Assembly (NCBI GenBank): GCA_026936105.1
Contig: JAIXKI010000005.1
Coordinates: 1-64,000, forward strand
Direction: 5' to 3'
DNA: 64,000 nt
From: Chitinophagales bacterium
GTDB lineage: Bacteria > Bacteroidota > Bacteroidia > Chitinophagales > Chitinophagaceae
Below are positions 1 through 64,000 of this stretch, piece after piece. Position 1 is the first letter of the stretch. Each line of letters opens with the position of its first letter. The notes beneath the pieces were generated by a model. The model was not told the origin of the DNA and did not search any database. It saw only the letters and a list, made by a program, of their open reading frames with translations. A program made the translations under genes and the position numbers.

Positions 1-969
1 ACGGACAACAACAGGCAATTCCTGGACTTTGAGAAACCGATCAAGGATCTTTTCGATGAAATAGAAAAGCTGAAGCATACTGCCGAAAAGACAAAAGTGG
101 ACATGACTGATGCTATCGGAAAGTTACAGGAAAGCATCCTGGAAAAAAGGAAGGAAATAACAGGAAATCTGAATCCGTGGCAACGGGTGCAATTGAGCAG
201 GCATCCTGATCGCCCCTATACGCTTAAGTATGTAGAAAAGATGACTACCAATTTTGTTGAGCTGTTCGGCGACCGTAATGTGCGGGATGATAAGGCAATG
301 GTGGGTGGATTTGCCACGCTGGAAGGCGAAACCGTAATGATCATAGGTCAGCAAAAAGGAAGCAATACTAAAACCAGGCAAATAAGGAATTTCGGAATGG
401 CCAATCCTGAAGGATACAGGAAAGCATTGAGATTAATGAAACTTGCCGAAAAATTCGAAAAACCGATCATCACTATAATTGACACTCCGGGAGCTTACCC
501 CGGTATGGAAGCAGAAGAAAGAGGACAAGGTGAAGCCATAGCAAGAAATATTTATGAGATGATCCGTTTGAAAGTGCCTGTGGTCTGTGTGATCATCGGT
601 GAAGGTGCAAGTGGCGGCGCTTTGGGCATTGGAGTGGGAGACAGGGTTTTTATGCTGGAAAATAGTTGGTACACCGTGATTTCTCCCGAAAATTGCTCTT
701 CCATTTTATGGCGCAGTTGGGATAAAAAAGAAGTGGCAGCGCAGCAACTGCGATTGACTGCCACCGAGATGTTTGGATTTGAGCTGGTGGATGGCATCAT
801 TCCCGAACCGGTCGGAGGCGCTCATTGGGATTATGACGAGTCAGCCCGGATTCTGAAAGATTACATTGTCCCTGTGATTAAAGAATTAAAACAAATTTCT
901 CCTCAGGAAAGAATTGATCAGCGGATTGAAAAGTTCGGAAAGATGGGTTTTTGGGAAGAGATGAAATAA
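1..969 (+). CDS. accA: Acetyl-CoA carboxylase carboxyltransferase subunit alpha (5' end cut by window)
   Basis: Carries out the second half-reaction of acetyl-CoA carboxylase, moving the carboxyl group from biotin on AccB to acetyl-CoA, with AccD as partner, in the cytoplasm. The frame is open from base 1, and its first codons already read as the AccA N-terminus ([19 protein letters not shown]), so the true start lies only a few residues outside the window. The GTG at 97 is therefore internal. Crotonase-fold motifs include [11 protein letters not shown] and [11 protein letters not shown]. The visible length (322 codons) matches the family. accB and accC lie 35 kb away, so the enzyme's genes are dispersed. 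Confidence 0.96.
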
Positions 970-1056
970 GTTGCATGACCTTCATTGCGATGCCTGCATA
1001 TAGCCTGATCAATAATAAAAGATTTATAAGGCAAGAGTTGAGGCCTTGCCGGCTAT

Positions 1057-1081
1057 ACTATGAAATTCATAGTTCTTTTTT
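1057..1081 (+). terminator. Probable intrinsic terminator after accA
   Basis: An inverted repeat ACTATGA-AAT-TCATAGT at 1057-1073 is followed by TTCTTTTTT. A second inverted repeat (GGCAAG...CTTGCC) lies just upstream around 1030-1050. The placement between accA and dapA fits termination, though the stem is AT-rich and weak. Confidence 0.5.
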
Positions 1082-1100
1082 AATCTAAAATTTCAATTCT

Positions 1101-1985
1101 ATGACTTTAAAAGAAAAATTCCGCGGTACGGGAGTTGCAGTCGTCACACCCTTTCATCAGGATGGATCCATTGACTGGAATTCTTTTGAAAAGATCATAA
1201 ACCATATTATCAATGGCAAGTGTGAGTTCATTGCTGTGCTTGGCACCACCGGAGAAAGCGCCACTATTCACGGGAAAGAGAAGCAGGAAGTTTTTTCTTT
1301 TGTAAATAAGGTCAATGCAGGCCGTGTGGCCTTATGCGCCGGCATCGGCGGTAATGACACTCATGAAGTAATCGAAGGATTCAAAACTTTCGACCTGACC
1401 GGTTATAATGCCATACTTTCTGTATCTCCTTATTATAACAAACCAAACCAGGAAGGCTTGTTTCAACACTATAAGTCACTGGATGCAGCCACACCATTGC
1501 CCATCATCCTGTATAATGTCCCCGGAAGAACGGGGATGAACGTGACCGGCCCGACACAGGTTCGTATTGCAAAGGAGTGTAAAAATGTTTTTGCCACCAA
1601 AGAAGCCAGCGGCGATTTTGCTCAGATCAATTATATCCTGAAAAACAAACCCGCTGATTTTATGGTGCTGAGCGGTGATGATCCAATCACCCTGCAAATG
1701 ATAGCAGCCGGAGGAGATGGACTTATCTCAGTTGTGGCCAATGCTTATCCCAAAGATTATTCCGACATGGTCAGGTATTGCCTTGCAGGAAAATTTGAAG
1801 AAGCCCGCAAACTGCATTATAAATATATTGACATCATCTCCACCATGTTTACCGAAGGGAATCCGAGCGGGGTGAAAGCTTACCTGTCTGAAATGGGTTT
1901 GTGTGGAAACTATTTCCGCCTGCCGGTGTGGAAAGTGAGCGATACTCTTCATCAGAAGATAAAAGAGTTAATGAAAACCGTTTAA
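1101..1985 (+). CDS. dapA: 4-hydroxy-tetrahydrodipicolinate synthase
   Basis: Condenses pyruvate with aspartate semialdehyde, the first committed step of lysine and meso-diaminopimelate synthesis, in the cytoplasm. It is 294 residues, the normal size. Visible motifs are GTTGES (48-53), YYNKPNQEG (111-119), the catalytic tyrosine region LYNVPGRTG (Tyr138, Arg143) and the Schiff-base lysine Lys167 in ATKEASGD. The ATG at 1101 fits the usual DapA N-terminus. The next gene begins at the base after the stop codon, suggesting co-transcription with an unrelated secreted esterase. Confidence 0.97.
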   Translation: MTLKEKFRGTGVAVVTPFHQDGSIDWNSFEKIINHIINGKCEFIAVLGTTGESATIHGKEKQEVFSFVNKVNAGRVALCAGIGGNDTHEVIEGFKTFDLTGYNAILSVSPYYNKPNQEGLFQHYKSLDAATPLPIILYNVPGRTGMNVTGPTQVRIAKECKNVFATKEASGDFAQINYILKNKPADFMVLSGDDPITLQMIAAGGDGLISVVANAYPKDYSDMVRYCLAGKFEEARKLHYKYIDIISTMFTEGNPSGVKAYLSEMGLCGNYFRLPVWKVSDTLHQKIKELMKTV

Positions 1986-3137
1986 ATGAAGGCCCGAACA
2001 ATTTTCTATTTTGTATTTTCCCTTTCAATAAGAGGAATTGTTGCAGGACAGAATAATGTGCGTATTGAAATAAATTCATTTCCTTCTTTTCAAACATCCG
2101 GTACTGAGATCTATCTCGCAGGCTCCATGAACGGATGGAACCCGCAGAATAAAGACTTTCTTTTTTCAAAGAATGATGGCGGGAATTATTCCCTTGACAT
2201 AAAGCTCAGTGATGGTTCTTACCAGTTTAAACTAACAAGAGGAGGATGGGATAAAGTGGAATGTACAGGATCCGGAGCAGACATTGCAAACAGGGAGATA
2301 ACGATTACTTCTGATACGTTGATCAGGCTTAGTGTGGAAGGCTGGAAAGATCATTTCTCTTCTGTGCCGGTAAAAAGCACGGCAGATAAAAATGTGCATA
2401 TACTTGATTCTGCTTTTTGGATACCCCAGCTTCACCGCAAAAGGAGGATCTGGATCTACCTGCCGGAAGGATATGATACTTCAAAGGAAAGTTATCCTGT
2501 TCTATATATGCAAGACGGACAAAATGTTTTCGATAATGCCACTTCCTATTCCGGCGAGTGGGGAGTGGATGAGTGTATAGACAGCATGAAGAAAAAAGCC
2601 ATTGTAGTGGCTATTGACAACGGGCAAGACAAGCGGCTGAATGAATATTGCCCCTATAATTTTTCACTCATGGGCATTGCGGCAAATTACTCTTCCAATA
2701 AAGGAGAAGGAAAGCGTTATGTACGGTTCCTGGTAAGAAAGCTGAAACCTTATATTGATAAAAGTTACCGCACCTTTCGTGATAAGGAGCATACGTTCAT
2801 TGCCGGGAGCTCCATGGGCGGGTTGATCTCCATGTATGCTGTCCTGAAATTTCCCAAAGTTTATGGAGGGGCAGGCGTATTTTCTCCTGCATTCTGGGTG
2901 GGGCCAAAGATCTTTAAAGACATTAAGAAAAAAGGAAAGAGTGTGAACTCAAAAATTTTTTTTTATGCGGGGAAAAAAGAAGGCGATTCCATGGTACCGG
3001 ATATGCTCAAAGCCATGCAGGAAATGAGCAAACGTTCTCACTCCAAAATGACCGCTGTGATCAGGGATGACGGCAGGCATAATGAACAGGCCTGGCGCAA
3101 AGAATTCCCGATGTTCTATCAATGGATTATGAATTGA
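1986..3137 (+). CDS. Secreted alpha/beta-hydrolase esterase with N-terminal CBM48-like domain
   Basis: A predicted exported esterase of the enterochelin-esterase/esterase D superfamily. Residues 1-21 look like a signal peptide. Residues ~25-118 resemble an early-set/CBM48 beta-sandwich (EIYLAGSMNGWNP, GSYQFKLTRGGWDK). From ~138 the hydrolase domain follows, with the nucleophile elbow GSSMGG at 274-279 (Ser276), preceded by YMQDGQNVFD and with a probable catalytic His in DDGRHNEQAW near the C-terminus. The start directly abuts the dapA stop. The substrate is unknown: family members act on ferric-siderophore esters, feruloyl or acetyl esters. Confidence 0.85.
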   Translation: MKARTIFYFVFSLSIRGIVAGQNNVRIEINSFPSFQTSGTEIYLAGSMNGWNPQNKDFLFSKNDGGNYSLDIKLSDGSYQFKLTRGGWDKVECTGSGADIANREITITSDTLIRLSVEGWKDHFSSVPVKSTADKNVHILDSAFWIPQLHRKRRIWIYLPEGYDTSKESYPVLYMQDGQNVFDNATSYSGEWGVDECIDSMKKKAIVVAIDNGQDKRLNEYCPYNFSLMGIAANYSSNKGEGKRYVRFLVRKLKPYIDKSYRTFRDKEHTFIAGSSMGGLISMYAVLKFPKVYGGAGVFSPAFWVGPKIFKDIKKKGKSVNSKIFFYAGKKEGDSMVPDMLKAMQEMSKRSHSKMTAVIRDDGRHNEQAWRKEFPMFYQWIMN

Positions 3138-3138
3138 C

Positions 3139-3167
3139 AAAAAAAATTGCCGGGTCATACCCGGTAA
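3139..3167 (-). terminator. Intrinsic terminator of rnz, overlapping its stop codon
   Basis: On the minus strand a 9-bp stem (TTACCGGGT/ACCCGGCAA, one G-U pair, loop ATG) is followed by a run of T. The rnz TGA codon (3157-3155) sits at the loop, so the hairpin overlaps the coding end. It also separates the convergent esterase gene. Confidence 0.8.
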
Positions 3168-4057
3168 GTCACTCCTTCCAGTGCAAGCTCCGTATTAGCA
3201 AAAACTTCTCTTGCCTCTTTTTCAAACTCATCGAGTTTTTCATACTTGCTGCTGAAATGCCCGATCAGCAATTTTTTTACTTCCGCTTTTTGGGCGATCA
3301 GCGCTGCCTGGCCTGAAGTGGAATGAAAGCGTAGAGCCGCTCTTTCTGCAAGGTTATTGAGATAGGTGGTCTCATGGTAGATCAGGTCGGCATTTTTTAT
3401 ATGAGGAATGATCGGTTCATAATATTTTGTGTCGGCACAAAAGGCATACACTTTTCCTTTGGCTCCTTCTTCGGTCACCCATTCATTTTTGACGATGCTT
3501 CCGTCTTTTCTTGCATAATCTTCTCCCATGGTCAGCTTTTCAAAAAAAAGAGAAGGGATTCCATATTCCTTTGCTTTTTCAGGCAGCAGGCGACGGGGCT
3601 TTTTTTTCTCGGCAAAAGAAAAGCCATAACACTCGATCTGGTGGTTGGTCCTGAAACAGCGGATCGAATATTTTTCTTCATCCACCAACAGGCGCTCTTC
3701 GGTGATAGGGTGAAATTGGAGATTGAATGGGAGCTCATTATTGGCAACTTTGAGTTGCAGGTCAATGATCTCTTTGAGCGGAGCAGGAGCAAAGAGGTGC
3801 AGGTCGGGTATCCTGTTCAGCAATCCGAAACTGTTGAGCAACCCGATGAGCCCGAAATAATGGTCTCCATGAAGATGCGAAATGAAGATGTGCGAAATTT
3901 TGCTGCGCCTGATCTTATACTGCATCATCTGGGTCTGCGTTCCTTCACCACAGTCCACCAAAAAACTGGTACCATCAGTAGTCACTACCTGGCTTGTAGG
4001 GTGACGGTTAAAAGCGGGCACTGCTGAATTATTTCCAAGAATAGTGACTGCCAGCAT
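3155..4057 (-). CDS. rnz: Ribonuclease Z (tRNA 3' endonuclease)
   Basis: A metallo-beta-lactamase-fold endonuclease that removes the 3' trailer of tRNA precursors. It is 300 residues, typical of the short bacterial form. The zinc motif HLHGDH is at 61-66 in the context IFISHLHGDHYFGL. Other family landmarks are VDCGEGTQTQM and the late HFSSKY (third-histidine region). It has a CCA-end processing relative in the window (cca), but the two are not linked. It is convergent with the esterase gene (17-bp gap) and lies downstream of the STAS gene on the same strand. Confidence 0.95.
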   Translation of the reverse strand: MLAVTILGNNSAVPAFNRHPTSQVVTTDGTSFLVDCGEGTQTQMMQYKIRRSKISHIFISHLHGDHYFGLIGLLNSFGLLNRIPDLHLFAPAPLKEIIDLQLKVANNELPFNLQFHPITEERLLVDEEKYSIRCFRTNHQIECYGFSFAEKKKPRRLLPEKAKEYGIPSLFFEKLTMGEDYARKDGSIVKNEWVTEEGAKGKVYAFCADTKYYEPIIPHIKNADLIYHETTYLNNLAERAALRFHSTSGQAALIAQKAEVKKLLIGHFSSKYEKLDEFEKEAREVFANTELALEGVTYRV

Positions 4058-4178
4058 ATTCGGAACTGATATGGTCTATTTTAGTTAAGTGTTTGTGAGT
4101 AAAGACTGCAATAGACAGTCATTAGCTGCATTGCAATCAGGATTAATCCCATTCCAGATGGAGAAAATTGACCCGTAT

Positions 4179-4580
4179 CTATTCTTCTTCGCCATTCATG
4201 AACTCTCTTTCTATCTCTTCCATCTGCACAATATCGGATGCCTCGCTGATCGTTGGTGTAACATTCATTATCTCTAAAAGTTCATTTTCGTCCAGGAATT
4301 TTTCTACCGCCTTTTGTAATTCACAAATCACAAAAGATGCGTTGCTCTCATAAAATTTTTGCTGGATATTTGTCAAAGCTTCCGCAGCAGCGATATCAAT
4401 CTTTTCGATGTCTTTTAATACGAGAACAATATTTTTAGCCTGATCGTTTTGCCGGGAGGCGTCATTTTGCAGGTACGAAAGCAGATAGCCATTCAGTTCG
4501 TCTGTCATTGTAGCAGACAATGCAGGGCCGGGCAGCGTGATGACATGAAGTTTTTCTTTGGTATCTCTTTTGAACTCCAT
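4179..4580 (-). CDS. STAS-domain protein (anti-sigma-factor-antagonist-like)
   Basis: 133 residues covering a single STAS domain (NIVLVLKDIEKIDIAAAEALTNI, then ASFVICEL and a final helix) with an acidic tail (EEIEREFMNGEEE). A longer open frame exists upstream, but it is antisense to clpC, so I take the ATG at 4580. In SpoIIAA-type proteins the phosphorylated serine lies in DSSG; here the matching stretch is DIAA (Asp62-Ala64), so partner-switch control by phosphorylation at that site is unlikely. It is divergent from clpC across 91 bp. The exact partner is unknown. Confidence 0.75.
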   Translation of the reverse strand: MEFKRDTKEKLHVITLPGPALSATMTDELNGYLLSYLQNDASRQNDQAKNIVLVLKDIEKIDIAAAEALTNIQQKFYESNASFVICELQKAVEKFLDENELLEIMNVTPTISEASDIVQMEEIEREFMNGEEE

Positions 4581-4671
4581 AACAATTGAATTGGCAGGTT
4601 TTACGTTAAATACTAAAAAACCAGTGTCAAATTTATTTGTTAATATTGTATCACAACCAATTATCTTAAAA

Positions 4672-7200
4672 ATGGATAATAATTTTTCAGCGCAGGTAAA
4701 AGAGATCATTTCGTTCAGCAGGGAGGAGGCATTGAGACTGGGAAATGATTTTATCGGTACCGAACATTTATTGCTCGGATTGATCCGTGAGGGAGATAAC
4801 ACTGCCGTCCGTATCCTGAAAAGCTTTAATGTGGATCTGTACGAATTGAGGAAAGAAATCGAACTGGCCGTGAAAGACAAGACCGGAAAGAACATTCCGA
4901 ATATCAACAGCCTTCCGCTTACCAAGCAGGCGGAGAAGGTGATCCGTGTTACCGTTCTGGAGGCAAAAGCTTTGAAGAGCGCTACCGTGGAAACCGAACA
5001 CCTGATGCTTTCCATTCTTAAAAACAAAGAGAACATTGCTACCCAGATATTAAATCAGTTTGATGTGGATTATGATCTGTTCCGCCAGGAGTTGGGCATT
5101 GTAAAATCGAATGACCCCCGTGCCGAATACACAGATGAGAATGATGATGATTTTGATGATGAGAAAAAATATTCCGGGCAGAAGAGCAGCCGTCAGCAAG
5201 GCAGTGTAAAAAGTAAAACTCCCGTACTGGATAATTTCGGGAGGGATATAACCCGTCTTGCTGAAGCAGGATCGCTGGATCCTATCGTCGGACGTGACTC
5301 TGAAATTGAGAGAGTATCTCAGATCCTTTCCCGCCGGAAAAAGAATAACCCGATCCTGATCGGTGAACCAGGTGTGGGAAAAACTGCAATTGTCGAAGGA
5401 CTTGCTTTGAGGATCGTTCAAAGAAAAGTGTCCAGAGTGCTTTTTGACAAAAGAGTTATTTCACTTGACCTGGCAGCCCTGGTGGCCGGCACCAAATACC
5501 GTGGACAGTTTGAAGAGAGAATGAAAGCAATCATGAATGAGCTTGAAAAAAACCGTGATGTCATTTTGTTCATTGATGAATTGCACACGATAGTGGGTGC
5601 AGGCGGAGCCAGCGGTTCCCTCGATGCTTCCAACATTTTCAAACCGGCATTGTCAAGGGGAGAACTTCAATGTATCGGAGCATCCACCCTGGATGAATAC
5701 AGGATGTATATTGAAAAAGATGGAGCTTTGGATCGCCGTTTTCAGAAAGTGATGGTGGATCCGCCGAGTGTGGATGATACCATTCAGATACTTCTTAATA
5801 TCAAACCCAAATACGAAGAATACCACAATGTCACCTTCAGTGAAGATTCCATTCAGGCTTGTGTAAAACTAAGTGACCGTTATATCACGGATCGCCTGCT
5901 TCCCGATAAAGCCATTGATGTCATGGATGAAGTGGGAGCCAGGGTGCATTTAAAAAACATCAACGTCCCGAAGAATATTCTGGACCTGGAAAAGAAGATC
6001 GAGGAGGTGAAGAATGAGAAGAACAAAGTGGTGAAGAGCCAGAAATTCGAGGAGGCCGCTTCACTTCGCGATACCGAAAAAAGACTCCAGGAAGATCTGG
6101 AAAAAGCAAAGGCGAGTTGGGAAGAAGAAAGCAAGCACAAACGCTTCCCGATAAGTGAAGAAGATATTGCTGAAGTGGTCAGCATGATGACCGGCATTCC
6201 GGTGAAGAGAATGGTTGAGGCCGAAACAGTGAAGTTGCGTAAGATGGCAGATGATATGAGGACGATGGTTATCGGCCAGGATGAAGCAATCCTGAAAGTG
6301 GTGAAAGCCATTCAGCGTAACCGTGTAGGACTGAAAGATCCTAAAAAACCTATCGGTACATTCATTTTTCTTGGGCCTACCGGTGTAGGTAAAACCGAGT
6401 TGGCAAGATCACTGGCCCGGTATATGTTTGATTCGGAAGATGCATTGGTCCGCATTGACATGAGTGAGTATATGGAAAAATTCACAGTCAGCCGTCTGAT
6501 CGGTGCACCTCCGGGATATGTGGGTTATGAAGAAGGAGGCCAGCTTACTGAAAAAGTGAGGCGTAAACCTTACAGCGTGATCCTTCTGGATGAAATAGAG
6601 AAAGCACATCCTGATATTTACAATATCTTATTGCAGGTGCTGGATGATGGGCAGCTTACGGATGGATTAGGAAGGAAAGTGGATTTTAAAAACACACTTA
6701 TCATCATGACCTCAAACATTGGTGTGCGCCAATTGAAGGATTTTGGTGAAGGTGTTGGTTTTGCCACCCAGGCCCGGAGCATGAGTGTAGATGAAAACAA
6801 CAAAGCTGTGATAGAAAAAGCATTAAAGCGTACTTTTTCTCCTGAGTTCCTGAACCGTATTGATGACGTGGTCATCTTCAACAGCCTGACCCGTGATCAC
6901 ATATTCCAGATCATAGATATCCTGATGAAGGATGTGATGAAGAGATTGAGCAATCTCGGATTTGGGCTTGAACTGACAGAAGAAGCCAAAGCTTTTCTGG
7001 CAGAAAAAGGATACGATCAGCAATTTGGTGCAAGGCCGCTGCACAGGGCCATTCAGAAATACCTGGAAGATCCGCTTGCGGAAGAAATTCTCAACCTTCA
7101 TGTGAAGGCCGGCGATATGCTTACTGCCGATGTAGATAAGGAAAATAATAAGCTCGTATTTACCTTCAGTAAGAAAGCGGAAGAAAAGTCGAAAGCATAA
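4672..7200 (+). CDS. clpC: ATP-dependent Clp protease ATP-binding subunit ClpC
   Basis: An AAA+ unfoldase that feeds proteins to ClpP. It is 842 residues from the ATG at 4672 ([20 protein letters not shown], the usual ClpC start); an in-frame upstream extension is not conserved-looking. The order is two Clp N-terminal repeats (~1-145), an acidic linker with [11 protein letters not shown]1 with Walker A GEPGVGKT at 231-238 and Walker B LFIDELHT, and a UVR/coiled-coil insert at ~445-485. D2 follows with Walker A GPTGVGKT at 568-575 and [12 protein letters not shown]. The UVR insert separates ClpC from ClpA. A strong terminator follows. Confidence 0.96.
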
Positions 7201-7228
7201 TGTAAAGGTTTATTGAAAATTTATAGCG

Positions 7229-7257
7229 CCACTTGCCTCACGCAAGTGGTTTTTTTT
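7229..7257 (+). terminator. Intrinsic terminator of clpC
   Basis: A perfect 8-bp stem CCACTTGC / GCAAGTGG with a five-base loop (7229-7249) is followed directly by eight T residues, 29 bp past the clpC stop codon. Confidence 0.92.
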
Positions 7258-7397
7258 ATTTGTTCATAGAGCATCGGAAGTATGGTGACTGTTCTTTCAG
7301 CTTATGATATTGAAATAGGCGCTCGACCTGTTAAGAAACAAAACGAATTTCGGCAGCTTGTTATATTATGAGGCCCTTCATTTCTTCTTTTAAGAAC

Positions 7398-7430
7398 TTT
7401 GGGAAGCCTGATTAATTTTTTGCATTTTTG
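7398..7430 (+). promoter_or_regulatory. Possible Bacteroidetes-type promoter of cmk
   Basis: TTTG at 7398-7401 and CATTTTTG at 7423-7430 resemble the -33 TTTG and -7 TAnnTTTG elements with a 21-base spacer (the first base of the -7 box deviates). The cmk ATG lies 14 bases downstream. Confidence 0.35.
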
Positions 7431-7444
7431 CTTTGTCTTTCTTT

Positions 7445-8131
7445 ATGAAGAAAATTATTATCACTATAGATGGCTGGTCTGCCTGCGGCAAGAGCACTTT
7501 GGCCAAAAGGCTGGCCAAGGCGCTGGGTTATGTATATATTGACAGCGGCGCCATGTATCGTGCCGTCACGCTTTATTTTTTGAGAAATCATGTTGACTGG
7601 ACCAATATCAATGAAGTGAACAAGGCATTAGGAAATATTCACTTGCAGTTTGTTTTCAATCAGGTGAGCAAGGCAACAGAGATTTACCTGAATGATGAAA
7701 ATGTTGAATACATGATCCGCGACCTTGTAGTAGCGGAAAAAGTCAGCGAGGTAGCCGCTATCAAAGAAGTGAGAACATTTGCGGTGAAGCAACAAAGAAA
7801 AATGGGAAAAGGCAAAGGCATCGTGATGGATGGAAGGGACATCGGCACGGTGGTTTTCCCTAAAGCAGAACTGAAGATATTCATGACCGCCGACAATGCC
7901 GTTAGGGTGGAAAGAAGATACAAAGAGCTGATCATGAAAAACCCCAACACCACCATCGAAGAAGTGAAGGCTAATCTTGAAATGAGAGACTATATTGACT
8001 CTAACCGGAAAGTAAGCCCGTTAAAGAAAGCCAAAGATGCTATCGTTCTTGATAATACGAACCTGACCGAAGACGGGCAGTTTAGAAAGGCCATGGAATG
8101 GGCAAAAGAAAGGATCAGCCGGGCAGAATAA
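7445..8131 (+). CDS. cmk: Cytidylate kinase
   Basis: Phosphorylates CMP and dCMP to the diphosphates with ATP. It is 228 residues from ATG 7445; a TTG four codons upstream is less likely. The P-loop GWSACGKST is near residues 9-17, YIDSGAMYRAV carries the substrate-side motif, and DGRDIGTVVFPKA with the R-rich lid (VRVERRYKEL) follows. Size and motifs match bacterial Cmk. It is convergent with the FKBP gene, with only three bases between stop codons. Confidence 0.96.
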   Translation: MKKIIITIDGWSACGKSTLAKRLAKALGYVYIDSGAMYRAVTLYFLRNHVDWTNINEVNKALGNIHLQFVFNQVSKATEIYLNDENVEYMIRDLVVAEKVSEVAAIKEVRTFAVKQQRKMGKGKGIVMDGRDIGTVVFPKAELKIFMTADNAVRVERRYKELIMKNPNTTIEEVKANLEMRDYIDSNRKVSPLKKAKDAIVLDNTNLTEDGQFRKAMEWAKERISRAE

Positions 8132-8134
8132 AAT

Positions 8135-8884
8135 TTATTGTGCCGGCCCTTTTTTGATGCTTAATAATTCCACTTCAAATATCAAGGTGGACCCGCCGGG
8201 AATGGGACCATTCTCAAACTCTCCATACGCCAGGTTGTAAGGAATATAAAATTTGTATTTGGATCCCACCGGCATCAGTTGCAATCCTTCCGTCCAGCCG
8301 CGGATCACATTGCGCAAGGGAAATGAAATCGGCTGCCCCCTGTTGTATGAATTATCGAATTCTGTTCCGTCAAGCAGTTTGCCCCAGTAATTACAAACCA
8401 CCGTGTCATTGATCGTTGGTTTTTCGCCGGTGCCTTCTGTGATTACTTCATATTGCAGTCCGCTTGCCGTGGTTTTCACTTCCGGCCTCAATTTATTTTT
8501 TTCCAGAAATGATTTTCCTGAATCAATGGCCGGCTTTACTTTCTCTGCCTGCAACTGAAACATGTATTTGTTCATGATGCGGTTGGCCGTTTCATCATCA
8601 AATAATAATATCTTATCGGAAAAAACATCATTCACTGCTTTTGAAAGAAATGCGGTGTTGATATCCTTTACTCCCTGGCTTTTGTAATAATTGGCAAAGG
8701 ATATCCCGAAAGCATAGCTTACAGAATCCTTAAACGTCTTCAGGGAGGGAGCAGCAGTTTTCACAGTTTTTGCTGCAGTCTTTAATGCCGGTTTGGCTGT
8801 GGTCTTAGGTTTTTGTCCCTGCTGCGCCATTACAATACCTGTGGTGAGCAATGCTGCAAATAATACCGGGATCTTTCTTTTCAT
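8135..8884 (-). CDS. Exported FKBP-type peptidyl-prolyl cis-trans isomerase
   Basis: 249 residues. A signal peptide (MKRKIPVLFAALLTTGIVMA) is followed by a Lys/Ala/Thr-rich linker (~24-50), then an FkpA/Mip-type N-terminal dimerisation domain (VSYAFGISFANYYKSQGV, ~60-125). The FKBP catalytic domain is at ~145-245 (VVCNYWGKLLDGTEFDNSY, PVGSKYKFYIPYNLAYG, STLIFEVELL). It is a periplasmic or outer-membrane-side foldase by family. A canonical TTTG-N18-TAATTTTG promoter lies upstream. Confidence 0.93.
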   Translation of the reverse strand: MKRKIPVLFAALLTTGIVMAQQGQKPKTTAKPALKTAAKTVKTAAPSLKTFKDSVSYAFGISFANYYKSQGVKDINTAFLSKAVNDVFSDKILLFDDETANRIMNKYMFQLQAEKVKPAIDSGKSFLEKNKLRPEVKTTASGLQYEVITEGTGEKPTINDTVVCNYWGKLLDGTEFDNSYNRGQPISFPLRNVIRGWTEGLQLMPVGSKYKFYIPYNLAYGEFENGPIPGGSTLIFEVELLSIKKGPAQ

Positions 8885-8901
8885 AAAAAATGTTTGATGC
8901 G

Positions 8902-8931
8902 CAAAATTAAAGGTTGAAAGCTGAATTCAAA
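8902..8931 (-). promoter_or_regulatory. Bacteroidetes-type promoter of the FKBP gene
   Basis: On the minus strand TTTG (8931-8928), an 18-base spacer and TAATTTTG (8909-8902) match the -33/-7 consensus TTTG and TAnnTTTG exactly. The start codon lies 17 bases further on. Confidence 0.65.
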
Positions 8932-9023
8932 CTTCAAACTATTAATTTCGCGAACATGATGACGGGCAGGAAAACTTTTTTCTTCTATAATTTTTGTTAA
9001 TTACTAAAATCCCTGATCTGCTG

Positions 9024-9461
9024 ATGGATCGTTTTATCAAAGAAGTGCAGATACGCTGGTCCGACCTGGACCCGAATTTTCATTTACGTCATTCGGTATA
9101 TTATGACTGGGGAGCTTTCTGCCGTGTTGAATTCCTCACAAAATACGATCTCACTGCCGAAGTGATGACAGCGCTGCATATCGGGCCTATACTTTTCAGG
9201 GAGGAATGTGTTTTTAGAAAAGAGATCAGGATGAATGATCAGATAACCATTGGCCTGGAACTGACAAAGGCAAGAAGATCCTATTCCCGCTGGAGTATTC
9301 AACATCAGATCCTGAAAGGAGACGGAACGGTGGCTGCCATTCTTTCGGTGGACGGAGCCTGGATGGATACAGTGAAACGGAAACTGATCACTCCTCCGCA
9401 GGAAGTGTTTCATGTCTTCAGCAACATGCCGCTCAGCGAAAACTTTCAGTGGCTGGATTGA
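9024..9461 (+). CDS. Acyl-CoA thioesterase-like hotdog-fold protein (4HBT family)
   Basis: 145 residues from ATG 9024 (MDRFIKEVQIRWSDLDPNFH). The N-terminal pattern WSDLDPNFHLRHSVYYDW corresponds to the 4-hydroxybenzoyl-CoA thioesterase active-site segment (usually DxDxxGHVNN), with the catalytic aspartate kept. An AATTTTTG element just before 9000 could be its -7 box. Its last 29 bases overlap, tail to tail, the end of the exonuclease/GIY-YIG gene on the other strand. The substrate is not predictable. Confidence 0.82.
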   Translation: MDRFIKEVQIRWSDLDPNFHLRHSVYYDWGAFCRVEFLTKYDLTAEVMTALHIGPILFREECVFRKEIRMNDQITIGLELTKARRSYSRWSIQHQILKGDGTVAAILSVDGAWMDTVKRKLITPPQEVFHVFSNMPLSENFQWLD

Positions 9462-10830
9462 TGACTCCTTCATTCAGATGGACCACTTTTGAGGGGAATT
9501 TCATTGCATAAGAATTCACCAGTTTGTGAATGAATCCGTTTTCTTTGTAAGGTGTGATGTATTCTTTGATTTGCTCCGGGTCAGTGATCTGTATTTCTGA
9601 AGAAAGATATCCCATTCCATAGAATTTCCCGTTATCAATAAGGATGCAGGAATATTCATCATCATTCAGTCCTTTGTCAATAATGGCATAAGAAGGGCGA
9701 ACGGATAAAGATGCTATGGCTTCAGCCACTCTTTTATTGTACTCTTCAGCTTTTTCTTTTACCTCAATTGAAGCAGATCCGTTGTCTTCATCAGCTTCCG
9801 CTCCAAAATCCTTTTGCAGGAAACAAAGTTTTGCACTCAGGTCAAATTCACGGATCAGTTTTCTCAGTATGGAATGTCCATCAACAAGGTATTGAAATGT
9901 ATGTACAGGATTCAGCAACTTTTTATTTTTTTCTATTGCCAGCCTTAAATATCCGTTTTGATCTTCGAATGAATAGATGCCGTAACTGTCTTCCCGCCTT
10001 TTTTGAGAATAATTAAACTCAGGCCAGAACTTTTTGATCTCCGCAGATTCCATGATGGAAGCCATCAGTTCGGTGGCACATGCATGAAAGCTGATGGAAT
10101 AAGTATGCCGGATGAAATTCTGCTTCTGCCTGCTTTCAAACCCGCTGCTGAAATGGCTGTTGACCCTGTTGCGGATATTCCTTGCCTTGCCCACATAAAT
10201 GACCTTGCCTTTTTGATCATGGAAATAATAAACTCCCGGCAGTGAAGGAAGTTTTTCAAACTGATCTTTGGGTACGTTCGGTGGCAGCATATTCTCTTTG
10301 GAATTTCGCATCAGGCTTTTCTGAATATGCTGTTCCTTGTCGTGAGCCAAAAGTTTTTCAAACACTTTTACAGTAGCCTCCGCATCGCCGCCGGCCCGGT
10401 GCCGGTTGCTGACAGGTATATTCAATGAATCGCAAAGCCGGTCCAGTTGATAGGAGGGGAGTCCCGGAAAAATCTTCCTGCTCAGCCGTACGGTGCAGAG
10501 TTTTTTTGACTGCAGCGAATAACCGGATGCCTGCAATCCTGTTTTGATAAAGGAATAATCGAAGTTGACATTATGCGCCACAAAGATCTTACCGTTCAGT
10601 ATCCCGAAAACCTGTTCCGCTATATCTTCAAACCTGGGTGCGCAGGACACCATCTCGTCATTGATGCCAGTAAAAGACTGGATGAAACGGGGGATGGGCC
10701 GGCAGGGATTCACCAGCGTTTCAAATTTTTCCACTATTTTGTTGCCGTCGAAAATGATTATGGAAATTTCAGTAATGCCATTTGCTGCAGCATAGCCTCC
10801 CGTGGTTTCAATATCAACAATGGCATACAT
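9433..10830 (-). CDS. DnaQ-like 3'-5' exonuclease fused to GIY-YIG endonuclease
   Basis: 465 residues from the ATG at 10830 (MYAIVDIETTGG); an upstream extension overlaps the divergent gene and is rejected. Residues ~1-170 form a DEDDh exonuclease: DIETTGG (ExoI), HNVNFDYSFI (ExoII) and HRAGGDAEATVKVF (ExoIII). Residues ~190-280 form a UvrC-type GIY-YIG domain: LPGVYYFHDQKGKVIYVGKARNIRNRVNSHF with MESAEIKKFWPEFNYSQKRR. The C-terminal third is unassigned. Such fusions are known in Bacteroidetes and resemble a Cho/UvrC-type repair nuclease; the exact role is unproven. Confidence 0.9.
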   Translation of the reverse strand: MYAIVDIETTGGYAAANGITEISIIIFDGNKIVEKFETLVNPCRPIPRFIQSFTGINDEMVSCAPRFEDIAEQVFGILNGKIFVAHNVNFDYSFIKTGLQASGYSLQSKKLCTVRLSRKIFPGLPSYQLDRLCDSLNIPVSNRHRAGGDAEATVKVFEKLLAHDKEQHIQKSLMRNSKENMLPPNVPKDQFEKLPSLPGVYYFHDQKGKVIYVGKARNIRNRVNSHFSSGFESRQKQNFIRHTYSISFHACATELMASIMESAEIKKFWPEFNYSQKRREDSYGIYSFEDQNGYLRLAIEKNKKLLNPVHTFQYLVDGHSILRKLIREFDLSAKLCFLQKDFGAEADEDNGSASIEVKEKAEEYNKRVAEAIASLSVRPSYAIIDKGLNDDEYSCILIDNGKFYGMGYLSSEIQITDPEQIKEYITPYKENGFIHKLVNSYAMKFPSKVVHLNEGVINPATESFR

Positions 10831-10897
10831 AAAAAAAGCGGATGACGAATTTCGTAAAACCTTCCAACAATTGAAAGTGCAGGAAGAAAAATATAAT

Positions 10898-11824
10898 ATG
10901 TTTCGCAACCGCCTGCAAAAAGTTTACAGGCATTTATCCAGGCAGGCAAAGAGATCGTCGGTAAGCTGCTACCGTGTTTATGATCATGACCTTCCCGAAT
11001 TTCCTTTTTGCATAGAGCTTTATGACACGCATTTGTATGTAGCGGAATATAAGCGGCGGCATGGAATGGCTGACGCAGAGCATGAATTGTGGCTGAAAAA
11101 GAGCATGGGAATTATTTCAGAAATTCTTTCCGTCCCGGAAAAAAATATTTTCCTGAAACTGCGGCAAAGAAAAGCCGGCAGAACAGGCCAATATCAAAAA
11201 GTGGGGGAGAAGAAAAGTGAATTTATTGTGGAAGAAAATGGGTTGAAATTTCTTGTCAATCTTAATGATTACCTCGACACCGGGTTGTTTCCCGATCACC
11301 GCATCACAAGGCAAATGGCCCATGATGAAAGTGAAGATAAATCCGTCCTGAATCTTTTTGCTTATACAGGTTCTTTTTCCGTGTATGCCGCCGCAGGGGG
11401 AGCAAAAGAAGTGGTGACCGTTGATCTCTCCAACACCTACCTGAAATGGGCTGAAAGAAATATGCAACTGAACGGATTCAGTGACCCGGAAAGATTTCAT
11501 TATGTAAGAGTGGATGTAAAAGAATATCTGAAAGAATTGCTTCCGGGACATTTTGACCTGGTGATCATGGACCCGCCCACTTTCAGCAACAGCAAAAAGA
11601 TGAATGAGTTCCTGGATATTCAGCGGGATCATGTTGCTTTGATCGGCTTTTGTTTGCGGGTCATGAAGAAAAGAGGTGTTCTTTTTTTCAGCACCAATTA
11701 CAGCAAGTTCATTTTAGAAAAAGAAAAGATCACTGCCTCATCCATAAAAGATATCACTTCTGCCACCACACCTTTTGACTTTACAGGAAGAATGCATCGT
11801 TATTGCTTCCGCATCACCAAATAA
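10898..11824 (+). CDS. Class I SAM-dependent RNA methyltransferase (RlmI/RlmK-like)
   Basis: 308 residues from ATG 10898 (MFRNRLQKVYRHLSRQAKR), preceded by AGGAAG; earlier ATGs would overlap the divergent nuclease gene. Visible motifs are SCYRVYDHDLPEFPFCIELY (an EEHEE-like substrate-binding region), SAM motif I LNLFAYTGSFSVYAAAGGA, VDLSN (motif II) and DPPTF (motif IV). This places it with 23S rRNA methyltransferases of the RlmI/RlmKL type, but the target base cannot be told. Divergent from the exonuclease gene across 67 bp. Confidence 0.88.
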   Translation: MFRNRLQKVYRHLSRQAKRSSVSCYRVYDHDLPEFPFCIELYDTHLYVAEYKRRHGMADAEHELWLKKSMGIISEILSVPEKNIFLKLRQRKAGRTGQYQKVGEKKSEFIVEENGLKFLVNLNDYLDTGLFPDHRITRQMAHDESEDKSVLNLFAYTGSFSVYAAAGGAKEVVTVDLSNTYLKWAERNMQLNGFSDPERFHYVRVDVKEYLKELLPGHFDLVIMDPPTFSNSKKMNEFLDIQRDHVALIGFCLRVMKKRGVLFFSTNYSKFILEKEKITASSIKDITSATTPFDFTGRMHRYCFRITK

Positions 11825-11849
11825 AAAAGGGGTAAATCGAGGCTAATTG

Positions 11850-12566
11850 ATTATTCCTCTTGAAAATTATTGACTGGTAATTCCAGTCTGAGGAAAAATC
11901 AAATGCACAGATCAAATGACACTTCATTGTCCCCCGCAGGCGGGGGCTGGCTACACGAAAAAAAACGAATTCACGATAGGGGGTGGATTGAAGCAGATCG
12001 TTTGCTTTATTTTTCTTTAAAATTATTGGCAGGTAAAGAGCAATCGTCTGGATTCAGGAAGCTCAACCTGTTCGTCCACCCCCACTTGAAAGATTTCTCT
12101 ATTCGAACTGCTTCCCCCGCCGACGGGGGATATAATGCAGCTTCAAATCCGGGCGGCGTATGATAAATAAATAAAAGTAATTCCGATATGATTGGAAGCT
12201 GAAATTTTCATATTAAATGACACCTCATTATCCCCCTCTGGCGGGGGCCGGATGCACGAAAAAAATGAAATCACGAATGGGGGTGGATCAAAGCTGATCG
12301 TTTACTTTATTTCACTTGAAAATTATTGACCGGTAAAGAGCAAGCCTCCGGATTCAGGAAGCTCAACCTGTTCGTCCACCCCCACTTGAAAGATTTCTCT
12401 ATTCGAACTGCTTCCCCCGCCGGCGGGGGATATGATGCAGTTCCTGATTCGTGTGGTGTATGATCTATTTACAAGAAGTAATTCCGGCCTGAAAAGAAAG
12501 CAAATGCTCAGATCAAATGACTCTTCATTGTCCCCCGCTTGAAAGGTTTCTCTATTCGAAAAACAT
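11850..12566 (+). repeat. Tandem ~300-bp repeat array with hairpins and truncated end copies
   Basis: The phase marker GTAATTCC recurs at 11877, 12177 and 12478, giving periods of 300 and 301 bp. Copies 1 (11877-12176) and 2 (12177-12477) are full. Each holds hairpin CCCCCGC/GCGGGGG (11931-11946 in copy 1), a long-range pair GGGGGTGGA (11979) with TCCACCCCC (12075), and hairpin CCCCCG/CGGGGG (12114-12129). A partial copy precedes (CTTGAAAATTATTGACTGGTAA, ending 11880). Copy 3 (from 12478) jumps from the first C-run to TTGAAAGGTTTCTCTATTCG, an internal deletion. I see no credible coding sequence. The rest of the gap to 12630 holds nothing I recognise. Confidence 0.88.
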
Positions 12567-12632
12567 GAGACTGCATCACAAGTAAAAAATTCACTTATAC
12601 GATCACATAAACGGTAACCTGGGGATATAAAT

Positions 12633-12667
12633 AAAAAGAGGCTATCTTAACTTTTGAGACAGCCTCT
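12633..12667 (-). terminator. Intrinsic terminator of mdh
   Basis: On the minus strand an 11-bp stem AGAGGCTGTCT / AGATAGCCTCT (one G-U or mismatch pair) with a nine-base loop is followed by TTTTTATTT, 25 bp beyond the mdh stop codon. Confidence 0.85.
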
Positions 12668-12691
12668 TCCTAAAAAGACCGGAATAATATT

Positions 12692-13621
12692 TTACAACGT
12701 CTTTAGCACATTGTTCATGTTTCTTACTGCATCAGCGCTCTTGTTGAATGCTGCCTGCTCTTCAGAATTTAGCCCGAAATCAACGATCTTCTCCCAGCCG
12801 TTTTTACCAATAACAACTGGAACGCCAAGGCAAATATCTTTTTGCCCGTATTCTCCATCGAGATATACACAGCAGGAGAAAAGCTTCTTTTCATCCCTCA
12901 CAATGGCTTCCACCAATGCGGCTCCGCATGCGCCGGGTGCATACCATGCAGAAGTGCCGATAAGTTTGGTGAGGGTGGCTCCGCCCACCATGGTATCGCT
13001 TACCACCTGGTGTTGCTGTTCAGCAGTCAGGAATTTCGTGACCGGTACGCTGTTCCAGGTTGCAAAACGTATCAGCGGGATCATGGTCGTGTCTCCGTGT
13101 CCGCCGATGACGATGGCATTCAGGTCGGAAGGATTGCAGTTCAGGCGCTGGCTCAGTTGATATTTGAATCTTGAACTGTCGAGTAGGCCGCCCATGCCGA
13201 TGATACGGTTCTTAGGCAGGCCGGTGGAGGTAAGTGCGAGATAAGTCATGGTGTCCATCGGGTTGCTGATCACGATGATGATGGCATCAGGAGAATGCTT
13301 CAGAATATTTTCGCAAACTCCTTTAACGATGCCGGCATTGGTGCCCACCAGTTCTTCACGGGTCATTCCCGGTTTACGGGGAATACCTGAAGTGATGACC
13401 ACGACGCTGCTGCCTGCGGTCTTAGAATAATCATTGGTGGATCCGGTGATCTTTGTGTCAAAGCCGAGGAGGGTGGCGGTCTGCATCATATCCTGGGCTT
13501 TCCCTTCGGTAAGCCCTTCTTTGATGTCGAGCAATACCAGTTCCGTGCATAATTCCTTGCGTGCAATATTTTCGGCAACGGTGGCACCCACTGCGCCTGC
13601 ACCTACAACAGTTATTTTCAT
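12692..13621 (-). CDS. mdh: Malate dehydrogenase (LDH-like type)
   Basis: Interconverts malate and oxaloacetate with NAD in the TCA cycle. It is 309 residues. NAD motif GAGAVG is at 7-12 and the substrate arginines are Arg82 and Arg88 in GIPRKPGMTREEL; arginine at the specificity position points to malate rather than lactate. SNPMD, Arg151 in DSSRFK and the catalytic His175 in GGHGDTTM are present. It has its own terminator and a TATCTTTG element 41 bases before the start, so it is likely monocistronic. Confidence 0.96.
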   Translation of the reverse strand: MKITVVGAGAVGATVAENIARKELCTELVLLDIKEGLTEGKAQDMMQTATLLGFDTKITGSTNDYSKTAGSSVVVITSGIPRKPGMTREELVGTNAGIVKGVCENILKHSPDAIIIVISNPMDTMTYLALTSTGLPKNRIIGMGGLLDSSRFKYQLSQRLNCNPSDLNAIVIGGHGDTTMIPLIRFATWNSVPVTKFLTAEQQHQVVSDTMVGGATLTKLIGTSAWYAPGACGAALVEAIVRDEKKLFSCCVYLDGEYGQKDICLGVPVVIGKNGWEKIVDFGLNSEEQAAFNKSADAVRNMNNVLKTL

Positions 13622-13662
13622 GTAACAAAAAATATTTTAGAAGTGAAAGAATGATTTTGCCA

Positions 13663-13670
13663 CAAAGATA
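13663..13670 (-). promoter_or_regulatory. Possible -7 element (TATCTTTG) of mdh
   Basis: A perfect TAnnTTTG match on the minus strand, 41 bases before the mdh start codon. No clear TTTG lies at the expected -33 distance. Confidence 0.4.
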
Positions 13671-13728
13671 AGGCAAGTAAGCGGTTAGGGGGTTTTAGCT
13701 GGGGATTGATGATGATCACTTACAGATA

Positions 13729-13812
13729 CGTGGGAATTCCTACCTGCAGCATTATTCTATCGCTTCAAGCGATGAAATAAATCTTCGAAACTGCGGGTTT
13801 CGAAGAGCAGGA
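13729..13812 (+). repeat. REP-like double-hairpin repeat, copy A
   Basis: Contains TGGGAATTCCTACCTGCA (degenerate 5' hairpin), then CATTATTCT, the palindrome ATCGCTTCAAGCGAT (13759-13773) and GAAATAA. A third inverted repeat CTTCGAAA / TTTCGAAG (13783-13805) follows. It shares the core with copies at 18270, 19080, 32941 and 33671, all in the same orientation. It fills most of the gap between mdh and the frameshifted gene. Confidence 0.85.
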
Positions 13813-13837
13813 GACTTCACTGCAGTTCTTATTGCCG

Positions 13838-14471
13838 TCACGGAAGAGGTGCAGAAGAAGGAATCTTTAGGTTTGAACGCCAACAACAGTGGAGAAAGAA
13901 AACGCATACCCGGATTTGAAGATCAGCGACAGCATAAAATCCATATTCTTTCACAGTCGTTTGGAGATTGTATCTCTGTTCGAAAATATTGAGAAAATTA
14001 TTCCGTGAAGCATGGTTTAAGGCGAGGGCGGCAGGAATGCTGAACAGCTTTTTCTTTTTTTGCCCTTGTCTTACTAAGTAAAACATCCAGTAAGCTCCTT
14101 TTCCTGCCCGCTCTCTTACGGCAAGGATTTCATCACCCGGGCCCAGCGTTTCGGTTTCGCTGTAATTGAAATAATTTCGGTTGAAACTCAGGGTCATTTG
14201 TCCTGGGCCAAAGGTCATTGCCGATGTATAACGGTGAAAAACCAGGCCGAAAATAACGGCATACAAACAGAGCAGAAACCCCCAATAAACAATGTTCCCT
14301 AATTCATGATGAAAGTTTTTCAGGAATGGTGACAGCAAAAGCCAACAGCACTATGGGCAGCACTCTGAATGTGCAAAAAACGCTGGCTTTGCGGCCTTTG
14401 GGAAGCTCAAGTTGTACCACTTCGGCAGTTTCTGATATTACCTTGTAAGGGTAAAAATCTTTTTGCTCCAT
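13838..14471 (-). pseudogene. Small two-TM membrane protein of unknown function, frameshifted
   Basis: Two overlapping frames on the minus strand read as one protein broken near 14335. The first (ATG 14471, MEQKDFYPYKVISETAEVVQ) ends after the hydrophobic stretch VLPIVLLAF. The second continues LLSPFLKNFHHELGNIVYWG and a second membrane segment (FLLCLYAVIFGLVF), followed by a soluble ~110-residue part. Removing one T from the TTTT run in GGCTTTTGC (AAAA at 14335-14338 on the plus strand) joins them into a 210-residue protein. It could be a real mutation, a base-calling error or frameshifting. I do not recognise the family. It lies directly downstream of the WG-repeat gene. Confidence 0.6.
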
Positions 14472-14501
14472 TTCATTTTTCCTTGATTTTTGAGTTATCA
14501 A

Positions 14502-17393
14502 TCATTTTACTTCTTTGCCGGTTTTATCGATATAACCATATTTCCCATTGAGTTTTACTAAAGCTTTTCCGTTCTTAAAACTATTGGCACCATCGTATTG
14601 TAGTTTGGTTATTTCTTTACCGGTTTTATCAATAAATCCCCATTTACCACCAGTAAGGTCATCAATTATATCAGGAGTCGCACCGATGTTTACCGCCGCC
14701 AATCCTTCGGAAAAATCTTTTACATTATCATATTTAAGTTCTACGACAACATTTCCTGTTTTGTCTATAAAACCCCATTTGCTATTTTGATTTACTTTAG
14801 CCAGACCTTCGTGAAATTCCCAGGTGTTATCAAATTGTGGCTTAATTATTTCTTTTCCGGTTTTATCAATAAAACCAAATTTATCATTTTGTCTTACCGC
14901 CGCCAATCCTTCGGAAAAAGAACCGGCATTGTAATATTTCAGTTCTATAACTACTTTTCCGGTTTTGTCTATAAAACCATATTTTTTATTGAGTGCTACC
15001 AGCGCCATCCCTTCTTGAAAATTTTTGGCCTCATCAAATTGTGGTTTTACTACTTCTTTCCCTGTTTTATCTATAAAACCGAATTTTTTATTGAGTGCTA
15101 CCAGCGCCATCCCTTCTTGAAAATTTTTGGCCTCATCAAATTGTGGTTTTACTACTTCTTTCCCTGTTTTATCTATAAAACCCCATTTGCCATTTTGTTT
15201 TACACCCGCCATCCCTTCAGAAAAATACCATGCTTCATCATATCTCGGTTTAATCAACTCTTTTCCCGCTTTATTTACAAAACCCCATTTCCCATTGATT
15301 GCTATCATTGCCAGCCCCTCGGAATAATCCCCTATACCGTCATAATTAATTGCTACTATAACTTTTCCGGTTTTATCTATAAAACCCCATTTACCGCCCT
15401 CAACACCGAAAATTGCATTAGGATGTCCGCCAATATTTACTGCTGCCAATCCTTCGGAAAAACTTCCGGCAAATTCATACTGTGGTGCTATGACTATGTT
15501 ACCGGATTCATCTTTGTAGCCATACTTTCCATTGACATTTTTAAAAGGTCTTAAATCCTGTGCATTGATAGTACTTGTTGATGCAGAATTATTGTTTGTG
15601 TTTGGGGGTACAGATTTCGGATTTTTATCAATTTCTTTTCCGGTTTTATCAATATAAAAAAATCTGCCGTTGAGGCTGACAATTGCAGTGTTATCAGAAG
15701 AAAAATGAAATTCATTATCATATTGTGGCATAATTGCTTCTCCTTTTATTTTATCTATAAGACCCCATTTGCCATTTTGTTTTACTAATGCTGTCCCATC
15801 ATTGAGAAAAGACTCTATAAAATCGTATTTCGGTGTTGCAATTTCTTTTCCTGTTAAATCTATAAGTCCCCATTTACCATTTAGTCGTACCTGAGCCAAA
15901 CCTTCGTGGAAAGAATTTATAAAATCATATTTCGGTGTTACAATTTCTTTCCCTGTTTTATCTACCAAACCCTTTTTTTTATTGAGTGAAACTTTCGCTA
16001 TTCCATCAGAAAATTTTTCTACATAATCGTATTTTGGTGTTACGATTGTTTTTCCCGTTTTATCAATAACCCCCCATTTGTTGTTTTGTTTTACTGCAGC
16101 CAACCCTTCATTAAAATTTTCAGCATCATCATATTGTGGTTTAATTATTTCTTTCCCTGTTTTATCTATATAGCCATATTTGCCCCGAATCCATTTACCA
16201 CCATCCATTTTCCCATTTTCTTGTACTGCCGCCAATCCTTCGTAAAAGCTTTTGCCATCATGATATTGTAGTGCTATGATTTCTTTCCCTTTTTTGTCTA
16301 TATATCCCCATTTACCCTCTACAATACCTCCTTTATTTACCGGTGTAAACCCTTCGTGAAAATTTCTTGCACCATCATATTGTAATTTTATGATTTCTTT
16401 CCCTGTTTTATCTATAAAGCCCCATTTATCATTTTGCTCTACCGCAGCCAATCCTTCAGAAAAGTTGAATGCATTACTATATTTTGCTACTACAACAACT
16501 TTCCCTGTTTCATCTATAAAGCCGTATTTATCGTTTTGTTTTACTTTTATAAAACCTTCAGAAGAAAATAATGCTACATCATCAAACTGCGATGATATGA
16601 CTGTTTTCCCGGATTTATCCTTGAAGCCGTACTTTCCATTGACATCTTTAAAAGATATTAATTCCTGTACATTGCTACTTGTTGAAGCGCTTTTATTATT
16701 TGTATCTGTCGCTACAGATGGAGGATTATTGTTAATTTCTTTTCCGGTTTTATCTATATGAAAGTTTCTGTCGTTGAGTATAACAAGAGCTTGGTTATTT
16801 TTAAACCCGTAGGCAGTTTCATATTGAATTTTGATTATTTCCTTACCGGTTTTATCTATATATCCCCATTTACCTTTCCAAATTCCGCCTTTATTTACCG
16901 GAGCAAGCCCTTCCTGAAAATCTCCGGCACCATCATATTGTGGCTTAATTACTTCTTTTCCTGTTTTGTCTATAAAGCCATATTTGCCATTAAACATACC
17001 TCCTGTATTTACCCTCGCCAGTCCTTCATGAAAGCCCCAGGCTCCATCGTATTGTGTTTTAATTACTACTTTCCCTGTTTTGTCTATAAAGGACCATTTA
17101 AAATTTTGGCCTACTGCCGCCAATCCTTCCCTGAAATCCGTGGCATCATCATATTGTAGTTTGATTATTTCTTTGCCCGCCTTGTCTATATAACCCCATT
17201 TATCGTTTTGCTTTACCCTGCACAATCCTTCTGAAAAATCCATAGCAACAAAATCATATTGCGGCGCTATGACTGTTTTCCCGGATGCATCTTTGAAACC
17301 ATACTTTCCACTGGTACCTTGAAAAGATGTTAATTTCTGCGCCTGGGCTGTAAATCCCGCTAACAACAGGAAGTATAAAATGAGTTGTTTCAT
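14502..17393 (-). CDS. Exported WG-repeat protein (963 residues)
   Basis: A signal peptide (MKQLILYFLLLAGFTAQA) is followed by more than twenty WG/KWG repeats of 32-36 residues (pattern KWGFIDKTGKEVIKPQYD...F.EGLA.V). They fall into three larger modules (~20-217, ~244-583, ~612-963). Each opens with F..(V/T)(N/S)GKYG(F/Y)KD and is separated by Asn/Ser/Thr-rich linkers (~218-243, ~584-611), suggesting duplication of whole modules. Two adjacent units (14981-15080 and 15083-15182) are essentially identical in DNA, a recent 102-bp duplication. WG proteins are beta-repeat surface or periplasmic proteins; the specific function is unknown. Confidence 0.9.
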   Translation of the reverse strand: MKQLILYFLLLAGFTAQAQKLTSFQGTSGKYGFKDASGKTVIAPQYDFVAMDFSEGLCRVKQNDKWGYIDKAGKEIIKLQYDDATDFREGLAAVGQNFKWSFIDKTGKVVIKTQYDGAWGFHEGLARVNTGGMFNGKYGFIDKTGKEVIKPQYDGAGDFQEGLAPVNKGGIWKGKWGYIDKTGKEIIKIQYETAYGFKNNQALVILNDRNFHIDKTGKEINNNPPSVATDTNNKSASTSSNVQELISFKDVNGKYGFKDKSGKTVISSQFDDVALFSSEGFIKVKQNDKYGFIDETGKVVVVAKYSNAFNFSEGLAAVEQNDKWGFIDKTGKEIIKLQYDGARNFHEGFTPVNKGGIVEGKWGYIDKKGKEIIALQYHDGKSFYEGLAAVQENGKMDGGKWIRGKYGYIDKTGKEIIKPQYDDAENFNEGLAAVKQNNKWGVIDKTGKTIVTPKYDYVEKFSDGIAKVSLNKKKGLVDKTGKEIVTPKYDFINSFHEGLAQVRLNGKWGLIDLTGKEIATPKYDFIESFLNDGTALVKQNGKWGLIDKIKGEAIMPQYDNEFHFSSDNTAIVSLNGRFFYIDKTGKEIDKNPKSVPPNTNNNSASTSTINAQDLRPFKNVNGKYGYKDESGNIVIAPQYEFAGSFSEGLAAVNIGGHPNAIFGVEGGKWGFIDKTGKVIVAINYDGIGDYSEGLAMIAINGKWGFVNKAGKELIKPRYDEAWYFSEGMAGVKQNGKWGFIDKTGKEVVKPQFDEAKNFQEGMALVALNKKFGFIDKTGKEVVKPQFDEAKNFQEGMALVALNKKYGFIDKTGKVVIELKYYNAGSFSEGLAAVRQNDKFGFIDKTGKEIIKPQFDNTWEFHEGLAKVNQNSKWGFIDKTGNVVVELKYDNVKDFSEGLAAVNIGATPDIIDDLTGGKWGFIDKTGKEITKLQYDGANSFKNGKALVKLNGKYGYIDKTGKEVK

Positions 17394-17431
17394 ACTGATA
17401 TTAGTGTTTTGTTAAGTGTTATTCATGCTCA

Positions 17432-18052
17432 TCATCCCTGCACACCCATACTTGTGTTATCTGTTTCCCGTTTTGCCAGCTTCGGTAAAACATTGCCGGG
17501 TATTTCAGTTCCGTCAAGCTGCTTTGGTTTATTCACCTTAATGGATTTCGCCAGATAAATTCCAAAATAACCGATGACGATAAGCTTTATAATGATGAAA
17601 CCGTTTTTGTATTCAGCCGGCACCCATGAAAAAAGCAAAAACAGAAAGGCAACTGCAACGATCACAAAAAAGATATTTCCATAATAAGTAAAAGGTGTGT
17701 GCCCTGTCAGTAGTTGACAATCCGGATTAGCTGCTTTTGCTTTTTGTACCAGTTCTTTTACAAAAGGAGTGTAGGTTTCTGCCTGATCTATGAAATCGGC
17801 GAACCCATTGTAAGTGCAGGAATTAATTTCAAAATTCTCCCGGCTTTTCGTAGTTATTTTACAGCAATAATTATTGAGACGGTAGCGATTGTTGGGGTGG
17901 TAAAACAGCCGTATTTTCTGAATATCTGAAAAAAGGATTTGTTTATTGATCCCGGCTTCCTGTGTGCAGGAAATAGCCTGCTCAGAAAGTTCCCAGTTGC
18001 GTGGTTTTTCAAGAGCTGAATTTCTTACAGAGTAATGGCTTTTCGTACCCAT
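17432..18052 (-). CDS. Uncharacterised membrane protein
   Basis: 206 residues from ATG 18052 (MGTKSHYSVRNSALEKPRNWEL). Residues ~20-120 look like a soluble PH-like beta domain (LSEQAISCTQEAGINKQILF, DIQKIRLFYHPNNRYRLNNYCCKI). Two membrane segments follow (NIFFVIVAVAFLFLLFSW; FIIIKLIVIGYFGIYLA) and then a polar tail. It lies 38 bp upstream of the WG-repeat gene on the same strand, and the frameshifted gene on the far side has a similar size and two-TM plan, so the three may be co-expressed. I do not recognise a named family. Confidence 0.7.
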   Translation of the reverse strand: MGTKSHYSVRNSALEKPRNWELSEQAISCTQEAGINKQILFSDIQKIRLFYHPNNRYRLNNYCCKITTKSRENFEINSCTYNGFADFIDQAETYTPFVKELVQKAKAANPDCQLLTGHTPFTYYGNIFFVIVAVAFLFLLFSWVPAEYKNGFIIIKLIVIGYFGIYLAKSIKVNKPKQLDGTEIPGNVLPKLAKRETDNTSMGVQG

Positions 18053-18389
18053 TGGCAAAGTGCGGATTGGTTTCTGGGTTTGTCAATTGGCCGATCGTCA
18101 ATTTTTTTGCAACGTTCTGATATTCGAAATTTGCTTATATCGGTTAAGGCCTGTCGTTCGTGCCGGACATTAATTATTAACGCATAAGAGGAGGCATTAT
18201 TTTATATCATAATGGGAATCTTTCGCCTGAAATCGCCCTGCCCGTACAGGCATGGGCGGACACCGGATCTGCGGGACTTCCTGCCCTGCATCATTATTCT
18301 ATCGCTTCAAGCGATGAAAAAAAAATCCGAAGACCCTGGTATTAAAGTGTAGTAGTAGAGCATCTGAAAAAAATTGTTTTGAAAATGTT
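18053..18389 (+). repeat. Intergenic gap with REP-like repeat copy B
   Basis: No gene seen. The best-preserved part is 18270-18320: TGCGGGACTTCCTGCCCTGCA (5' hairpin, 18270-18290), spacer TCATTATTCT, then ATCGCTTCAAGCGAT (18301-18315) and GAAAAAA. A further inverted repeat (CGCCC...GGGCG around 18230-18258) precedes it. Confidence 0.8.
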
Positions 18390-18941
18390 TTATTTTTTTT
18401 CTGAAGCTGCCTTCAATTCGTTCATGTTTTTTAATATACCTGAATCGAGGTTTTTTTGAAAATAATTTTTAAACAACCTGGGGAATACTCCCTGAAGGCT
18501 TTCCTCTACCCGGACTATTGTTTTATTCCCGTTTGATTCAAAGAACCAGTTATGAATAGCATAGGCTCCTAAAGTAGTTCCTGTCCACCCGAACTTAGAT
18601 TCAGGAACCATTGTGTGAACCCTGGATTTAAATGAAAGCCCATCAGCTTTCCATTCAAATTGCGCTGCTTCTTTAATTTCACCATGAATGGTTGTCTTAG
18701 TCACTGACTTTTGCCAGCCGGGCCATTTATCAATTCCGGTAAGAATTTTCCAGACAGTGGAGATGGGAGCAGAGATTTCGACCCGGCCTTTTGATTGTAC
18801 AGGAGCTTGTTCATTAATCGGAATATTCATATCACTTTTGGGTGGGTTGTTAATGTATTTATTGAATTCATAATTTTCATAAAAGAAATAAGCTGCAATA
18901 ATCAGTGCAACGGTTACCAGAATATAAAATACTTTTTTCAT
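18390..18941 (-). CDS. Membrane-anchored SRPBCC (START-like) protein
   Basis: 183 residues from ATG 18941 (MKKVFYILVTVALIIAAYFF). An N-terminal membrane anchor or signal (~1-20) precedes an SRPBCC fold. Typical features are the first strand RVEISAPISTVWKILTGIDKWPGWQKSV, the DGLSFKSRVHTM strand and a long C-terminal helix (NYFQKNLDSGILKNMNELK). Such domains bind hydrophobic ligands; the ligand is unknown. REP-like copies lie on both sides of this gene. Confidence 0.8.
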   Translation of the reverse strand: MKKVFYILVTVALIIAAYFFYENYEFNKYINNPPKSDMNIPINEQAPVQSKGRVEISAPISTVWKILTGIDKWPGWQKSVTKTTIHGEIKEAAQFEWKADGLSFKSRVHTMVPESKFGWTGTTLGAYAIHNWFFESNGNKTIVRVEESLQGVFPRLFKNYFQKNLDSGILKNMNELKAASEKK

Positions 18942-19078
18942 AATTACCTTTCTGCGGGCCATCAAAAATAAGGTGGAACCAATATTGTACAGAAATCCAA
19001 TACAGTTTTAATTCTGATTTTACCCAAAAACAAACTCGGGGTCAAAGATAAGTGCTGCATAAAATCGGTAAAACCGGC

Positions 19079-19170
19079 TCTGTGGAACATCCTTTTCCGC
19101 ATCATTATTCTACTGCCTGAAGCGATGAAATAAAAATTTCGAAACTGAAAATATCGGAGAGCAGGGGCCA
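19079..19170 (+). repeat. REP-like double-hairpin repeat, copy C (degenerate)
   Basis: TGTGGAACATCCTTTTCCGCA, then TCATTATTCT and a degenerate core ACTGCCTGAAGCGATGAAATAAA, then TTTCGAAACTG as in copy A. The remainder of the 300-bp gap 18942-19242 contains no gene that I can see. Confidence 0.75.
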
Positions 19171-19242
19171 GATGAAAAACAATCTTAGCCCTCTCTTTTA
19201 TTGTATTCGCTTTTTAATTTACTTTAGGCGGATAATAGCAAT

Positions 19243-20028
19243 ATGTTTTTTTATTTTGGTTACGGCTCAAATATCAACCTGGTTTCATTGAAGGCAAAGG
19301 GAGTAATTCCTCTTTCATCAGAACGGGCCATTCTTCATGGTTGGAAACTCCGGTTTAATGTCCGCCACTGGTTCCGGCACGAAGGCGGAGTTGCCAATAT
19401 AGAGCCTTCATCTGATCCGGCTGATTTTGTGGAAGGCATGGTACACGCCTGCCCTGATGATAGTCTTGCCTCACTGGATGCCGTTGAATCCTATGGCGTG
19501 GGCTATGACAGGACTGAAGTGGAGGTAGTAACTGCCGGCAGGAAAATAAAAGCACAAACCTATACCGGGCTTCCCGGATTTATTGATGACAGTTGTTTGC
19601 CAACAAGACGGTATCTCAATATTATTATTAAAGGAGCAGAAGCTGCGGGGTTGAGTCTTTCTTATATTGAAAAACTCCGCCATCTTCCTGTTTTCCCGGA
19701 AAAGGATTATCCTGAATTCAAACCACCGCCGGGCAACTGGCCTCATTTCAACAGCAATTCACTTGCTTCACATCCTGACTATACTGCATTGGGCGGACAT
19801 GTATTTGATATGCACAAGGCAAGGGAGAATCTACAGGGAATCATCGGGCTTCTTGGCGGAAAAGACGTGACGCTTTTTTTTGTGAAACGCCATGACACAA
19901 GCGATGGCAATGAAACTATTGAAGATGTCATTAATGGAAAGATTTCACCGGCAGCCGGGAAATATGTCAACGCTTATCTGAATGAATTTGCCCGGGAATA
20001 TATCTATACCGGAAGGTTTGATTATTAA
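19243..20028 (+). CDS. Gamma-glutamylcyclotransferase-like protein (GGCT/AIG2 fold)
   Basis: 261 residues. The N-terminal YFGYGSN (4-10) is the GGCT substrate-loop motif. PTRRYLNIIIKGAEAAGL matches the usual YL..I..GA...GL helix of GGCT-like proteins. The C-terminal ~80 residues (HVFDMHKARENLQGIIGLLGG and after) are an extra segment of unknown role. GGCT-type enzymes release 5-oxoproline from gamma-glutamyl peptides. With gshA and gshB 6-8 kb downstream, a role in glutathione turnover is reasonable but not shown. Confidence 0.8.
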   Translation: MFFYFGYGSNINLVSLKAKGVIPLSSERAILHGWKLRFNVRHWFRHEGGVANIEPSSDPADFVEGMVHACPDDSLASLDAVESYGVGYDRTEVEVVTAGRKIKAQTYTGLPGFIDDSCLPTRRYLNIIIKGAEAAGLSLSYIEKLRHLPVFPEKDYPEFKPPPGNWPHFNSNSLASHPDYTALGGHVFDMHKARENLQGIIGLLGGKDVTLFFVKRHDTSDGNETIEDVINGKISPAAGKYVNAYLNEFAREYIYTGRFDY

Positions 20029-20250
20029 ATCAACCAATCCGATTTTTTATCTCATCCGGGTTCGCATAAGATTATCGTTTATTAAAGAGATCTGTCATTT
20101 GAAATCATATCAGGTACAAAATTTTTGTGGCGCTTACTTCAAGCTTAGAGATTATAGATGAATTGAAAATCCATACTGCAATGGAAGGAAAGGGAGTTAC
20201 AGAGTTGTAGCCCGGGATTTCCACAAAAAAATTGGTAAATAATTTTTCGG

Positions 20251-20258
20251 TACTTTTA
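20251..20258 (+). promoter_or_regulatory. Possible -7 element for the 20273 gene cluster
   Basis: TACTTTTA, one mismatch from TAnnTTTG, 14 bases before ATG 20273. The -33 region is poor (ATTGG near 20231). Confidence 0.3.
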
Positions 20259-20272
20259 GTAAAAATAAATAT

Positions 20273-20989
20273 ATGTCAAAATTTGCTGAAGCGATGCCTC
20301 ATGGTAATATCCAGGAGGTATTCAAAGACGTGTTCTTTGTTCCCGGAACTATGAAAGGTGAATTCTTTGGTTCAATGTGGCAATTCAGCAGGAATATGAC
20401 CATAGTGAGGGAGGATGGAAATCTGACCATTCTGAATTCAGTGCGGTTGGATGATGAAGGCCTCAAGGCGCTCGATAAATTGGGGAAGGTGGTAAATGTA
20501 GTGCGCCTCGGGGATATGCATGGAATGGATGATGCATTTTATGTGGACAGGTACAAGGCTGCTTTCTGGGCATTGCCCGGAATGAAGGTAAAGGACAATT
20601 TAAAAGTGGATAAGGAATTGATCCCGGGAGGGGAAATGCCTTTCCGAGATTCGTCGCTCTTTGTTTTTGAAACGGTGAAACGCCCTGAGTGTATTATTCG
20701 TCTTGACCGTGAAGGAGGAATTATGATTGCCTGTGATTCGTTGCAAAACTGGGTGGAGCCGGATGAGTTCTTTGACGAAGCCACCATATCTACAATGCGG
20801 CAAATGAAATTTTTCAGGCCTGCCAATCTCGGCCCTGCATGGATGTATGAAAGCCAGCCCGGCGCTGCAGATTTTGTACGATTAAAAGAAATCCCTTTTG
20901 AACACGCCTTGTGCGGGCATGGTTATCCGTTTGTAAACAATGCTCACAAAGAATTTCTCCGGACGTTTAATGAATATTTCAATATTTGA
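20273..20989 (+). CDS. Metallo-beta-lactamase-fold protein lacking the usual zinc motif (DUF4336-like)
   Basis: 238 residues. The order of elements fits the fold: FKDVFFVPGT, then NMTIVREDGNLTILNSV, then VVRLGDMHGMDDAFY where HxHxDH is expected, CDSLQNW and a late CGHGYPF. Only part of the zinc-binding set is kept (MHGMDD), so catalysis is uncertain. WALPG downstream is reminiscent of DUF4336 proteins. It lies three bases upstream of the kinase/cyclase gene and so is probably co-translated with it. Confidence 0.65.
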   Translation: MSKFAEAMPHGNIQEVFKDVFFVPGTMKGEFFGSMWQFSRNMTIVREDGNLTILNSVRLDDEGLKALDKLGKVVNVVRLGDMHGMDDAFYVDRYKAAFWALPGMKVKDNLKVDKELIPGGEMPFRDSSLFVFETVKRPECIIRLDREGGIMIACDSLQNWVEPDEFFDEATISTMRQMKFFRPANLGPAWMYESQPGAADFVRLKEIPFEHALCGHGYPFVNNAHKEFLRTFNEYFNI

Positions 20990-20992
20990 TGT

Positions 20993-23900
20993 GTGGACAT
21001 TTACCACGAACATGGAAATGCGGAAATTATTCCCGGATACCTGATCATTGAAAAGATATCGGAGTCAAACCTGCATGTTGTTTACCGGGCAACCAGGAAA
21101 GAAGATAATTCCGAAGTCGCCATTAAAACCCTGAATGCCTCTTTTCCTGCGAGGGAGGAGATTGCCAATATCAGGCGTGAATACCAGATTCTCCGTCAGC
21201 TTCAATTTGAGGGAATCATAAACGTGCACTCATTTGTACCGTTTGGACAGGGCAATTGGGGAATTGTAATGGAGAAATTTGGTATTACCTTACAGGAATA
21301 TCTTGCCGGATATGAAAACAAACACCTCCCGCTGAAACAGTTTTTTTCAATTGCCGGATCACTTGTGAAAATTTTAGGGAACCTGCATGAAAAAAATGTT
21401 ATCCATAAAGACATCAACCCCGCCAATATTCTTATTGAACCGGGTAACGGTACACTGCGGCTGATTGATTTCAGCTCTTCAACCGAACTATCCAGGGAAC
21501 GACAGGATATTTCATTGATCAAACGAATTGAGGGCTCCTTGCCTTTCATGTCGCCTGAGCAGACAGGCCGCATGAATCGTGATGTGGATTACCGTGCGGA
21601 TTATTATTCTCTCGGCATCACCTTTTACCGCATGCTTACCGGCCGGCTTCCCTTTTCTGCAAGTGATCCGTTGGAATGGGTTCATTGCCATATCAGCAGA
21701 CAGGCAACACCGGTCAATAAAGTGAACCGGATGATCCCGGATATGTTATCGGATATTGTTGCAAAACTCATTTCAAAAAACGCTGAAGACCGTTATCAAA
21801 GCAGTTTCGGTATTGCGGCAGATCTTGAGGAATGCCGGGAAATGATTGATAAGGGATTTCATGATTTTAATTTTGAATTGGCAACCTCTGATGTCTCTCC
21901 CGTTTTTCAGATCCCCCAGAAATTGTATGGCCGCACTGATGAACTTGATCGTTTAGTGTCGCACCTTGATAATGCATCCAACGGCTCGGTAGAGTTTTGC
22001 CTGGTGTCAGGTTATTCGGGTGTCGGAAAATCGGTGCTGGTATATGAGTTAGGCAGATTCATTGTAAAAAAGAGAGGATACCTGGCCCATGGAAAGTTTG
22101 AGCAGTTCAAACAAAACAATGCTTACTTCGCTTTTGCCAACGCTTTTCGCAAACTTATTTATGAATTACTTGGTGAGCCGGAAAACGTTCTTGAAAAATG
22201 GCGTACCTCTATCGGCAATGCATTGGGAAATAATGCACGCCTGCTGATTGATCTGATACCTGAACTGGAATTGATTATCGGCAAGTTTCCTCCTGTGCAG
22301 GAGCTTCCCCCGGCTGAAGCGCAAAAGCGTTTCTTTATTCTGCTTCAGAATTTTGTAAAGGTATTTGCCGGTAAAGAACATCCGCTGGTATTGTTTATGG
22401 ATGACCTGCAGTGGAGCGATATTCCTACATTAAACCTGATTCACCATCTCGTTACTTCAAAGGAATTGGGACATTTTTTACTCATCGGCGCTTATCGCAG
22501 CAATGCCGTGGACGACTCCCATCCGTTGAATCTCATTCTTGGAGAAATTCAGAAAGAACGGATTATTGAAAATTTGCACCTCGAACCCCTTAGTGCTGAA
22601 GCCGTAAATCAAATTGCCACTGATGCATTGCATTGTAATGCTAAAGAGGCATGGCCATTGAGCCGGGTACTTTTTGAAAAGACAGCGGGCAATCCTTTTT
22701 TTACTATTGAATTATTAAAGAACCTGAATGAAAGGGGAGTCATCAGGTTTAACCCTGAAGCAGGGAAATGGAATTGGGATATTGACGAGGTGAGAAAAAC
22801 GAAAAACAGCGACAACGTGGTTGATTTCCTGGTGGCCAGCTTGTCCCGTCTGAAAAGCGCCACGCAACAGGTTCTTCAGTTAGCTTCCTGTATTGGCGCC
22901 ACGTTTGATCTTAAAACATTAACGATCATTCATGAAAGTACCATGGATGAGACGGCGCAGGAATTGGAAGAAGCGCTTAGGGCAAATGTTGTTATTCCAC
23001 TCAGCGAGAACTATAAGTTGGTGGGATTGGATTCATTCAGCCAATCGGGAAAATTTCCGGGTGTTGCAGAACACGATACAAAAGAACTGAATCCTACATA
23101 CCGGTTTCAACACGACAGGGTGCAGCAGGCTGCTTATTCAATGATAGCTCCGGAAAAAAGACAGGCGCTTCATCTTTCCATAGGGCGGCTGATACTGAAT
23201 CATACCAGCAAAGAAGAACTGGATGATGCGCTTTTTGAAATAGCCGGCCATCTGAATGAAGGAAGGTCTTTGATTGAAAACTCCGGAGAACGCAATGAAT
23301 TGGTGACGCTGAATTTAAAAGCAGGAATCAAAGCAAAACAATCTTCGGCTTATGAAGCTGCATTGAATTATCTGAAGACAGGATATGAACTTCTTGAAAA
23401 AGATGCCTGGCAATCCGATTATGATCTTTCCTGGAAACTGCATGAAGAAATTCAGCATTGCACTTATTTGACCGGAGATTGGAACGGTGCAGATAATTGG
23501 GCGGAAGCCATGTTGAAAAATGCAAAAACGCCCATTGAACAAGCATTGGTATTATCTGCCCGGACCAGGCAATATGCTACTATCGGCAAAATGAGAGAAT
23601 CCATACAGGCTGCCTGCGAAGGACTTTCATTCCTGGGATTTGAATTTTTGCCGGAACCTACTTCCCTGAATGTAGAGGAAGAAGTGCAGTTGTTGGCAAA
23701 GAAACTGAATGGCCGTGCCATTGCTGATCTCATTAATCTTCCAAACCTCACCGATCAAAAGGCAAAAATTGCCAGCCAGTTATTGATGGAAACATTTGCG
23801 GCGGCATTTCTATCTGCCAGCGGTACCATGTTTCCCTATCTTGTTTTGAAGTCGGTGAATTTAGCCCTGCAGTATGGCAACAGTCCTGAGACTGCTTTTG

Positions 23901-26407
23901 CATACGCAGCATACGGAATGATTCTTTGCGGTTATTTTAATGATACGGTTCTTGGGTATGAATATGGCAAGCTGGGAGTAAGCCTCGTTGAAAAATATGA
24001 TGACATCGCTCTCCGGTCAAGGGTCATTTATGTTTATACGATGTTTGTGCATCACTGGTCCAATCATTGGTCAACCATGACACCCTGGTTTCGGAAAGGC
24101 ATAGAAGCCGGTTATCAGTCAGGCGATCTTTTGTACCTGGCATACAGTGCACAGGATTGTATTATCTGGGATCCGCAGCTTGATCTGGAAACTGCGGCTA
24201 ATGAACACCGAAAGATGCTGAAGATCGTGAAAGAATGTGATTACCAGGATTCCTATGATTCCGGAACATTGTTTTTGCAAATGCAATTGAATTTCCTGGG
24301 AATGACCAGGAGCCTCTGCTCAATGACTGATGATAACTTCAATGAAGAAAAATGCGTTGAGGGAATGCTGCGCCGCCATTTTATGACAGGCATAGCCAAC
24401 TATCATATTTACAAAGCAGAGATTCACTTCCTCTATAATGATGCACGGGGCGCTTTGCCTCATATAGCCGAACAGGAGCGATTGATTTCTTCCGTGATGT
24501 CATTGCCCCAGTTGGTACGTTTTCATATTATTTCTTTTTTGGTGTACGCATCTTTGCTCCGGGAAACTGCTTTTGAAGAGCAACAGCAGATGCTTGATAA
24601 AATGAAGCAAAGCCTTGCCACAATGACAAGATGGGCAAAACAATGCCCGGAAAATTTCGGCCATCTTCAATTATTAATGGAAGCTATGTTTGCATGTCAT
24701 CATAATAACATTGCAGAGGCTTTATCACTTTTTGAACGATCAATTGCCCTTGCCCAAAAAAATAATTTTATCCGCGATGAGGCTATGGCCAATGAAATGG
24801 CAGCAAGATTATTATTGAGTTCAGGACTGCCTAAAGCGGCAGAAGGATATTTACAGGCTTCCCGGTATTTATATTACCGGTGGGGCGCTTCCCGGAAAGT
24901 GGAAATAATGGATAAAGAATACCCGTTTCTCTCCGGATCAGCAACCTACCGGGGCAATGTTCCTGTATATTCAAAAGACCAGGAATCAACTGTTCATACG
25001 ATTACAGACAGCATCAATGCAGAGTTGCTCGATATCAACTCTATTTTCAAAGCTTCTCAAACTATTTCGGGTGAGCTGGTGCCGGAAAAACTTTTTAAAT
25101 CCACCTTACAAATCCTGTTGGAAAATGCAGGTGCACAAAAAGGTTTTCTTTTTGAAGAACAGGATGGAAAGATTACCATACTGGCACAAATGGATGAAAG
25201 CACACGGGAAGTTGGAACTGATCTTCCGGTACAAACTGAACTGCATTTTCCCGTCACGCTTGTCAATACCGCATGGCGGACCAATGAAGCCATCGTTATT
25301 GATAATGCTTCTAAAATAAATCCCTTTTCTTCTGATCCTTATATCATCAGGGCAAAACCATTGTCGGTAATGTGTGTGCCGCTTCCGTTGCACGATCATT
25401 GGAGAGTGGCGGTGTACCTGGAAAATAATGTAACACACAGCGCTTTTAGTGAAGAGCGTGTGAATATAATCAAACTGCTCTCCGGACAGGCTGCCATTTC
25501 TCTTGCCAATGCAAGAATTTATGAAAACCAGGAGCGTTTGCTAAAAGCACAACAACGTTTTGTGCCAAGCCAGTTTTTGAAAAACCTCGGGCATAATGAT
25601 ATTGCGAAGGTGGAACTGGGTGAATCGGTATCCATGGAAATGAGTGTGCTGTTTTCGGATATCCGTGAGTTTACTTCCATGGCAGAAAAGCTGTCTCCGC
25701 ATGATGTGATTGAATTGCTGAATGAATATTACAGTGTGCTGGGAGAGCCGATAACAAAATTTGGCGGATTTATAGATTCTTATGCCGGCGATGAGATCAT
25801 GGCATTGTTTCCGGTGCCGGCCCGGCAGTCGGTTGAGGCGGGTATCATGATGTGTGCCGCATTGCGGAAATTTAATACAACGCTTGTCTCCGCCGGGAGG
25901 CCGCCATTGAGGATGGGTCTTGGTATGAACACAGGGCCCATGGTTCTCGGCACTATGGGCGGGTTAGACAGAATGCAGTGTTCTGTATTGGGAGATTCGG
26001 TAAATCTTGCTTCACGGATAGAACAGTTAACAAGAATTTATGAAGCGCAATTTCTGATTGGTGAAAATACTTTTTCCTCTCTTGAAAATCCCGGCGCTTT
26101 TTCTCTACGGATGGTTGACTATGTAGCGGTCAAAGGAAAAGATAAGGCTATCAGGTTGTATGAAGTGCTGGATGCCGAAGAAGATGACCGGCGCAGGGCA
26201 AAGGAAGCCACCAAAGAAGAGCTGGCAGCCGGTATGAATGCTTATTTCAATCGTGATTTCTCCTCTGCATTGGCGATCTTTAATAATCTCATCCGGGCAG
26301 ATATTACAGATACGGTGCCATCTATTTTTGCTAAAAGATGTAAGCAATATTCGGAAAAAGAACTTCCGGAAGACTGGAAAGGTTATGAAAAACTTGTGCA
26401 GAAATAG
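20993..26407 (+). CDS. Multidomain Ser/Thr kinase-like, ATPase, TPR-like, GAF and class III nucleotide cyclase protein
   Basis: 1804 residues from GTG 20993, three bases after the previous stop. A kinase-like domain (~14-275) has AIKTL, HKDINPANIL (His138-Asp140) and LIDFSSS, where the usual DFG glycine is Ser161, then MSPEQTGRMN. An AAA-type ATPase follows with Walker A GYSGVGKS (340-347) and Walker B LFMDDLQWSD (~469). A long helical TPR-like region (~780-1330) and a GAF domain (~1345-1505) come next. The class III cyclase has metal aspartates Asp1556 (FSDIREFT) and Asp1600 (AGDEIMALF) and transition-state Asn1671/Arg1675. The lysine normally in DKxxGD is Ser1596. It is a large cytoplasmic sensor-type protein resembling cyanobacterial kinase/ATPase/GAF proteins. 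It lies 88 bp upstream of gshB. Confidence 0.88.
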   Translation: MDIYHEHGNAEIIPGYLIIEKISESNLHVVYRATRKEDNSEVAIKTLNASFPAREEIANIRREYQILRQLQFEGIINVHSFVPFGQGNWGIVMEKFGITLQEYLAGYENKHLPLKQFFSIAGSLVKILGNLHEKNVIHKDINPANILIEPGNGTLRLIDFSSSTELSRERQDISLIKRIEGSLPFMSPEQTGRMNRDVDYRADYYSLGITFYRMLTGRLPFSASDPLEWVHCHISRQATPVNKVNRMIPDMLSDIVAKLISKNAEDRYQSSFGIAADLEECREMIDKGFHDFNFELATSDVSPVFQIPQKLYGRTDELDRLVSHLDNASNGSVEFCLVSGYSGVGKSVLVYELGRFIVKKRGYLAHGKFEQFKQNNAYFAFANAFRKLIYELLGEPENVLEKWRTSIGNALGNNARLLIDLIPELELIIGKFPPVQELPPAEAQKRFFILLQNFVKVFAGKEHPLVLFMDDLQWSDIPTLNLIHHLVTSKELGHFLLIGAYRSNAVDDSHPLNLILGEIQKERIIENLHLEPLSAEAVNQIATDALHCNAKEAWPLSRVLFEKTAGNPFFTIELLKNLNERGVIRFNPEAGKWNWDIDEVRKTKNSDNVVDFLVASLSRLKSATQQVLQLASCIGATFDLKTLTIIHESTMDETAQELEEALRANVVIPLSENYKLVGLDSFSQSGKFPGVAEHDTKELNPTYRFQHDRVQQAAYSMIAPEKRQALHLSIGRLILNHTSKEELDDALFEIAGHLNEGRSLIENSGERNELVTLNLKAGIKAKQSSAYEAALNYLKTGYELLEKDAWQSDYDLSWKLHEEIQHCTYLTGDWNGADNWAEAMLKNAKTPIEQALVLSARTRQYATIGKMRESIQAACEGLSFLGFEFLPEPTSLNVEEEVQLLAKKLNGRAIADLINLPNLTDQKAKIASQLLMETFAAAFLSASGTMFPYLVLKSVNLALQYGNSPETAFAYAAYGMILCGYFNDTVLGYEYGKLGVSLVEKYDDIALRSRVIYVYTMFVHHWSNHWSTMTPWFRKGIEAGYQSGDLLYLAYSAQDCIIWDPQLDLETAANEHRKMLKIVKECDYQDSYDSGTLFLQMQLNFLGMTRSLCSMTDDNFNEEKCVEGMLRRHFMTGIANYHIYKAEIHFLYNDARGALPHIAEQERLISSVMSLPQLVRFHIISFLVYASLLRETAFEEQQQMLDKMKQSLATMTRWAKQCPENFGHLQLLMEAMFACHHNNIAEALSLFERSIALAQKNNFIRDEAMANEMAARLLLSSGLPKAAEGYLQASRYLYYRWGASRKVEIMDKEYPFLSGSATYRGNVPVYSKDQESTVHTITDSINAELLDINSIFKASQTISGELVPEKLFKSTLQILLENAGAQKGFLFEEQDGKITILAQMDESTREVGTDLPVQTELHFPVTLVNTAWRTNEAIVIDNASKINPFSSDPYIIRAKPLSVMCVPLPLHDHWRVAVYLENNVTHSAFSEERVNIIKLLSGQAAISLANARIYENQERLLKAQQRFVPSQFLKNLGHNDIAKVELGESVSMEMSVLFSDIREFTSMAEKLSPHDVIELLNEYYSVLGEPITKFGGFIDSYAGDEIMALFPVPARQSVEAGIMMCAALRKFNTTLVSAGRPPLRMGLGMNTGPMVLGTMGGLDRMQCSVLGDSVNLASRIEQLTRIYEAQFLIGENTFSSLENPGAFSLRMVDYVAVKGKDKAIRLYEVLDAEEDDRRRAKEATKEELAAGMNAYFNRDFSSALAIFNNLIRADITDTVPSIFAKRCKQYSEKELPEDWKGYEKLVQK

Positions 26408-26495
26408 GATTTGTTTTTATAAATCTGTTTATCGAATGATAATTGCTTGTTTCCCTGCCGGAGGTAATTTGATAAATTAATCAATAATAAAATTC

Positions 26496-27470
26496 ATGAG
26501 CAAGATAAAAATCGGAGTGGTAATGGATCCCATTCATAGCATTCATCCTGAAAAAGATACTTCGCTTGCTTTTATGCTGGAAGCACAAAAGCGTGGATGG
26601 GAGATTGCCTATATGGAGATGGCTGATCTTTTTTTAAGGGATGGCCATGCCGAAGCACGCATGCGCCGGTTGAACGTTTTCAATGATCTCCAAAAATGGT
26701 TTGAATTTACCGGAGAAGAATATGGGGCGCTGAGTGACCTGGATGTGATATTGATGAGAAAAGACCCGCCATTCGATATAGAATTTATTGTGGCGACATA
26801 CATTCTCGAAAAGGCGGAAGAAGAAGGAGCGCTGGTGGTAAATAATCCCCGGTCCTTGCGTGATGTAAATGAAAAAATTTTCACCGCATGGTTTCCGCAA
26901 TGTTGTCCGCCCTCATTGCTGACCCGGTCTCAAAAAGCCATACAATCTTTTTTGGATACACAAGGCAAGATCGTTGTTAAGCCAACCGATAAAATGGGCG
27001 GAAAATCTGTTTTCATTATTGACAAAGGAGATCCGAATACAAGAGTAATCATTGAGGAAGTAACAGGTTCAGGAAGCCGATACATCCAGGCGCAGGCTTA
27101 TATTCCCGAAATTGAAACGCTGGGAGATAAGCGGATTATTTTAATTGACGGCATTCCGGTTGATTATGGAATTGCAAGAATTCCGGCGGGTGGTGACCAT
27201 CGCGGAAACCTGGCAGCCGGAGCCAGGGCAGAAGGTTTTGAATTAACGGCAAGAGACCGGTGGATATGCGACCAAATAGGACCTGCATTGCGGGAGCGGG
27301 GATTATTATTTACCGGCATTGATGTGATTGGGGATTATCTGACCGAAATAAATGTAACCAGCCCTACCTGTATCCGGGAGATTGATGCAATTTTTAATAC
27401 CGGTATCGCTTCCCGGTTTTTTGACTCATTGCAAAATCATATTCAGAAAAATGAAGCAGGGAAAAACTGA
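26496..27470 (+). CDS. gshB: Glutathione synthetase
   Basis: Adds glycine to gamma-glutamylcysteine using ATP. It is 324 residues, as for bacterial GshB. The N-terminal GVVMDPIHSIHPEKDTSLAFM contains the family signature and MRKDPPFDIEFI is highly typical. ATP-grasp elements are VVKPTDKMGGKSVF, the Gly-rich loop GSGSRYIQAQ and the metal-binding end LTEINVTSPTCIREID. gshA follows after four bases. Glutathione synthesis is patchy among Bacteroidetes, so the pair is notable. Confidence 0.96.
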   Translation: MSKIKIGVVMDPIHSIHPEKDTSLAFMLEAQKRGWEIAYMEMADLFLRDGHAEARMRRLNVFNDLQKWFEFTGEEYGALSDLDVILMRKDPPFDIEFIVATYILEKAEEEGALVVNNPRSLRDVNEKIFTAWFPQCCPPSLLTRSQKAIQSFLDTQGKIVVKPTDKMGGKSVFIIDKGDPNTRVIIEEVTGSGSRYIQAQAYIPEIETLGDKRIILIDGIPVDYGIARIPAGGDHRGNLAAGARAEGFELTARDRWICDQIGPALRERGLLFTGIDVIGDYLTEINVTSPTCIREIDAIFNTGIASRFFDSLQNHIQKNEAGKN

Positions 27471-27474
27471 AAGG

Positions 27475-28941
27475 ATGATCACGTCCTCTGCTATTCTGAC
27501 CAGGGAAATCTGCAGGAATTATATCGAAGAATTTTTATTCGGGCCGGCCTCTTTACAATCTGATCCGCATTATGAAGGCGCTGGCGGCATTGGAGTGGAA
27601 CTGGAAAGTTTTTCCTGTACGGTCAACGAACGGAATGAAATGCATCCGGCAAAACTTTATGGTAATGATGATTCTTTATCGGATGTGCTGAGCCGCTTTT
27701 CTGCAAAGAAAGGCGGGATTGTCCGGTACAGTGATAAAAAACTTTTGGGTGACATAAATAGTAAGATCATTGACTCCATAGTTTTTCCGGACGGAAGCCG
27801 TTTTCAGTTTGAGCCGGGAGCACAGGTGGAAATTTCCACTGTACCCTGCCAGAGTACTGAAGAGGTTTCGGGTAAACTTGATTTTATGCAACAGATCTTG
27901 AATGATATCAGTCGTCAAACAAATTTTCATTTTGTGCAATGCGGCACGCATCCGTGGTTCACCGCCGGACAGATAGGAATGCAAATGAACAAGCCCAGGT
28001 ACATGGCTATGGCCCGGTATTTTGACAAGATCAATGAATTTGGAAGGCAGATGATGGTACAGACTTGTTCGTTGCAGGTGAATGTGGATACAGGTTGTGA
28101 CTGGGATACCAGAATTAAAAGATTTGTTGCGGCCAACCTGCTTGCTCCCTTTGCAACAGCTCTGTTTGCAAATTCACCTGTTACCGCCGGTAAGGTACAT
28201 GGATACAAATCGTACAGGAGTTTTATCTGGCAACAGTTGGATCATTCCAGGACCGGATTAATCACTTCAAACCTGCTCACCAATTCTCTTGATAAGGATT
28301 CCGTTATTGATGCCTACCTCCGTTTTGCCCTGAATGCGCCGGTTGTTTTTATAGAGGATTTTGGTGATGAAACATTTCCCCCCAATATCACATTGGAATA
28401 CTGGATCACAAATCCGGTGAATGGTTTGCATCCAACTTTATCTCATTTTAAAAACCATCTCTCCCTGTTATTCCCTGAAGTAAGGCTCAAAGGTTATCTT
28501 GAATTACGTTCTGCAGATGCACCGCCTCCTGAATGGCAAATGATTCCTGTTTTGTTTTACTGCGGGTTGCTGTACTCCAATCATTGTCTTGAAAAAACAC
28601 TTGATCTGCTCCTGCCTTTTAGAAGTGAATTACCGTCATTGATGCAGCAGGCTGTGTTCGGCCTGGAGCAGGATGATATTTTCAAAACAGCGAAGAAGCT
28701 GATGCCGCTTGCTATTGAAGGGTTTTCAGGCTTGCCGGAATCTTTTAAAGGAAATGATACGCTCCCGAGGGCAATCTCATTTTTAGAAAACTACTGCATG
28801 CAGCGAAAAACATTTGCCGATGATTTTCTCGAAGAATTCGTAATAAAAAAAACCGGGGAACAGAATAAAAATAATCGTACTTTGATACCCGGTTTGATGT
28901 TGTTGGCACCACAACAGAAAGAAGTGAGAAACCCAAAATGA
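27475..28941 (+). CDS. gshA: Glutamate-cysteine ligase, GCS2/EgtA family
   Basis: Makes gamma-glutamylcysteine from glutamate, cysteine and ATP. It is 488 residues from ATG 27475, preceded by AAAGG four bases after the gshB stop; an in-frame ATG at 27451 would overlap gshB. Visible features of the GCS2 (plant/alphaproteobacterial/EgtA) family are GGIGVELESF, the FEPGAQVEISTVP segment, the long central region with QVNVD and RFVAANLLAP, and YLELRSADAPPPEW. No GshF fusion. With gshB adjacent the product is glutathione rather than ergothioneine precursor. Confidence 0.9.
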   Translation: MITSSAILTREICRNYIEEFLFGPASLQSDPHYEGAGGIGVELESFSCTVNERNEMHPAKLYGNDDSLSDVLSRFSAKKGGIVRYSDKKLLGDINSKIIDSIVFPDGSRFQFEPGAQVEISTVPCQSTEEVSGKLDFMQQILNDISRQTNFHFVQCGTHPWFTAGQIGMQMNKPRYMAMARYFDKINEFGRQMMVQTCSLQVNVDTGCDWDTRIKRFVAANLLAPFATALFANSPVTAGKVHGYKSYRSFIWQQLDHSRTGLITSNLLTNSLDKDSVIDAYLRFALNAPVVFIEDFGDETFPPNITLEYWITNPVNGLHPTLSHFKNHLSLLFPEVRLKGYLELRSADAPPPEWQMIPVLFYCGLLYSNHCLEKTLDLLLPFRSELPSLMQQAVFGLEQDDIFKTAKKLMPLAIEGFSGLPESFKGNDTLPRAISFLENYCMQRKTFADDFLEEFVIKKTGEQNKNNRTLIPGLMLLAPQQKEVRNPK

Positions 28942-29130
28942 AAAACGGTGATGCCTTGTGTGAAGTATTAGTCATGTACCTGCACCTATTTTAAACACTT
29001 AGCCAGCTACGGAACTTTTTACGATTGAAACAAAAAACGCTCAGTTTAACCGGAAAGAAGATCAAATTTCTCCGGATAAAACCCGGCGGTTAGTTACAAT
29101 AGTTTTATTACATCATCAAAAAAACCAACT

Positions 29131-30438
29131 ATGTCTTCCTACAAATATTTATTCGGTGCTGCCAATAAAATTGAACAACTCTTTCCTCCGCCTGAATTTG
29201 CAGACCCAAGCCTGAACTTTCATGATTATACCGATGTGATCAAACACTATACATCCAATTCATTAAAAGCTGATGGCATTTCAGATATTCAGAAAATAGA
29301 AGTAACCAGGCCGGATGGTAATTATTATATACTGCTTGAAAGTTCGGGAGAGCAGGCAGTGCTGGAGCAATTCGGTAACCGCCATGCCACCATATTCAGT
29401 AAAGAGTATGCACAAAAAGCAATCAGGGGAATGGAGTTGCTGAAAGAACTGAATGTATGGAACCCCATGGAAAATTATCATGTAAATGGCAGCCCAACCG
29501 ATGGCACTTCCAAATGGCATTTATTTCCTTCACTGGGACTGAATGTAATGAATCAAAAAGGAATTTTGTTGCTTCATTATCCTCCCTGGGCAGTAGTTCA
29601 GTTAGGTACTTTTGAAAATGCCATTACTTTCAGGAGGTGGGAACAATTGTTGAGCTGTGCCGGTATCAGCAGCAATGAATCTTCGTTTTATAAAACGTTT
29701 ATGGAAGTAAGCCCGATCGCTGCTCCGGGTTCGGGAGAGAGTGAATATCCCAATGATTATTTTCCGATCATGATGGCCTCCGGATTTTTCGATGGCGGGC
29801 CTGACAGAGATTATATTAAATCGATGCTGGAATTATTTCTGAATCCTCCTTATTGGCCTGAAGAAAGAAAATATACATTACCCCTGCTCATCTGCGGCTC
29901 TCCGCTGTATGATCCGCAATCACCCGGCTGGTTCAGGACCGCATACCCCAATATACTACCGCAGGACAAAAACGGCGTACCGCAGGTGAACGTCATGCAG
30001 ACCGGTACATTTAAAGTATTTCCACATTCACAAAGAGCAACCCCTTACCTGATTTCGAACCACATGATTGCAGCGGGAGTAACCGGCAAGTGTACGAATG
30101 ATCCATCCCAAATTCCGGATATCAGGCAATATGAAGCACAGGATATGGTGTCCACCACATTTCTGAAAATTTATTCTGATAATCCTGATATCAGTCCGCA
30201 GGATGCAAAGGCTCAGGCGTGTCAAAGATGGTTTGGTAATCCTGAAGGAACGGGTGTTCCCATGCCAAAAGATGAAAATGATCAGCTTACTCTTTGTGCG
30301 CTGGCGCAAATGGATCTGTTCTTTGAGCCTAACCCCCCACGTCCGAAATATACTTTTGAGGAAGCTTTTCAGCGTTGCAAAACAGCCACAAGCCCGGGTG
30401 ATTCCTGCTGCGGAAATATCAAACCGGGGGATATCTGA
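29131..30438 (+). CDS. Protein of unknown function, upstream of the phosphoesterase
   Basis: 435 residues, no signal peptide and no membrane segment. Aromatic and Pro-rich throughout (FPPPEFADPSLNF, LHYPPWAVVQLG, FLNPPYWPEERKYTLP), with a Cys-containing tail (GDSCCGNIKPGDI). I recognise no domain or catalytic motif. It precedes the phospholipase C-like gene by 47 bp on the same strand and is likely co-transcribed with it, which suggests a shared substrate or partner role. Confidence 0.7.
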   Translation: MSSYKYLFGAANKIEQLFPPPEFADPSLNFHDYTDVIKHYTSNSLKADGISDIQKIEVTRPDGNYYILLESSGEQAVLEQFGNRHATIFSKEYAQKAIRGMELLKELNVWNPMENYHVNGSPTDGTSKWHLFPSLGLNVMNQKGILLLHYPPWAVVQLGTFENAITFRRWEQLLSCAGISSNESSFYKTFMEVSPIAAPGSGESEYPNDYFPIMMASGFFDGGPDRDYIKSMLELFLNPPYWPEERKYTLPLLICGSPLYDPQSPGWFRTAYPNILPQDKNGVPQVNVMQTGTFKVFPHSQRATPYLISNHMIAAGVTGKCTNDPSQIPDIRQYEAQDMVSTTFLKIYSDNPDISPQDAKAQACQRWFGNPEGTGVPMPKDENDQLTLCALAQMDLFFEPNPPRPKYTFEEAFQRCKTATSPGDSCCGNIKPGDI

Positions 30439-30485
30439 TTGAAGGAGCAATTAAATATTTTCAAAAAAATTATAGAAATTTTTTT

Positions 30486-32891
30486 ATGAGTAATTCAAAA
30501 AATAAATTCTGCATTAGCTGCGATCATGAAACGGGGAATTATCAGCTTTGGTCGGTTGACACAGAAAGTGCTTCACTTTTTAACAAGGTTGGCTCTGCCG
30601 ATAATAAATCCATTCCCAAAGATTCGAATTTGATCCAGACAGGTAATTATATTTTGCAGTGGAGTGATCTGAACAAAGACAATCAATATGCATACAGGTT
30701 GCTTCAATTCAATCCTGAGGCAGATAATCCATTGGGAAGTTATGTCCCCGATAAATCTCAAAATGGAAAATTGGTTTGGTCGGATGCGGCTGTGCAGTCA
30801 GGCATGTGGAGCAAGTCAAAGTTTTTCAGTTCACGGCAGGATTTTGCCAACCCTGATGGCGCCAAAAAAGGATTTGAATCCGGATCAGAACTGATCCTTG
30901 TTTCCATGCACAATTTTGTTCTCAATTTTATTCCGACGGAAGGCAGGGGTACCAACCAGCTTTTCAACTTTGACCCGGGCAGCAGTGATCCGTTGCCGGC
31001 GCCTTATTCCCCGCAGGGCGCCTGGCTTACGATTGAAACGGGACATGAGCTTTTATATGTAAATGGTTATGTTCTGGATTGGAAACCCGCAACCGGTGAT
31101 TTTGTGATCTGGCAGTTCGATCCGCAGGCAGAAGGTTCATTGAGTTATCCGCCCATCCGGAAAGGCAACTGGCAAACATCCGGTATCAACAGCGATCATC
31201 GTTTGTTTGTAATTGATGGAAATATTATTGATTGGGACCCTTCCTATAACACCTATCGCCTTTGGGCGTTTGATCCCGAAAGTGAATCGGGTTTGAGAGG
31301 CCCGGTCAGCCAGGGAAAATTTCCGGATCAGATTAACAGCAACGCTTCACTCACTTTTATTGAAACCTTGATCCCGGTAAATATTGAATTGTCTCAAAAA
31401 CCGGGAACCATGGATTTCATGCGGGACAAAATTGAGCATGTGATTTATTACATGATTGAAAACCGTTCTTTCGATCACGTATGCGGATGGCTGTATGCAA
31501 AGAATGAACCTTTTCATCTCATCGGGCCTGAAGGCCCATTCCGTGGTGTGGATGAAAGTTTTAAAAATTCATTCCGTGGAAAAGAGTACGCCATCACACA
31601 ATACAATAATGGCAAACTCAGTGAGGATATCAATCTCGACCTGGATCAGCAGGATCCCTATCATGATAATTCGGATGTGCTGCGCCAGATGTTTTTTTCT
31701 GACATCAATGATTATTTCAACAAGAGACAACCTGATATGGGCGGCTTTGCCTGGAACAATGGAACCGCGGAAGTGATGCAGGGTTATTCACCGGAACAAT
31801 TGCCCGTACTCAATGGCCTTGCCCGGAATTATGCCATCTCCGATGATTGGTTTAGTTCTACTCCAAGCGGCACCACCGTAAACAGGGCTTTTGCGCTTAC
31901 CGGTTCTACATTGGGCAAACTGAATAATTTTCAAAATGGTAATGAATACCTCGAATGGTCACAATACCCGCATCGTCCTTCTATCTGGAAAGTGATGTGG
32001 GCAAACGGGATCAGGGATTTTAAAATATACAATTCCGTAGAATGGATCGAGTGCCAATATACCTACAACCTGTTTTTGAAAGGGCAGATACCGAGTATAG
32101 ATAATCCGTTTGTTGTGGGCAATTATGTACCACAGCTCAACCAGTTTTTTGATGACCTGAAATATGGCACCCTCCCTAAATTTTCTTTCCTGGAACCTAA
32201 GTGGGTGACGTTTACAGGATCCACTTCTTACCACCCCGGCAATGACCTGATACCCGGTGAAAGAGAAGTGAATGATATTTTCACGGCATTACAAAGCAGT
32301 CCGCTTTGGGAAAAAACGTTACTCGTGATCACTTTTGATGAACACGGCGGCCTTCCGGATCATGTGCCGCCTCCTTATGCAGCAAAGCCCTGGGCCAATG
32401 ATTCTTTTAACGGTTTCGATTCGGATATCATGGGAGTCAGGATTCCTACTGTATTAGTATCTCCCTATATCACACCCAACACGGTATTTCGTTCCGGTAC
32501 CGGCACTGCCTACGATTCCACATCCATTATCAGTACCTTGCTCCACTGGATGGGTGTTCCGAAATCAAGATGGGGATTGGGAGAACGAACCAACCAGGCA
32601 CCCACATTTGAATCTGTATTTTGTGAACAGCATCCACGCACTGATAAAGTGGCGCTGGATCTTCCTTACGATAAAAGTTTTCCGAAGATCCCCGGGGAAG
32701 GAGCGAATGTTCCTGTTTTGCCTGTCCACGACCTGCACCGGTTGATTGTGCCGGGAATGATTGCAGATATGACGCCGGGTCTCAGTTCGGTGGAGAGAAC
32801 AAAGATCACTAATGAACTATTGGAAAATGCCGGCAGTTTGCAGGATCTGCACACAAGGCTGGAAGCGATTCACAGGAAGCATAGTCGTTGA
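30486..32891 (+). CDS. Phospholipase C/acid-phosphatase-type phosphoesterase with N-terminal repeat domain
   Basis: 801 residues. Residues ~1-300 hold about five repeats of ~50-60 residues (pattern W.FDP...L..P...G.W.T....H.L.V.G..LDW.P; best copies DFVIWQFDPQAEGSL and YRLWAFDPESESGL), probably a propeller or lectin-like fold. From ~315 a PF04185-type catalytic domain follows: ENRSFDH (325-331), SGTTVNR (nucleophile Thr region) and FDEHGGLPDHVPPP (~617-630). It acts on phosphate esters such as phospholipids by family. Unlike most relatives it lacks a recognisable signal peptide. Confidence 0.88.
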   Translation: MSNSKNKFCISCDHETGNYQLWSVDTESASLFNKVGSADNKSIPKDSNLIQTGNYILQWSDLNKDNQYAYRLLQFNPEADNPLGSYVPDKSQNGKLVWSDAAVQSGMWSKSKFFSSRQDFANPDGAKKGFESGSELILVSMHNFVLNFIPTEGRGTNQLFNFDPGSSDPLPAPYSPQGAWLTIETGHELLYVNGYVLDWKPATGDFVIWQFDPQAEGSLSYPPIRKGNWQTSGINSDHRLFVIDGNIIDWDPSYNTYRLWAFDPESESGLRGPVSQGKFPDQINSNASLTFIETLIPVNIELSQKPGTMDFMRDKIEHVIYYMIENRSFDHVCGWLYAKNEPFHLIGPEGPFRGVDESFKNSFRGKEYAITQYNNGKLSEDINLDLDQQDPYHDNSDVLRQMFFSDINDYFNKRQPDMGGFAWNNGTAEVMQGYSPEQLPVLNGLARNYAISDDWFSSTPSGTTVNRAFALTGSTLGKLNNFQNGNEYLEWSQYPHRPSIWKVMWANGIRDFKIYNSVEWIECQYTYNLFLKGQIPSIDNPFVVGNYVPQLNQFFDDLKYGTLPKFSFLEPKWVTFTGSTSYHPGNDLIPGEREVNDIFTALQSSPLWEKTLLVITFDEHGGLPDHVPPPYAAKPWANDSFNGFDSDIMGVRIPTVLVSPYITPNTVFRSGTGTAYDSTSIISTLLHWMGVPKSRWGLGERTNQAPTFESVFCEQHPRTDKVALDLPYDKSFPKIPGEGANVPVLPVHDLHRLIVPGMIADMTPGLSSVERTKITNELLENAGSLQDLHTRLEAIHRKHSR

Positions 32892-32940
32892 TTGCAAGAA
32901 TGCAGGTATTACATTTTTTTGCTTGTTAATTTTTAAGCTG

Positions 32941-32990
32941 TGCGGGACATCCTGTCCCGCATCATTATTCTATCGCTTCAAGCGATGAAA
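32941..32990 (+). repeat. REP-like double-hairpin repeat, copy D (best preserved)
   Basis: Perfect 5' hairpin TGCGGGACA-TCC-TGTCCCGCA at 32941-32961, spacer TCATTATTCT, then palindrome ATCGCTTCAAGCGAT at 32972-32986 and GAAATA. The rest of the gap 32892-33145 holds nothing recognisable. Confidence 0.88.
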
Positions 32991-33145
32991 TACAATTCCG
33001 GGAATGATAGACTTATGCATTTGATGTTCAACTTAAATACAGTTTCGAATTTAATTTACTTATGCAATAATCAAATTTTGAATCCCTTCAGATTCTTGCC
33101 CCGAAGCCATAAATGAGTAAAAGATAAAAATTTTGAAATTTGGAT

Positions 33146-33376
33146 TTACAAAAGGTTTTTTAATTCCTCAGTGTTGATCTTAATATCCTCTCGAAGAATT
33201 TTTCGGAGTAGCCCTTTCGGCAGTGGATCATTTTTATGAACCGGGATAGTAGTAATGCGCCTATCAGAATGTTTCATTCAGTGATGAGAACCATTGATGC
33301 GGGCAATAGCAAAACCAAGCTTTTCAGGCAGCCTGATAAAATCTTTTCAACTTATTACGGGAAGTTTTTCACTCAT
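33146..33376 (-). pseudogene. hicA: HicA-type mRNA interferase toxin, inactivated by two TGA codons
   Basis: The reverse strand from ATG 33376 reads MSEKLPVIS-stop-KDFIRLPEKLGFAIARINGSHH-stop-MKHSDRRITTIPVHKN and on to LRKILREDIKINTEELKNLL, then TAA at 33146. The frame is otherwise intact (77 codons). The in-frame TGA codons are at 33349-33347 and 33280-33278. The GSHH segment carries the HicA active-site histidine and DRRITTIPVH is the usual second half. The first TGA replaces the glycine of the common SGK and needs only GGA to TGA. The ATG overlaps the hicB stop (ATGA), as in an operon. Confidence 0.85.
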
Positions 33377-33600
33377 GCAGAAGCAGTTATCCGGAATTCC
33401 ATTTCTCTGATACCGATAAACTTGTTATTTTCTTCGGGTGGTTGTTCAGTGATGCATATTTCTATCACTTCTTTCAGATTCTCGAGGGCTTCATCAAAGG
33501 TTTTTCCATAGGTATGGCAGCCTTTAAAGACGGGACACGAAACGATGAAAATACCATCTTCATCTGTTTCAACAACTACCGGTAAATGATACGCCTTCAT
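33373..33600 (-). CDS. hicB: HicB-family antitoxin
   Basis: 75 residues with the HicB partial RNase H fold: VVVETDEDGIFIVSCPVFKGCHTYGKTFDEALENLKEVIEICI. It has no C-terminal DNA-binding domain, as in the short HicB forms. It comes first, with hicA overlapping its stop by ATGA. The toxin is broken, so this is an orphan antitoxin that could persist neutrally or protect against a HicA elsewhere. Confidence 0.88.
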   Translation of the reverse strand: MKAYHLPVVVETDEDGIFIVSCPVFKGCHTYGKTFDEALENLKEVIEICITEQPPEENNKFIGIREMEFRITASA

Positions 33601-33670
33601 AATTCAAATATGCTAATTATATTTTGAGATTTTATGCCTTTTGACAGGCAAACCTAAGTTCAATCAGTAC

Positions 33671-33723
33671 TGCGTATATCCTGCCTTGCGTTGGTATTCC
33701 ACCGCTTCAAGCGATGAAATTCA
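33671..33723 (+). repeat. REP-like double-hairpin repeat, copy E (degenerate)
   Basis: TGCGTATATCCTGCCTTGCG followed by TTGGTATTCC and ACCGCTTCAAGCGATGAAATTC. The 3' palindrome is preserved except for its edge. It lies between hicB and the thioredoxin-fold gene. Confidence 0.75.
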
Positions 33724-33785
33724 GTTTTGAAAGCAGAAGCATTGCTGCGCAGATGTAATTATTCCCCTTCAGTAAGACACCATTG

Positions 33786-34289
33786 CTATTTCCCGAATGC
33801 ATCCAATACCTTCTGCACCGGCACGGCGCCTTCGAATGTGGTGATCAGGCTGCCTTTTTTGTTGTACAAGGCCAGGTAAGGAAGATTGTTGATCATGTAA
33901 AAGGATGGAAGAAAAAATTTGGTGTCCTGGCCCACCACTATGTTGGGATATTTGGCCAGTTTATAATGTTTGTAAAATTCGATCATCTTGTCGAACGACA
34001 TCATGGTGGCATATACGATCTGGATATTCCTGAATTTGTCCATATTATCCAGCAACTCTTCGGTCTCTTTCTGGCAATGCTCGCACTCGGGATTGAACAC
34101 CACGATAAGCACCGGATTTTTCTTGCTGAAATTTTCTTTGGAGAACTGGTGCACACTGTCGGTAAGCAGTAGCTTCACCGGCGGAAGTGTGGGAAATCTT
34201 TTATAAGCAGGAATATTGACTGAAGCGTTTTGCCCGAATGTTGCTACACTGAATAAAACTGCGGCGATAAGTAAAATTTGTTTTTTCAT
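33786..34289 (-). CDS. Exported thioredoxin-fold protein (TlpA/redoxin-like)
   Basis: 167 residues. A signal peptide (MKKQILLIAAVLFSVATFG) is followed by a thioredoxin-like domain with VLIVVFNPECEHCQKETEEL; the redox pair is Cys69-x-x-Cys72 (CEHC). A cis-proline region (NNLPYLALYNKKG) is present. Predicted periplasmic thiol-disulfide reductase or peroxiredoxin-like protein. A perfect TACTTTTG -7 box ends only five bases before the ATG. Confidence 0.88.
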   Translation of the reverse strand: MKKQILLIAAVLFSVATFGQNASVNIPAYKRFPTLPPVKLLLTDSVHQFSKENFSKKNPVLIVVFNPECEHCQKETEELLDNMDKFRNIQIVYATMMSFDKMIEFYKHYKLAKYPNIVVGQDTKFFLPSFYMINNLPYLALYNKKGSLITTFEGAVPVQKVLDAFGK

Positions 34290-34294
34290 ATTTT

Positions 34295-34302
34295 CAAAAG
34301 TA
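34295..34302 (-). promoter_or_regulatory. -7 element TACTTTTG abutting the thioredoxin-fold start codon
   Basis: A perfect TAnnTTTG on the minus strand, with five bases between its G and the ATG at 34289. Transcription would start at or next to the start codon. The -33 region is not clear. Confidence 0.5.
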
Positions 34303-34396
34303 ATTCTATTACAGAAACGATACGGTATTGTAAGGACGGTTTAACAAAAACATAGTTGCATTCCATATGTTTCCGGGTGGTGTAAAGGTAATTCTC

Positions 34397-34427
34397 TTTT
34401 CAGTAAAGCTGATCCGCATTATCTTTG
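34397..34427 (+). promoter_or_regulatory. Bacteroidetes-type promoter of efp
   Basis: TTTT (34397-34400), a 19-base spacer, then TATCTTTG (34420-34427). The -7 box is a perfect TAnnTTTG, 27 bases before the efp ATG. Confidence 0.6.
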
Positions 34428-34454
34428 CAGCCTCAATTTTTTAAACAGAACTAT

Positions 34455-35021
34455 ATGGCAACAACAGCAGATATCAGCCGCGGGATGATCCTGAATATGG
34501 ACGGCAGTCTTTACACGGTAGTGGAATTCGGCGAAAATAAAACAGCCCGTGCGGCAGCAAAGGTATGGGCCAAACTGAAAGGAGTGGATAACAACCGCTC
34601 TATGGAAAAAGTATGGAACAGCGGTGATACCATCAACCCGGTAAGAGTGGAAAGGCGCACTTTCCAGTTTTTATATAAGGATGATACCGGCTACAGTTTC
34701 ATGGACAATGAGACTTTTGAACAAACCACACTACAGGAATCTGCCATTGATGCGCCTCAATATCTGAAGGAAGGACAGGAAGTTTCAGTATTGGTAAATA
34801 CCGATAATGATCAGATTCTGGGCGCCGAGTTGCCCGACAAGATCGTTTTGAAGATCACTTATTGCGAACCGGGAATGAGAGGAGACACGGCCACCCGTAC
34901 TTTGAAACCCGCCACTCTGGAAACAGGAGCAACGGTGAATGTCCCTTTGTTTGTGAATGACGGAGAGCTGATCCGCATCAATACCAAGACCGGCGATTAT
35001 GTGGAAAGAGTGAAAGAGTGA
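34455..35021 (+). CDS. efp: Elongation factor P
   Basis: Relieves ribosome stalling at polyproline. It is 188 residues from ATG 34455 (MATTADISRGMIL), the standard size; an in-frame TTG upstream is rejected. Three beta domains, with the C-terminal signature YCEPGMRGDTATRTLKPATLETGATV and GDYVERVKE. The domain I loop reads FGENKTARAAAKVWAKLKG instead of the common PGKGxA. By hand alignment the tip residue is Arg32 with two extra loop residues, rather than the modified lysine. A good promoter precedes. Confidence 0.95.
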   Translation: MATTADISRGMILNMDGSLYTVVEFGENKTARAAAKVWAKLKGVDNNRSMEKVWNSGDTINPVRVERRTFQFLYKDDTGYSFMDNETFEQTTLQESAIDAPQYLKEGQEVSVLVNTDNDQILGAELPDKIVLKITYCEPGMRGDTATRTLKPATLETGATVNVPLFVNDGELIRINTKTGDYVERVKE

Positions 35022-35082
35022 TTTCACCGATTCCTTCAAAAAATGCACAAAAACTCTTAGTTTTTTGGGAATTTCGACCTCT

Positions 35083-35130
35083 TTTTGCCTGGTTTTAGGC
35101 AAAATCAGTTGATTCTTTAGGTGGCCTAAA
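35083..35130 (+). promoter_or_regulatory. Two hairpins between efp and accB
   Basis: TTTTGCCT-GGTTTT-AGGCAAAA (35083-35104) and TTTAGG-TGG-CCTAAA (35116-35130). Neither is followed by a T-run that would make a convincing terminator. TATCTTTA at 35142-35149 is a near-consensus -7 box, 44 bases before the accB start, so the second hairpin could overlap the promoter as an operator-like site. Confidence 0.4.
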
Positions 35131-35193
35131 ATCCTTTACCTTATCTTTATCCTCCTTAAATGTTTAACTAAAACCACTGCAAAATTGAAAGAC

Positions 35194-35688
35194 ATGGATT
35201 TCAAACAGATTCAGGAGTTGATCAAAATGGTCAACAAATCCAATATCGGTGAGGTAACCATAGAGCAGAAAGATTTCAAAGTAACCATAAAACAAAAAGT
35301 TGAAAAGATAACCCAGGTACTGGGAGCGCCCATGCCCCAACAAAATCTTTATGCGCCGGCAGCCCAACCTGCAGCGCCTCAAATTGCTCCGCTTGCCTCT
35401 CCGGCCGAAAAGGCAAAACCGGCAGTTGCAGAAGAACAGACGGGAAATCTGCTCACAATTAAAAGCCCGATGATAGGTACGTTTTATCGAAAGGCTTCGC
35501 CTGACAAACCCAACTTCGTGGAAGTGGGAAGCGAAGTGGTCCCGGGCTCAGTGGTTTGCATTGTGGAAGCCATGAAATTATTCAATGAAATTGAAAGCGA
35601 GGTGAAAGGCAAGATCGTGAAAGTGCTGGTGGAAGATGCTTCTCCCGTTGAGTTTGACCAGCCTCTGTTTCTTGTAGAACCATCCTGA
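35194..35688 (+). CDS. accB: Biotin carboxyl carrier protein of acetyl-CoA carboxylase
   Basis: Carries the biotin that AccC carboxylates and AccAD uses. It is 164 residues from ATG 35194 (MDFKQIQELIKMVNKS). The N-terminal domain (~1-45) is followed by an Ala/Pro-rich linker (~46-83) and the biotinyl domain with EAMKL, whose Lys128 is the biotinylation site. TTG 35185 is a possible alternative start. accC follows after 92 bp. Confidence 0.96.
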   Translation: MDFKQIQELIKMVNKSNIGEVTIEQKDFKVTIKQKVEKITQVLGAPMPQQNLYAPAAQPAAPQIAPLASPAEKAKPAVAEEQTGNLLTIKSPMIGTFYRKASPDKPNFVEVGSEVVPGSVVCIVEAMKLFNEIESEVKGKIVKVLVEDASPVEFDQPLFLVEPS

Positions 35689-35780
35689 GCATGATCCCAT
35701 ACATAATGAAAATTCAAAAACAGAGCGGATTAAAAAAATCGCATTTTGAATTTTTACTTTTAAATTTTTAATTTTCTACA

Positions 35781-37118
35781 GTGTTCAAAAAAGTACTTAT
35801 AGCAAATCGTGGTGAGATTGCCCTTCGTGTGCTGCGTACCTGCAGGGAAATGGGAATAAAGACCGTCGCTGTTTATTCGACAGCGGACAGGGACAGCCTG
35901 CATGTGAAGTTTGCGGATGAAGCAGTGTGCATCGGTAAACCCCAGAGCAGTGAATCCTATCTCAACATTGCTTATTTGATGGCAGCGGCTGAGATCACCA
36001 ATGCGGATGCCATTCATCCGGGATACGGTTTTCTGGCAGAGAATGCAAAGTTTGCTGAGATATGCAGCGACTATGGCATCAAGTTTATCGGGCCCACTCC
36101 CGAAATGATCAACGCCATGGGAGACAAGATCACAGCCAAGGAAACCATGATCAAGGCAGGAGTGCCTGTGGTGCCGGGCACTGACGGCTTGTTGCAAAGT
36201 CTTGATGAAGCAAAAGGAATAGCCAGGCAGATGGGTTATCCCGTGATGATCAAAGCAACTGCGGGCGGAGGAGGAAAGGGAATGCGCATTGTGTGGGAAG
36301 AGAGTGAGATGGAGAAAGCTTATACCACTGCCAAAGCGGAAGCAGCCGCCTCATTCAAGAACGATGGCATCTATATGGAGAAATATGTGGAAGAGCCGCG
36401 GCATATAGAGATACAGATCGCCGGTGATCAGTATGGTAATGTTTGTCATCTCAGCGAGAGGGATTGCTCCATTCAAAGGCGCCATCAGAAACTGGTGGAA
36501 GAATCACCTTCTCCTTTTATGACACCGGAGTTGAGAAGAAAAATGGGGGAGGCCGCCAAAAAAGCTGCTGCTGCAATCAACTATGAGAGTGTAGGCACCG
36601 TTGAATTTTTAGTGGACAAGAACCGGGATTTCTATTTCATGGAAATGAACACCCGTATCCAGGTGGAGCATTGCGTGACAGAAGAAGTGATCAATTTTGA
36701 CCTCATTAAAGAGCAGATCAAGATTGCAATGGGAGAGAGAATCTCCGGAAGAGATTATGAACCTGAGATGTGTGCCATTGAATGCCGCATCAATGCCGAA
36801 GATCCATATAATGATTTCCGCCCTTCACCCGGACGCATCACCACTTTCCATCAGCCGGGTGGGCATGGAGTGCGGGTGGACAGCCACGCTTATGCAGGAT
36901 ATGTGATCCCTCCTTATTATGATTCCATGATCGGGAAACTGATCACCATGGCACAGACAAGAGAAGAAGCTATCGCTACCATGTACCGGGCTTTGAGCGA
37001 ATATGTGATAGAAGGAGTGAAGACTACCATTCCTTTTCATCTGCAACTGATGCAGGATGAGCGTTTCCGCTCGGGTAATTTTAATACAAAATTCCTTGAG
37101 GATTTTATATTAAAATAA
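35781..37118 (+). CDS. accC: Acetyl-CoA carboxylase biotin carboxylase subunit
   Basis: An ATP-grasp enzyme carboxylating biotin on AccB with bicarbonate. It is 445 residues from GTG 35781 ([16 protein letters not shown]). Landmarks are the N-terminal ANRGEIA, the glycine-rich ATP loop [43 protein letters not shown] and [10 protein letters not shown] with the catalytic Arg. Forms an operon with accB. Confidence 0.97.
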
Positions 37119-37212
37119 AAAAGATTACCCATTAGTTTTATTCCTTAATTTTTTCTATGGAGGCTATGTTATTAAAAAAGCCTCACCTTTGTAAAGTTGT
37201 TCCGGAAAGCTG

Positions 37213-37782
37213 ATGAAAAATTTTGACTACAGTATTTTAAGATCCGTTGAGGTGTTACGTTCCGGCGGGTTGATCCTGTATCCAACCGATACCATCTGGG
37301 GGATAGGATGCGATGCCACCAATGAAGAAGCAATAAAAAAGATATACCGCCTGAAAAAAAGAACGGGAGAGAAATCAATGATCATCCTGGTGGCCGATGA
37401 AAAAGAAGTTTCCAGGTATGTGGAAGATCCCAACCAGGAGATCTTTGAATTCCTGAATACTGTTTCCAAACCAACTACGGTCATTTATAAAAAAGCCAAA
37501 AACCTGGCAAGGCCCCTGCAAGGGCTAGACGGAACGGTGGCAGTGAGAATCTGCAAGGATGAGTTTTGCAATAAACTGATCCGCGAGTTTGGTAAACCGG
37601 TCGTTTCCACCTCTGCAAACATCTCAGGCGAAAGGTCACCCCTGAATTTTAAACATATCAGCGAAGCAATAAAAAAGGGGGTGGACTTTACGGTGACGTA
37701 CAGGCAGGATGAAGAAAAAGATGCATCCCCTTCATCAGTAGTGAAATGGGAAAACGGAAAGATAATAGTCATCCGTCCTTAA
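37213..37782 (+). CDS. tsaC: Threonylcarbamoyl-AMP synthase (Sua5/YciO/YrdC family)
   Basis: Makes the activated intermediate for t6A37 of tRNA from threonine, bicarbonate and ATP. It is 189 residues, the YrdC domain only. Key stretches are ILYPTDTIWGIGCDATN, IYRLKKRTGEKSM (the KxR/S-x-N-like surface), VAVRICKDEFCNKLI and VSTSANISGE. The next gene starts nine bases later. Confidence 0.93.
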   Translation: MKNFDYSILRSVEVLRSGGLILYPTDTIWGIGCDATNEEAIKKIYRLKKRTGEKSMIILVADEKEVSRYVEDPNQEIFEFLNTVSKPTTVIYKKAKNLARPLQGLDGTVAVRICKDEFCNKLIREFGKPVVSTSANISGERSPLNFKHISEAIKKGVDFTVTYRQDEEKDASPSSVVKWENGKIIVIRP

Positions 37783-37791
37783 ATCATTCAG

Positions 37792-38787
37792 TTGGAAAAA
37801 TTTCTGATCATACAAACGGCATTCATTGGCGATGTGGTGCTGACCACAGGACTCATTGAAAAATTGCATCGGCATTTTCCTGATGCACAGATAGATTTCC
37901 TGGTGAGAAAAGGAAATGAAGGATTGCTTTCGGGCCATCCTTTGCTGCATGAAGTATTGATCTGGGATAAAAAGAAAAGCAAATACAAAAACCTGTGGAA
38001 ACTGCTTTGCAGGATCCGGAAGAACCAGTACGCTGTTGTGGTCAATGCACATCGTTTTGCTGCAAGCGGGTTTCTGACAGCGTTTTCAGGAGCAAGATCC
38101 ACTGTCGGGTTTGATAAAAACCCTTTGAGTTTTCTTTTTTCAAAAAAAATCAGGCATGAACTGAAACTGAGAGGAAATAACATTCATGAAACAGAGCGCA
38201 ACCACAACCTGATCCGCGAATTCACAGATGAAGAACCGGCAAAGCCAAAATTGTATCCTTCACCGGATGATGAAGAATTGGTAAAACAGTTCAAGAATGT
38301 TTCTTATATCACCATTAGCCCGGCATCGGTATGGTTCACCAAGCGTTATCCCAAAGAAAAATGGATTGACTTTTTGAATAAAGTTCCTGACCGCTACACG
38401 GTTTACATTTTAGGCGCAGCAGGTGATAAAGAACTGGCTGAAGAAATTCAAAAAGCAACTACTCACCGTCCCGTGAATGTTCTTTGTGGGCAGCTCAGTT
38501 TCCTTCAATCAGCTGCATTGATGAAGGATGCTGCCATGAATTATGTGAATGATTCGGCGCCGCTTCATTTTGCATCGGCAATGAATGCACCCGTGACCGC
38601 TATCTTTTGTTCCACCGTTCCGGCTTTAGGATTCACTCCCTTGTCCGATAAAAGTTTTATCGTGGAAACCGGTCAATATCTTAGCTGTCGCCCTTGCGGC
38701 CTGCATGGAAGAAAAGAATGCCCTTTAGGTCATTTTAATTGTGCCCACACGATTCGTACAGAACAATTACTGCAAACATTACCCTGA
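37792..38787 (+). CDS. Glycosyltransferase family 9 (LPS heptosyltransferase-like)
   Basis: 331 residues from TTG 37792 (MEKFLIIQTAFIGDVVLTTG), nine bases after tsaC. GT-B fold signs are IQTAFIGDVVLTTGLIEKL at the N-terminus, ISPASVWFTKRYPKEKWIDFL, and the C-terminal nucleotide-sugar site NDSAPLHFASAMNAPVTAIF. The C-terminal SCRPCGLHGRKECPLGHFNC is a Cys-rich tail seen in many members. It probably acts in lipopolysaccharide core assembly; sugar specificity is unknown. Its 3' end is close to the cca promoter. Confidence 0.9.
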   Translation: MEKFLIIQTAFIGDVVLTTGLIEKLHRHFPDAQIDFLVRKGNEGLLSGHPLLHEVLIWDKKKSKYKNLWKLLCRIRKNQYAVVVNAHRFAASGFLTAFSGARSTVGFDKNPLSFLFSKKIRHELKLRGNNIHETERNHNLIREFTDEEPAKPKLYPSPDDEELVKQFKNVSYITISPASVWFTKRYPKEKWIDFLNKVPDRYTVYILGAAGDKELAEEIQKATTHRPVNVLCGQLSFLQSAALMKDAAMNYVNDSAPLHFASAMNAPVTAIFCSTVPALGFTPLSDKSFIVETGQYLSCRPCGLHGRKECPLGHFNCAHTIRTEQLLQTLP

Positions 38788-38823
38788 TCCTTCCTTCTTC
38801 CATTTCCATCCGCCTTCCTTTCT

Positions 38824-38831
38824 TATTTTTG
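38824..38831 (+). promoter_or_regulatory. -7 element TATTTTTG abutting the cca start
   Basis: A perfect TAnnTTTG with five bases before ATG 38837. TTTC at 38803-38806 is a weak -33 candidate at a 17-base spacing. Confidence 0.45.
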
Positions 38832-38836
38832 CCATT

Positions 38837-40285
38837 ATGGACATCAGTTGCACAGAAAAGGAATTGTTCATATTTAAAAAGATCGCTCATGCTGCGGCGG
38901 AACTGGGTGTGCCTTGTTATCTTATTGGTGGATTTGTAAGGGATAAGATCATCGGAAGGCCTACCAAAGATGTGGATATTGTTTGCATCGGAGATGGTAT
39001 TTCTCTGGCAAGAGCAGTGGCCAGGCGTTTTGATCCTTCTCCTCATGTGAATTATTTTAAAAATTTCGGAACAGCACATATCAAGGCAGAAGACATGGAG
39101 ATAGAGTTTGTGGGAGCCAGGAAAGAAAGTTATCACTATCATTCCCGAAAGCCGGATGTGGTGCCGGGAACTTTGGAAGATGATCAAAACCGCAGAGACT
39201 TTACCATCAATGCGCTTGCCATCAGTTTGAATAAAGCAGGTCATGATGCCGGAGAGGCAGGCTATGGGAAACTGATAGATCCTTTCGGCGGCATGGATGA
39301 CCTGGAGAAAAAGACCATCCGCACTCCGATGGAGCCTAAACACACTTTTAGCGATGATCCGCTCCGTATGATGAGAGCTGCCCGTTTTGCTTCACAACTT
39401 GGTTTCACCATTGAACCCAAAACTTTTGAAGCCATGAAAAGTGAAGCACACAGGATTACCATCGTATCGCAGGAACGCATCACCGACGAACTCAATAAAA
39501 TTTTATTGAGTCCGAAACCTTCCGTCGGATTTTTATTGCTCTACGAAAGTGGTTTGCTGCATATTTTTTTCCCGCAGTTAGTGGATCTTGCCGGCGCTGA
39601 ATACAAAGACGGAATGGGCCACAAGGATAATTTTCATCATACCTTGCAGGTGCTTGATAATATTTCAAAGCACACGGATGACCTGTGGCTTCGCTGGGCT
39701 GCCTTGCTTCATGATATTGCAAAACCGGCGACAAAAAGATTTGAAGAAGGTCATGGGTGGACCTTTCATGGCCATGAAGTGGTGGGAGGCAGGATGGTTC
39801 CTAAAATTTTTGCGAAGCTGAAATTACCTCTGAATGAAAAGATGCAGTTTGTCAGAAAGATGGTGGAACTGCATTTGCGGCCGATCAGCCTGACCAAAGA
39901 AAATATCACTGATTCTGCCATTCGCCGTTTGTTGTTTGATGCGGGTGATGATTTTGAATCGCTGATGCTGCTTTGCGAAGCAGATATCACGTCAAAGAAT
40001 AAATATAAGGTAAAGCAATTCCGCGAAAACCTGAAACTGGTGCGTGCCCGCTGCAAAGAAGTGGAAGAAAAAGACCATATACGCAACTGGCAGCCACCGG
40101 TCAGCGGTGAAATGATCATGGAGACATTCGGCCTTTCTCCGTCAAAGCCGGTAGGTGATCTGAAGAATGCGATTAAAGAAGCCATGCTGGATGGTGTGAT
40201 ACCGAACACTTATGAAGCAGCTTATGAATTTATGATATCAAAAGCAAAAGAAATGGGATTGAAACCGGTTGAAGAAAAGTCATGA
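38837..40285 (+). CDS. cca: CCA-adding tRNA nucleotidyltransferase / poly(A) polymerase family with HD domain
   Basis: 482 residues from ATG 38837 (MDISCTEKELFIFKKIAHAA). The class II nucleotidyltransferase head has GGFVRD (31-36), the metal pair Asp45/Asp47 in KDVDIV and the RRDFTINALA motif. RMMRAARFASQLGFTI and ERITDELNKIL follow. A C-terminal HD phosphohydrolase-type domain (HTLQVLDNI, LLHDIAKP, HGHEVVG) is present. It completes or repairs the tRNA 3' CCA. Open reading continues upstream into the GT9 gene but looks non-coding. Confidence 0.92.
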   Translation: MDISCTEKELFIFKKIAHAAAELGVPCYLIGGFVRDKIIGRPTKDVDIVCIGDGISLARAVARRFDPSPHVNYFKNFGTAHIKAEDMEIEFVGARKESYHYHSRKPDVVPGTLEDDQNRRDFTINALAISLNKAGHDAGEAGYGKLIDPFGGMDDLEKKTIRTPMEPKHTFSDDPLRMMRAARFASQLGFTIEPKTFEAMKSEAHRITIVSQERITDELNKILLSPKPSVGFLLLYESGLLHIFFPQLVDLAGAEYKDGMGHKDNFHHTLQVLDNISKHTDDLWLRWAALLHDIAKPATKRFEEGHGWTFHGHEVVGGRMVPKIFAKLKLPLNEKMQFVRKMVELHLRPISLTKENITDSAIRRLLFDAGDDFESLMLLCEADITSKNKYKVKQFRENLKLVRARCKEVEEKDHIRNWQPPVSGEMIMETFGLSPSKPVGDLKNAIKEAMLDGVIPNTYEAAYEFMISKAKEMGLKPVEEKS

Positions 40286-40306
40286 TATAAGTCATCATCA
40301 TCTTTC

Positions 40307-40336
40307 TTGCCGCTAAAGCATTTAATTGTAAATTCG
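40307..40336 (+). promoter_or_regulatory. Possible promoter of the 40341 gene
   Basis: TTG (40307-40309), a 19-base spacer, then TAAATTCG (40329-40336, one mismatch to TAnnTTTG), four bases before ATG 40341. Confidence 0.35.
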
Positions 40337-40340
40337 CCTT

Positions 40341-40910
40341 ATGGCTATTTTGAAATTCAGGATCTATTTTGAAGAAGATGAGAGTGTGTACCGGGATATT
40401 GTGATCCCGCATACAAAAACATTTCTGGACCTGCACGGCGCTATTTTAAAATCATACGATTTTGATAATAAGCACCAGGCAACTTTTTTCCGCAGTAATG
40501 ACCATTGGCAAAGAGGCAGGGAGATCAGCCTGGAAAAGTATGATAAAGAGTATAAGGCCCCGCCGCTGATCATGTCTGAGACCATGATAGGTTCAGAGAT
40601 CAGGGACCCCAATCAGCGGTTCATCTATTTATATGATTTCACTAAGAACTGGACATTCCTGGTGGAGTTGATCAATGTTTCCAAAGAGGAAGACCCCAGG
40701 CTTACCTATCCTGCAATAGTCCGCTCCGAAGGTATTCCGCCCAGCCAGTATGGCACCAAGGGATTACTGGGTGAAAAGTTTGCTGACGTGGAAGAAAAAT
40801 ATGACCTGCACAAGGGAACGGAAGGATTCGGAGAAGAAGGCGAAAGTGATTCCGACGACTTTGGTTTTTCTGATGATGAAATGTCAGGCTATGGCGGAGA
40901 AGAACAGTAA
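40341..40910 (+). CDS. pRiA4b ORF-3-like protein
   Basis: 189 residues. MAILKFRIYFEEDESVYRDI, the helix TFLDLHGAILKSYDFDNKHQATFF and DFTKNWTFLVELI match the plasmid pRiA4b ORF-3 family (PF07929). The C-terminal ~45 residues are acidic and low complexity (EEGESDSDDFGFSDDE). The biochemical role is not known. It lies 24 bp before miaA and is probably co-transcribed with it. Confidence 0.82.
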   Translation: MAILKFRIYFEEDESVYRDIVIPHTKTFLDLHGAILKSYDFDNKHQATFFRSNDHWQRGREISLEKYDKEYKAPPLIMSETMIGSEIRDPNQRFIYLYDFTKNWTFLVELINVSKEEDPRLTYPAIVRSEGIPPSQYGTKGLLGEKFADVEEKYDLHKGTEGFGEEGESDSDDFGFSDDEMSGYGGEEQ

Positions 40911-40934
40911 TTTGTTTTTCATTCCGCACGATAC

Positions 40935-41858
40935 ATGAAAGAATCTTCAAATAAAACAGTCTTACTCATTCTTGGGCCAACTGCTACCGGTAAAACTGAG
41001 GCTGCCATTGAAATGGCTTTGCATTTTCATACGGAGATCATATCGGCAGACAGCCGTCAGTGTTTTAAAGAACTGAACATAGGAGTGGCAAGGCCTTCAG
41101 AGGAAGAACTGAAGAAAGTACCGCATTATTTTATCGCTTCTCATTCCGTCAAAGAACAAGTGAATGCCTCCGTGTTTGAAAAATATGCTTTGGAAAAAGT
41201 AAATGATATTTTTAAAGATCACAATGTTGCTGTGATGGCCGGAGGTACAGGGCTTTACATCAAGGCATTTTGTGAAGGACTGCATGACATGCCTGCCATT
41301 GATCCTGAGTTGAGAGAAAAGATCCGCAGGATCTATGAAACAGAAGGATTGTCTTCATTGCAGAAAATGATACGAGTAAAGGATCCTGAATTTTATCAGA
41401 TAGGAGAGATCAAAAACCCTCAACGGGTGATGAGAGCGCTGGAAGTGATGGAGTCAACCGGACGCTCCATTTTATCTTTCCGGAAAGGCGATCATTCAAA
41501 GAGAGATTTCAATATTGTAAAACTGGGGTTGGAATTAACAAAGGAAGAATTGCGCCGTAATATTAATTTCCGGGTGGACAACATGATGAAGAATGGTTTG
41601 CCGGAAGAAGTGAAAATGCTCTTGCCTTACAGAGAGCTTAACGCATTGCAGACGGTCGGTTATGCCGAACTCTTCGATTATCTGGATCAGAAGATCTCAA
41701 TGGAAGAAGCAGAGGAGGAGATCAGAATACATACCCGGCAATATGCAAAACGGCAAATGACCTGGTTTCGCAAAGACAAAGAGATCCGGTGGTTTTCACC
41801 CGGACAAATAAAAGAAATGATCGCTTTTGCAGAAAAGCAGATTAGGGATGAAGGATAA
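40935..41858 (+). CDS. miaA: tRNA dimethylallyltransferase
   Basis: Transfers dimethylallyl from DMAPP to A37 of UNN tRNAs. It is 307 residues. P-loop GPTATGKT (14-21), the DSRQ motif in ISADSRQCFKELNIG, GGTGLYIKAF, and NPQRVMRALEV with QTVGYAELFDYL in the tRNA-binding half. An open frame at its end overlaps the next gene's spurious 5' extension. Confidence 0.95.
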   Translation: MKESSNKTVLLILGPTATGKTEAAIEMALHFHTEIISADSRQCFKELNIGVARPSEEELKKVPHYFIASHSVKEQVNASVFEKYALEKVNDIFKDHNVAVMAGGTGLYIKAFCEGLHDMPAIDPELREKIRRIYETEGLSSLQKMIRVKDPEFYQIGEIKNPQRVMRALEVMESTGRSILSFRKGDHSKRDFNIVKLGLELTKEELRRNINFRVDNMMKNGLPEEVKMLLPYRELNALQTVGYAELFDYLDQKISMEEAEEEIRIHTRQYAKRQMTWFRKDKEIRWFSPGQIKEMIAFAEKQIRDEG

Positions 41859-41940
41859 AGATCAAACGGCCGCCCATCAATTATTTCATTGCAAAACCAA
41901 ATATCTTCTTAGGTTTATATCTCCATTTAAAAAACTGTTT

Positions 41941-43953
41941 ATGAAAAAGATCTTTTATCTCTGTGTGTTGACAATTTTTTTCACTGCCTGCCAAAACAAG
42001 GAGAAACAAAAAGTTCCTGAGATCACCGGAGTGGACTCTTCTCTCAGCCCCGGTGATAATTTCTTTAATTATGTGAATCATATCTGGTATGATACGGCTC
42101 AGATACCTCCTTCGCAACCGGGAGTGGGAGCTTATATGTTCATGAACTATAAACAACAGCTACTATTGCAGCAGATCCTGGACAGCGTTTCCAAAGCAAA
42201 TAACCCCGCCGGGAGCATTGAGCAGAAAATCGGCGATTTTTATGCATCAGGCATGGATTCGGCTGAGATTGAAAAACTGGGTTATGATCCGCTCAGGCCC
42301 TTGCTTGAAAAGATAGAAGCGATCAGCGATATTACTTCTTTGATGGAGTATGTTGCCGGTGAAGCAAAGATGGGTGACAATTCCATTCTTGGTTTTTACA
42401 TCGGGCCTGATAATAAAAACAGCAATCTGAATATTGCTCATCTTTATCAGGCAGGCATCAGCCTTCCCGAAAGGGATTATTATTTTAAAACAGATGCACC
42501 GACCCTGGCGATCCAGCAGGCGTTTAAAAAATATCTTGCAACATTATTTGAACTGACAGGAACCGATGCCGCTAACGCAGTGAAGAATGCAGAGGCTGTG
42601 TATGGAATGGAGAAGCAAATGGCTTCTTCACACAAAACCAATATTGAACTTCGGGATATAAATGCAAACTATAACAAGATACCGGTCACTGATCTTGCAA
42701 AGCGCCAGCCGTTAATAGGATGGCCTGCTGTGTTGAAAGAACTGGGAGCAAAAACCGATACCATAGATGTGGGGCAGCCTGCCTATTATGATAAGCTGAA
42801 CACTTTATTAAGGTCAGTTCCTCTAAGCGACTGGAAGAACTATCTGAAAGCAAGTACTCTGAATAATTACACCAGTGAACTCAGCAGCCCTTTTGTGTAT
42901 GCAGCCTTTGAGTACAACAAAGTTTTGACTGGTCAGGCAATGCAAAAACCGAGAGGGGAAAGGATAGCCGGATCCGTGGACCGGTTATTGGGACAGGCGC
43001 TTGGACAACTTTATGTGAAAAAACATTTTCCTGAATCAGCAAAGAGACGGGCATTAGAACTTGTCAATAATCTGCAACAGGCTTTTGCGGCAAGAATGGA
43101 TAAACTGGACTGGATGAGCGACAGCACCAAGAAGAAAGCCAAAGAAAAATTATTTGCCATCACAAAAAAAATCGGCTATCCCGATAAATGGAGGGATTAC
43201 AGTAAAGTGGACATCTCGAAAGGGAAATATTTTGAGAATGTGCGGGCTGCTGCTGCAGGAGAGTATCAATATGAACTGGCAAAACTGAATCAGCCGGTTG
43301 ACAGGACGGAATGGTTCACTACTCCTTCCACCGTCACCGCTTACTACAATCCTTCTGCCAATGAAATTGTTTTTCCTGCAGGGATACTACAGCCTCCCTA
43401 TTTTGATGATAATGCGGATGATGCTCTTAATTACGGAGGAATTGGTATGGTGATCGGGCATGAGATGACTCACGCATTCGATGATCAGGGAGCCCAGTTC
43501 GATAAATTTGGAAACGTGGAGAACTGGTGGTCAAAAGAAGATTATGAAAAATTCAAAGCAAAGACACAGCAGGTAGTTGATCTGTACAACACCTTCACCG
43601 TGCTGGATACTGTGCATGTAAAAGGAGCGATGACCCTGGGAGAAAATACAGCGGACATCGGCGGAGTGTCCATTGCTTATGATGCTTTTAAGTTGACGAA
43701 AGAAGGGCAGGATACGGCAAGGCTTGGAGAATACACTCCCGATCAGAGATTCTTTTTTTCTATCGGACTTATCTGGCGTGTAAAAATGAAAGACCAGTTT
43801 CTTCGCTACTGGATCAATAACAATCCTCATTCACCGCCCATGTGGAGGGTGAACGGGCCATTGATGAACAATCCGCACTATTATGACGCCTTTGGAGTGA
43901 AGCTGGGAGAAAAAATGTATTTGCCCGACAGCACAAGGATTCATATTTGGTAG
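41941..43953 (+). CDS. M13 family (neprilysin-like) zinc endopeptidase, lipoprotein
   Basis: 670 residues from ATG 41941; the longer frame overlapping miaA is not used. The lipoprotein signal ends FFTAC (Cys17). The catalytic zinc site HEMTH is at 507-511 (VIGHEMTHAFDDQG), with the third ligand in GENTADIGG and VNGPLMNNPHYYDAFG downstream. It ends in IHIW, without the CxxW of animal members. It probably cleaves peptides at the cell surface or in the periplasm. Confidence 0.92.
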   Translation: MKKIFYLCVLTIFFTACQNKEKQKVPEITGVDSSLSPGDNFFNYVNHIWYDTAQIPPSQPGVGAYMFMNYKQQLLLQQILDSVSKANNPAGSIEQKIGDFYASGMDSAEIEKLGYDPLRPLLEKIEAISDITSLMEYVAGEAKMGDNSILGFYIGPDNKNSNLNIAHLYQAGISLPERDYYFKTDAPTLAIQQAFKKYLATLFELTGTDAANAVKNAEAVYGMEKQMASSHKTNIELRDINANYNKIPVTDLAKRQPLIGWPAVLKELGAKTDTIDVGQPAYYDKLNTLLRSVPLSDWKNYLKASTLNNYTSELSSPFVYAAFEYNKVLTGQAMQKPRGERIAGSVDRLLGQALGQLYVKKHFPESAKRRALELVNNLQQAFAARMDKLDWMSDSTKKKAKEKLFAITKKIGYPDKWRDYSKVDISKGKYFENVRAAAAGEYQYELAKLNQPVDRTEWFTTPSTVTAYYNPSANEIVFPAGILQPPYFDDNADDALNYGGIGMVIGHEMTHAFDDQGAQFDKFGNVENWWSKEDYEKFKAKTQQVVDLYNTFTVLDTVHVKGAMTLGENTADIGGVSIAYDAFKLTKEGQDTARLGEYTPDQRFFFSIGLIWRVKMKDQFLRYWINNNPHSPPMWRVNGPLMNNPHYYDAFGVKLGEKMYLPDSTRIHIW

Positions 43954-43974
43954 AAAAAATAATTTGCATGAAAA

Positions 43975-44010
43975 AGCCTCTGTGAATTCAGTTCAGATTT
44001 CACAGAGGCT
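43975..44010. terminator. Terminator between convergent M13 and S9 peptidase genes
   Basis: A 12-bp perfect stem AGCCTCTGTGAA / TTCACAGAGGCT with a 12-base loop. A run of A lies on its left (T-run for minus-strand transcripts), while the plus-side downstream sequence (ATGTTTATTA) is less T-rich. It mainly serves the S9 peptidase gene, possibly both. Confidence 0.8.
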
Positions 44011-44017
44011 ATGTTTA

Positions 44018-46528
44018 TTATCTTGTCTGTGGTATTTCCTTGTCCATTTCGATCATGTCCACAGCATCACGCCTTGAATCTCCCAATAAATATTCCGTAA
44101 AATACTCACCCATCTTCCAGAAGAAATATTCAGAGTCGGTGCCGAAGCCATGCCGCTGGCCGGGAAGTAAAACAAAGTCGAAGCGCTTGTTGGCTTTTAT
44201 CAATGCATTGACTACCCGTATGGTGTTTGCAGGATTCACATTATTGTCAATGTCGCCGGTCACCAGCATCAGGTGTCCTTTCAGGTTTTTAGCAATGGCG
44301 CTGTTCTTTTCAATAGTATAAAGGAATGTAGTATCACCTTTGGCGTTGATTTTTTCCTGCACGCCATTGTGCCGCTCACTCCACCACCTGTTATAAATAT
44401 TGTTGTCATGATTCCCTGATTCGGATACGCCCACTTTGAAGAAATCAGGATAAACGAACATGGCTGCTGCGGTCATGAATCCTCCTCCCGAGTGTCCGTT
44501 AATGCCGATCCTGTCCCTGTCAATGAAAGGATATCGGTTAGCAATCTGTTCTGCTGCTGCTTTTTTATCTGCCAGCCCGTAATCTCTCAGGTCTCCGTAT
44601 CCGAAAGTATGATACCATCTTGAACGGTTAGGGCTTCCGCCGCGATTACCGACTGTGATGACCACAAATCCTAATTGAGCCAGCCGGTCAGTATGATCCA
44701 TACCAACGCTGAATGCAGTATTGACCACTTCGGTCTGCGGTCCGGGATAAACGTATTCCACCAGGGGATAGATCTTTGTGGAATCGAAGTCAAAAGGCTT
44801 GTACATTACTCCGTAGAGATCGGTGATGCCGTCATCGGCTTTTACTTTGAATGGCTCGGGAAAACGATAGCCTGCAGCAAGAAGTTGTGACAGGTCTGCT
44901 TCTTCCAGATCCATTACCTTAGCTCCTTCAGAATTATACAAGACTGATCTCGGAGTTGTATTTACTTTTGAAAAATTATCAACAAAAAATGTTTGATTAT
45001 CGTTAAGATCGGTCTGGTGATCGTAATCACCTTTGTTTAACAACTTTAATCCGCTGCCGTCAAGATTAATACTGTACAGATGATCCAGGTAAGGGTCTTC
45101 GTTTTCTTCTCTTCCGTTTGCAGTGAAATAAACTTTTCGTGATTTTTCATCTACACCATCAATGCCCGAAACAAAAAACTCTCCTTTGGTGATCTGGTTT
45201 TTTAATTTACCGTTGCCGTCATACAGGTAAAGCTGTCCCCAGCCATCCCGCTCTGACCAGAAAACGATCTCTTTCCCGTCACCGAGTATCTCCGGTTGTT
45301 TGATGTCTTGATAGACATTACTTCTTTCTTCGATCAGTACATCCACTTTTCCGTCAATGTGAATTTTAAGCAGGTCAATCCTTTTTTCATCTCTGCTGGT
45401 TCTGGAGGCATAGAAATAATCATTATTGCCCAGCCATTTGGAAGCTTTTGCGGAGCCGAAGCCGAAGCCAAACCCGAATCCACCGCCGCCTCCCTGATCT
45501 GTCTTGAGTGTTTTGGCTGTCCAGAATCCTATCGTTTGATTTTTAAATGCGGAGATATTGATCTGTTTGTGCTGCTTTGTTGCAAAGTCAAAAATGTAGA
45601 GTTCCTGTTCTGTGCTGTCCGCTTCACCGGGCATCTGGTATTTATAAGTTTCCAGTATAGGCCTTACTCCGCCGGCGCTGTTGATCACCCACAGGTCGCG
45701 GAGATCCCTGTTATCTTTCCTTGTAGTAATAAAATGTTTTCCGTCCGGTGACCAGAGTAAGCGTACTTTGAAACGGTCTTTTTCCAGTTTGGAAAAATTC
45801 GTGGTATCGGTTGTGCTTCCGGCATCACCTCCCCATGCATAATTTCTTACGCCTCCTTCGGTGAATTGATGTTCGGTAAGGGTAGAATCTTTTTCATCTT
45901 CTTTGGCTTTTTCATAATTAGCTTTATCCATCCAGAATAGGTTATATCCTTTCGCATAAATCACCACCGAACTGTCGGGAGAATAAGTGGCCCAGCTGAG
46001 TTCTTTTTTTGTGGTATCTTTTAGTTCGGTCAATGCGCCTGTCTGAAGATCGTACCTTAGGTAAAATGTTTTCTTCTTCAAAGAATCCATCTTATTTCTA
46101 GATTCTTTTCTTTCCTTTTCGGTTTTCAAAGTGTCTTTTTTACTGGCCACTTCAAAAGTGATGGATCGTTCGTCATCAGAAAATTTAAGATTGGTGATGC
46201 CGAGATGTGCTGCATCATGAGGGTCCCAGGTCATTACACTCAGCTTGCGTGCCATATCAGCATTATCAAAAAGAGGACGCTTGCTTCTTGTGGCAGGATC
46301 CACAATAAACCATTTCTGCGACTTCGTATCGCTGAAAGTGTACCAAAACTTACCCGACTTCAGCCAGGCAGGCCTGACCGAAGTGGAAAACACCATTTTC
46401 CGGATCTTGGCTGGGGAGAAGCGTGCCGCAAGTTCGTAGTTGGCTTTATTTACTTTGTTGTCTTTGGTTTGAGCAAAACAGGTGAGCGTGCCTGACAATA
46501 ACAGTGCAAAGAGCAGTAGTCTGGTCAT
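44018..46528 (-). CDS. S9 family (prolyl oligopeptidase / DPP IV-type) peptidase
   Basis: 836 residues. A signal peptide (MTRLLLFALLLSGTLTCFA) is followed by an N-terminal propeller (~40-560) with TolB/DPPIV-like repeats (LLWSPDGKHFITT, IVFWSERDGWGQLYLYDG). A Gly/Phe-rich insert lies near 345-355 (GGGGFGFGFGFGS). The C-terminal alpha/beta-hydrolase has the nucleophile Ser680 in GHSGGGFM, and later GDIDNNV and QRHGFG hold the Asp and His. Probably a periplasmic dipeptidyl or oligopeptidase. Confidence 0.92.
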   Translation of the reverse strand: MTRLLLFALLLSGTLTCFAQTKDNKVNKANYELAARFSPAKIRKMVFSTSVRPAWLKSGKFWYTFSDTKSQKWFIVDPATRSKRPLFDNADMARKLSVMTWDPHDAAHLGITNLKFSDDERSITFEVASKKDTLKTEKERKESRNKMDSLKKKTFYLRYDLQTGALTELKDTTKKELSWATYSPDSSVVIYAKGYNLFWMDKANYEKAKEDEKDSTLTEHQFTEGGVRNYAWGGDAGSTTDTTNFSKLEKDRFKVRLLWSPDGKHFITTRKDNRDLRDLWVINSAGGVRPILETYKYQMPGEADSTEQELYIFDFATKQHKQINISAFKNQTIGFWTAKTLKTDQGGGGGFGFGFGFGSAKASKWLGNNDYFYASRTSRDEKRIDLLKIHIDGKVDVLIEERSNVYQDIKQPEILGDGKEIVFWSERDGWGQLYLYDGNGKLKNQITKGEFFVSGIDGVDEKSRKVYFTANGREENEDPYLDHLYSINLDGSGLKLLNKGDYDHQTDLNDNQTFFVDNFSKVNTTPRSVLYNSEGAKVMDLEEADLSQLLAAGYRFPEPFKVKADDGITDLYGVMYKPFDFDSTKIYPLVEYVYPGPQTEVVNTAFSVGMDHTDRLAQLGFVVITVGNRGGSPNRSRWYHTFGYGDLRDYGLADKKAAAEQIANRYPFIDRDRIGINGHSGGGFMTAAAMFVYPDFFKVGVSESGNHDNNIYNRWWSERHNGVQEKINAKGDTTFLYTIEKNSAIAKNLKGHLMLVTGDIDNNVNPANTIRVVNALIKANKRFDFVLLPGQRHGFGTDSEYFFWKMGEYFTEYLLGDSRRDAVDMIEMDKEIPQTR

Positions 46529-46762
46529 AAAAATAATTTAGAGGTTAAATTTAAAAAAAGATGAGGTTCATCCTCTTTTAAATTTTGAATGGAATTATAA
46601 GAGGTTGAATGGTGAGCGAAATAATGAACAGGCTCAATATATTTTTACTTCACAGAGGGTGCATTAATATATTCTTCGCTGTAGAAGTGAGTTTGAAATG
46701 ACAACCTGTTTTAAAAACCCGGTCGTTGCTCATTCGGTTTATCGGTAGAGATACTTTCTCGG

Positions 46763-48313
46763 TTAGAGTTTAAACCCTACCGTGAGAATAGCATTGCCTC
46801 CCGAACTTTTTATAGTGGCTTTCGGGAATTGAGAGAATTCTAATTTGTAAGGGAAGTTTACATCCTTGCCCATGGTGTAAACATAAGCAATATCAATGTA
46901 CATCCCTTTATTCCGGTATCCAAGTCCTCCGCTCATCTGAAAGCGGTTTCCTTTTTCGCCGTTCAGGTTTTTATATGGATTACCATAGTAAGAAGCTCCG
47001 AGTCTCGCCATCAACGTAGTGAATTTTAATTCACCACCGACACGAAAGTTGACAGCGCCTTTGTAAGAGTTATCAATTGCTTTGTTCAAAGATTTATAAT
47101 AATCTCTTGAACTCTGATTATCATTGCTCGGGTCAGTAGAAAAAGAAGTGGCTTTGTAATTGACGTATTCCAGGTCTGCCGTTATAAATCCTTTTTGCTG
47201 TCTTACATCTTCTACCTCATGCAATACATAAGATACGCTTCCAATGATGCGGTAGGGATTGAACATCCAGTATTTATACTGTGCATCGGTTCCGCCGATA
47301 AAGATGGAGGAGTTCTGGGTTTGAGTTCCCTGGTAATTTTCTGTGTTTGTGGTTACGGAAGCATTGTACTTGTCTGTCATCTGATAAAAAGTTGGAGAGT
47401 GAATGGCCAGCCCGACCCTGACAGAAGGAGCCGGTTTGAAAATGATGCCGGCTTTTATATTTACACCGCTACCGCTCGTTTTCAGGTTTTCGGAGATGGT
47501 GGCATAATCAAAATTGTTGTTAGGATTATCTGTAGCATCAGCTTCCGTAAAATCTGTCGTTCTTTCATAATTCAGCAGGGAAATATTCAGCGCAACACCA
47601 AGATACAAGCGCTCATTGAAATTAAAAGCTCCTGCCAGTGCCGCATCGGTGATGCCTCCTTTACTGATGATGTTGTTTTGCTGGATCAGCCCTGAAGATA
47701 AAAGTGGCAGCGCTCTTGACTGAAACTGGTAATTGCCGGGTGCGCCCCCGTTTATCGTGTCTATCCAGTAAGTGTTGAAAGCAAGGCTTGTTCCGAAAGG
47801 GAAATCCTGGGCCACCGAATTGGGATCTTTGACATTATTATTCCTGATCTCTTCCAGGAATTTCAGTGAATAAGAACTTTCATTATTGATTCCCCTGTAT
47901 AAAATATTGCTGTTAAAATCGGCAGTTCTGTTGATGGCAAAGCTGATCGCTGAGCTTCTGTTCCTGGATGCTTCCCTCGAATTACTGCCGGCGATGATAA
48001 AACCCGAAGTGCCGAAAGCAAAATTGTTCTTATTGTCTTTCTCATTATGCCCGAAATAAGAAGCTTTGTTATTGAGAAGATTGTATGCAGGCGTCAAAGT
48101 GAGGTCGCCTGTCTTATAAAAACCAAGTCCTGCCGGGTTCACAAAAGTTGCGGTCAGGTCCCCTCCCAAAGAACCCATCGCTCCGCCGATCGCTTTCGAC
48201 CTGGCTGTACCTCCCTGTATATACCATGAATAACGTAATGCATCAGCAGGCTCCTGGGCCATCAGTTGCAAAGCAGACATAAAGCAGACTATGATGAAAT
48301 AGATCTTCTTCAT
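46763..48313 (-). CDS. Outer membrane beta-barrel protein, FadL/OmpP1-like
   Basis: 516 residues with signal peptide (MKKIYFIIVCFMSALQLMA). ARSKAIGGAMGSLGGDLTATFVNPAGLGFYKTGDL is the N-terminal signature of FadL/OmpP1/PorV-type barrels. The rest is alternating aromatic beta strands ending NAILTVGFKL. Possible hydrophobic-substrate channel or surface-secretion helper. The 233 bp before it (46529-46762) hold no gene that I recognise. Confidence 0.82.
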   Translation of the reverse strand: MKKIYFIIVCFMSALQLMAQEPADALRYSWYIQGGTARSKAIGGAMGSLGGDLTATFVNPAGLGFYKTGDLTLTPAYNLLNNKASYFGHNEKDNKNNFAFGTSGFIIAGSNSREASRNRSSAISFAINRTADFNSNILYRGINNESSYSLKFLEEIRNNNVKDPNSVAQDFPFGTSLAFNTYWIDTINGGAPGNYQFQSRALPLLSSGLIQQNNIISKGGITDAALAGAFNFNERLYLGVALNISLLNYERTTDFTEADATDNPNNNFDYATISENLKTSGSGVNIKAGIIFKPAPSVRVGLAIHSPTFYQMTDKYNASVTTNTENYQGTQTQNSSIFIGGTDAQYKYWMFNPYRIIGSVSYVLHEVEDVRQQKGFITADLEYVNYKATSFSTDPSNDNQSSRDYYKSLNKAIDNSYKGAVNFRVGGELKFTTLMARLGASYYGNPYKNLNGEKGNRFQMSGGLGYRNKGMYIDIAYVYTMGKDVNFPYKLEFSQFPKATIKSSGGNAILTVGFKL

Positions 48314-48371
48314 TGAATGAGCGGGTTATAAATCGTTAAGTAATGGATCCTGTTCACAAAGTTTTGGATAC

Positions 48372-48396
48372 AAAAAACCCTCTGAAATCAGAGAGT
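48372..48396 (-). terminator. Terminator of the Tyr/Asn-rich lipoprotein gene
   Basis: On the minus strand a stem of CTCTGA / TCAGAG (loop TT) extended by a few pairs, followed by TTTTTTG, 12 bp after the stop codon. Confidence 0.75.
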
Positions 48397-48407
48397 CTTT
48401 AATGATT

Positions 48408-49118
48408 TTAGAATTTTCTAACCGGAGCCGTGCTGCCACTGCTGCTTTTGGTTGAGCCGGAACTGCTGTTACTCACTCTCGGGGGAGCGCTTGTAGAATT
48501 ATTTGAATTCCCTCCGTTAAATATGTTTCTCAAAAAGCTTCCGGAGTTTGATGATGAAGCAGGTTTTGAATTGAATTTATTGGAAGAAAAGCCGGATCTG
48601 TTCGGATTTTTTACGTTAAGGCCTTCATTCAGCAATCTTCTGTTGTTATTGTAATTATTCAGATTCACTGTGCGGGGTGCTGAATAAGTATTGCTGATGG
48701 CACCGGGGTTCAGGATAATTACATGACCGTAATAAGGGGTTACATAATTGTAATAATACGGATTATAATAACTATTCCAGTAGGAATAGGGGTTCCAGGC
48801 ATAGCCCCAGGAATTTAAACTGTAATTGTTATAATATCCATAACCGTAATTGTAACGATCTCCATAGTAATACCAATCATCAAGAGCAGACCAGAGTTGC
48901 GGGTTATGAACTTTCATGCGCAGATATCGGTCGTCATAATAATCATCACCGTTGTAGCTCTGATCGTCATAATTGTTTACCCTGAGGTATTCATCTTTGT
49001 TTTGAGTTGGAGAATAATACACATCATCAGGGGTCTGTCCTGTTTTATATGCGGTAGTGCAACTACTGAAAGCAATTGCCACTGTTACCATAGCTAAAAG
49101 TGAAAATACTGGTTTCAT
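48408..49118 (-). CDS. Tyr/Asn-rich lipoprotein of unknown function
   Basis: 236 residues. The lipobox is AFSSC with Cys20. Residues ~60-145 are extremely rich in Tyr, Asn, Asp and Trp (YYYGDRYNYGYGYYNNYS), and the C-terminal ~60 residues are Ser/Asn/Gly-rich (SSSGSTKSSSGSTAP). Composition resembles prolamin-like or amyloid-like surface proteins, but no family is recognised. Followed by its own terminator. Confidence 0.75.
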   Translation of the reverse strand: MKPVFSLLAMVTVAIAFSSCTTAYKTGQTPDDVYYSPTQNKDEYLRVNNYDDQSYNGDDYYDDRYLRMKVHNPQLWSALDDWYYYGDRYNYGYGYYNNYSLNSWGYAWNPYSYWNSYYNPYYYNYVTPYYGHVIILNPGAISNTYSAPRTVNLNNYNNNRRLLNEGLNVKNPNRSGFSSNKFNSKPASSSNSGSFLRNIFNGGNSNNSTSAPPRVSNSSSGSTKSSSGSTAPVRKF

Positions 49119-49130
49119 GGTTGCGTTTTA

Positions 49131-49163
49131 TTTAATTAATTAATTATGAAGTTACTACTTTTG
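49131..49163 (+). promoter_or_regulatory. Possible promoter of proS
   Basis: TTTA at 49131 and a perfect TACTTTTG at 49156-49163, spaced by 21 bases across a TTAATTAATTAATTA tract. It would give a ~110-base leader before ATG 49277. Confidence 0.4.
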
Positions 49164-49276
49164 CACGACTTGAGTAACACACTTTTATCATTCAACAAAT
49201 CATTTGCCATTCAGATGTAAAGATGTGATATTCACTGTTAATTTATAGATAAAAAATTGAAATACGTTTTAATTGT

Positions 49277-50749
49277 ATGAGCAAGGAAATTACATCAAGA
49301 GCTGAAGATTATTCCCAATGGTACAATGATCTGATCTTAAAAGGAGGGCTGGCTGATTATTCGGCGGTCAGGGGATGCATGGTCATCAAGCCCTATGGCT
49401 TTTCTTTATGGGAGAAAATGCAGGCAGCATTGGATAAAATGTTCAAAGATACCGGCCATGTCAATGCTTACTTCCCTTTGTTCATTCCCAAAAGCTTTTT
49501 CGGAAAAGAAGCAGCACATGTGGAAGGCTTTGCCAAAGAGTGTGCCGTAGTGACTCATTACCGTTTGAAAAATGATGAGGATGGCAGTATTATTGTTGAC
49601 CCGGATGCAAAACTTGAAGAAGAGTTGATCGTTCGGCCCACCAGCGAAACGATCATCTGGAATACTTACAAAGACTGGGTGCGTTCTTACCGTGACCTTC
49701 CATTGCTGATCAATCAATGGTGCAACGTGGTGCGTTGGGAAATGAGGACAAGATTGTTTTTGAGGACAGCAGAATTTCTCTGGCAGGAGGGACATACGGC
49801 CCATGCTTCTGCCGAAGAAGCGATAGAAGAAACAAAGAAGATGCTGGGAGTGTATGCAACATTTGCCGAAGAATACATGGCCATGCCGGTGATCCGCGGA
49901 GTGAAAACGGAAAGTGAACGATTTGCAGGAGCCGTGGATACTTACTGCATTGAAGCTTTGATGCAGGACGGCAAGGCGCTGCAGGCAGGAACTTCACATT
50001 TTCTGGGGCAGAATTTTGCCAAAGCATTTGATGTAAAATTTTTAAACAAAGAAAATAAGCTGGATTATGTATGGGCTACCAGTTGGGGCGTCAGTACGAG
50101 ATTGGTGGGTGGAATGGTGATGGCGCACAGCGATGATAACGGATTGGTGATTCCTCCAAAGATCGCTCCTTTGCAGGTAGTGATTATTCCTGTGTATAAG
50201 GGAGATGAAAAGAAAGAAGAGATCAATACGAAGGCAAGGGAAATGGCAGAAGAAATAAAAAGCCTGGGCATGAGTGTAAAATTTGATGACAGCGACAATA
50301 CAAGACCGGGATGGAAATTTGCCGAGTATGAATTGAAAGGGGTTCCGGTAAGATTGGCTTTGGGAGCCAGGGATATTGAAAAAGACCAGGTGGAAGTGAC
50401 CCGTCGCGATACCGGAGAAAAAAAGACGATCGGCGCCGGAGGCATTGCTCAGTATGTGGATCGCCTGCTGATAGACATTCAGCAAAATATGTTCAACAAA
50501 GCCAATGCATACCAGCAGGAGCACATCACTCCGGCAAACAGTTGGGATGAATTTGAAAAACTGCTGGATGAAAAAGGCGGATTCATTCTTGCCCATTGGG
50601 ATGGAACTCCGGAAACAGAATCGCTTATCAAGGAAAAAACAAAGGCAACGATCCGATGTATCCCGTTGGATAATCCACAAGCAGACGGGAAATGTATTCT
50701 TACCGGCAAACCTTCACGACAGCGTGTACTTTTTGCCAGAGCTTACTGA
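49277..50749 (+). CDS. proS: Prolyl-tRNA synthetase (eukaryote/archaeal-like short type)
   Basis: Charges tRNA-Pro. It is 490 residues, without the editing INS domain of the long bacterial form. Class II motif 2 is in [26 protein letters not shown] and motif 3 in [43 protein letters not shown] is a typical motif 1 region. The C-terminal anticodon domain is followed by a zinc-binding-like end. Confidence 0.96.
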
Positions 50750-50839
50750 GATCAGTTTCGCCGGTATTCCTTTTGTGCGAATTAAAATTTGAAGGAATAG
50801 CAGGATATCTTTATATTTAATACTCATAAAACACTTTTT

Positions 50840-51307
50840 ATGATGTATCAAGCACCTCCACCTCCCGGCGGTACGGGACCAATTTTCCAGTTAAATATTG
50901 ATGCAAATACAAACCAGACGCTTCGCAGTGCAGCCACCTGGTCAAAGATCTTTGGCGTCTTTGGAATTATCATTGCCATTTTGTTTGCCATCATGGCATT
51001 TGCAGTTCAGGCTGCCGTCAACCAAAGACCGGACCTGGCCGGGGCAGCTGGAGTGGTGGGAAGATACGGCCTTGTCATTTATCTGGGCTTTGCCATCGTC
51101 ATGCTGGTCAGTTCCATATTTTCATTGACTTTTGGCGCTAAGATAAGCGCTGCTTTACGTTCCAATGATCAATATTCACTCAATTCCGGTTTTGCGGCAG
51201 TGAGGAACTACTTTGCTTTCTGGACCATATTGATGATCCTTTTCCTTGTGTTGATCATTCTATTAATAGTTGCTGTGTCTCAACAGGGAGTTAATGCCGG
51301 TTATTAA
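50840..51307 (+). CDS. Small integral membrane protein (DUF5362-like)
   Basis: 155 residues. A Pro/Gly-rich N-terminus (MMYQAPPPPGGTGP) is followed by three hydrophobic segments (IFGVFGIIIAILFAIMAFA, YGLVIYLGFAIVMLVSSIF, FWTILMILFLVLIILLIVAV). No catalytic motif. I believe it fits DUF5362 but the function is unknown. It is convergent with the RDD gene, ten bases between stops. Confidence 0.72.
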   Translation: MMYQAPPPPGGTGPIFQLNIDANTNQTLRSAATWSKIFGVFGIIIAILFAIMAFAVQAAVNQRPDLAGAAGVVGRYGLVIYLGFAIVMLVSSIFSLTFGAKISAALRSNDQYSLNSGFAAVRNYFAFWTILMILFLVLIILLIVAVSQQGVNAGY

Positions 51308-51316
51308 AAGACTTCA

Positions 51317-52141
51317 TTATTTAACGGATAAGTAGTTATAGTCCTTTAAAAGCACTTCCAGGAAATCGAAAGGGGGCATGGAAGAATTGATCTTGAGATG
51401 GTCTTTAATCTTTTTGCCTGCAGCTTCCGCTATTTTATGATCACCTCTTCTTCTGGAGGTTTCTAATATGCTTTTGATCGCATTAATATCTTTATCACTC
51501 AACTGCATGATCTGCGGGAAAGAAGGAACATAATTGTCCTCTACCAGCATGAAAACTGTATCATCAATACTTCCTTTTGCTGTAGTGCGGATAAGTATGG
51601 TCTTTGCCAGGATATCTCCGATTCTCTGCCCTTTTTTCGAACTGATCACAAGCAAAGTGTCAGTAGCCAGAAATAAAAATGCAAGCAGAGTGAACCATCT
51701 CAAAGACGGTACGAAAGCAAAAGCGGCGGGACCATAAGCAGCGAAAATGAATATCAGCAATATCAGGGCATAATCAGATACTCTCAGCAGCCACCGGATG
51801 ATAAATTGGCTGACGGAAGGTTTGCTGCCCGTCTCACTTACCACCCGTATGCCCATTACCTTCTTGCCAATGCTCTGGCCTTTCATGGTGATTTCACACA
51901 CCAGATGATAAACAAACGCCGGCACCATAAATATCAACCGCAGAAAAGAAAAATTGTAATAATCATCGTCTGAATAAACTTTATGACCGGAATAAATGAT
52001 CTGCATGAGCTTACCCGCAATGATGAGATAGAGATATAACACTACCAGATCCAGGAGCAGCGCAAAAAACCTGCGGTAAAATTCAGGGATCTCAAATTCA
52101 AGCTCAATATTAAAATTTGTCGGTACCCGTACAATGGACAT
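51317..52141 (-). CDS. RDD-family membrane protein
   Basis: 274 residues from ATG 52141 (MSIVRVPTNFNIELEFEIPEFYRRF); an earlier in-frame ATG at 52171 is possible. The RDD domain has the R-x-x-A-x-x-x-D motif (FYRRFFALLLDLVVL), further membrane helices, and GQSIGKKVMGIRVV. The C-terminal ~75 residues are soluble and helical. It is divergent from the SpoIIM gene, and RDD proteins often neighbour MoxR/DUF58 clusters, so it likely belongs with the next five genes. Confidence 0.88.
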   Translation of the reverse strand: MSIVRVPTNFNIELEFEIPEFYRRFFALLLDLVVLYLYLIIAGKLMQIIYSGHKVYSDDDYYNFSFLRLIFMVPAFVYHLVCEITMKGQSIGKKVMGIRVVSETGSKPSVSQFIIRWLLRVSDYALILLIFIFAAYGPAAFAFVPSLRWFTLLAFLFLATDTLLVISSKKGQRIGDILAKTILIRTTAKGSIDDTVFMLVEDNYVPSFPQIMQLSDKDINAIKSILETSRRRGDHKIAEAAGKKIKDHLKINSSMPPFDFLEVLLKDYNYLSVK

Positions 52142-52247
52142 TCTGTGTACTTTGAAATATGAGTGATACAAATATCGTTTTTAAACTTCTAAATTTTCAG
52201 TGACATTATCTTTCTGCTGCAAAAAATAGTATTTTACAAACAAAAAA

Positions 52248-53216
52248 TTGAGAGAAGCGCTTTTCATAAAAAAGAACAAGGAGCGTTGGGAACGCATACA
52301 GGATCACCCTTCCACCAATGCCGATGATATGGCAAAGGATTTCACTCAACTGGTGGATGACCTTGCTTATGCAAAAACATTTTATCCATCGGGAAAAGTG
52401 ACCCGCTACATCAACGGGCAGGCTTCAAAGATCTATGTCGGAATTTATCAGAACCGGAAAGAGGAGAGTAACCGCCTTGTCACTTTCTGGAAATATGAAT
52501 TGCCGCTTACCATCAGGAAATACCATGGCCTGGTATTGTTCACCTTCATCCTGTTTGTACTTTTCTTTATTGTAGGATTTTTCTCCTCCGGTCACGATCC
52601 GGCTTTTGTGCGGTCGGTATTAGGCGATGGTTATGTGGACATGACCGAAGAGAATATTGCCCAGGGCAACCCGTTGGGAGTCTATGATTCGGGAAATGCT
52701 TTAGTGGCATGGATCGGGATCATGATCAACAATATCATGGTATCATTCACCTACTTTGCAAGAGGCCTTTCTTTTGGTTTACTCACGGTAACCTCTGTTG
52801 CCAAAGAAGCCATTACCCTCGGCGCATTTGAATACATGTTTTTTTCAAAAGGTTTCGGATGGCCGTCAGCAATGGGAGTGCTGATACATGGAATGCTGGA
52901 ACTGACCGCGATCATCATTGCCTGTGCAGCCGGGTTGGTGATGGTGAAAAGTTTTTTATTTCCGGGTACTTTGAAAAGAATGGATTCATTGAAAAGGGGA
53001 GTAAAAGACGGAGTGAAGATCGTTGTGGGACTGATGCCCGTATTCCTGATAGCCGCATTCTTTGAAGGTTTTGTGACCAGGCATTACAAGATGCCTTTGC
53101 TCATCAACGCTCTGATACTTGCCGCCTCATTTAGTTTCATTATCTGGTATTTTGTCATTTATCCCATCAGGTTAGGTAAAAGAAGATCTTTAATGCTCAA
53201 TGAGGAGGAAGTATAA
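52248..53216 (+). CDS. SpoIIM-family (stage II sporulation M-like) membrane protein
   Basis: 322 residues from TTG 52248 (MREALFIKKNKERWERIQD). A soluble N-terminal part (~1-90) is followed by five or so membrane helices with NNIMVSFTYFARGLSFG and HGMLELTAIIIACAAGL, typical of the SpoIIM/DUF95 family. No sporulation is implied. It is the first gene of a tightly packed operon: the next gene overlaps its stop by one base (TAATG). Confidence 0.87.
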   Translation: MREALFIKKNKERWERIQDHPSTNADDMAKDFTQLVDDLAYAKTFYPSGKVTRYINGQASKIYVGIYQNRKEESNRLVTFWKYELPLTIRKYHGLVLFTFILFVLFFIVGFFSSGHDPAFVRSVLGDGYVDMTEENIAQGNPLGVYDSGNALVAWIGIMINNIMVSFTYFARGLSFGLLTVTSVAKEAITLGAFEYMFFSKGFGWPSAMGVLIHGMLELTAIIIACAAGLVMVKSFLFPGTLKRMDSLKRGVKDGVKIVVGLMPVFLIAAFFEGFVTRHYKMPLLINALILAASFSFIIWYFVIYPIRLGKRRSLMLNEEEV

Positions 53217-54073
53217 TGGCCCTTTTATTTTATTCCGGACATTATTTTCTGAGGAGAAAAACAGCAGCGCTCCTGATCTTTTTTCTGATGAACTCCGGCT
53301 ATTCTTTTTCACAAGACAATAGGATCCCTGATTCTTTATTTGAAAGCATTATCGAGCCGCCGGATACCGCCATTAACCCCGGATCAGGCCATGAATATAA
53401 TGATGACGGGCAAGAGAATGAAAATATACAAGATGCGGATACCAATTATTTCCTTAATAAAAGCAAGTTTAGTAATGAGATGACCGTTTTGCGGCATCTT
53501 CCCGACAGCCTTAATGACCGCATGAAAAAGGATGAAGCATTCTGGTATGCTGATCATGTTTTTGTAAAAGAAATTCAGAATACCCGCACTTCAAAGAAGA
53601 TCCCGGTCATGGAAAGAGAATGGTTTCAGAATCTTTTATGGTTCATCATCATCGGCGCTTTTTCAGGATTCGTCCTGATGTATCTGTCCAACAGCAATAT
53701 TTTATTTTTCAGAAAAAAGCCCAGGTCAATATCGGAAAATACCGGTCCGAAAGATTTAACAGAAAATATCTTTTCGATCAACTATTCGAAGGAGATTGAC
53801 AAGGCGGTCAGGGAAAATGACTACAGGCTTGCTGTAAGGCTTATGTTTTTGAGGCTGCTGAAGCAACTATCCGAAAAAAAGATCATTCAGTACATGCCGG
53901 ATAAAACAAATTTTGATTATCTCAGGCAATTGAGTTCCACCGGTTATTACCCGGATTTTTTCAATATCACCCGGAATTATGAGTATGCCTGGTATGGAAA
54001 ATTTGAGATCAGCGTTGAGAGATTCGCTGTCATTAAAAATGATTTTGAAAAAATGGAACAAAGAATAAAATAG
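53216..54073 (+). CDS. DUF4129-type membrane protein of the MoxR cluster
   Basis: 285 residues. A signal or first helix (TAALLIFFLMNSGYSF) leads to a soluble exported stretch (~32-135). A central membrane segment follows (FLWFIIIGAFSGFVLMYLS-like, ~140-160) and then a cytoplasmic helical domain with RENDYRLAVRLMFLRLLKQLSEK and YEYAWYGKFEISVERF, as in DUF4129. Start overlaps the preceding stop. Position between SpoIIM and DUF4350 fits the conserved cluster. Confidence 0.8.
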   Translation: MALLFYSGHYFLRRKTAALLIFFLMNSGYSFSQDNRIPDSLFESIIEPPDTAINPGSGHEYNDDGQENENIQDADTNYFLNKSKFSNEMTVLRHLPDSLNDRMKKDEAFWYADHVFVKEIQNTRTSKKIPVMEREWFQNLLWFIIIGAFSGFVLMYLSNSNILFFRKKPRSISENTGPKDLTENIFSINYSKEIDKAVRENDYRLAVRLMFLRLLKQLSEKKIIQYMPDKTNFDYLRQLSSTGYYPDFFNITRNYEYAWYGKFEISVERFAVIKNDFEKMEQRIK

Positions 54074-54076
54074 ATC

Positions 54077-55318
54077 TTGAAAAAATACATTCCATATATT
54101 TTCATTGCTGCGGCGGTCATCGCCACCATCATCCTGCTTTTTTCAGGAGCGAAAAGAACAGAACGGAAACTTGATGAAAGGATCAGCTTTCAAAAAAGGG
54201 ACAAGATCCCTTATGGCCTTTATGTGGCTTACAATGATCTCCGTTCTTTTTTCCCTAAAGCAGCAATTCATACTATTCAAACCGGGCCGGGTTACTGGGA
54301 CTCGCTTTCTGTTTATGATACAAAGCAGGCGCTGATCATCATCTCTCCGCAATTTTATCCGGATGAATATGAAATGAGGAAGCTGCTCTCATTTGTACAA
54401 AACGGGAACGATGTTTTTATCAGCACCATGCTGATGTCGGATGCTGCAGAAAATGTGTTGAATTGCAAGGCCGGTTTTTTAGATGCATTCAGCCTGGCCA
54501 ATCTGAAAAAAGGAGAGACAGACAGCTTTGGCGTTTCTCTTTTTAACCCGCCATTTGAAGAATATCTTTCTTTTGTTTACCCAGGTATTAAAATCGGTTC
54601 ATGGTTTTATAAGACCGACACAGCCGCCGCAGCGGTCATCGGCAGTGATGATATGAAACGGAATAATTTCATTCACATGAAAGCGGGTGCCGGAAATCTT
54701 TATGTTCATTTGACACCGGTGGTGTTTACCAATTATTTTCTTTTGTACCGGAATAATATCAGATTCTATGAAAATATTTTATCATTGCTCGATCCTCAGG
54801 TCACCAGGATCGGATGGGATGAATATTACCTGTATAAAAAATTCCACCGGAACCGTGAAAACAGCGAAAAGAATGGGTTGGGACTGCTGAGCGTGTTGTT
54901 CCGGTATCCCGGATTGAAAGCTGCTTTGTTGACTGCTTTCCTTACTTTACTGTTGTTTATGGTTCTTGAAGCGAGGAGAAAACAGCGATACATTCCCGTA
55001 ATGTTGAAACCCAGGAATGATTCACTTGATTTTGTAAAAACGATCGGCAGATTATATTACGATAAAGGAGATCATAAGGATCTTTGTAAAAAAATGGGCT
55101 CTTATTTCCTGGAGCATGTGCGCAACCGGTACAAAATGGCAACCGGAAAACCGGATGATGCTTTCATTAAAGATCTGAGTTATAAAACGGGTTGTGAGGA
55201 ACAGGAGATAAGGAATATTGTCAGTTACATCAGGTACTCGGAAGATTCTTTAAAGGTCACCGAAGACGAACTGATCCGGTTTCATAAACTTTTGGAATCA
55301 TTTTATAAAAAAGCATAA
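54077..55318 (+). CDS. DUF4350-type membrane protein of the MoxR cluster
   Basis: 413 residues from TTG 54077 (MKKYIPYIFIAAAVIATIIL). N-terminal membrane helix, a GATase-like external domain (SVYDTKQALIIISPQFYPDEYEM, LSFVQNGNDVFI), a second helix near 285-310 (ALLTAFLTLLLFMVLEA), and a cytoplasmic helical tail (HVRNRYKMATGKPDD). Separated from DUF4129 by three bases and from moxR by two. Confidence 0.83.
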   Translation: MKKYIPYIFIAAAVIATIILLFSGAKRTERKLDERISFQKRDKIPYGLYVAYNDLRSFFPKAAIHTIQTGPGYWDSLSVYDTKQALIIISPQFYPDEYEMRKLLSFVQNGNDVFISTMLMSDAAENVLNCKAGFLDAFSLANLKKGETDSFGVSLFNPPFEEYLSFVYPGIKIGSWFYKTDTAAAAVIGSDDMKRNNFIHMKAGAGNLYVHLTPVVFTNYFLLYRNNIRFYENILSLLDPQVTRIGWDEYYLYKKFHRNRENSEKNGLGLLSVLFRYPGLKAALLTAFLTLLLFMVLEARRKQRYIPVMLKPRNDSLDFVKTIGRLYYDKGDHKDLCKKMGSYFLEHVRNRYKMATGKPDDAFIKDLSYKTGCEEQEIRNIVSYIRYSEDSLKVTEDELIRFHKLLESFYKKA

Positions 55319-55320
55319 AT

Positions 55321-56298
55321 ATGGAAGGACAAACATTTCAGCAACGATCCGATCTGACCTTTTTGAAAGAAGCAGTGGATTCCATTGACCATGAGATCAG
55401 GAAAGTAATAGTGGGGCAGGAAGAGATGATGAAATTGATCATAGCAGCATTGCTTGCTGACGGGCATGTATTGATAGAAGGAGTTCCGGGAGTGGCCAAG
55501 ACCTTAACTGCAAAACTGATTGCAAAAAGCATGAACATCGGATTTTCCAGAATACAGTTCACACCTGACCTGATGCCTTCCGATGTTTTGGGTACACCGG
55601 TATTTAATCCGAAAGAAGCCACTTTTGAATTCAAGAAAGGACCTGTTTTCAGCAATATCGTTTTGGTGGATGAGATCAACCGTGCGCCGGCAAAGACACA
55701 GGCAGCATTGCTGGAGATCATGGAGGAAAGACAGGCTTCCGTTGACGGAAAGACTTACCCGATGTCAGCGCCTTTTATGGTGATAGCTACTCAGAACCCG
55801 GTGGAACAGGAAGGCACTTACCGCCTGCCCGAAGCACAACTGGACCGTTTTATTTTTAAGATCATAGTTCCCTATCCGACCGAGTCGGAAGAAGCGGCCA
55901 TCCTTAAGCGGTTTCATCAATTGGGAAATGAACCGGTGATGGATATGGTAGGCCCGGTACTGAACGGAGAACAGATCATTTCATTGAGGAATCAGGTGAA
56001 AACATTGATCATTGAAGAAAAACTTTTGCTGTTCATTGCCCGGCTGATCCAGCAAACACGGAATCACAAGTCCATTTATCTGGGAGCTTCGCCGAGGGCT
56101 TCGCTTGCTATTATGAATACATCGAAGGCGATCGCAGCCATGCACGGTAGAGACTTTGTCACTCCGGAAGATATTCTGGAAGTGGCTTTCCCTGTTTTGC
56201 GACACCGGATCATACTCGCTCCTGACAAAGAGATGGAAGGCGTGACGGAAGATGAAGTGATCAAAGAGATCATTCATTCATTGGATATACCGAGGTAA
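55321..56298 (+). CDS. MoxR-family AAA+ ATPase
   Basis: 325 residues. Walker A is in EGVPGVAKTLTAKL (the Gly-Lys-Thr form is AKT), Walker B is ILVDEINRAPAKTQAALLEIMEE with sensor ATQNPVEQEGTYRLPEAQLDRF. Chaperone-like ATPase probably working with the membrane DUF58 and DUF4350 proteins on a metal- or cofactor-containing target, as proposed for MoxR systems. A 97-bp gap separates it from the DUF58 gene. Confidence 0.93.
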   Translation: MEGQTFQQRSDLTFLKEAVDSIDHEIRKVIVGQEEMMKLIIAALLADGHVLIEGVPGVAKTLTAKLIAKSMNIGFSRIQFTPDLMPSDVLGTPVFNPKEATFEFKKGPVFSNIVLVDEINRAPAKTQAALLEIMEERQASVDGKTYPMSAPFMVIATQNPVEQEGTYRLPEAQLDRFIFKIIVPYPTESEEAAILKRFHQLGNEPVMDMVGPVLNGEQIISLRNQVKTLIIEEKLLLFIARLIQQTRNHKSIYLGASPRASLAIMNTSKAIAAMHGRDFVTPEDILEVAFPVLRHRIILAPDKEMEGVTEDEVIKEIIHSLDIPR

Positions 56299-56395
56299 GT
56301 GCAGGGAATACAGTAGCCGGAAATATCATTCCCTGCAGCAATAACGATAATTTTTTTAATTTTTAAAACCTCTTCTAAAAAAACGAACCGCATCC

Positions 56396-57718
56396 ATGCG
56401 ATCCATTTATTTGAATAAGATCGTTTACTATTTTGGCGGAGTAGCAGCAGTGTTGTTCCTGATCAGCTATTTTTTCCCGAATATGTTTCGCATAGGAAAC
56501 CTGGTGCTTCTTCTCTTGCTGATAGCGGTGCTGATAGATCTGCTTCTGATCTTCAGCATGCGAAAAGGATTTCTGGCGGAAAGAGAAACCTCAGAACGAT
56601 TCAGCATGGGTGACCCGAACAAAGTGTCTTTGCATCTGAAGAACCGATATCCGTTTCCTGTAAATGTCAGCATCATTGATGAATTGCCGTTTCAGTTTCA
56701 GGAAAGGAACTGGATCCGTAAACTCAGGATGGAAGGACAGGGAGAGCATGAGTTGGAATATACGGTCACACCTTACTCACGGGGCGAATACGGTTTTGGA
56801 AATATCAATGTTTATGTACATGCACCCCTTAAGCTGGTGAAGCGCAGGTACATATTCTCCGCTTCCCGGGTGGTGAAAGTATATCCTTCTTATGTTCAGA
56901 TGCGGAGGTATCACCTGCTGGCAGTGAGCAACAAGTTGCAGGAAGCAGGAGTGAAACGTATTCGTAAGATCGGCCACAGCATGGAGTTTGAGCAGATCAA
57001 AGAGTATGTCCGCGGTGATGATTACCGCACTATCAACTGGAAGGCAACGGCACGGAAGGCCGGCCTGATGGTAAATAATTACACTGATGAGAGGAGCCAG
57101 CAGATTTATTGCCTTATCAACAAAGGAAGGGTGATGAAGATGCCATTTGGCGGATCCACTTTACTCGATCATGCGATCAACACCACGCTGGTGCTTTCCA
57201 ATGTTGCATTGATCAGGCAGGACAAAGCAGGCCTGATCACTTTTGCAGAAGACATGGATACTTTTCTTTTGGCAGATAAAAGGCCAACGCAGATGGGCCT
57301 GATACTGGAAAGCCTTTACCGTCAGGAAACAAAATTCCTGGAGCCTGATTTTGAAAAATTATTTTCGGTGATCCGGAACCGTATCACCAACCGGAGTTTG
57401 CTGGTATTGTTCACCAACTTCGAATCCGTGGAAAGCCTGCAAAGAGAAATGCCTGCTTTGAAAAAGATCGCTCACTATCATCTGTTGCTGGTGGTGTTTT
57501 TTGAGAACACGGAATTACATTCGCTGATCGAAAGTAAAGCTTCAACAGTGGAAGATATTTACATAAAAACCATTGCAGAGAAATTCGCTTTTGAAAAAAG
57601 GCTGATGGTAAAAGAATTGCATAAAAACGGTATCCCCTCCATTCTGACCGCCCCCGAAAATCTTACCGTAAACACTGTGAATAAATACCTGGAGTTGAAA
57701 ACAAGGATGTCAATATGA
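56396..57718 (+). CDS. DUF58 membrane protein of the MoxR cluster
   Basis: 440 residues. Two N-terminal hydrophobic segments (~10-55), then a beta-rich part and the DUF58 signature QIKEYVRGDDYRTINWKATARKAGLMVNNYTDE near residues 200-235. The C-terminal half is vWA-like (LVLFTNFESVESLQREMPALKK). Typical partner of MoxR AAA proteins. Confidence 0.9.
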   Translation: MRSIYLNKIVYYFGGVAAVLFLISYFFPNMFRIGNLVLLLLLIAVLIDLLLIFSMRKGFLAERETSERFSMGDPNKVSLHLKNRYPFPVNVSIIDELPFQFQERNWIRKLRMEGQGEHELEYTVTPYSRGEYGFGNINVYVHAPLKLVKRRYIFSASRVVKVYPSYVQMRRYHLLAVSNKLQEAGVKRIRKIGHSMEFEQIKEYVRGDDYRTINWKATARKAGLMVNNYTDERSQQIYCLINKGRVMKMPFGGSTLLDHAINTTLVLSNVALIRQDKAGLITFAEDMDTFLLADKRPTQMGLILESLYRQETKFLEPDFEKLFSVIRNRITNRSLLVLFTNFESVESLQREMPALKKIAHYHLLLVVFFENTELHSLIESKASTVEDIYIKTIAEKFAFEKRLMVKELHKNGIPSILTAPENLTVNTVNKYLELKTRMSI

Positions 57719-57797
57719 GAACAGGTGAACTGAAAAAGAACGGGTTCATATTTTTTAACAGTTAAAGGCAAAATGATTCTGCAGGTTGCGGTGATCT

Positions 57798-57805
57798 TAT
57801 CTTTG
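57798..57805 (+). promoter_or_regulatory. -7 element TATCTTTG abutting the truB start
   Basis: A perfect TAnnTTTG with four bases before ATG 57810, so a transcript would begin about at the start codon. The -33 region is weak (GATTCT). Confidence 0.45.
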
Positions 57806-57809
57806 CGGG

Positions 57810-58505
57810 ATGAATTCGTTTGAGGAAGGAAAAGTTTTGCTGATCAACAAGCCATTGAAATGGACATCTTTTGATGTGGTGAAAAAGATCCGTAATCTGA
57901 TCAGGATAAAAAAGGTGGGCCATGCCGGTACGCTTGACCCCCTTGCCACAGGATTACTTATTGTCTGCACCGGGCAATTCACCAAAAAGATCAATGAGTA
58001 CATGGCCCAGGAAAAAGAATATACTGGAACATTTACTCTTGGCGCCGTTACCTCCACTTATGATCTTGAAAGTGAACCCCGGGATTTTAAGCCGTTAGAA
58101 AACATATCTGAACAGGATATTATTAACGCTGCCCGGAAATTCATTGGAGAGATCGAACAGATACCACCGGCACATTCTGCCATAAAAGTGGATGGGAAAA
58201 AGATGTATGAGTTGGCAAGGAAAGGAAAGGAAGTGAAATTAGAACCAAGAAAGATCAGGGTCAGCGAATTTGAAATCACAAAGACTGAATTACCGCTGGT
58301 ATATTTCAGAGTGGTTTGCTCCACCGGAACTTATATAAGGAGCCTTGCTCATGACATGGGGAAAGAACTTGGATGTGGCGCTTACCTCAGCAGCCTGTGC
58401 CGCACAAGGATCGGGAATTTTAAAATTAAAGATGCAATGAGCATTGAAGAATTTGAAGCAGGAATAAAAGATAAGGAACTGTCACATCAGAAAATGAAAG
58501 GATAG
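57810..58505 (+). CDS. truB: tRNA pseudouridine55 synthase
   Basis: Isomerises U55 of tRNAs. It is 231 residues. Motif II VGHAGTLDPLATGLLIV contains the catalytic Asp43; QIPPAHSAIKVDGKKMYELAR and STGTYIRSLAHDMGKELG follow. It lacks the extra C-terminal PUA domain of longer forms. Its last 19 bases overlap, tail to tail, the end of tamL. Confidence 0.94.
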   Translation: MNSFEEGKVLLINKPLKWTSFDVVKKIRNLIRIKKVGHAGTLDPLATGLLIVCTGQFTKKINEYMAQEKEYTGTFTLGAVTSTYDLESEPRDFKPLENISEQDIINAARKFIGEIEQIPPAHSAIKVDGKKMYELARKGKEVKLEPRKIRVSEFEITKTELPLVYFRVVCSTGTYIRSLAHDMGKELGCGAYLSSLCRTRIGNFKIKDAMSIEEFEAGIKDKELSHQKMKG

Positions 58506-60814
58506 CCGATACCAATCTGCAACTGTCCGCCAAATGGCTTCCATCCATAGAACCATTTATTCTGATCGGCTGCATGTGCCAGGTCAGGACTCGGGTCTTT
58601 GGCCTTATAAGCATAATCGAGACGTACTACAAAAAAACTGAAATCAATTCTTAAACCTGCACCCACATCTATCGCGATATCCTTTGGGAGCCGGCTGAAG
58701 CTGAAAACAGTTTCTGCGGGTCCTGCATCTTTTTTCAGATACCAGATATTACCCACATCACTGAACAGCGCCCCGTTCACTTTTACATCGGCAATAGTGA
58801 AGAAAGGAAAACGGTATTCCAAATTTGTTTCCAGTTGCAGATCACCATACCGTTCCGGAGTTCCGCTGATGCCTGTAAAATCCCTGATCAGGGAACCGGG
58901 ACCTAATTGACGCAGCTTCCATCCACGCATACTGTTGGGCCCGCCGCCAAAATATTCTTTGAAGAAGGGAAGGTTATTTCTTTTATCAGGATTACGGGTT
59001 GAATTGAGTTCATAACCTATCCCGGCAAAGAACCGAAGCGCCAGTGATGATTTCTTATACTGAACCTTTCTTGCCAGTTCGATATCGGTCTTTATATAAC
59101 GGTATAATTCTTTATCAAGAAAAGGATTTCTGATCAGGCCTGAAAGCAACCCTGATTCTTCCACATTCAGGCGGAGGATATTGAGGTTTGAATTTTTACC
59201 GCCGCTCATGGTAAAACTTGCGGCTACGGATGAGATCAGTCCGTCTGTGAAAATATTTTTCAGCAGCGGATTATATTTGATCAATGTATCGAGACTATCC
59301 CTCTTTCTTAACAATGAATATTCGATGTTGGGCAGGCGGATCGAAAAGAGTTTTTTACCCAGTTGAAAATCATATCCCCAGGAAGCATTAAAGGTTTTCA
59401 GGTTGAATAAAAATCTTCTGTCGGTACTGGCAGCATTAAATCCCAAAATCGTTCTGAAATTATCCCTGTATTTATCCGGTACGTTCAGGACATTGGGGAT
59501 CACTCTCGGAAAATAAATGTTATGCCCGATGCTTATCTGCTTGGTCTGAATGAATTTTTGCCCACCTGAACTGCCCAGTTCAGTGCCATACCTTACATTG
59601 GTATTAGCCTGTTCTGCAGCTCTCGCAAAGTTTCTGTTCTGCAATCCCAGATTCAATGCTATTCCAAACAGGTTTCCTGAAATAATGCTTTGATTGATGC
59701 TTCCTTCAAGGTTGGCCGTATAAGAGAATTTTTTTGCCGGTGTCAGGCGGATCACATAATCGACCGTATCGGTATTTCCTCTCGGGATCTGTTCGATATT
59801 CACCAGCCGCCAGGTGCTGATCGAGTTGAACCGGTTCAGAGTTCTGTAATATTCATCCTGATTATACACTTCCCCATGATGCAGATGAATGTTTTGCGGC
59901 AGCAGTTTGGGTTTTACAATATTTCTGTAATAATTGATTTTAACGCCGTCAACGATCTCTTCATGAAGAGTATGTCCGGCTGTGTCTGCACTGTAATCAG
60001 GATAGATGGTGACATTTCCGTTATGGTACTTGATCAGTTTATTCTTGTCATAACCCGGACGCAGTTGTATTTCGAGATTTGCCTTGGGGTTTTCCCTTCT
60101 TTCTTTTAATCGTTGCAATATCTCCAGTTGCTCGAAGGGATCGGTGGGAACAGTAAGCAGGGATACATCAAGGGTATCCCATAATCCTCTCAGTTCATCC
60201 ATGGTAAAGCGCATATAGCCGTTATTGCGATAGAGATCCACCAGTCTTGTCAGTTCATTGGATATATTGGCTTTGGCAAAAGGATCTCCCTTTTTTATCA
60301 ATGCTTTGCTGAGGGTGGATTCTGCCAGTTGCTGCAGTTCAGGCTGTTTTATATTGTAAGAAATGGAATCAAGAAGAACCTGTTTACCCGGCTTGATGAC
60401 AAAGTGTACGGTTGTTCTCAACTGGTCCTTAAAAGAAGAATCAACAGTAATGTAGTAGCCGATGGAATCACGGAAGTAACCCAGTGAATTCAACAACGCT
60501 CTCATAAAATTGAGGGAGCGGTCTGCATTCGCCGGGTCATACAGAGGCGGTTTTTTCAGAACCTGCCTGTATATCTGGGGGATCACTCTCACCCGGATGC
60601 TGTCGTCCATCTGGTTTTCCAGACGGTTGATCAGTTCATTTCTCTGCTTATTTGTAAAATTTCCTTCCAGGTTAATCTTATATTCGTACACGAACGGCTT
60701 GTTGCGTGGATAATTTTTGGGAACCACTCCGCAGGAAACGATCAGAAAAAGAAGGAGACCGGCAGTGATCGCTTGGATAATGGATATAAGATAGTTTGTT
60801 TTGCCGGATATCAT
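58487..60814 (-). CDS. tamL: TamL-type outer membrane assembly lipoprotein (BamA/TamA family)
   Basis: 775 residues. The signal ends in a lipobox (LIVSC, Cys28), so the protein is predicted to be lipid-anchored as well as barrel-forming, the TamL plan of Bacteroidetes. POTRA-like repeats occupy ~35-400 (VHFVIKPGKQVLLDSISYN, LVNIEQIPRGNTDTVDYVIRL). A 16-stranded Omp85 barrel ends with VRLDYAYKAKDP and LQIGIGYPF. It may partner a TamB outside the window. Divergent from the methyltransferase gene across 17 bp. Confidence 0.88.
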   Translation of the reverse strand: MISGKTNYLISIIQAITAGLLLFLIVSCGVVPKNYPRNKPFVYEYKINLEGNFTNKQRNELINRLENQMDDSIRVRVIPQIYRQVLKKPPLYDPANADRSLNFMRALLNSLGYFRDSIGYYITVDSSFKDQLRTTVHFVIKPGKQVLLDSISYNIKQPELQQLAESTLSKALIKKGDPFAKANISNELTRLVDLYRNNGYMRFTMDELRGLWDTLDVSLLTVPTDPFEQLEILQRLKERRENPKANLEIQLRPGYDKNKLIKYHNGNVTIYPDYSADTAGHTLHEEIVDGVKINYYRNIVKPKLLPQNIHLHHGEVYNQDEYYRTLNRFNSISTWRLVNIEQIPRGNTDTVDYVIRLTPAKKFSYTANLEGSINQSIISGNLFGIALNLGLQNRNFARAAEQANTNVRYGTELGSSGGQKFIQTKQISIGHNIYFPRVIPNVLNVPDKYRDNFRTILGFNAASTDRRFLFNLKTFNASWGYDFQLGKKLFSIRLPNIEYSLLRKRDSLDTLIKYNPLLKNIFTDGLISSVAASFTMSGGKNSNLNILRLNVEESGLLSGLIRNPFLDKELYRYIKTDIELARKVQYKKSSLALRFFAGIGYELNSTRNPDKRNNLPFFKEYFGGGPNSMRGWKLRQLGPGSLIRDFTGISGTPERYGDLQLETNLEYRFPFFTIADVKVNGALFSDVGNIWYLKKDAGPAETVFSFSRLPKDIAIDVGAGLRIDFSFFVVRLDYAYKAKDPSPDLAHAADQNKWFYGWKPFGGQLQIGIGYPFIF

Positions 60815-60831
60815 AAATGTAAACCGCTGCT

Positions 60832-61566
60832 ATGCTTGTTAAATCGAAGCTCAAATATATTCAAAGTTTAGGCCATAAAAAATCCAGAGATGAATCAGGT
60901 GTCTTCATAGCGGAAGGACCCAAGCTTGTTGCAGAACTTCTGATGTCTGTTCCCGGCCGGATCACAGAAGTATTTGCCCTGAAAGATTGGATCGAAGAAA
61001 ATAAAGATCTGTTAATAAAAGTTTCTGTTACTGAAATATCGCCTGTGGAGTTGGAAAGGATCTCTCACCTGAGTACGCCCAATAAAGTTCTGGCATTGGT
61101 GAAAAAGGATCCTGTTGACGGCCACATCATCACCAAAGGGAAGATCACTCTTGTTCTTGATACGATCCAGGATCCCGGAAACCTGGGCACTATCGTCCGC
61201 ACTGCCGACTGGTTTGGAGTGGGTCAGGTGGTATGCAGCCGTGAGTGCGCCGACATCTATAATCCCAAAGTGGTGCAATCTACCATGGGCAGCATTGCGA
61301 GGGTTAAGGTTTTTTATAAAGATCTTTCTCAATGGCTGGCTCAGCAAAAAGAGGTACGCATTTATGCTGCTGTGCTGCAGGGCAGGGATATCACATCTAT
61401 GAAAAAGATGACTGAAGGCATTATCCTGATCGGAAATGAATCCAAAGGCATCAGCGATGATATATTAAAACTTGCCAATGTCATGATCACTATCCCGGGA
61501 AAAGGGGGAGCGGAATCATTGAATGCCGCCGTAGCCACGGGTATTATTCTGGAAAGATTGACCTGA
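60832..61566 (+). CDS. SpoU/TrmH-family RNA 2'-O-methyltransferase
   Basis: 244 residues. SPOUT-fold motif 1 is LDTIQDPGNLGTIVRTADWFG, motif 2 IILIGNESKGIS and motif 3 IPGKGGAESLNAAVATGIILERL. An N-terminal ~95-residue substrate-binding domain (MLVKSKLKYIQSLGHKKSRD) is present, as in 23S rRNA and tRNA 2'-O-methyltransferases. The target nucleotide cannot be assigned. Confidence 0.92.
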   Translation: MLVKSKLKYIQSLGHKKSRDESGVFIAEGPKLVAELLMSVPGRITEVFALKDWIEENKDLLIKVSVTEISPVELERISHLSTPNKVLALVKKDPVDGHIITKGKITLVLDTIQDPGNLGTIVRTADWFGVGQVVCSRECADIYNPKVVQSTMGSIARVKVFYKDLSQWLAQQKEVRIYAAVLQGRDITSMKKMTEGIILIGNESKGISDDILKLANVMITIPGKGGAESLNAAVATGIILERLT

Positions 61567-61571
61567 CCGGA

Positions 61572-62105
61572 TCAATACACAACAACTCCTTTTTGCACTT
61601 TTACTCTCCTACGGAATTTTTTTACCTCTGGCAAAGAGACATTTTTGAAAGGCTGCACTGTATCTTTTTTAAAATCCTTTAATTGTTTTTCCTCACCGGT
61701 ATGATAAAAGTGATCCAGGTAAGCAAGGTCATTACGTGATAACTCAGTGAACCATTCATCCAGGTGAAATATTCCGAGATCATGCAACAGGGAGATGGCA
61801 ATGCCGGCAGCTTCTTCTTCATAAGCCAGTAATTCACGGATCAGGCTTTCATCAGGTTTGTAAAACAATTGCGAGCCTATCTCCGCATAACGTCCATTGC
61901 CGGCCCATTGGTAATTATGAGCAGCAAGGTGGATCATGGTAAATAATTTCGTTTCCCAGTCGAGTGATGAGCCGATATAAACGGCAGCGCCGTCAAGATC
62001 GCCAAAGAATTTTTCTTTGCTGTCGTCAACGATCACCACTTCCATTCCCCTTTTTTTCAATTCCTGAAATGCTTTTTTAAAAATGTCTTCAAAAGATCCG
62101 TTCAT
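61572..62105 (-). CDS. ImmA/IrrE-like protein with degenerate HExxH
   Basis: 177 residues. The arrangement TKLFTMIHLAAHNYQW and ELLAYEEEAAGIAISLL resembles the ImmA/IrrE zinc-peptidase helix pair, where HExxH would be followed by a distal Glu. Here the first helix reads HLAAH, with Ala at the catalytic Glu position, so peptidase activity is doubtful. The N-terminal part (MEVVIVDDSKEKFFGDLDG) is a small domain of unknown role. Homology is weak. It is convergent with the methyltransferase gene. Confidence 0.6.
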   Translation of the reverse strand: MNGSFEDIFKKAFQELKKRGMEVVIVDDSKEKFFGDLDGAAVYIGSSLDWETKLFTMIHLAAHNYQWAGNGRYAEIGSQLFYKPDESLIRELLAYEEEAAGIAISLLHDLGIFHLDEWFTELSRNDLAYLDHFYHTGEEKQLKDFKKDTVQPFKNVSLPEVKKFRRRVKVQKGVVVY

Positions 62106-62141
62106 GGCCTCATATTTTTTGATCTGTGATAAAAATGTTTT

Positions 62142-62783
62142 TCAAACGGTGTTGCAAATACTTCCGGGAGTGTCCCGGTAATACAGATATCCCGGATGAT
62201 CTATTTTTTTTACACTGATAACCTTTTCTGCTTTTTCCCAGAAATAGCTATCCTCACTGTAATAGATGTCTTTATCAAAACCATCCAGGCTGGAAAATAT
62301 TTCCGCTTTTCCGAAAAAAGTGGGGCCGATAGGGCATTCCGATAAATGGATCTTTTTCGTGAGATCATATTTGTCTTTTACATAAGGGTCGCCGATGATG
62401 ATAGCACCGCCCTCTATCAGGTCCACATCCTTGTTTGCTTCCATGAACTCCACTCTTTTCTCCAGGTAATCGGGTTTGTATTCATCATCACTGTCCAGGA
62501 AAGCGATGAACTTTCCTGCAGCCGCTTTTATTCCGGCATTTTTTGAGAGAGAAAGCTTGCGGTTGCTGTGTTTGATATATCTTATGTTTTCATGACCGTT
62601 CATGAATTTATTTACGATTTCGAATGTATTGTCTTCACTTCCGTCATCAACCACTATCAGCTCGCAATCCCTGTATGTCTGGTTGAGAAATGATGAAATG
62701 CTCCTGTTCAGATAGGCAGCACGGTTGTAGGTGGCCATGATGACCGATACGGCAGGGTTCTTTGGTCGGTAAATATCGAGCAT
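62142..62783 (-). CDS. Glycosyltransferase family 2
   Basis: 213 residues. The GT-A N-terminus is VSVIMATYNRAAYLNRSISSFL with ELIVVDDGSEDNT, followed by FLDSDDEYKPDYLEKR (DxD) and YSEDSYFWEKAEK. A soluble single-domain enzyme adding sugars to lipid-linked or surface glycans; donor and acceptor unknown. Confidence 0.9.
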   Translation of the reverse strand: MLDIYRPKNPAVSVIMATYNRAAYLNRSISSFLNQTYRDCELIVVDDGSEDNTFEIVNKFMNGHENIRYIKHSNRKLSLSKNAGIKAAAGKFIAFLDSDDEYKPDYLEKRVEFMEANKDVDLIEGGAIIIGDPYVKDKYDLTKKIHLSECPIGPTFFGKAEIFSSLDGFDKDIYYSEDSYFWEKAEKVISVKKIDHPGYLYYRDTPGSICNTV

Positions 62784-62875
62784 TGGTCAATGAATTAATG
62801 ATCCGGCAGGATCAAAGTGATGCGTGTAAGTTATGATTTTTAAAATTTATTCAGTTCACCGTATTGCCATAAAAC

Positions 62876-64000
62876 TCAGCGGAACCGGATCGCTTTCACC
62901 GGCTGGATCTTTTTTACCAGGTAAGTGGGGATCATCAGCACCAGGAAACAAATGAATAATGTGCCGGCACAGATGGCGCCTACCTGCCACCACACTATCT
63001 TCACCGCTGCCGTGCTGAGATAATATGCTTCTTCCTTCAGTTTGATGAAACCTGTGGCTTCCTGCAAATAAAGAAAACCAAGAGCCAGTGCAGCGCCGAT
63101 CAGGATACCCGTGATGGTGATGATCAGGGAATGACGAAGAAATATCTTTTGAACGGTCCAGTCTGTAGCGCCTAATGATTTCAGTATCCCGATCATGCGT
63201 ACTCTCTCCAGTACAAGAATGATCAGGCAGGTGATCAGATTGATGACGGCCACGATGATCATGAAACCGATAAGGACATTGCGGGTTGTGTCCTGCATTT
63301 TCAGCCAGTCAAAAATATTCGGTGAGATATCTTTTACACTTCTGGCATCCCAGGTCGGCGGAAAATCATTGAGGTCATATATTTTGTTGGCAACTTTATC
63401 AATGTCGTGATAATCTTTAATGAAAACTTCATAACCTCCGATGTCCGAAGGAGGCCAGTCATTGAGTCGTTGAATAAGTTTGATATCCCCGATGGCAAAG
63501 ACCTTATCGTATTCTTCAATACCGGTTTTATAGACCCCGGTGATGGTAAGTTTGTCGGGCCGCAGTGTACCATCGGGCCTGATGAAATAAATCAGGATCC
63601 TGTCATTCGTTTTCACCTTTAATTGCGATGCGGTGTAGGAGGAGATCAAGATATCACGGCTGTAGGTGGAATCATTGAATTGAATAAATTTGCCCGACTG
63701 CATGAATTGCTTCAGGTGATCATAATTGTAAGTGCTATCCAGCCCTTTGAGCAACACACCTTCGATGTCTTCTTTGGTTTTTAAAATGGCATATTTGGTG
63801 GCGAAAGGGTGGATGCTCACCACATCAGGATTCTTTTTTATTTCCTGTATCAGGGTGTCATTCTTTGTGATGGGGGTTTCTTCTGCGATCACGGCTTTGT
63901 CGGGCTGTCTTTCCTGAATGCGTATATGGCCCCAGAAACTGAAGATCTTGTCTGCCACCTTTTCCTGGAATCCATTGGCAAGCGCCAATGTTACGATCAT
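62876..64000 (-). CDS. FtsX/LolC-type ABC transporter permease (N-terminus beyond window)
   Basis: At least 374 residues. Nothing stops the frame at base 64000 and the first visible part (TLALANGFQEKVADKIFSFWGHIRI) is the region just after the first membrane helix of LolC/LolE, so the true N-terminus is outside the window. A periplasmic MacB-type domain (~40-225) precedes three C-terminal membrane helices (NVLIGFMIIVAVINLITCLIILV, IITITGILIGAALALGFLYL, GAICAGTLFICFLVLMIPTYLV). Probably lipoprotein release to the outer membrane. Confidence 0.88.
   Translation of the reverse strand: MIVTLALANGFQEKVADKIFSFWGHIRIQERQPDKAVIAEETPITKNDTLIQEIKKNPDVVSIHPFATKYAILKTKEDIEGVLLKGLDSTYNYDHLKQFMQSGKFIQFNDSTYSRDILISSYTASQLKVKTNDRILIYFIRPDGTLRPDKLTITGVYKTGIEEYDKVFAIGDIKLIQRLNDWPPSDIGGYEVFIKDYHDIDKVANKIYDLNDFPPTWDARSVKDISPNIFDWLKMQDTTRNVLIGFMIIVAVINLITCLIILVLERVRMIGILKSLGATDWTVQKIFLRHSLIITITGILIGAALALGFLYLQEATGFIKLKEEAYYLSTAAVKIVWWQVGAICAGTLFICFLVLMIPTYLVKKIQPVKAIRFR

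Follow-up and report, generated by a model that had tools for sequence, protein, structure and literature searches.

The question raised by this locus was where a tandem array of 300-bp structured repeats between two convergent genes came from, and by what process it was multiplied. The window (the whole stretch of DNA analysed, 64,000 nucleotides) lies on contig C26 of a 3.6 Mb Chitinophagales genome, designated G000. The array spans 11829-12563 with a period of 300 bp, between a class I methyltransferase gene (ending at 11824) and a malate dehydrogenase gene (12692-13621, - strand), and comprises 2 full and 2 partial units (Table 1). Tandem Repeats Finder returned 11877-12539 (period 300, 2.2 copies, 79% matches, score 898), a repeat search of the window returned a 206-nt pair at 87% identity and a spacing of 300, and GTAATTCC was located at 11877, 12177 and 12478. 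One unit consists of a core of 200-201 bp and a spacer of ~100 bp, and the core is ordered as left hairpin (TCCCCCGCNGGCGGGGG), GGGGGTGGA, an interior of ~87 bp, TCCACCCCC and right hairpin, with GGGGGTGGA and TCCACCCCC as the inner inverted repeat of the unit. By these repeat and hairpin coordinates, an earlier sequence-only reading had described the locus accurately, as two full and two partial copies of ~300 bp with GTAATTCC three times, paired hairpins and a long-range pair. A second tandem repeat, of 102 bp, is held by the coding sequence of a 963-aa WG-repeat protein elsewhere in the window (14502-17393).

Table 1. Parts of the array, in positions of the window.
Feature	Position	Strand	Details
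5' partial unit	11829-11880		Interior fragment (GGGGTAAATC...GACTGGTAA) fused to spacer at GTAA (11877-11880); first right hairpin deleted
Unit core 1, 201 bp	11930-12130	-	Left hairpin 11930-11946; GGGGGTGGA 11979-11987; interior; TCCACCCCC 12075-12083; right hairpin 12113-12130
Spacer between cores, 100 bp	12131-12230		Homologous across all G000 and G002 arrays (alignment of 13 spacers)
Unit core 2, 200 bp	12231-12430	-	Left hairpin 12231-12247; GGGGGTGGA 12279-12287; TCCACCCCC 12375-12383; right hairpin 12413-12430
Putative remnant of DUF559 3' coding end and stop	12288-12315	-	..NKVNDQL before the stop, against ..VNKVSKQH of the intact gene
Second spacer	12431-12530		From the coordinates of the array parts
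3' partial unit	12531-12563		Left hairpin arm TCCCCCGC fused at a C-run to TTGAAAGG...; junction CCCCC(n)C at 12531-12539; remaining left hairpin, interior and right hairpin missing

The genome-wide search for the unit that had been proposed with that reading yielded two further arrays in G000, one on contig C1 within the distal portion of a type II-C CRISPR locus and one on C36, where 4.3 copies of 273 bp follow mnmA and three of the unit cores are identical. In G002, a sister species of the same genus, the arrays on C9 and C38 are the orthologues of the window and C36 arrays, respectively, and a third array lies on C37 behind cas9 (>5 units, the contig ending within the array). Copy number differs between the sister species at both orthologous sites, C9 having one unit fewer than the window array and C38 having 2 units against 4.3 in C36. 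The unit is thus present elsewhere, and an assembly artefact or chance was ruled out by the diverged units (13-18% from one another), the two other genomic sites and the orthologous array in G002. The arrays do break assemblies, as seen in an N gap in C1 of G000 and the contig end in C37 of G002. The methylase-mdh gene pair was found without an array in the congeners G003 and G008; at these empty sites, where target-site duplication was checked, the flanks are too diverged to define the ends. A plasmid collection searched with the unit gave no match. Two details of the CRISPR-associated sites were also recorded: the C37 array begins ~100 bp behind the cas9 ORF (locus L022), and the 47-nt type II-C CRISPR repeats on C1 (L010 reversed, ~3237-3311 and 5811-5888) contain an inserted 27-bp hairpin (CTGCCCGAC..CTTTCAGGCGGGC).

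Both partial units were compared with their counterparts in G002. The 3' trimmed copy is common to the window array and C9 with the same junction, which bears out the proposal that the third copy was shortened at a C-run homology; because G002 shares this copy, the trimming predates the split of the two species. The proposal that recombination or slippage between C-runs trims the units held for this 3' unit and failed for the 5' partial unit, which was trimmed at GTAA and whose counterpart in G002 is intact, starting AGGAGGTGGATC directly after the methylase stop. Such amplification and trimming at short homologies are plain, and would be expected if local intergenic DNA with no mobile origin had been passively duplicated in tandem; at a locus of G003 described below, host flank and a hairpin end are duplicated as well. 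The unit, spacer included, nevertheless occurs at three unrelated places in G000 and in G002, and neither G003 nor G008 has an array at the window site, so that we hold passive duplication to be highly improbable; the dispersed copies refute it as a full account, and it is likely still the mechanism of the tandem step.

A different origin is indicated by the ends of the unit. On C1 of G000, two unit halves flank an intact 130-aa DUF559 ORF, and a complete copy on C21 of G003 reads hairpin - GGGGTGGA - DUF559 - TCCACCCC - hairpin; the two ORFs match Pfam PF04480 with E values of 3e-32 and 1e-31, respectively. Complete elements are ordered as hairpin (TCCCCCGCNGGCGGGGG), short gap, GGGGGTGGA, small Vsr/EDxHD-type nuclease gene, TCCACCCCC, short gap and hairpin, and both unit termini (hairpin and GGGGGTGGA) are common to the C1 and C21 elements and to relatives in GTDB. 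The sharing of unit ends with a DUF559 endonuclease element, like the presence of the unit elsewhere in the genome, was absent from the sequence-only reading. We consider it likely that the 300-bp repeats are gutted, tandemly multiplied, MITE-like derivatives of this hairpin-ended mobile element. Direct support for this derivation is given by the shared ends, the intact copies that G000 and a congener carry, the occupied and empty sites and the copy numbers of the sister species. The array itself looks ordinary; the parent element is less so and is of greater interest.

A scan of four congeneric genomes placed every match of the hairpin pattern either in one of these arrays or next to a DUF559 gene (at the G003 DUF559 locus), and the reversed pattern, used as a control, gave 0 matches. 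Neither DUF559 nor the hairpin was found in the congener G001, and in G002, which carries arrays, no intact standalone DUF559 gene of the array-related subtype was found. This distribution bears on the reading of the array as a REP/BIME-type repeat, in which a RAYT/Y1 (HUH) transposase would move pairs of palindromes and the pairs would multiply in tandem as in BIME-2. The inverted hairpin pairs, tandem layout and intergenic site would all suit such a repeat, and Y1_Tnp genes are present in G001, G002 and G003. It was judged very unlikely because G000 has no match to Y1_Tnp (PF01797), the hairpin is confined to arrays and DUF559 gene flanks rather than scattered, G001 has Y1_Tnp genes yet is without such a hairpin, and the unit ends match DUF559 elements of many phyla.

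The association of the hairpin-ended DUF559 element with its ends was then counted more widely. At 65 GTDB loci, a hairpin lies within 200 bp of the DUF559 gene upstream in 40/65, downstream in 25/65 and on both sides in 15/65, against 9/1189 control windows from the same loci; at DUF559 loci of the host family it lies on both sides in 20/30, against 9/231 controls. Among GTDB relatives (Bacteroidota, Chlorobiota, Planctomycetota, Scalindua and others) the same inverted end is often ~50 bp from the ORF, and in its purest form it is TTGTCCCCCGCTGGCGGGGGATTAAGGGGGTGGA, found on both sides at locus L147 and also at L115, L123 and L136. The exact long terminus, searched in 61 family genomes, was found in the array's own genus only, which means that end sequences differ between genera. 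The hairpin is 25-35 nt from GGGGGTGGA in the G000 and G002 units and 2-8 nt from it in canonical ends elsewhere. One Fulvivirga genome holds two DUF559 copies that are 93% identical over 553 bp in differing surroundings, a pair that would be expected of a mobile element. At the C21 locus of G003 (L024), the pntB 3' end together with the element's hairpin end is present twice (2564-2960 and 3863-4260), with a nucleotidyltransferase/HEPN gene pair in between.

For the DUF559 protein encoded on C1, structure prediction (pLDDT 87) gave a fold whose closest matches are 3hrl and the I-Bth0305I catalytic domain (3r3p), the latter from a homing endonuclease. Judged by the closest named relatives of the DUF559 protein, its host would belong to Bacteroidota, near Chitinophagaceae. 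In 29 DUF559 relatives 20 positions are invariant, including D59, E70, D72 and H76 (D, E-x-D, H), and judged by the fold these four residues are likely catalytic. We infer that the parent element is autonomous. A DUF559 gene has been termed an EDxHD homing endonuclease in one paper (PMC9403480), and VsrA, a DUF559 protein in Caulobacter, has been connected with a YGCCGGCR motif (PMC12907096); a link between this motif and the hairpin tip CGCCGGCG was treated as mere resemblance and excluded from the evidence. No description of DUF559 elements of this kind was found in the open-access literature searched, a library that is incomplete.

Traces of the gene were looked for within the units. The parent DUF559 gene would run on the - strand of core 1, and on that strand the unit interior aligns with the gene's 5' leader and final codons, weakly copy by copy. 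The C37 unit of G002 reads FYQEKWVTRKTN to a stop, and intact DUF559 genes terminate in EYRLKEWIVNKVSKQH and HYLEDWIENKISQ, each likewise followed by a stop. When interiors were aligned locally to intact elements with the inverted repeat left out and compared with dinucleotide shuffles, the tail of window unit 2 (p = 0.002), the C37 leader of G002 (p < 0.001) and the C36 leader (p = 0.001-0.009) scored above chance, and window unit 1 and the C1 unit were not significant, the internal homology to the gene being short. The shared ends give the strong evidence for a deletion derivative and the interior remnants give supporting evidence, and the window copies are best explained as having mostly lost the gene and kept its two ends. 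The spacer of ~100 bp, which repeats with the unit in all arrays, is not explained by an element that runs from hairpin to hairpin.

The structure of the unit had also suggested a non-coding element, and a tandemly duplicated gene for a structured non-coding RNA (or a terminator or attenuator) was weighed in these terms. The predicted consensus fold is stable (-44 kcal/mol), and a terminator would be of use at the site of the window array, where the flanking genes converge. Against this, 0/24 pairs in three helices had changed on both sides over 11 diverged cores, with values equal to those of shuffles, no Rfam family was matched at gathering score (sub-threshold chance matches only), and the other arrays lie in the unlike contexts given above. 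Over the same 11 cores, conservation lies in the ends of the unit. As an RNA, then, the structured element was not borne out, and we regard this origin as very unlikely.

In the same family, DUF559 domains were also found in frame inside large conserved enzymes, namely MetH (G000, G002, G003, G016), LeuRS, MetG, AroC and HsdR (loci L025, L031, L040, L044, L047, L048 and L028 of family genomes, and G000:C9:86811-87134), with hairpin-encoded linkers on both sides. The insert in MetH is ~165 aa; MetH is without the insertion in most of the family: the majority of the 80 genomes searched have an open frame of ~900 aa, and an empty linker was seen. An intein reading of these inserts was rejected, since Pfam scans of the hosts gave no splicing (HINT) domain and DUF559 stood alone between the host parts of MetH, LeuRS, MetG and AroC. 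The LeuRS genes of L044 and L047 also carry in-frame inserts of hairpin only (e.g., PPSPLGEGRGEA), without DUF559, which resemble Rickettsia palindromic elements, and a single HsdR ORF at L028 has GIY-YIG and DUF559 domains, both apparent insertions. No description of in-frame DUF559 or hairpin inserts was found in the open-access papers searched, and others may exist.

From these observations a sequence of events can be proposed for the gutted derivatives. The nuclease most likely once mobilised elements with such ends, in cis or in trans; acting on hairpin ends or on a target, it would have caused the element to be copied via break repair or fork-associated strand transfer. One gutted copy with its adjoining spacer would then have spread to several sites, and the spacer may have been captured as perhaps in G003, where a piece of host flank was duplicated along with a hairpin end. 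Tandem units would later have been gained when units recombined unequally or slipped during replication, and units would have been trimmed by occasional deletion between short homologies (GTAA, CCCCC). The recombination or slippage step is evident in the junctions and the differing copy numbers of the sister species; mobilisation would have preceded it, and the window array is now probably inert. It is plausible, though we would stop short of calling it probable, that small hairpin-ended DUF559 (Vsr/EDxHD) nuclease genes are a widespread mobile class without a recognised transposase that crosses phyla, enters essential genes in frame with no splicing and gives rise to gutted copies that multiply in tandem. 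If so, a Pfam domain of unknown function would drive a common selfish element, which would account for hairpins inserted in frame into many bacterial enzymes and provide a test system for the movement of DNA by a lone nuclease.

Several known systems resemble parts of this picture. REP/BIME/REPIN sequences with RAYT share the inverted hairpin pairs and tandem amplification of the array; G000, in contrast, lacks a Y1 transposase and its hairpins are restricted to DUF559 loci and arrays. MITEs, like the array, keep their ends, lose their coding part and leave dispersed copies beside an intact relative in the same genome. The parent here differs in that its gene product is a nuclease of the Vsr/EDxHD type and not a known transposase, the ends are G/C hairpins with an inner repeat, the tandem arrays share a spacer and target-site duplication is not established. 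Rickettsia palindromic elements (~150 bp; review PMC10969869) place palindromic DNA in frame in housekeeping genes, as do the MetH and LeuRS inserts, whereas the related elements here bear a nuclease gene and a defined end sequence and the window array is intergenic. EDxHD (Vsr-like) homing endonucleases such as I-Bth0305I, whose catalytic domain is among the nearest solved folds to the predicted C1 protein, are likewise small nuclease genes that enter new sites. The DUF559 element differs from them in lying outside any intron or intein, in its inverted hairpin ends and in a 130-aa protein without a separate DNA-binding domain, and it occupies many different sites, which argues against single-site homing.
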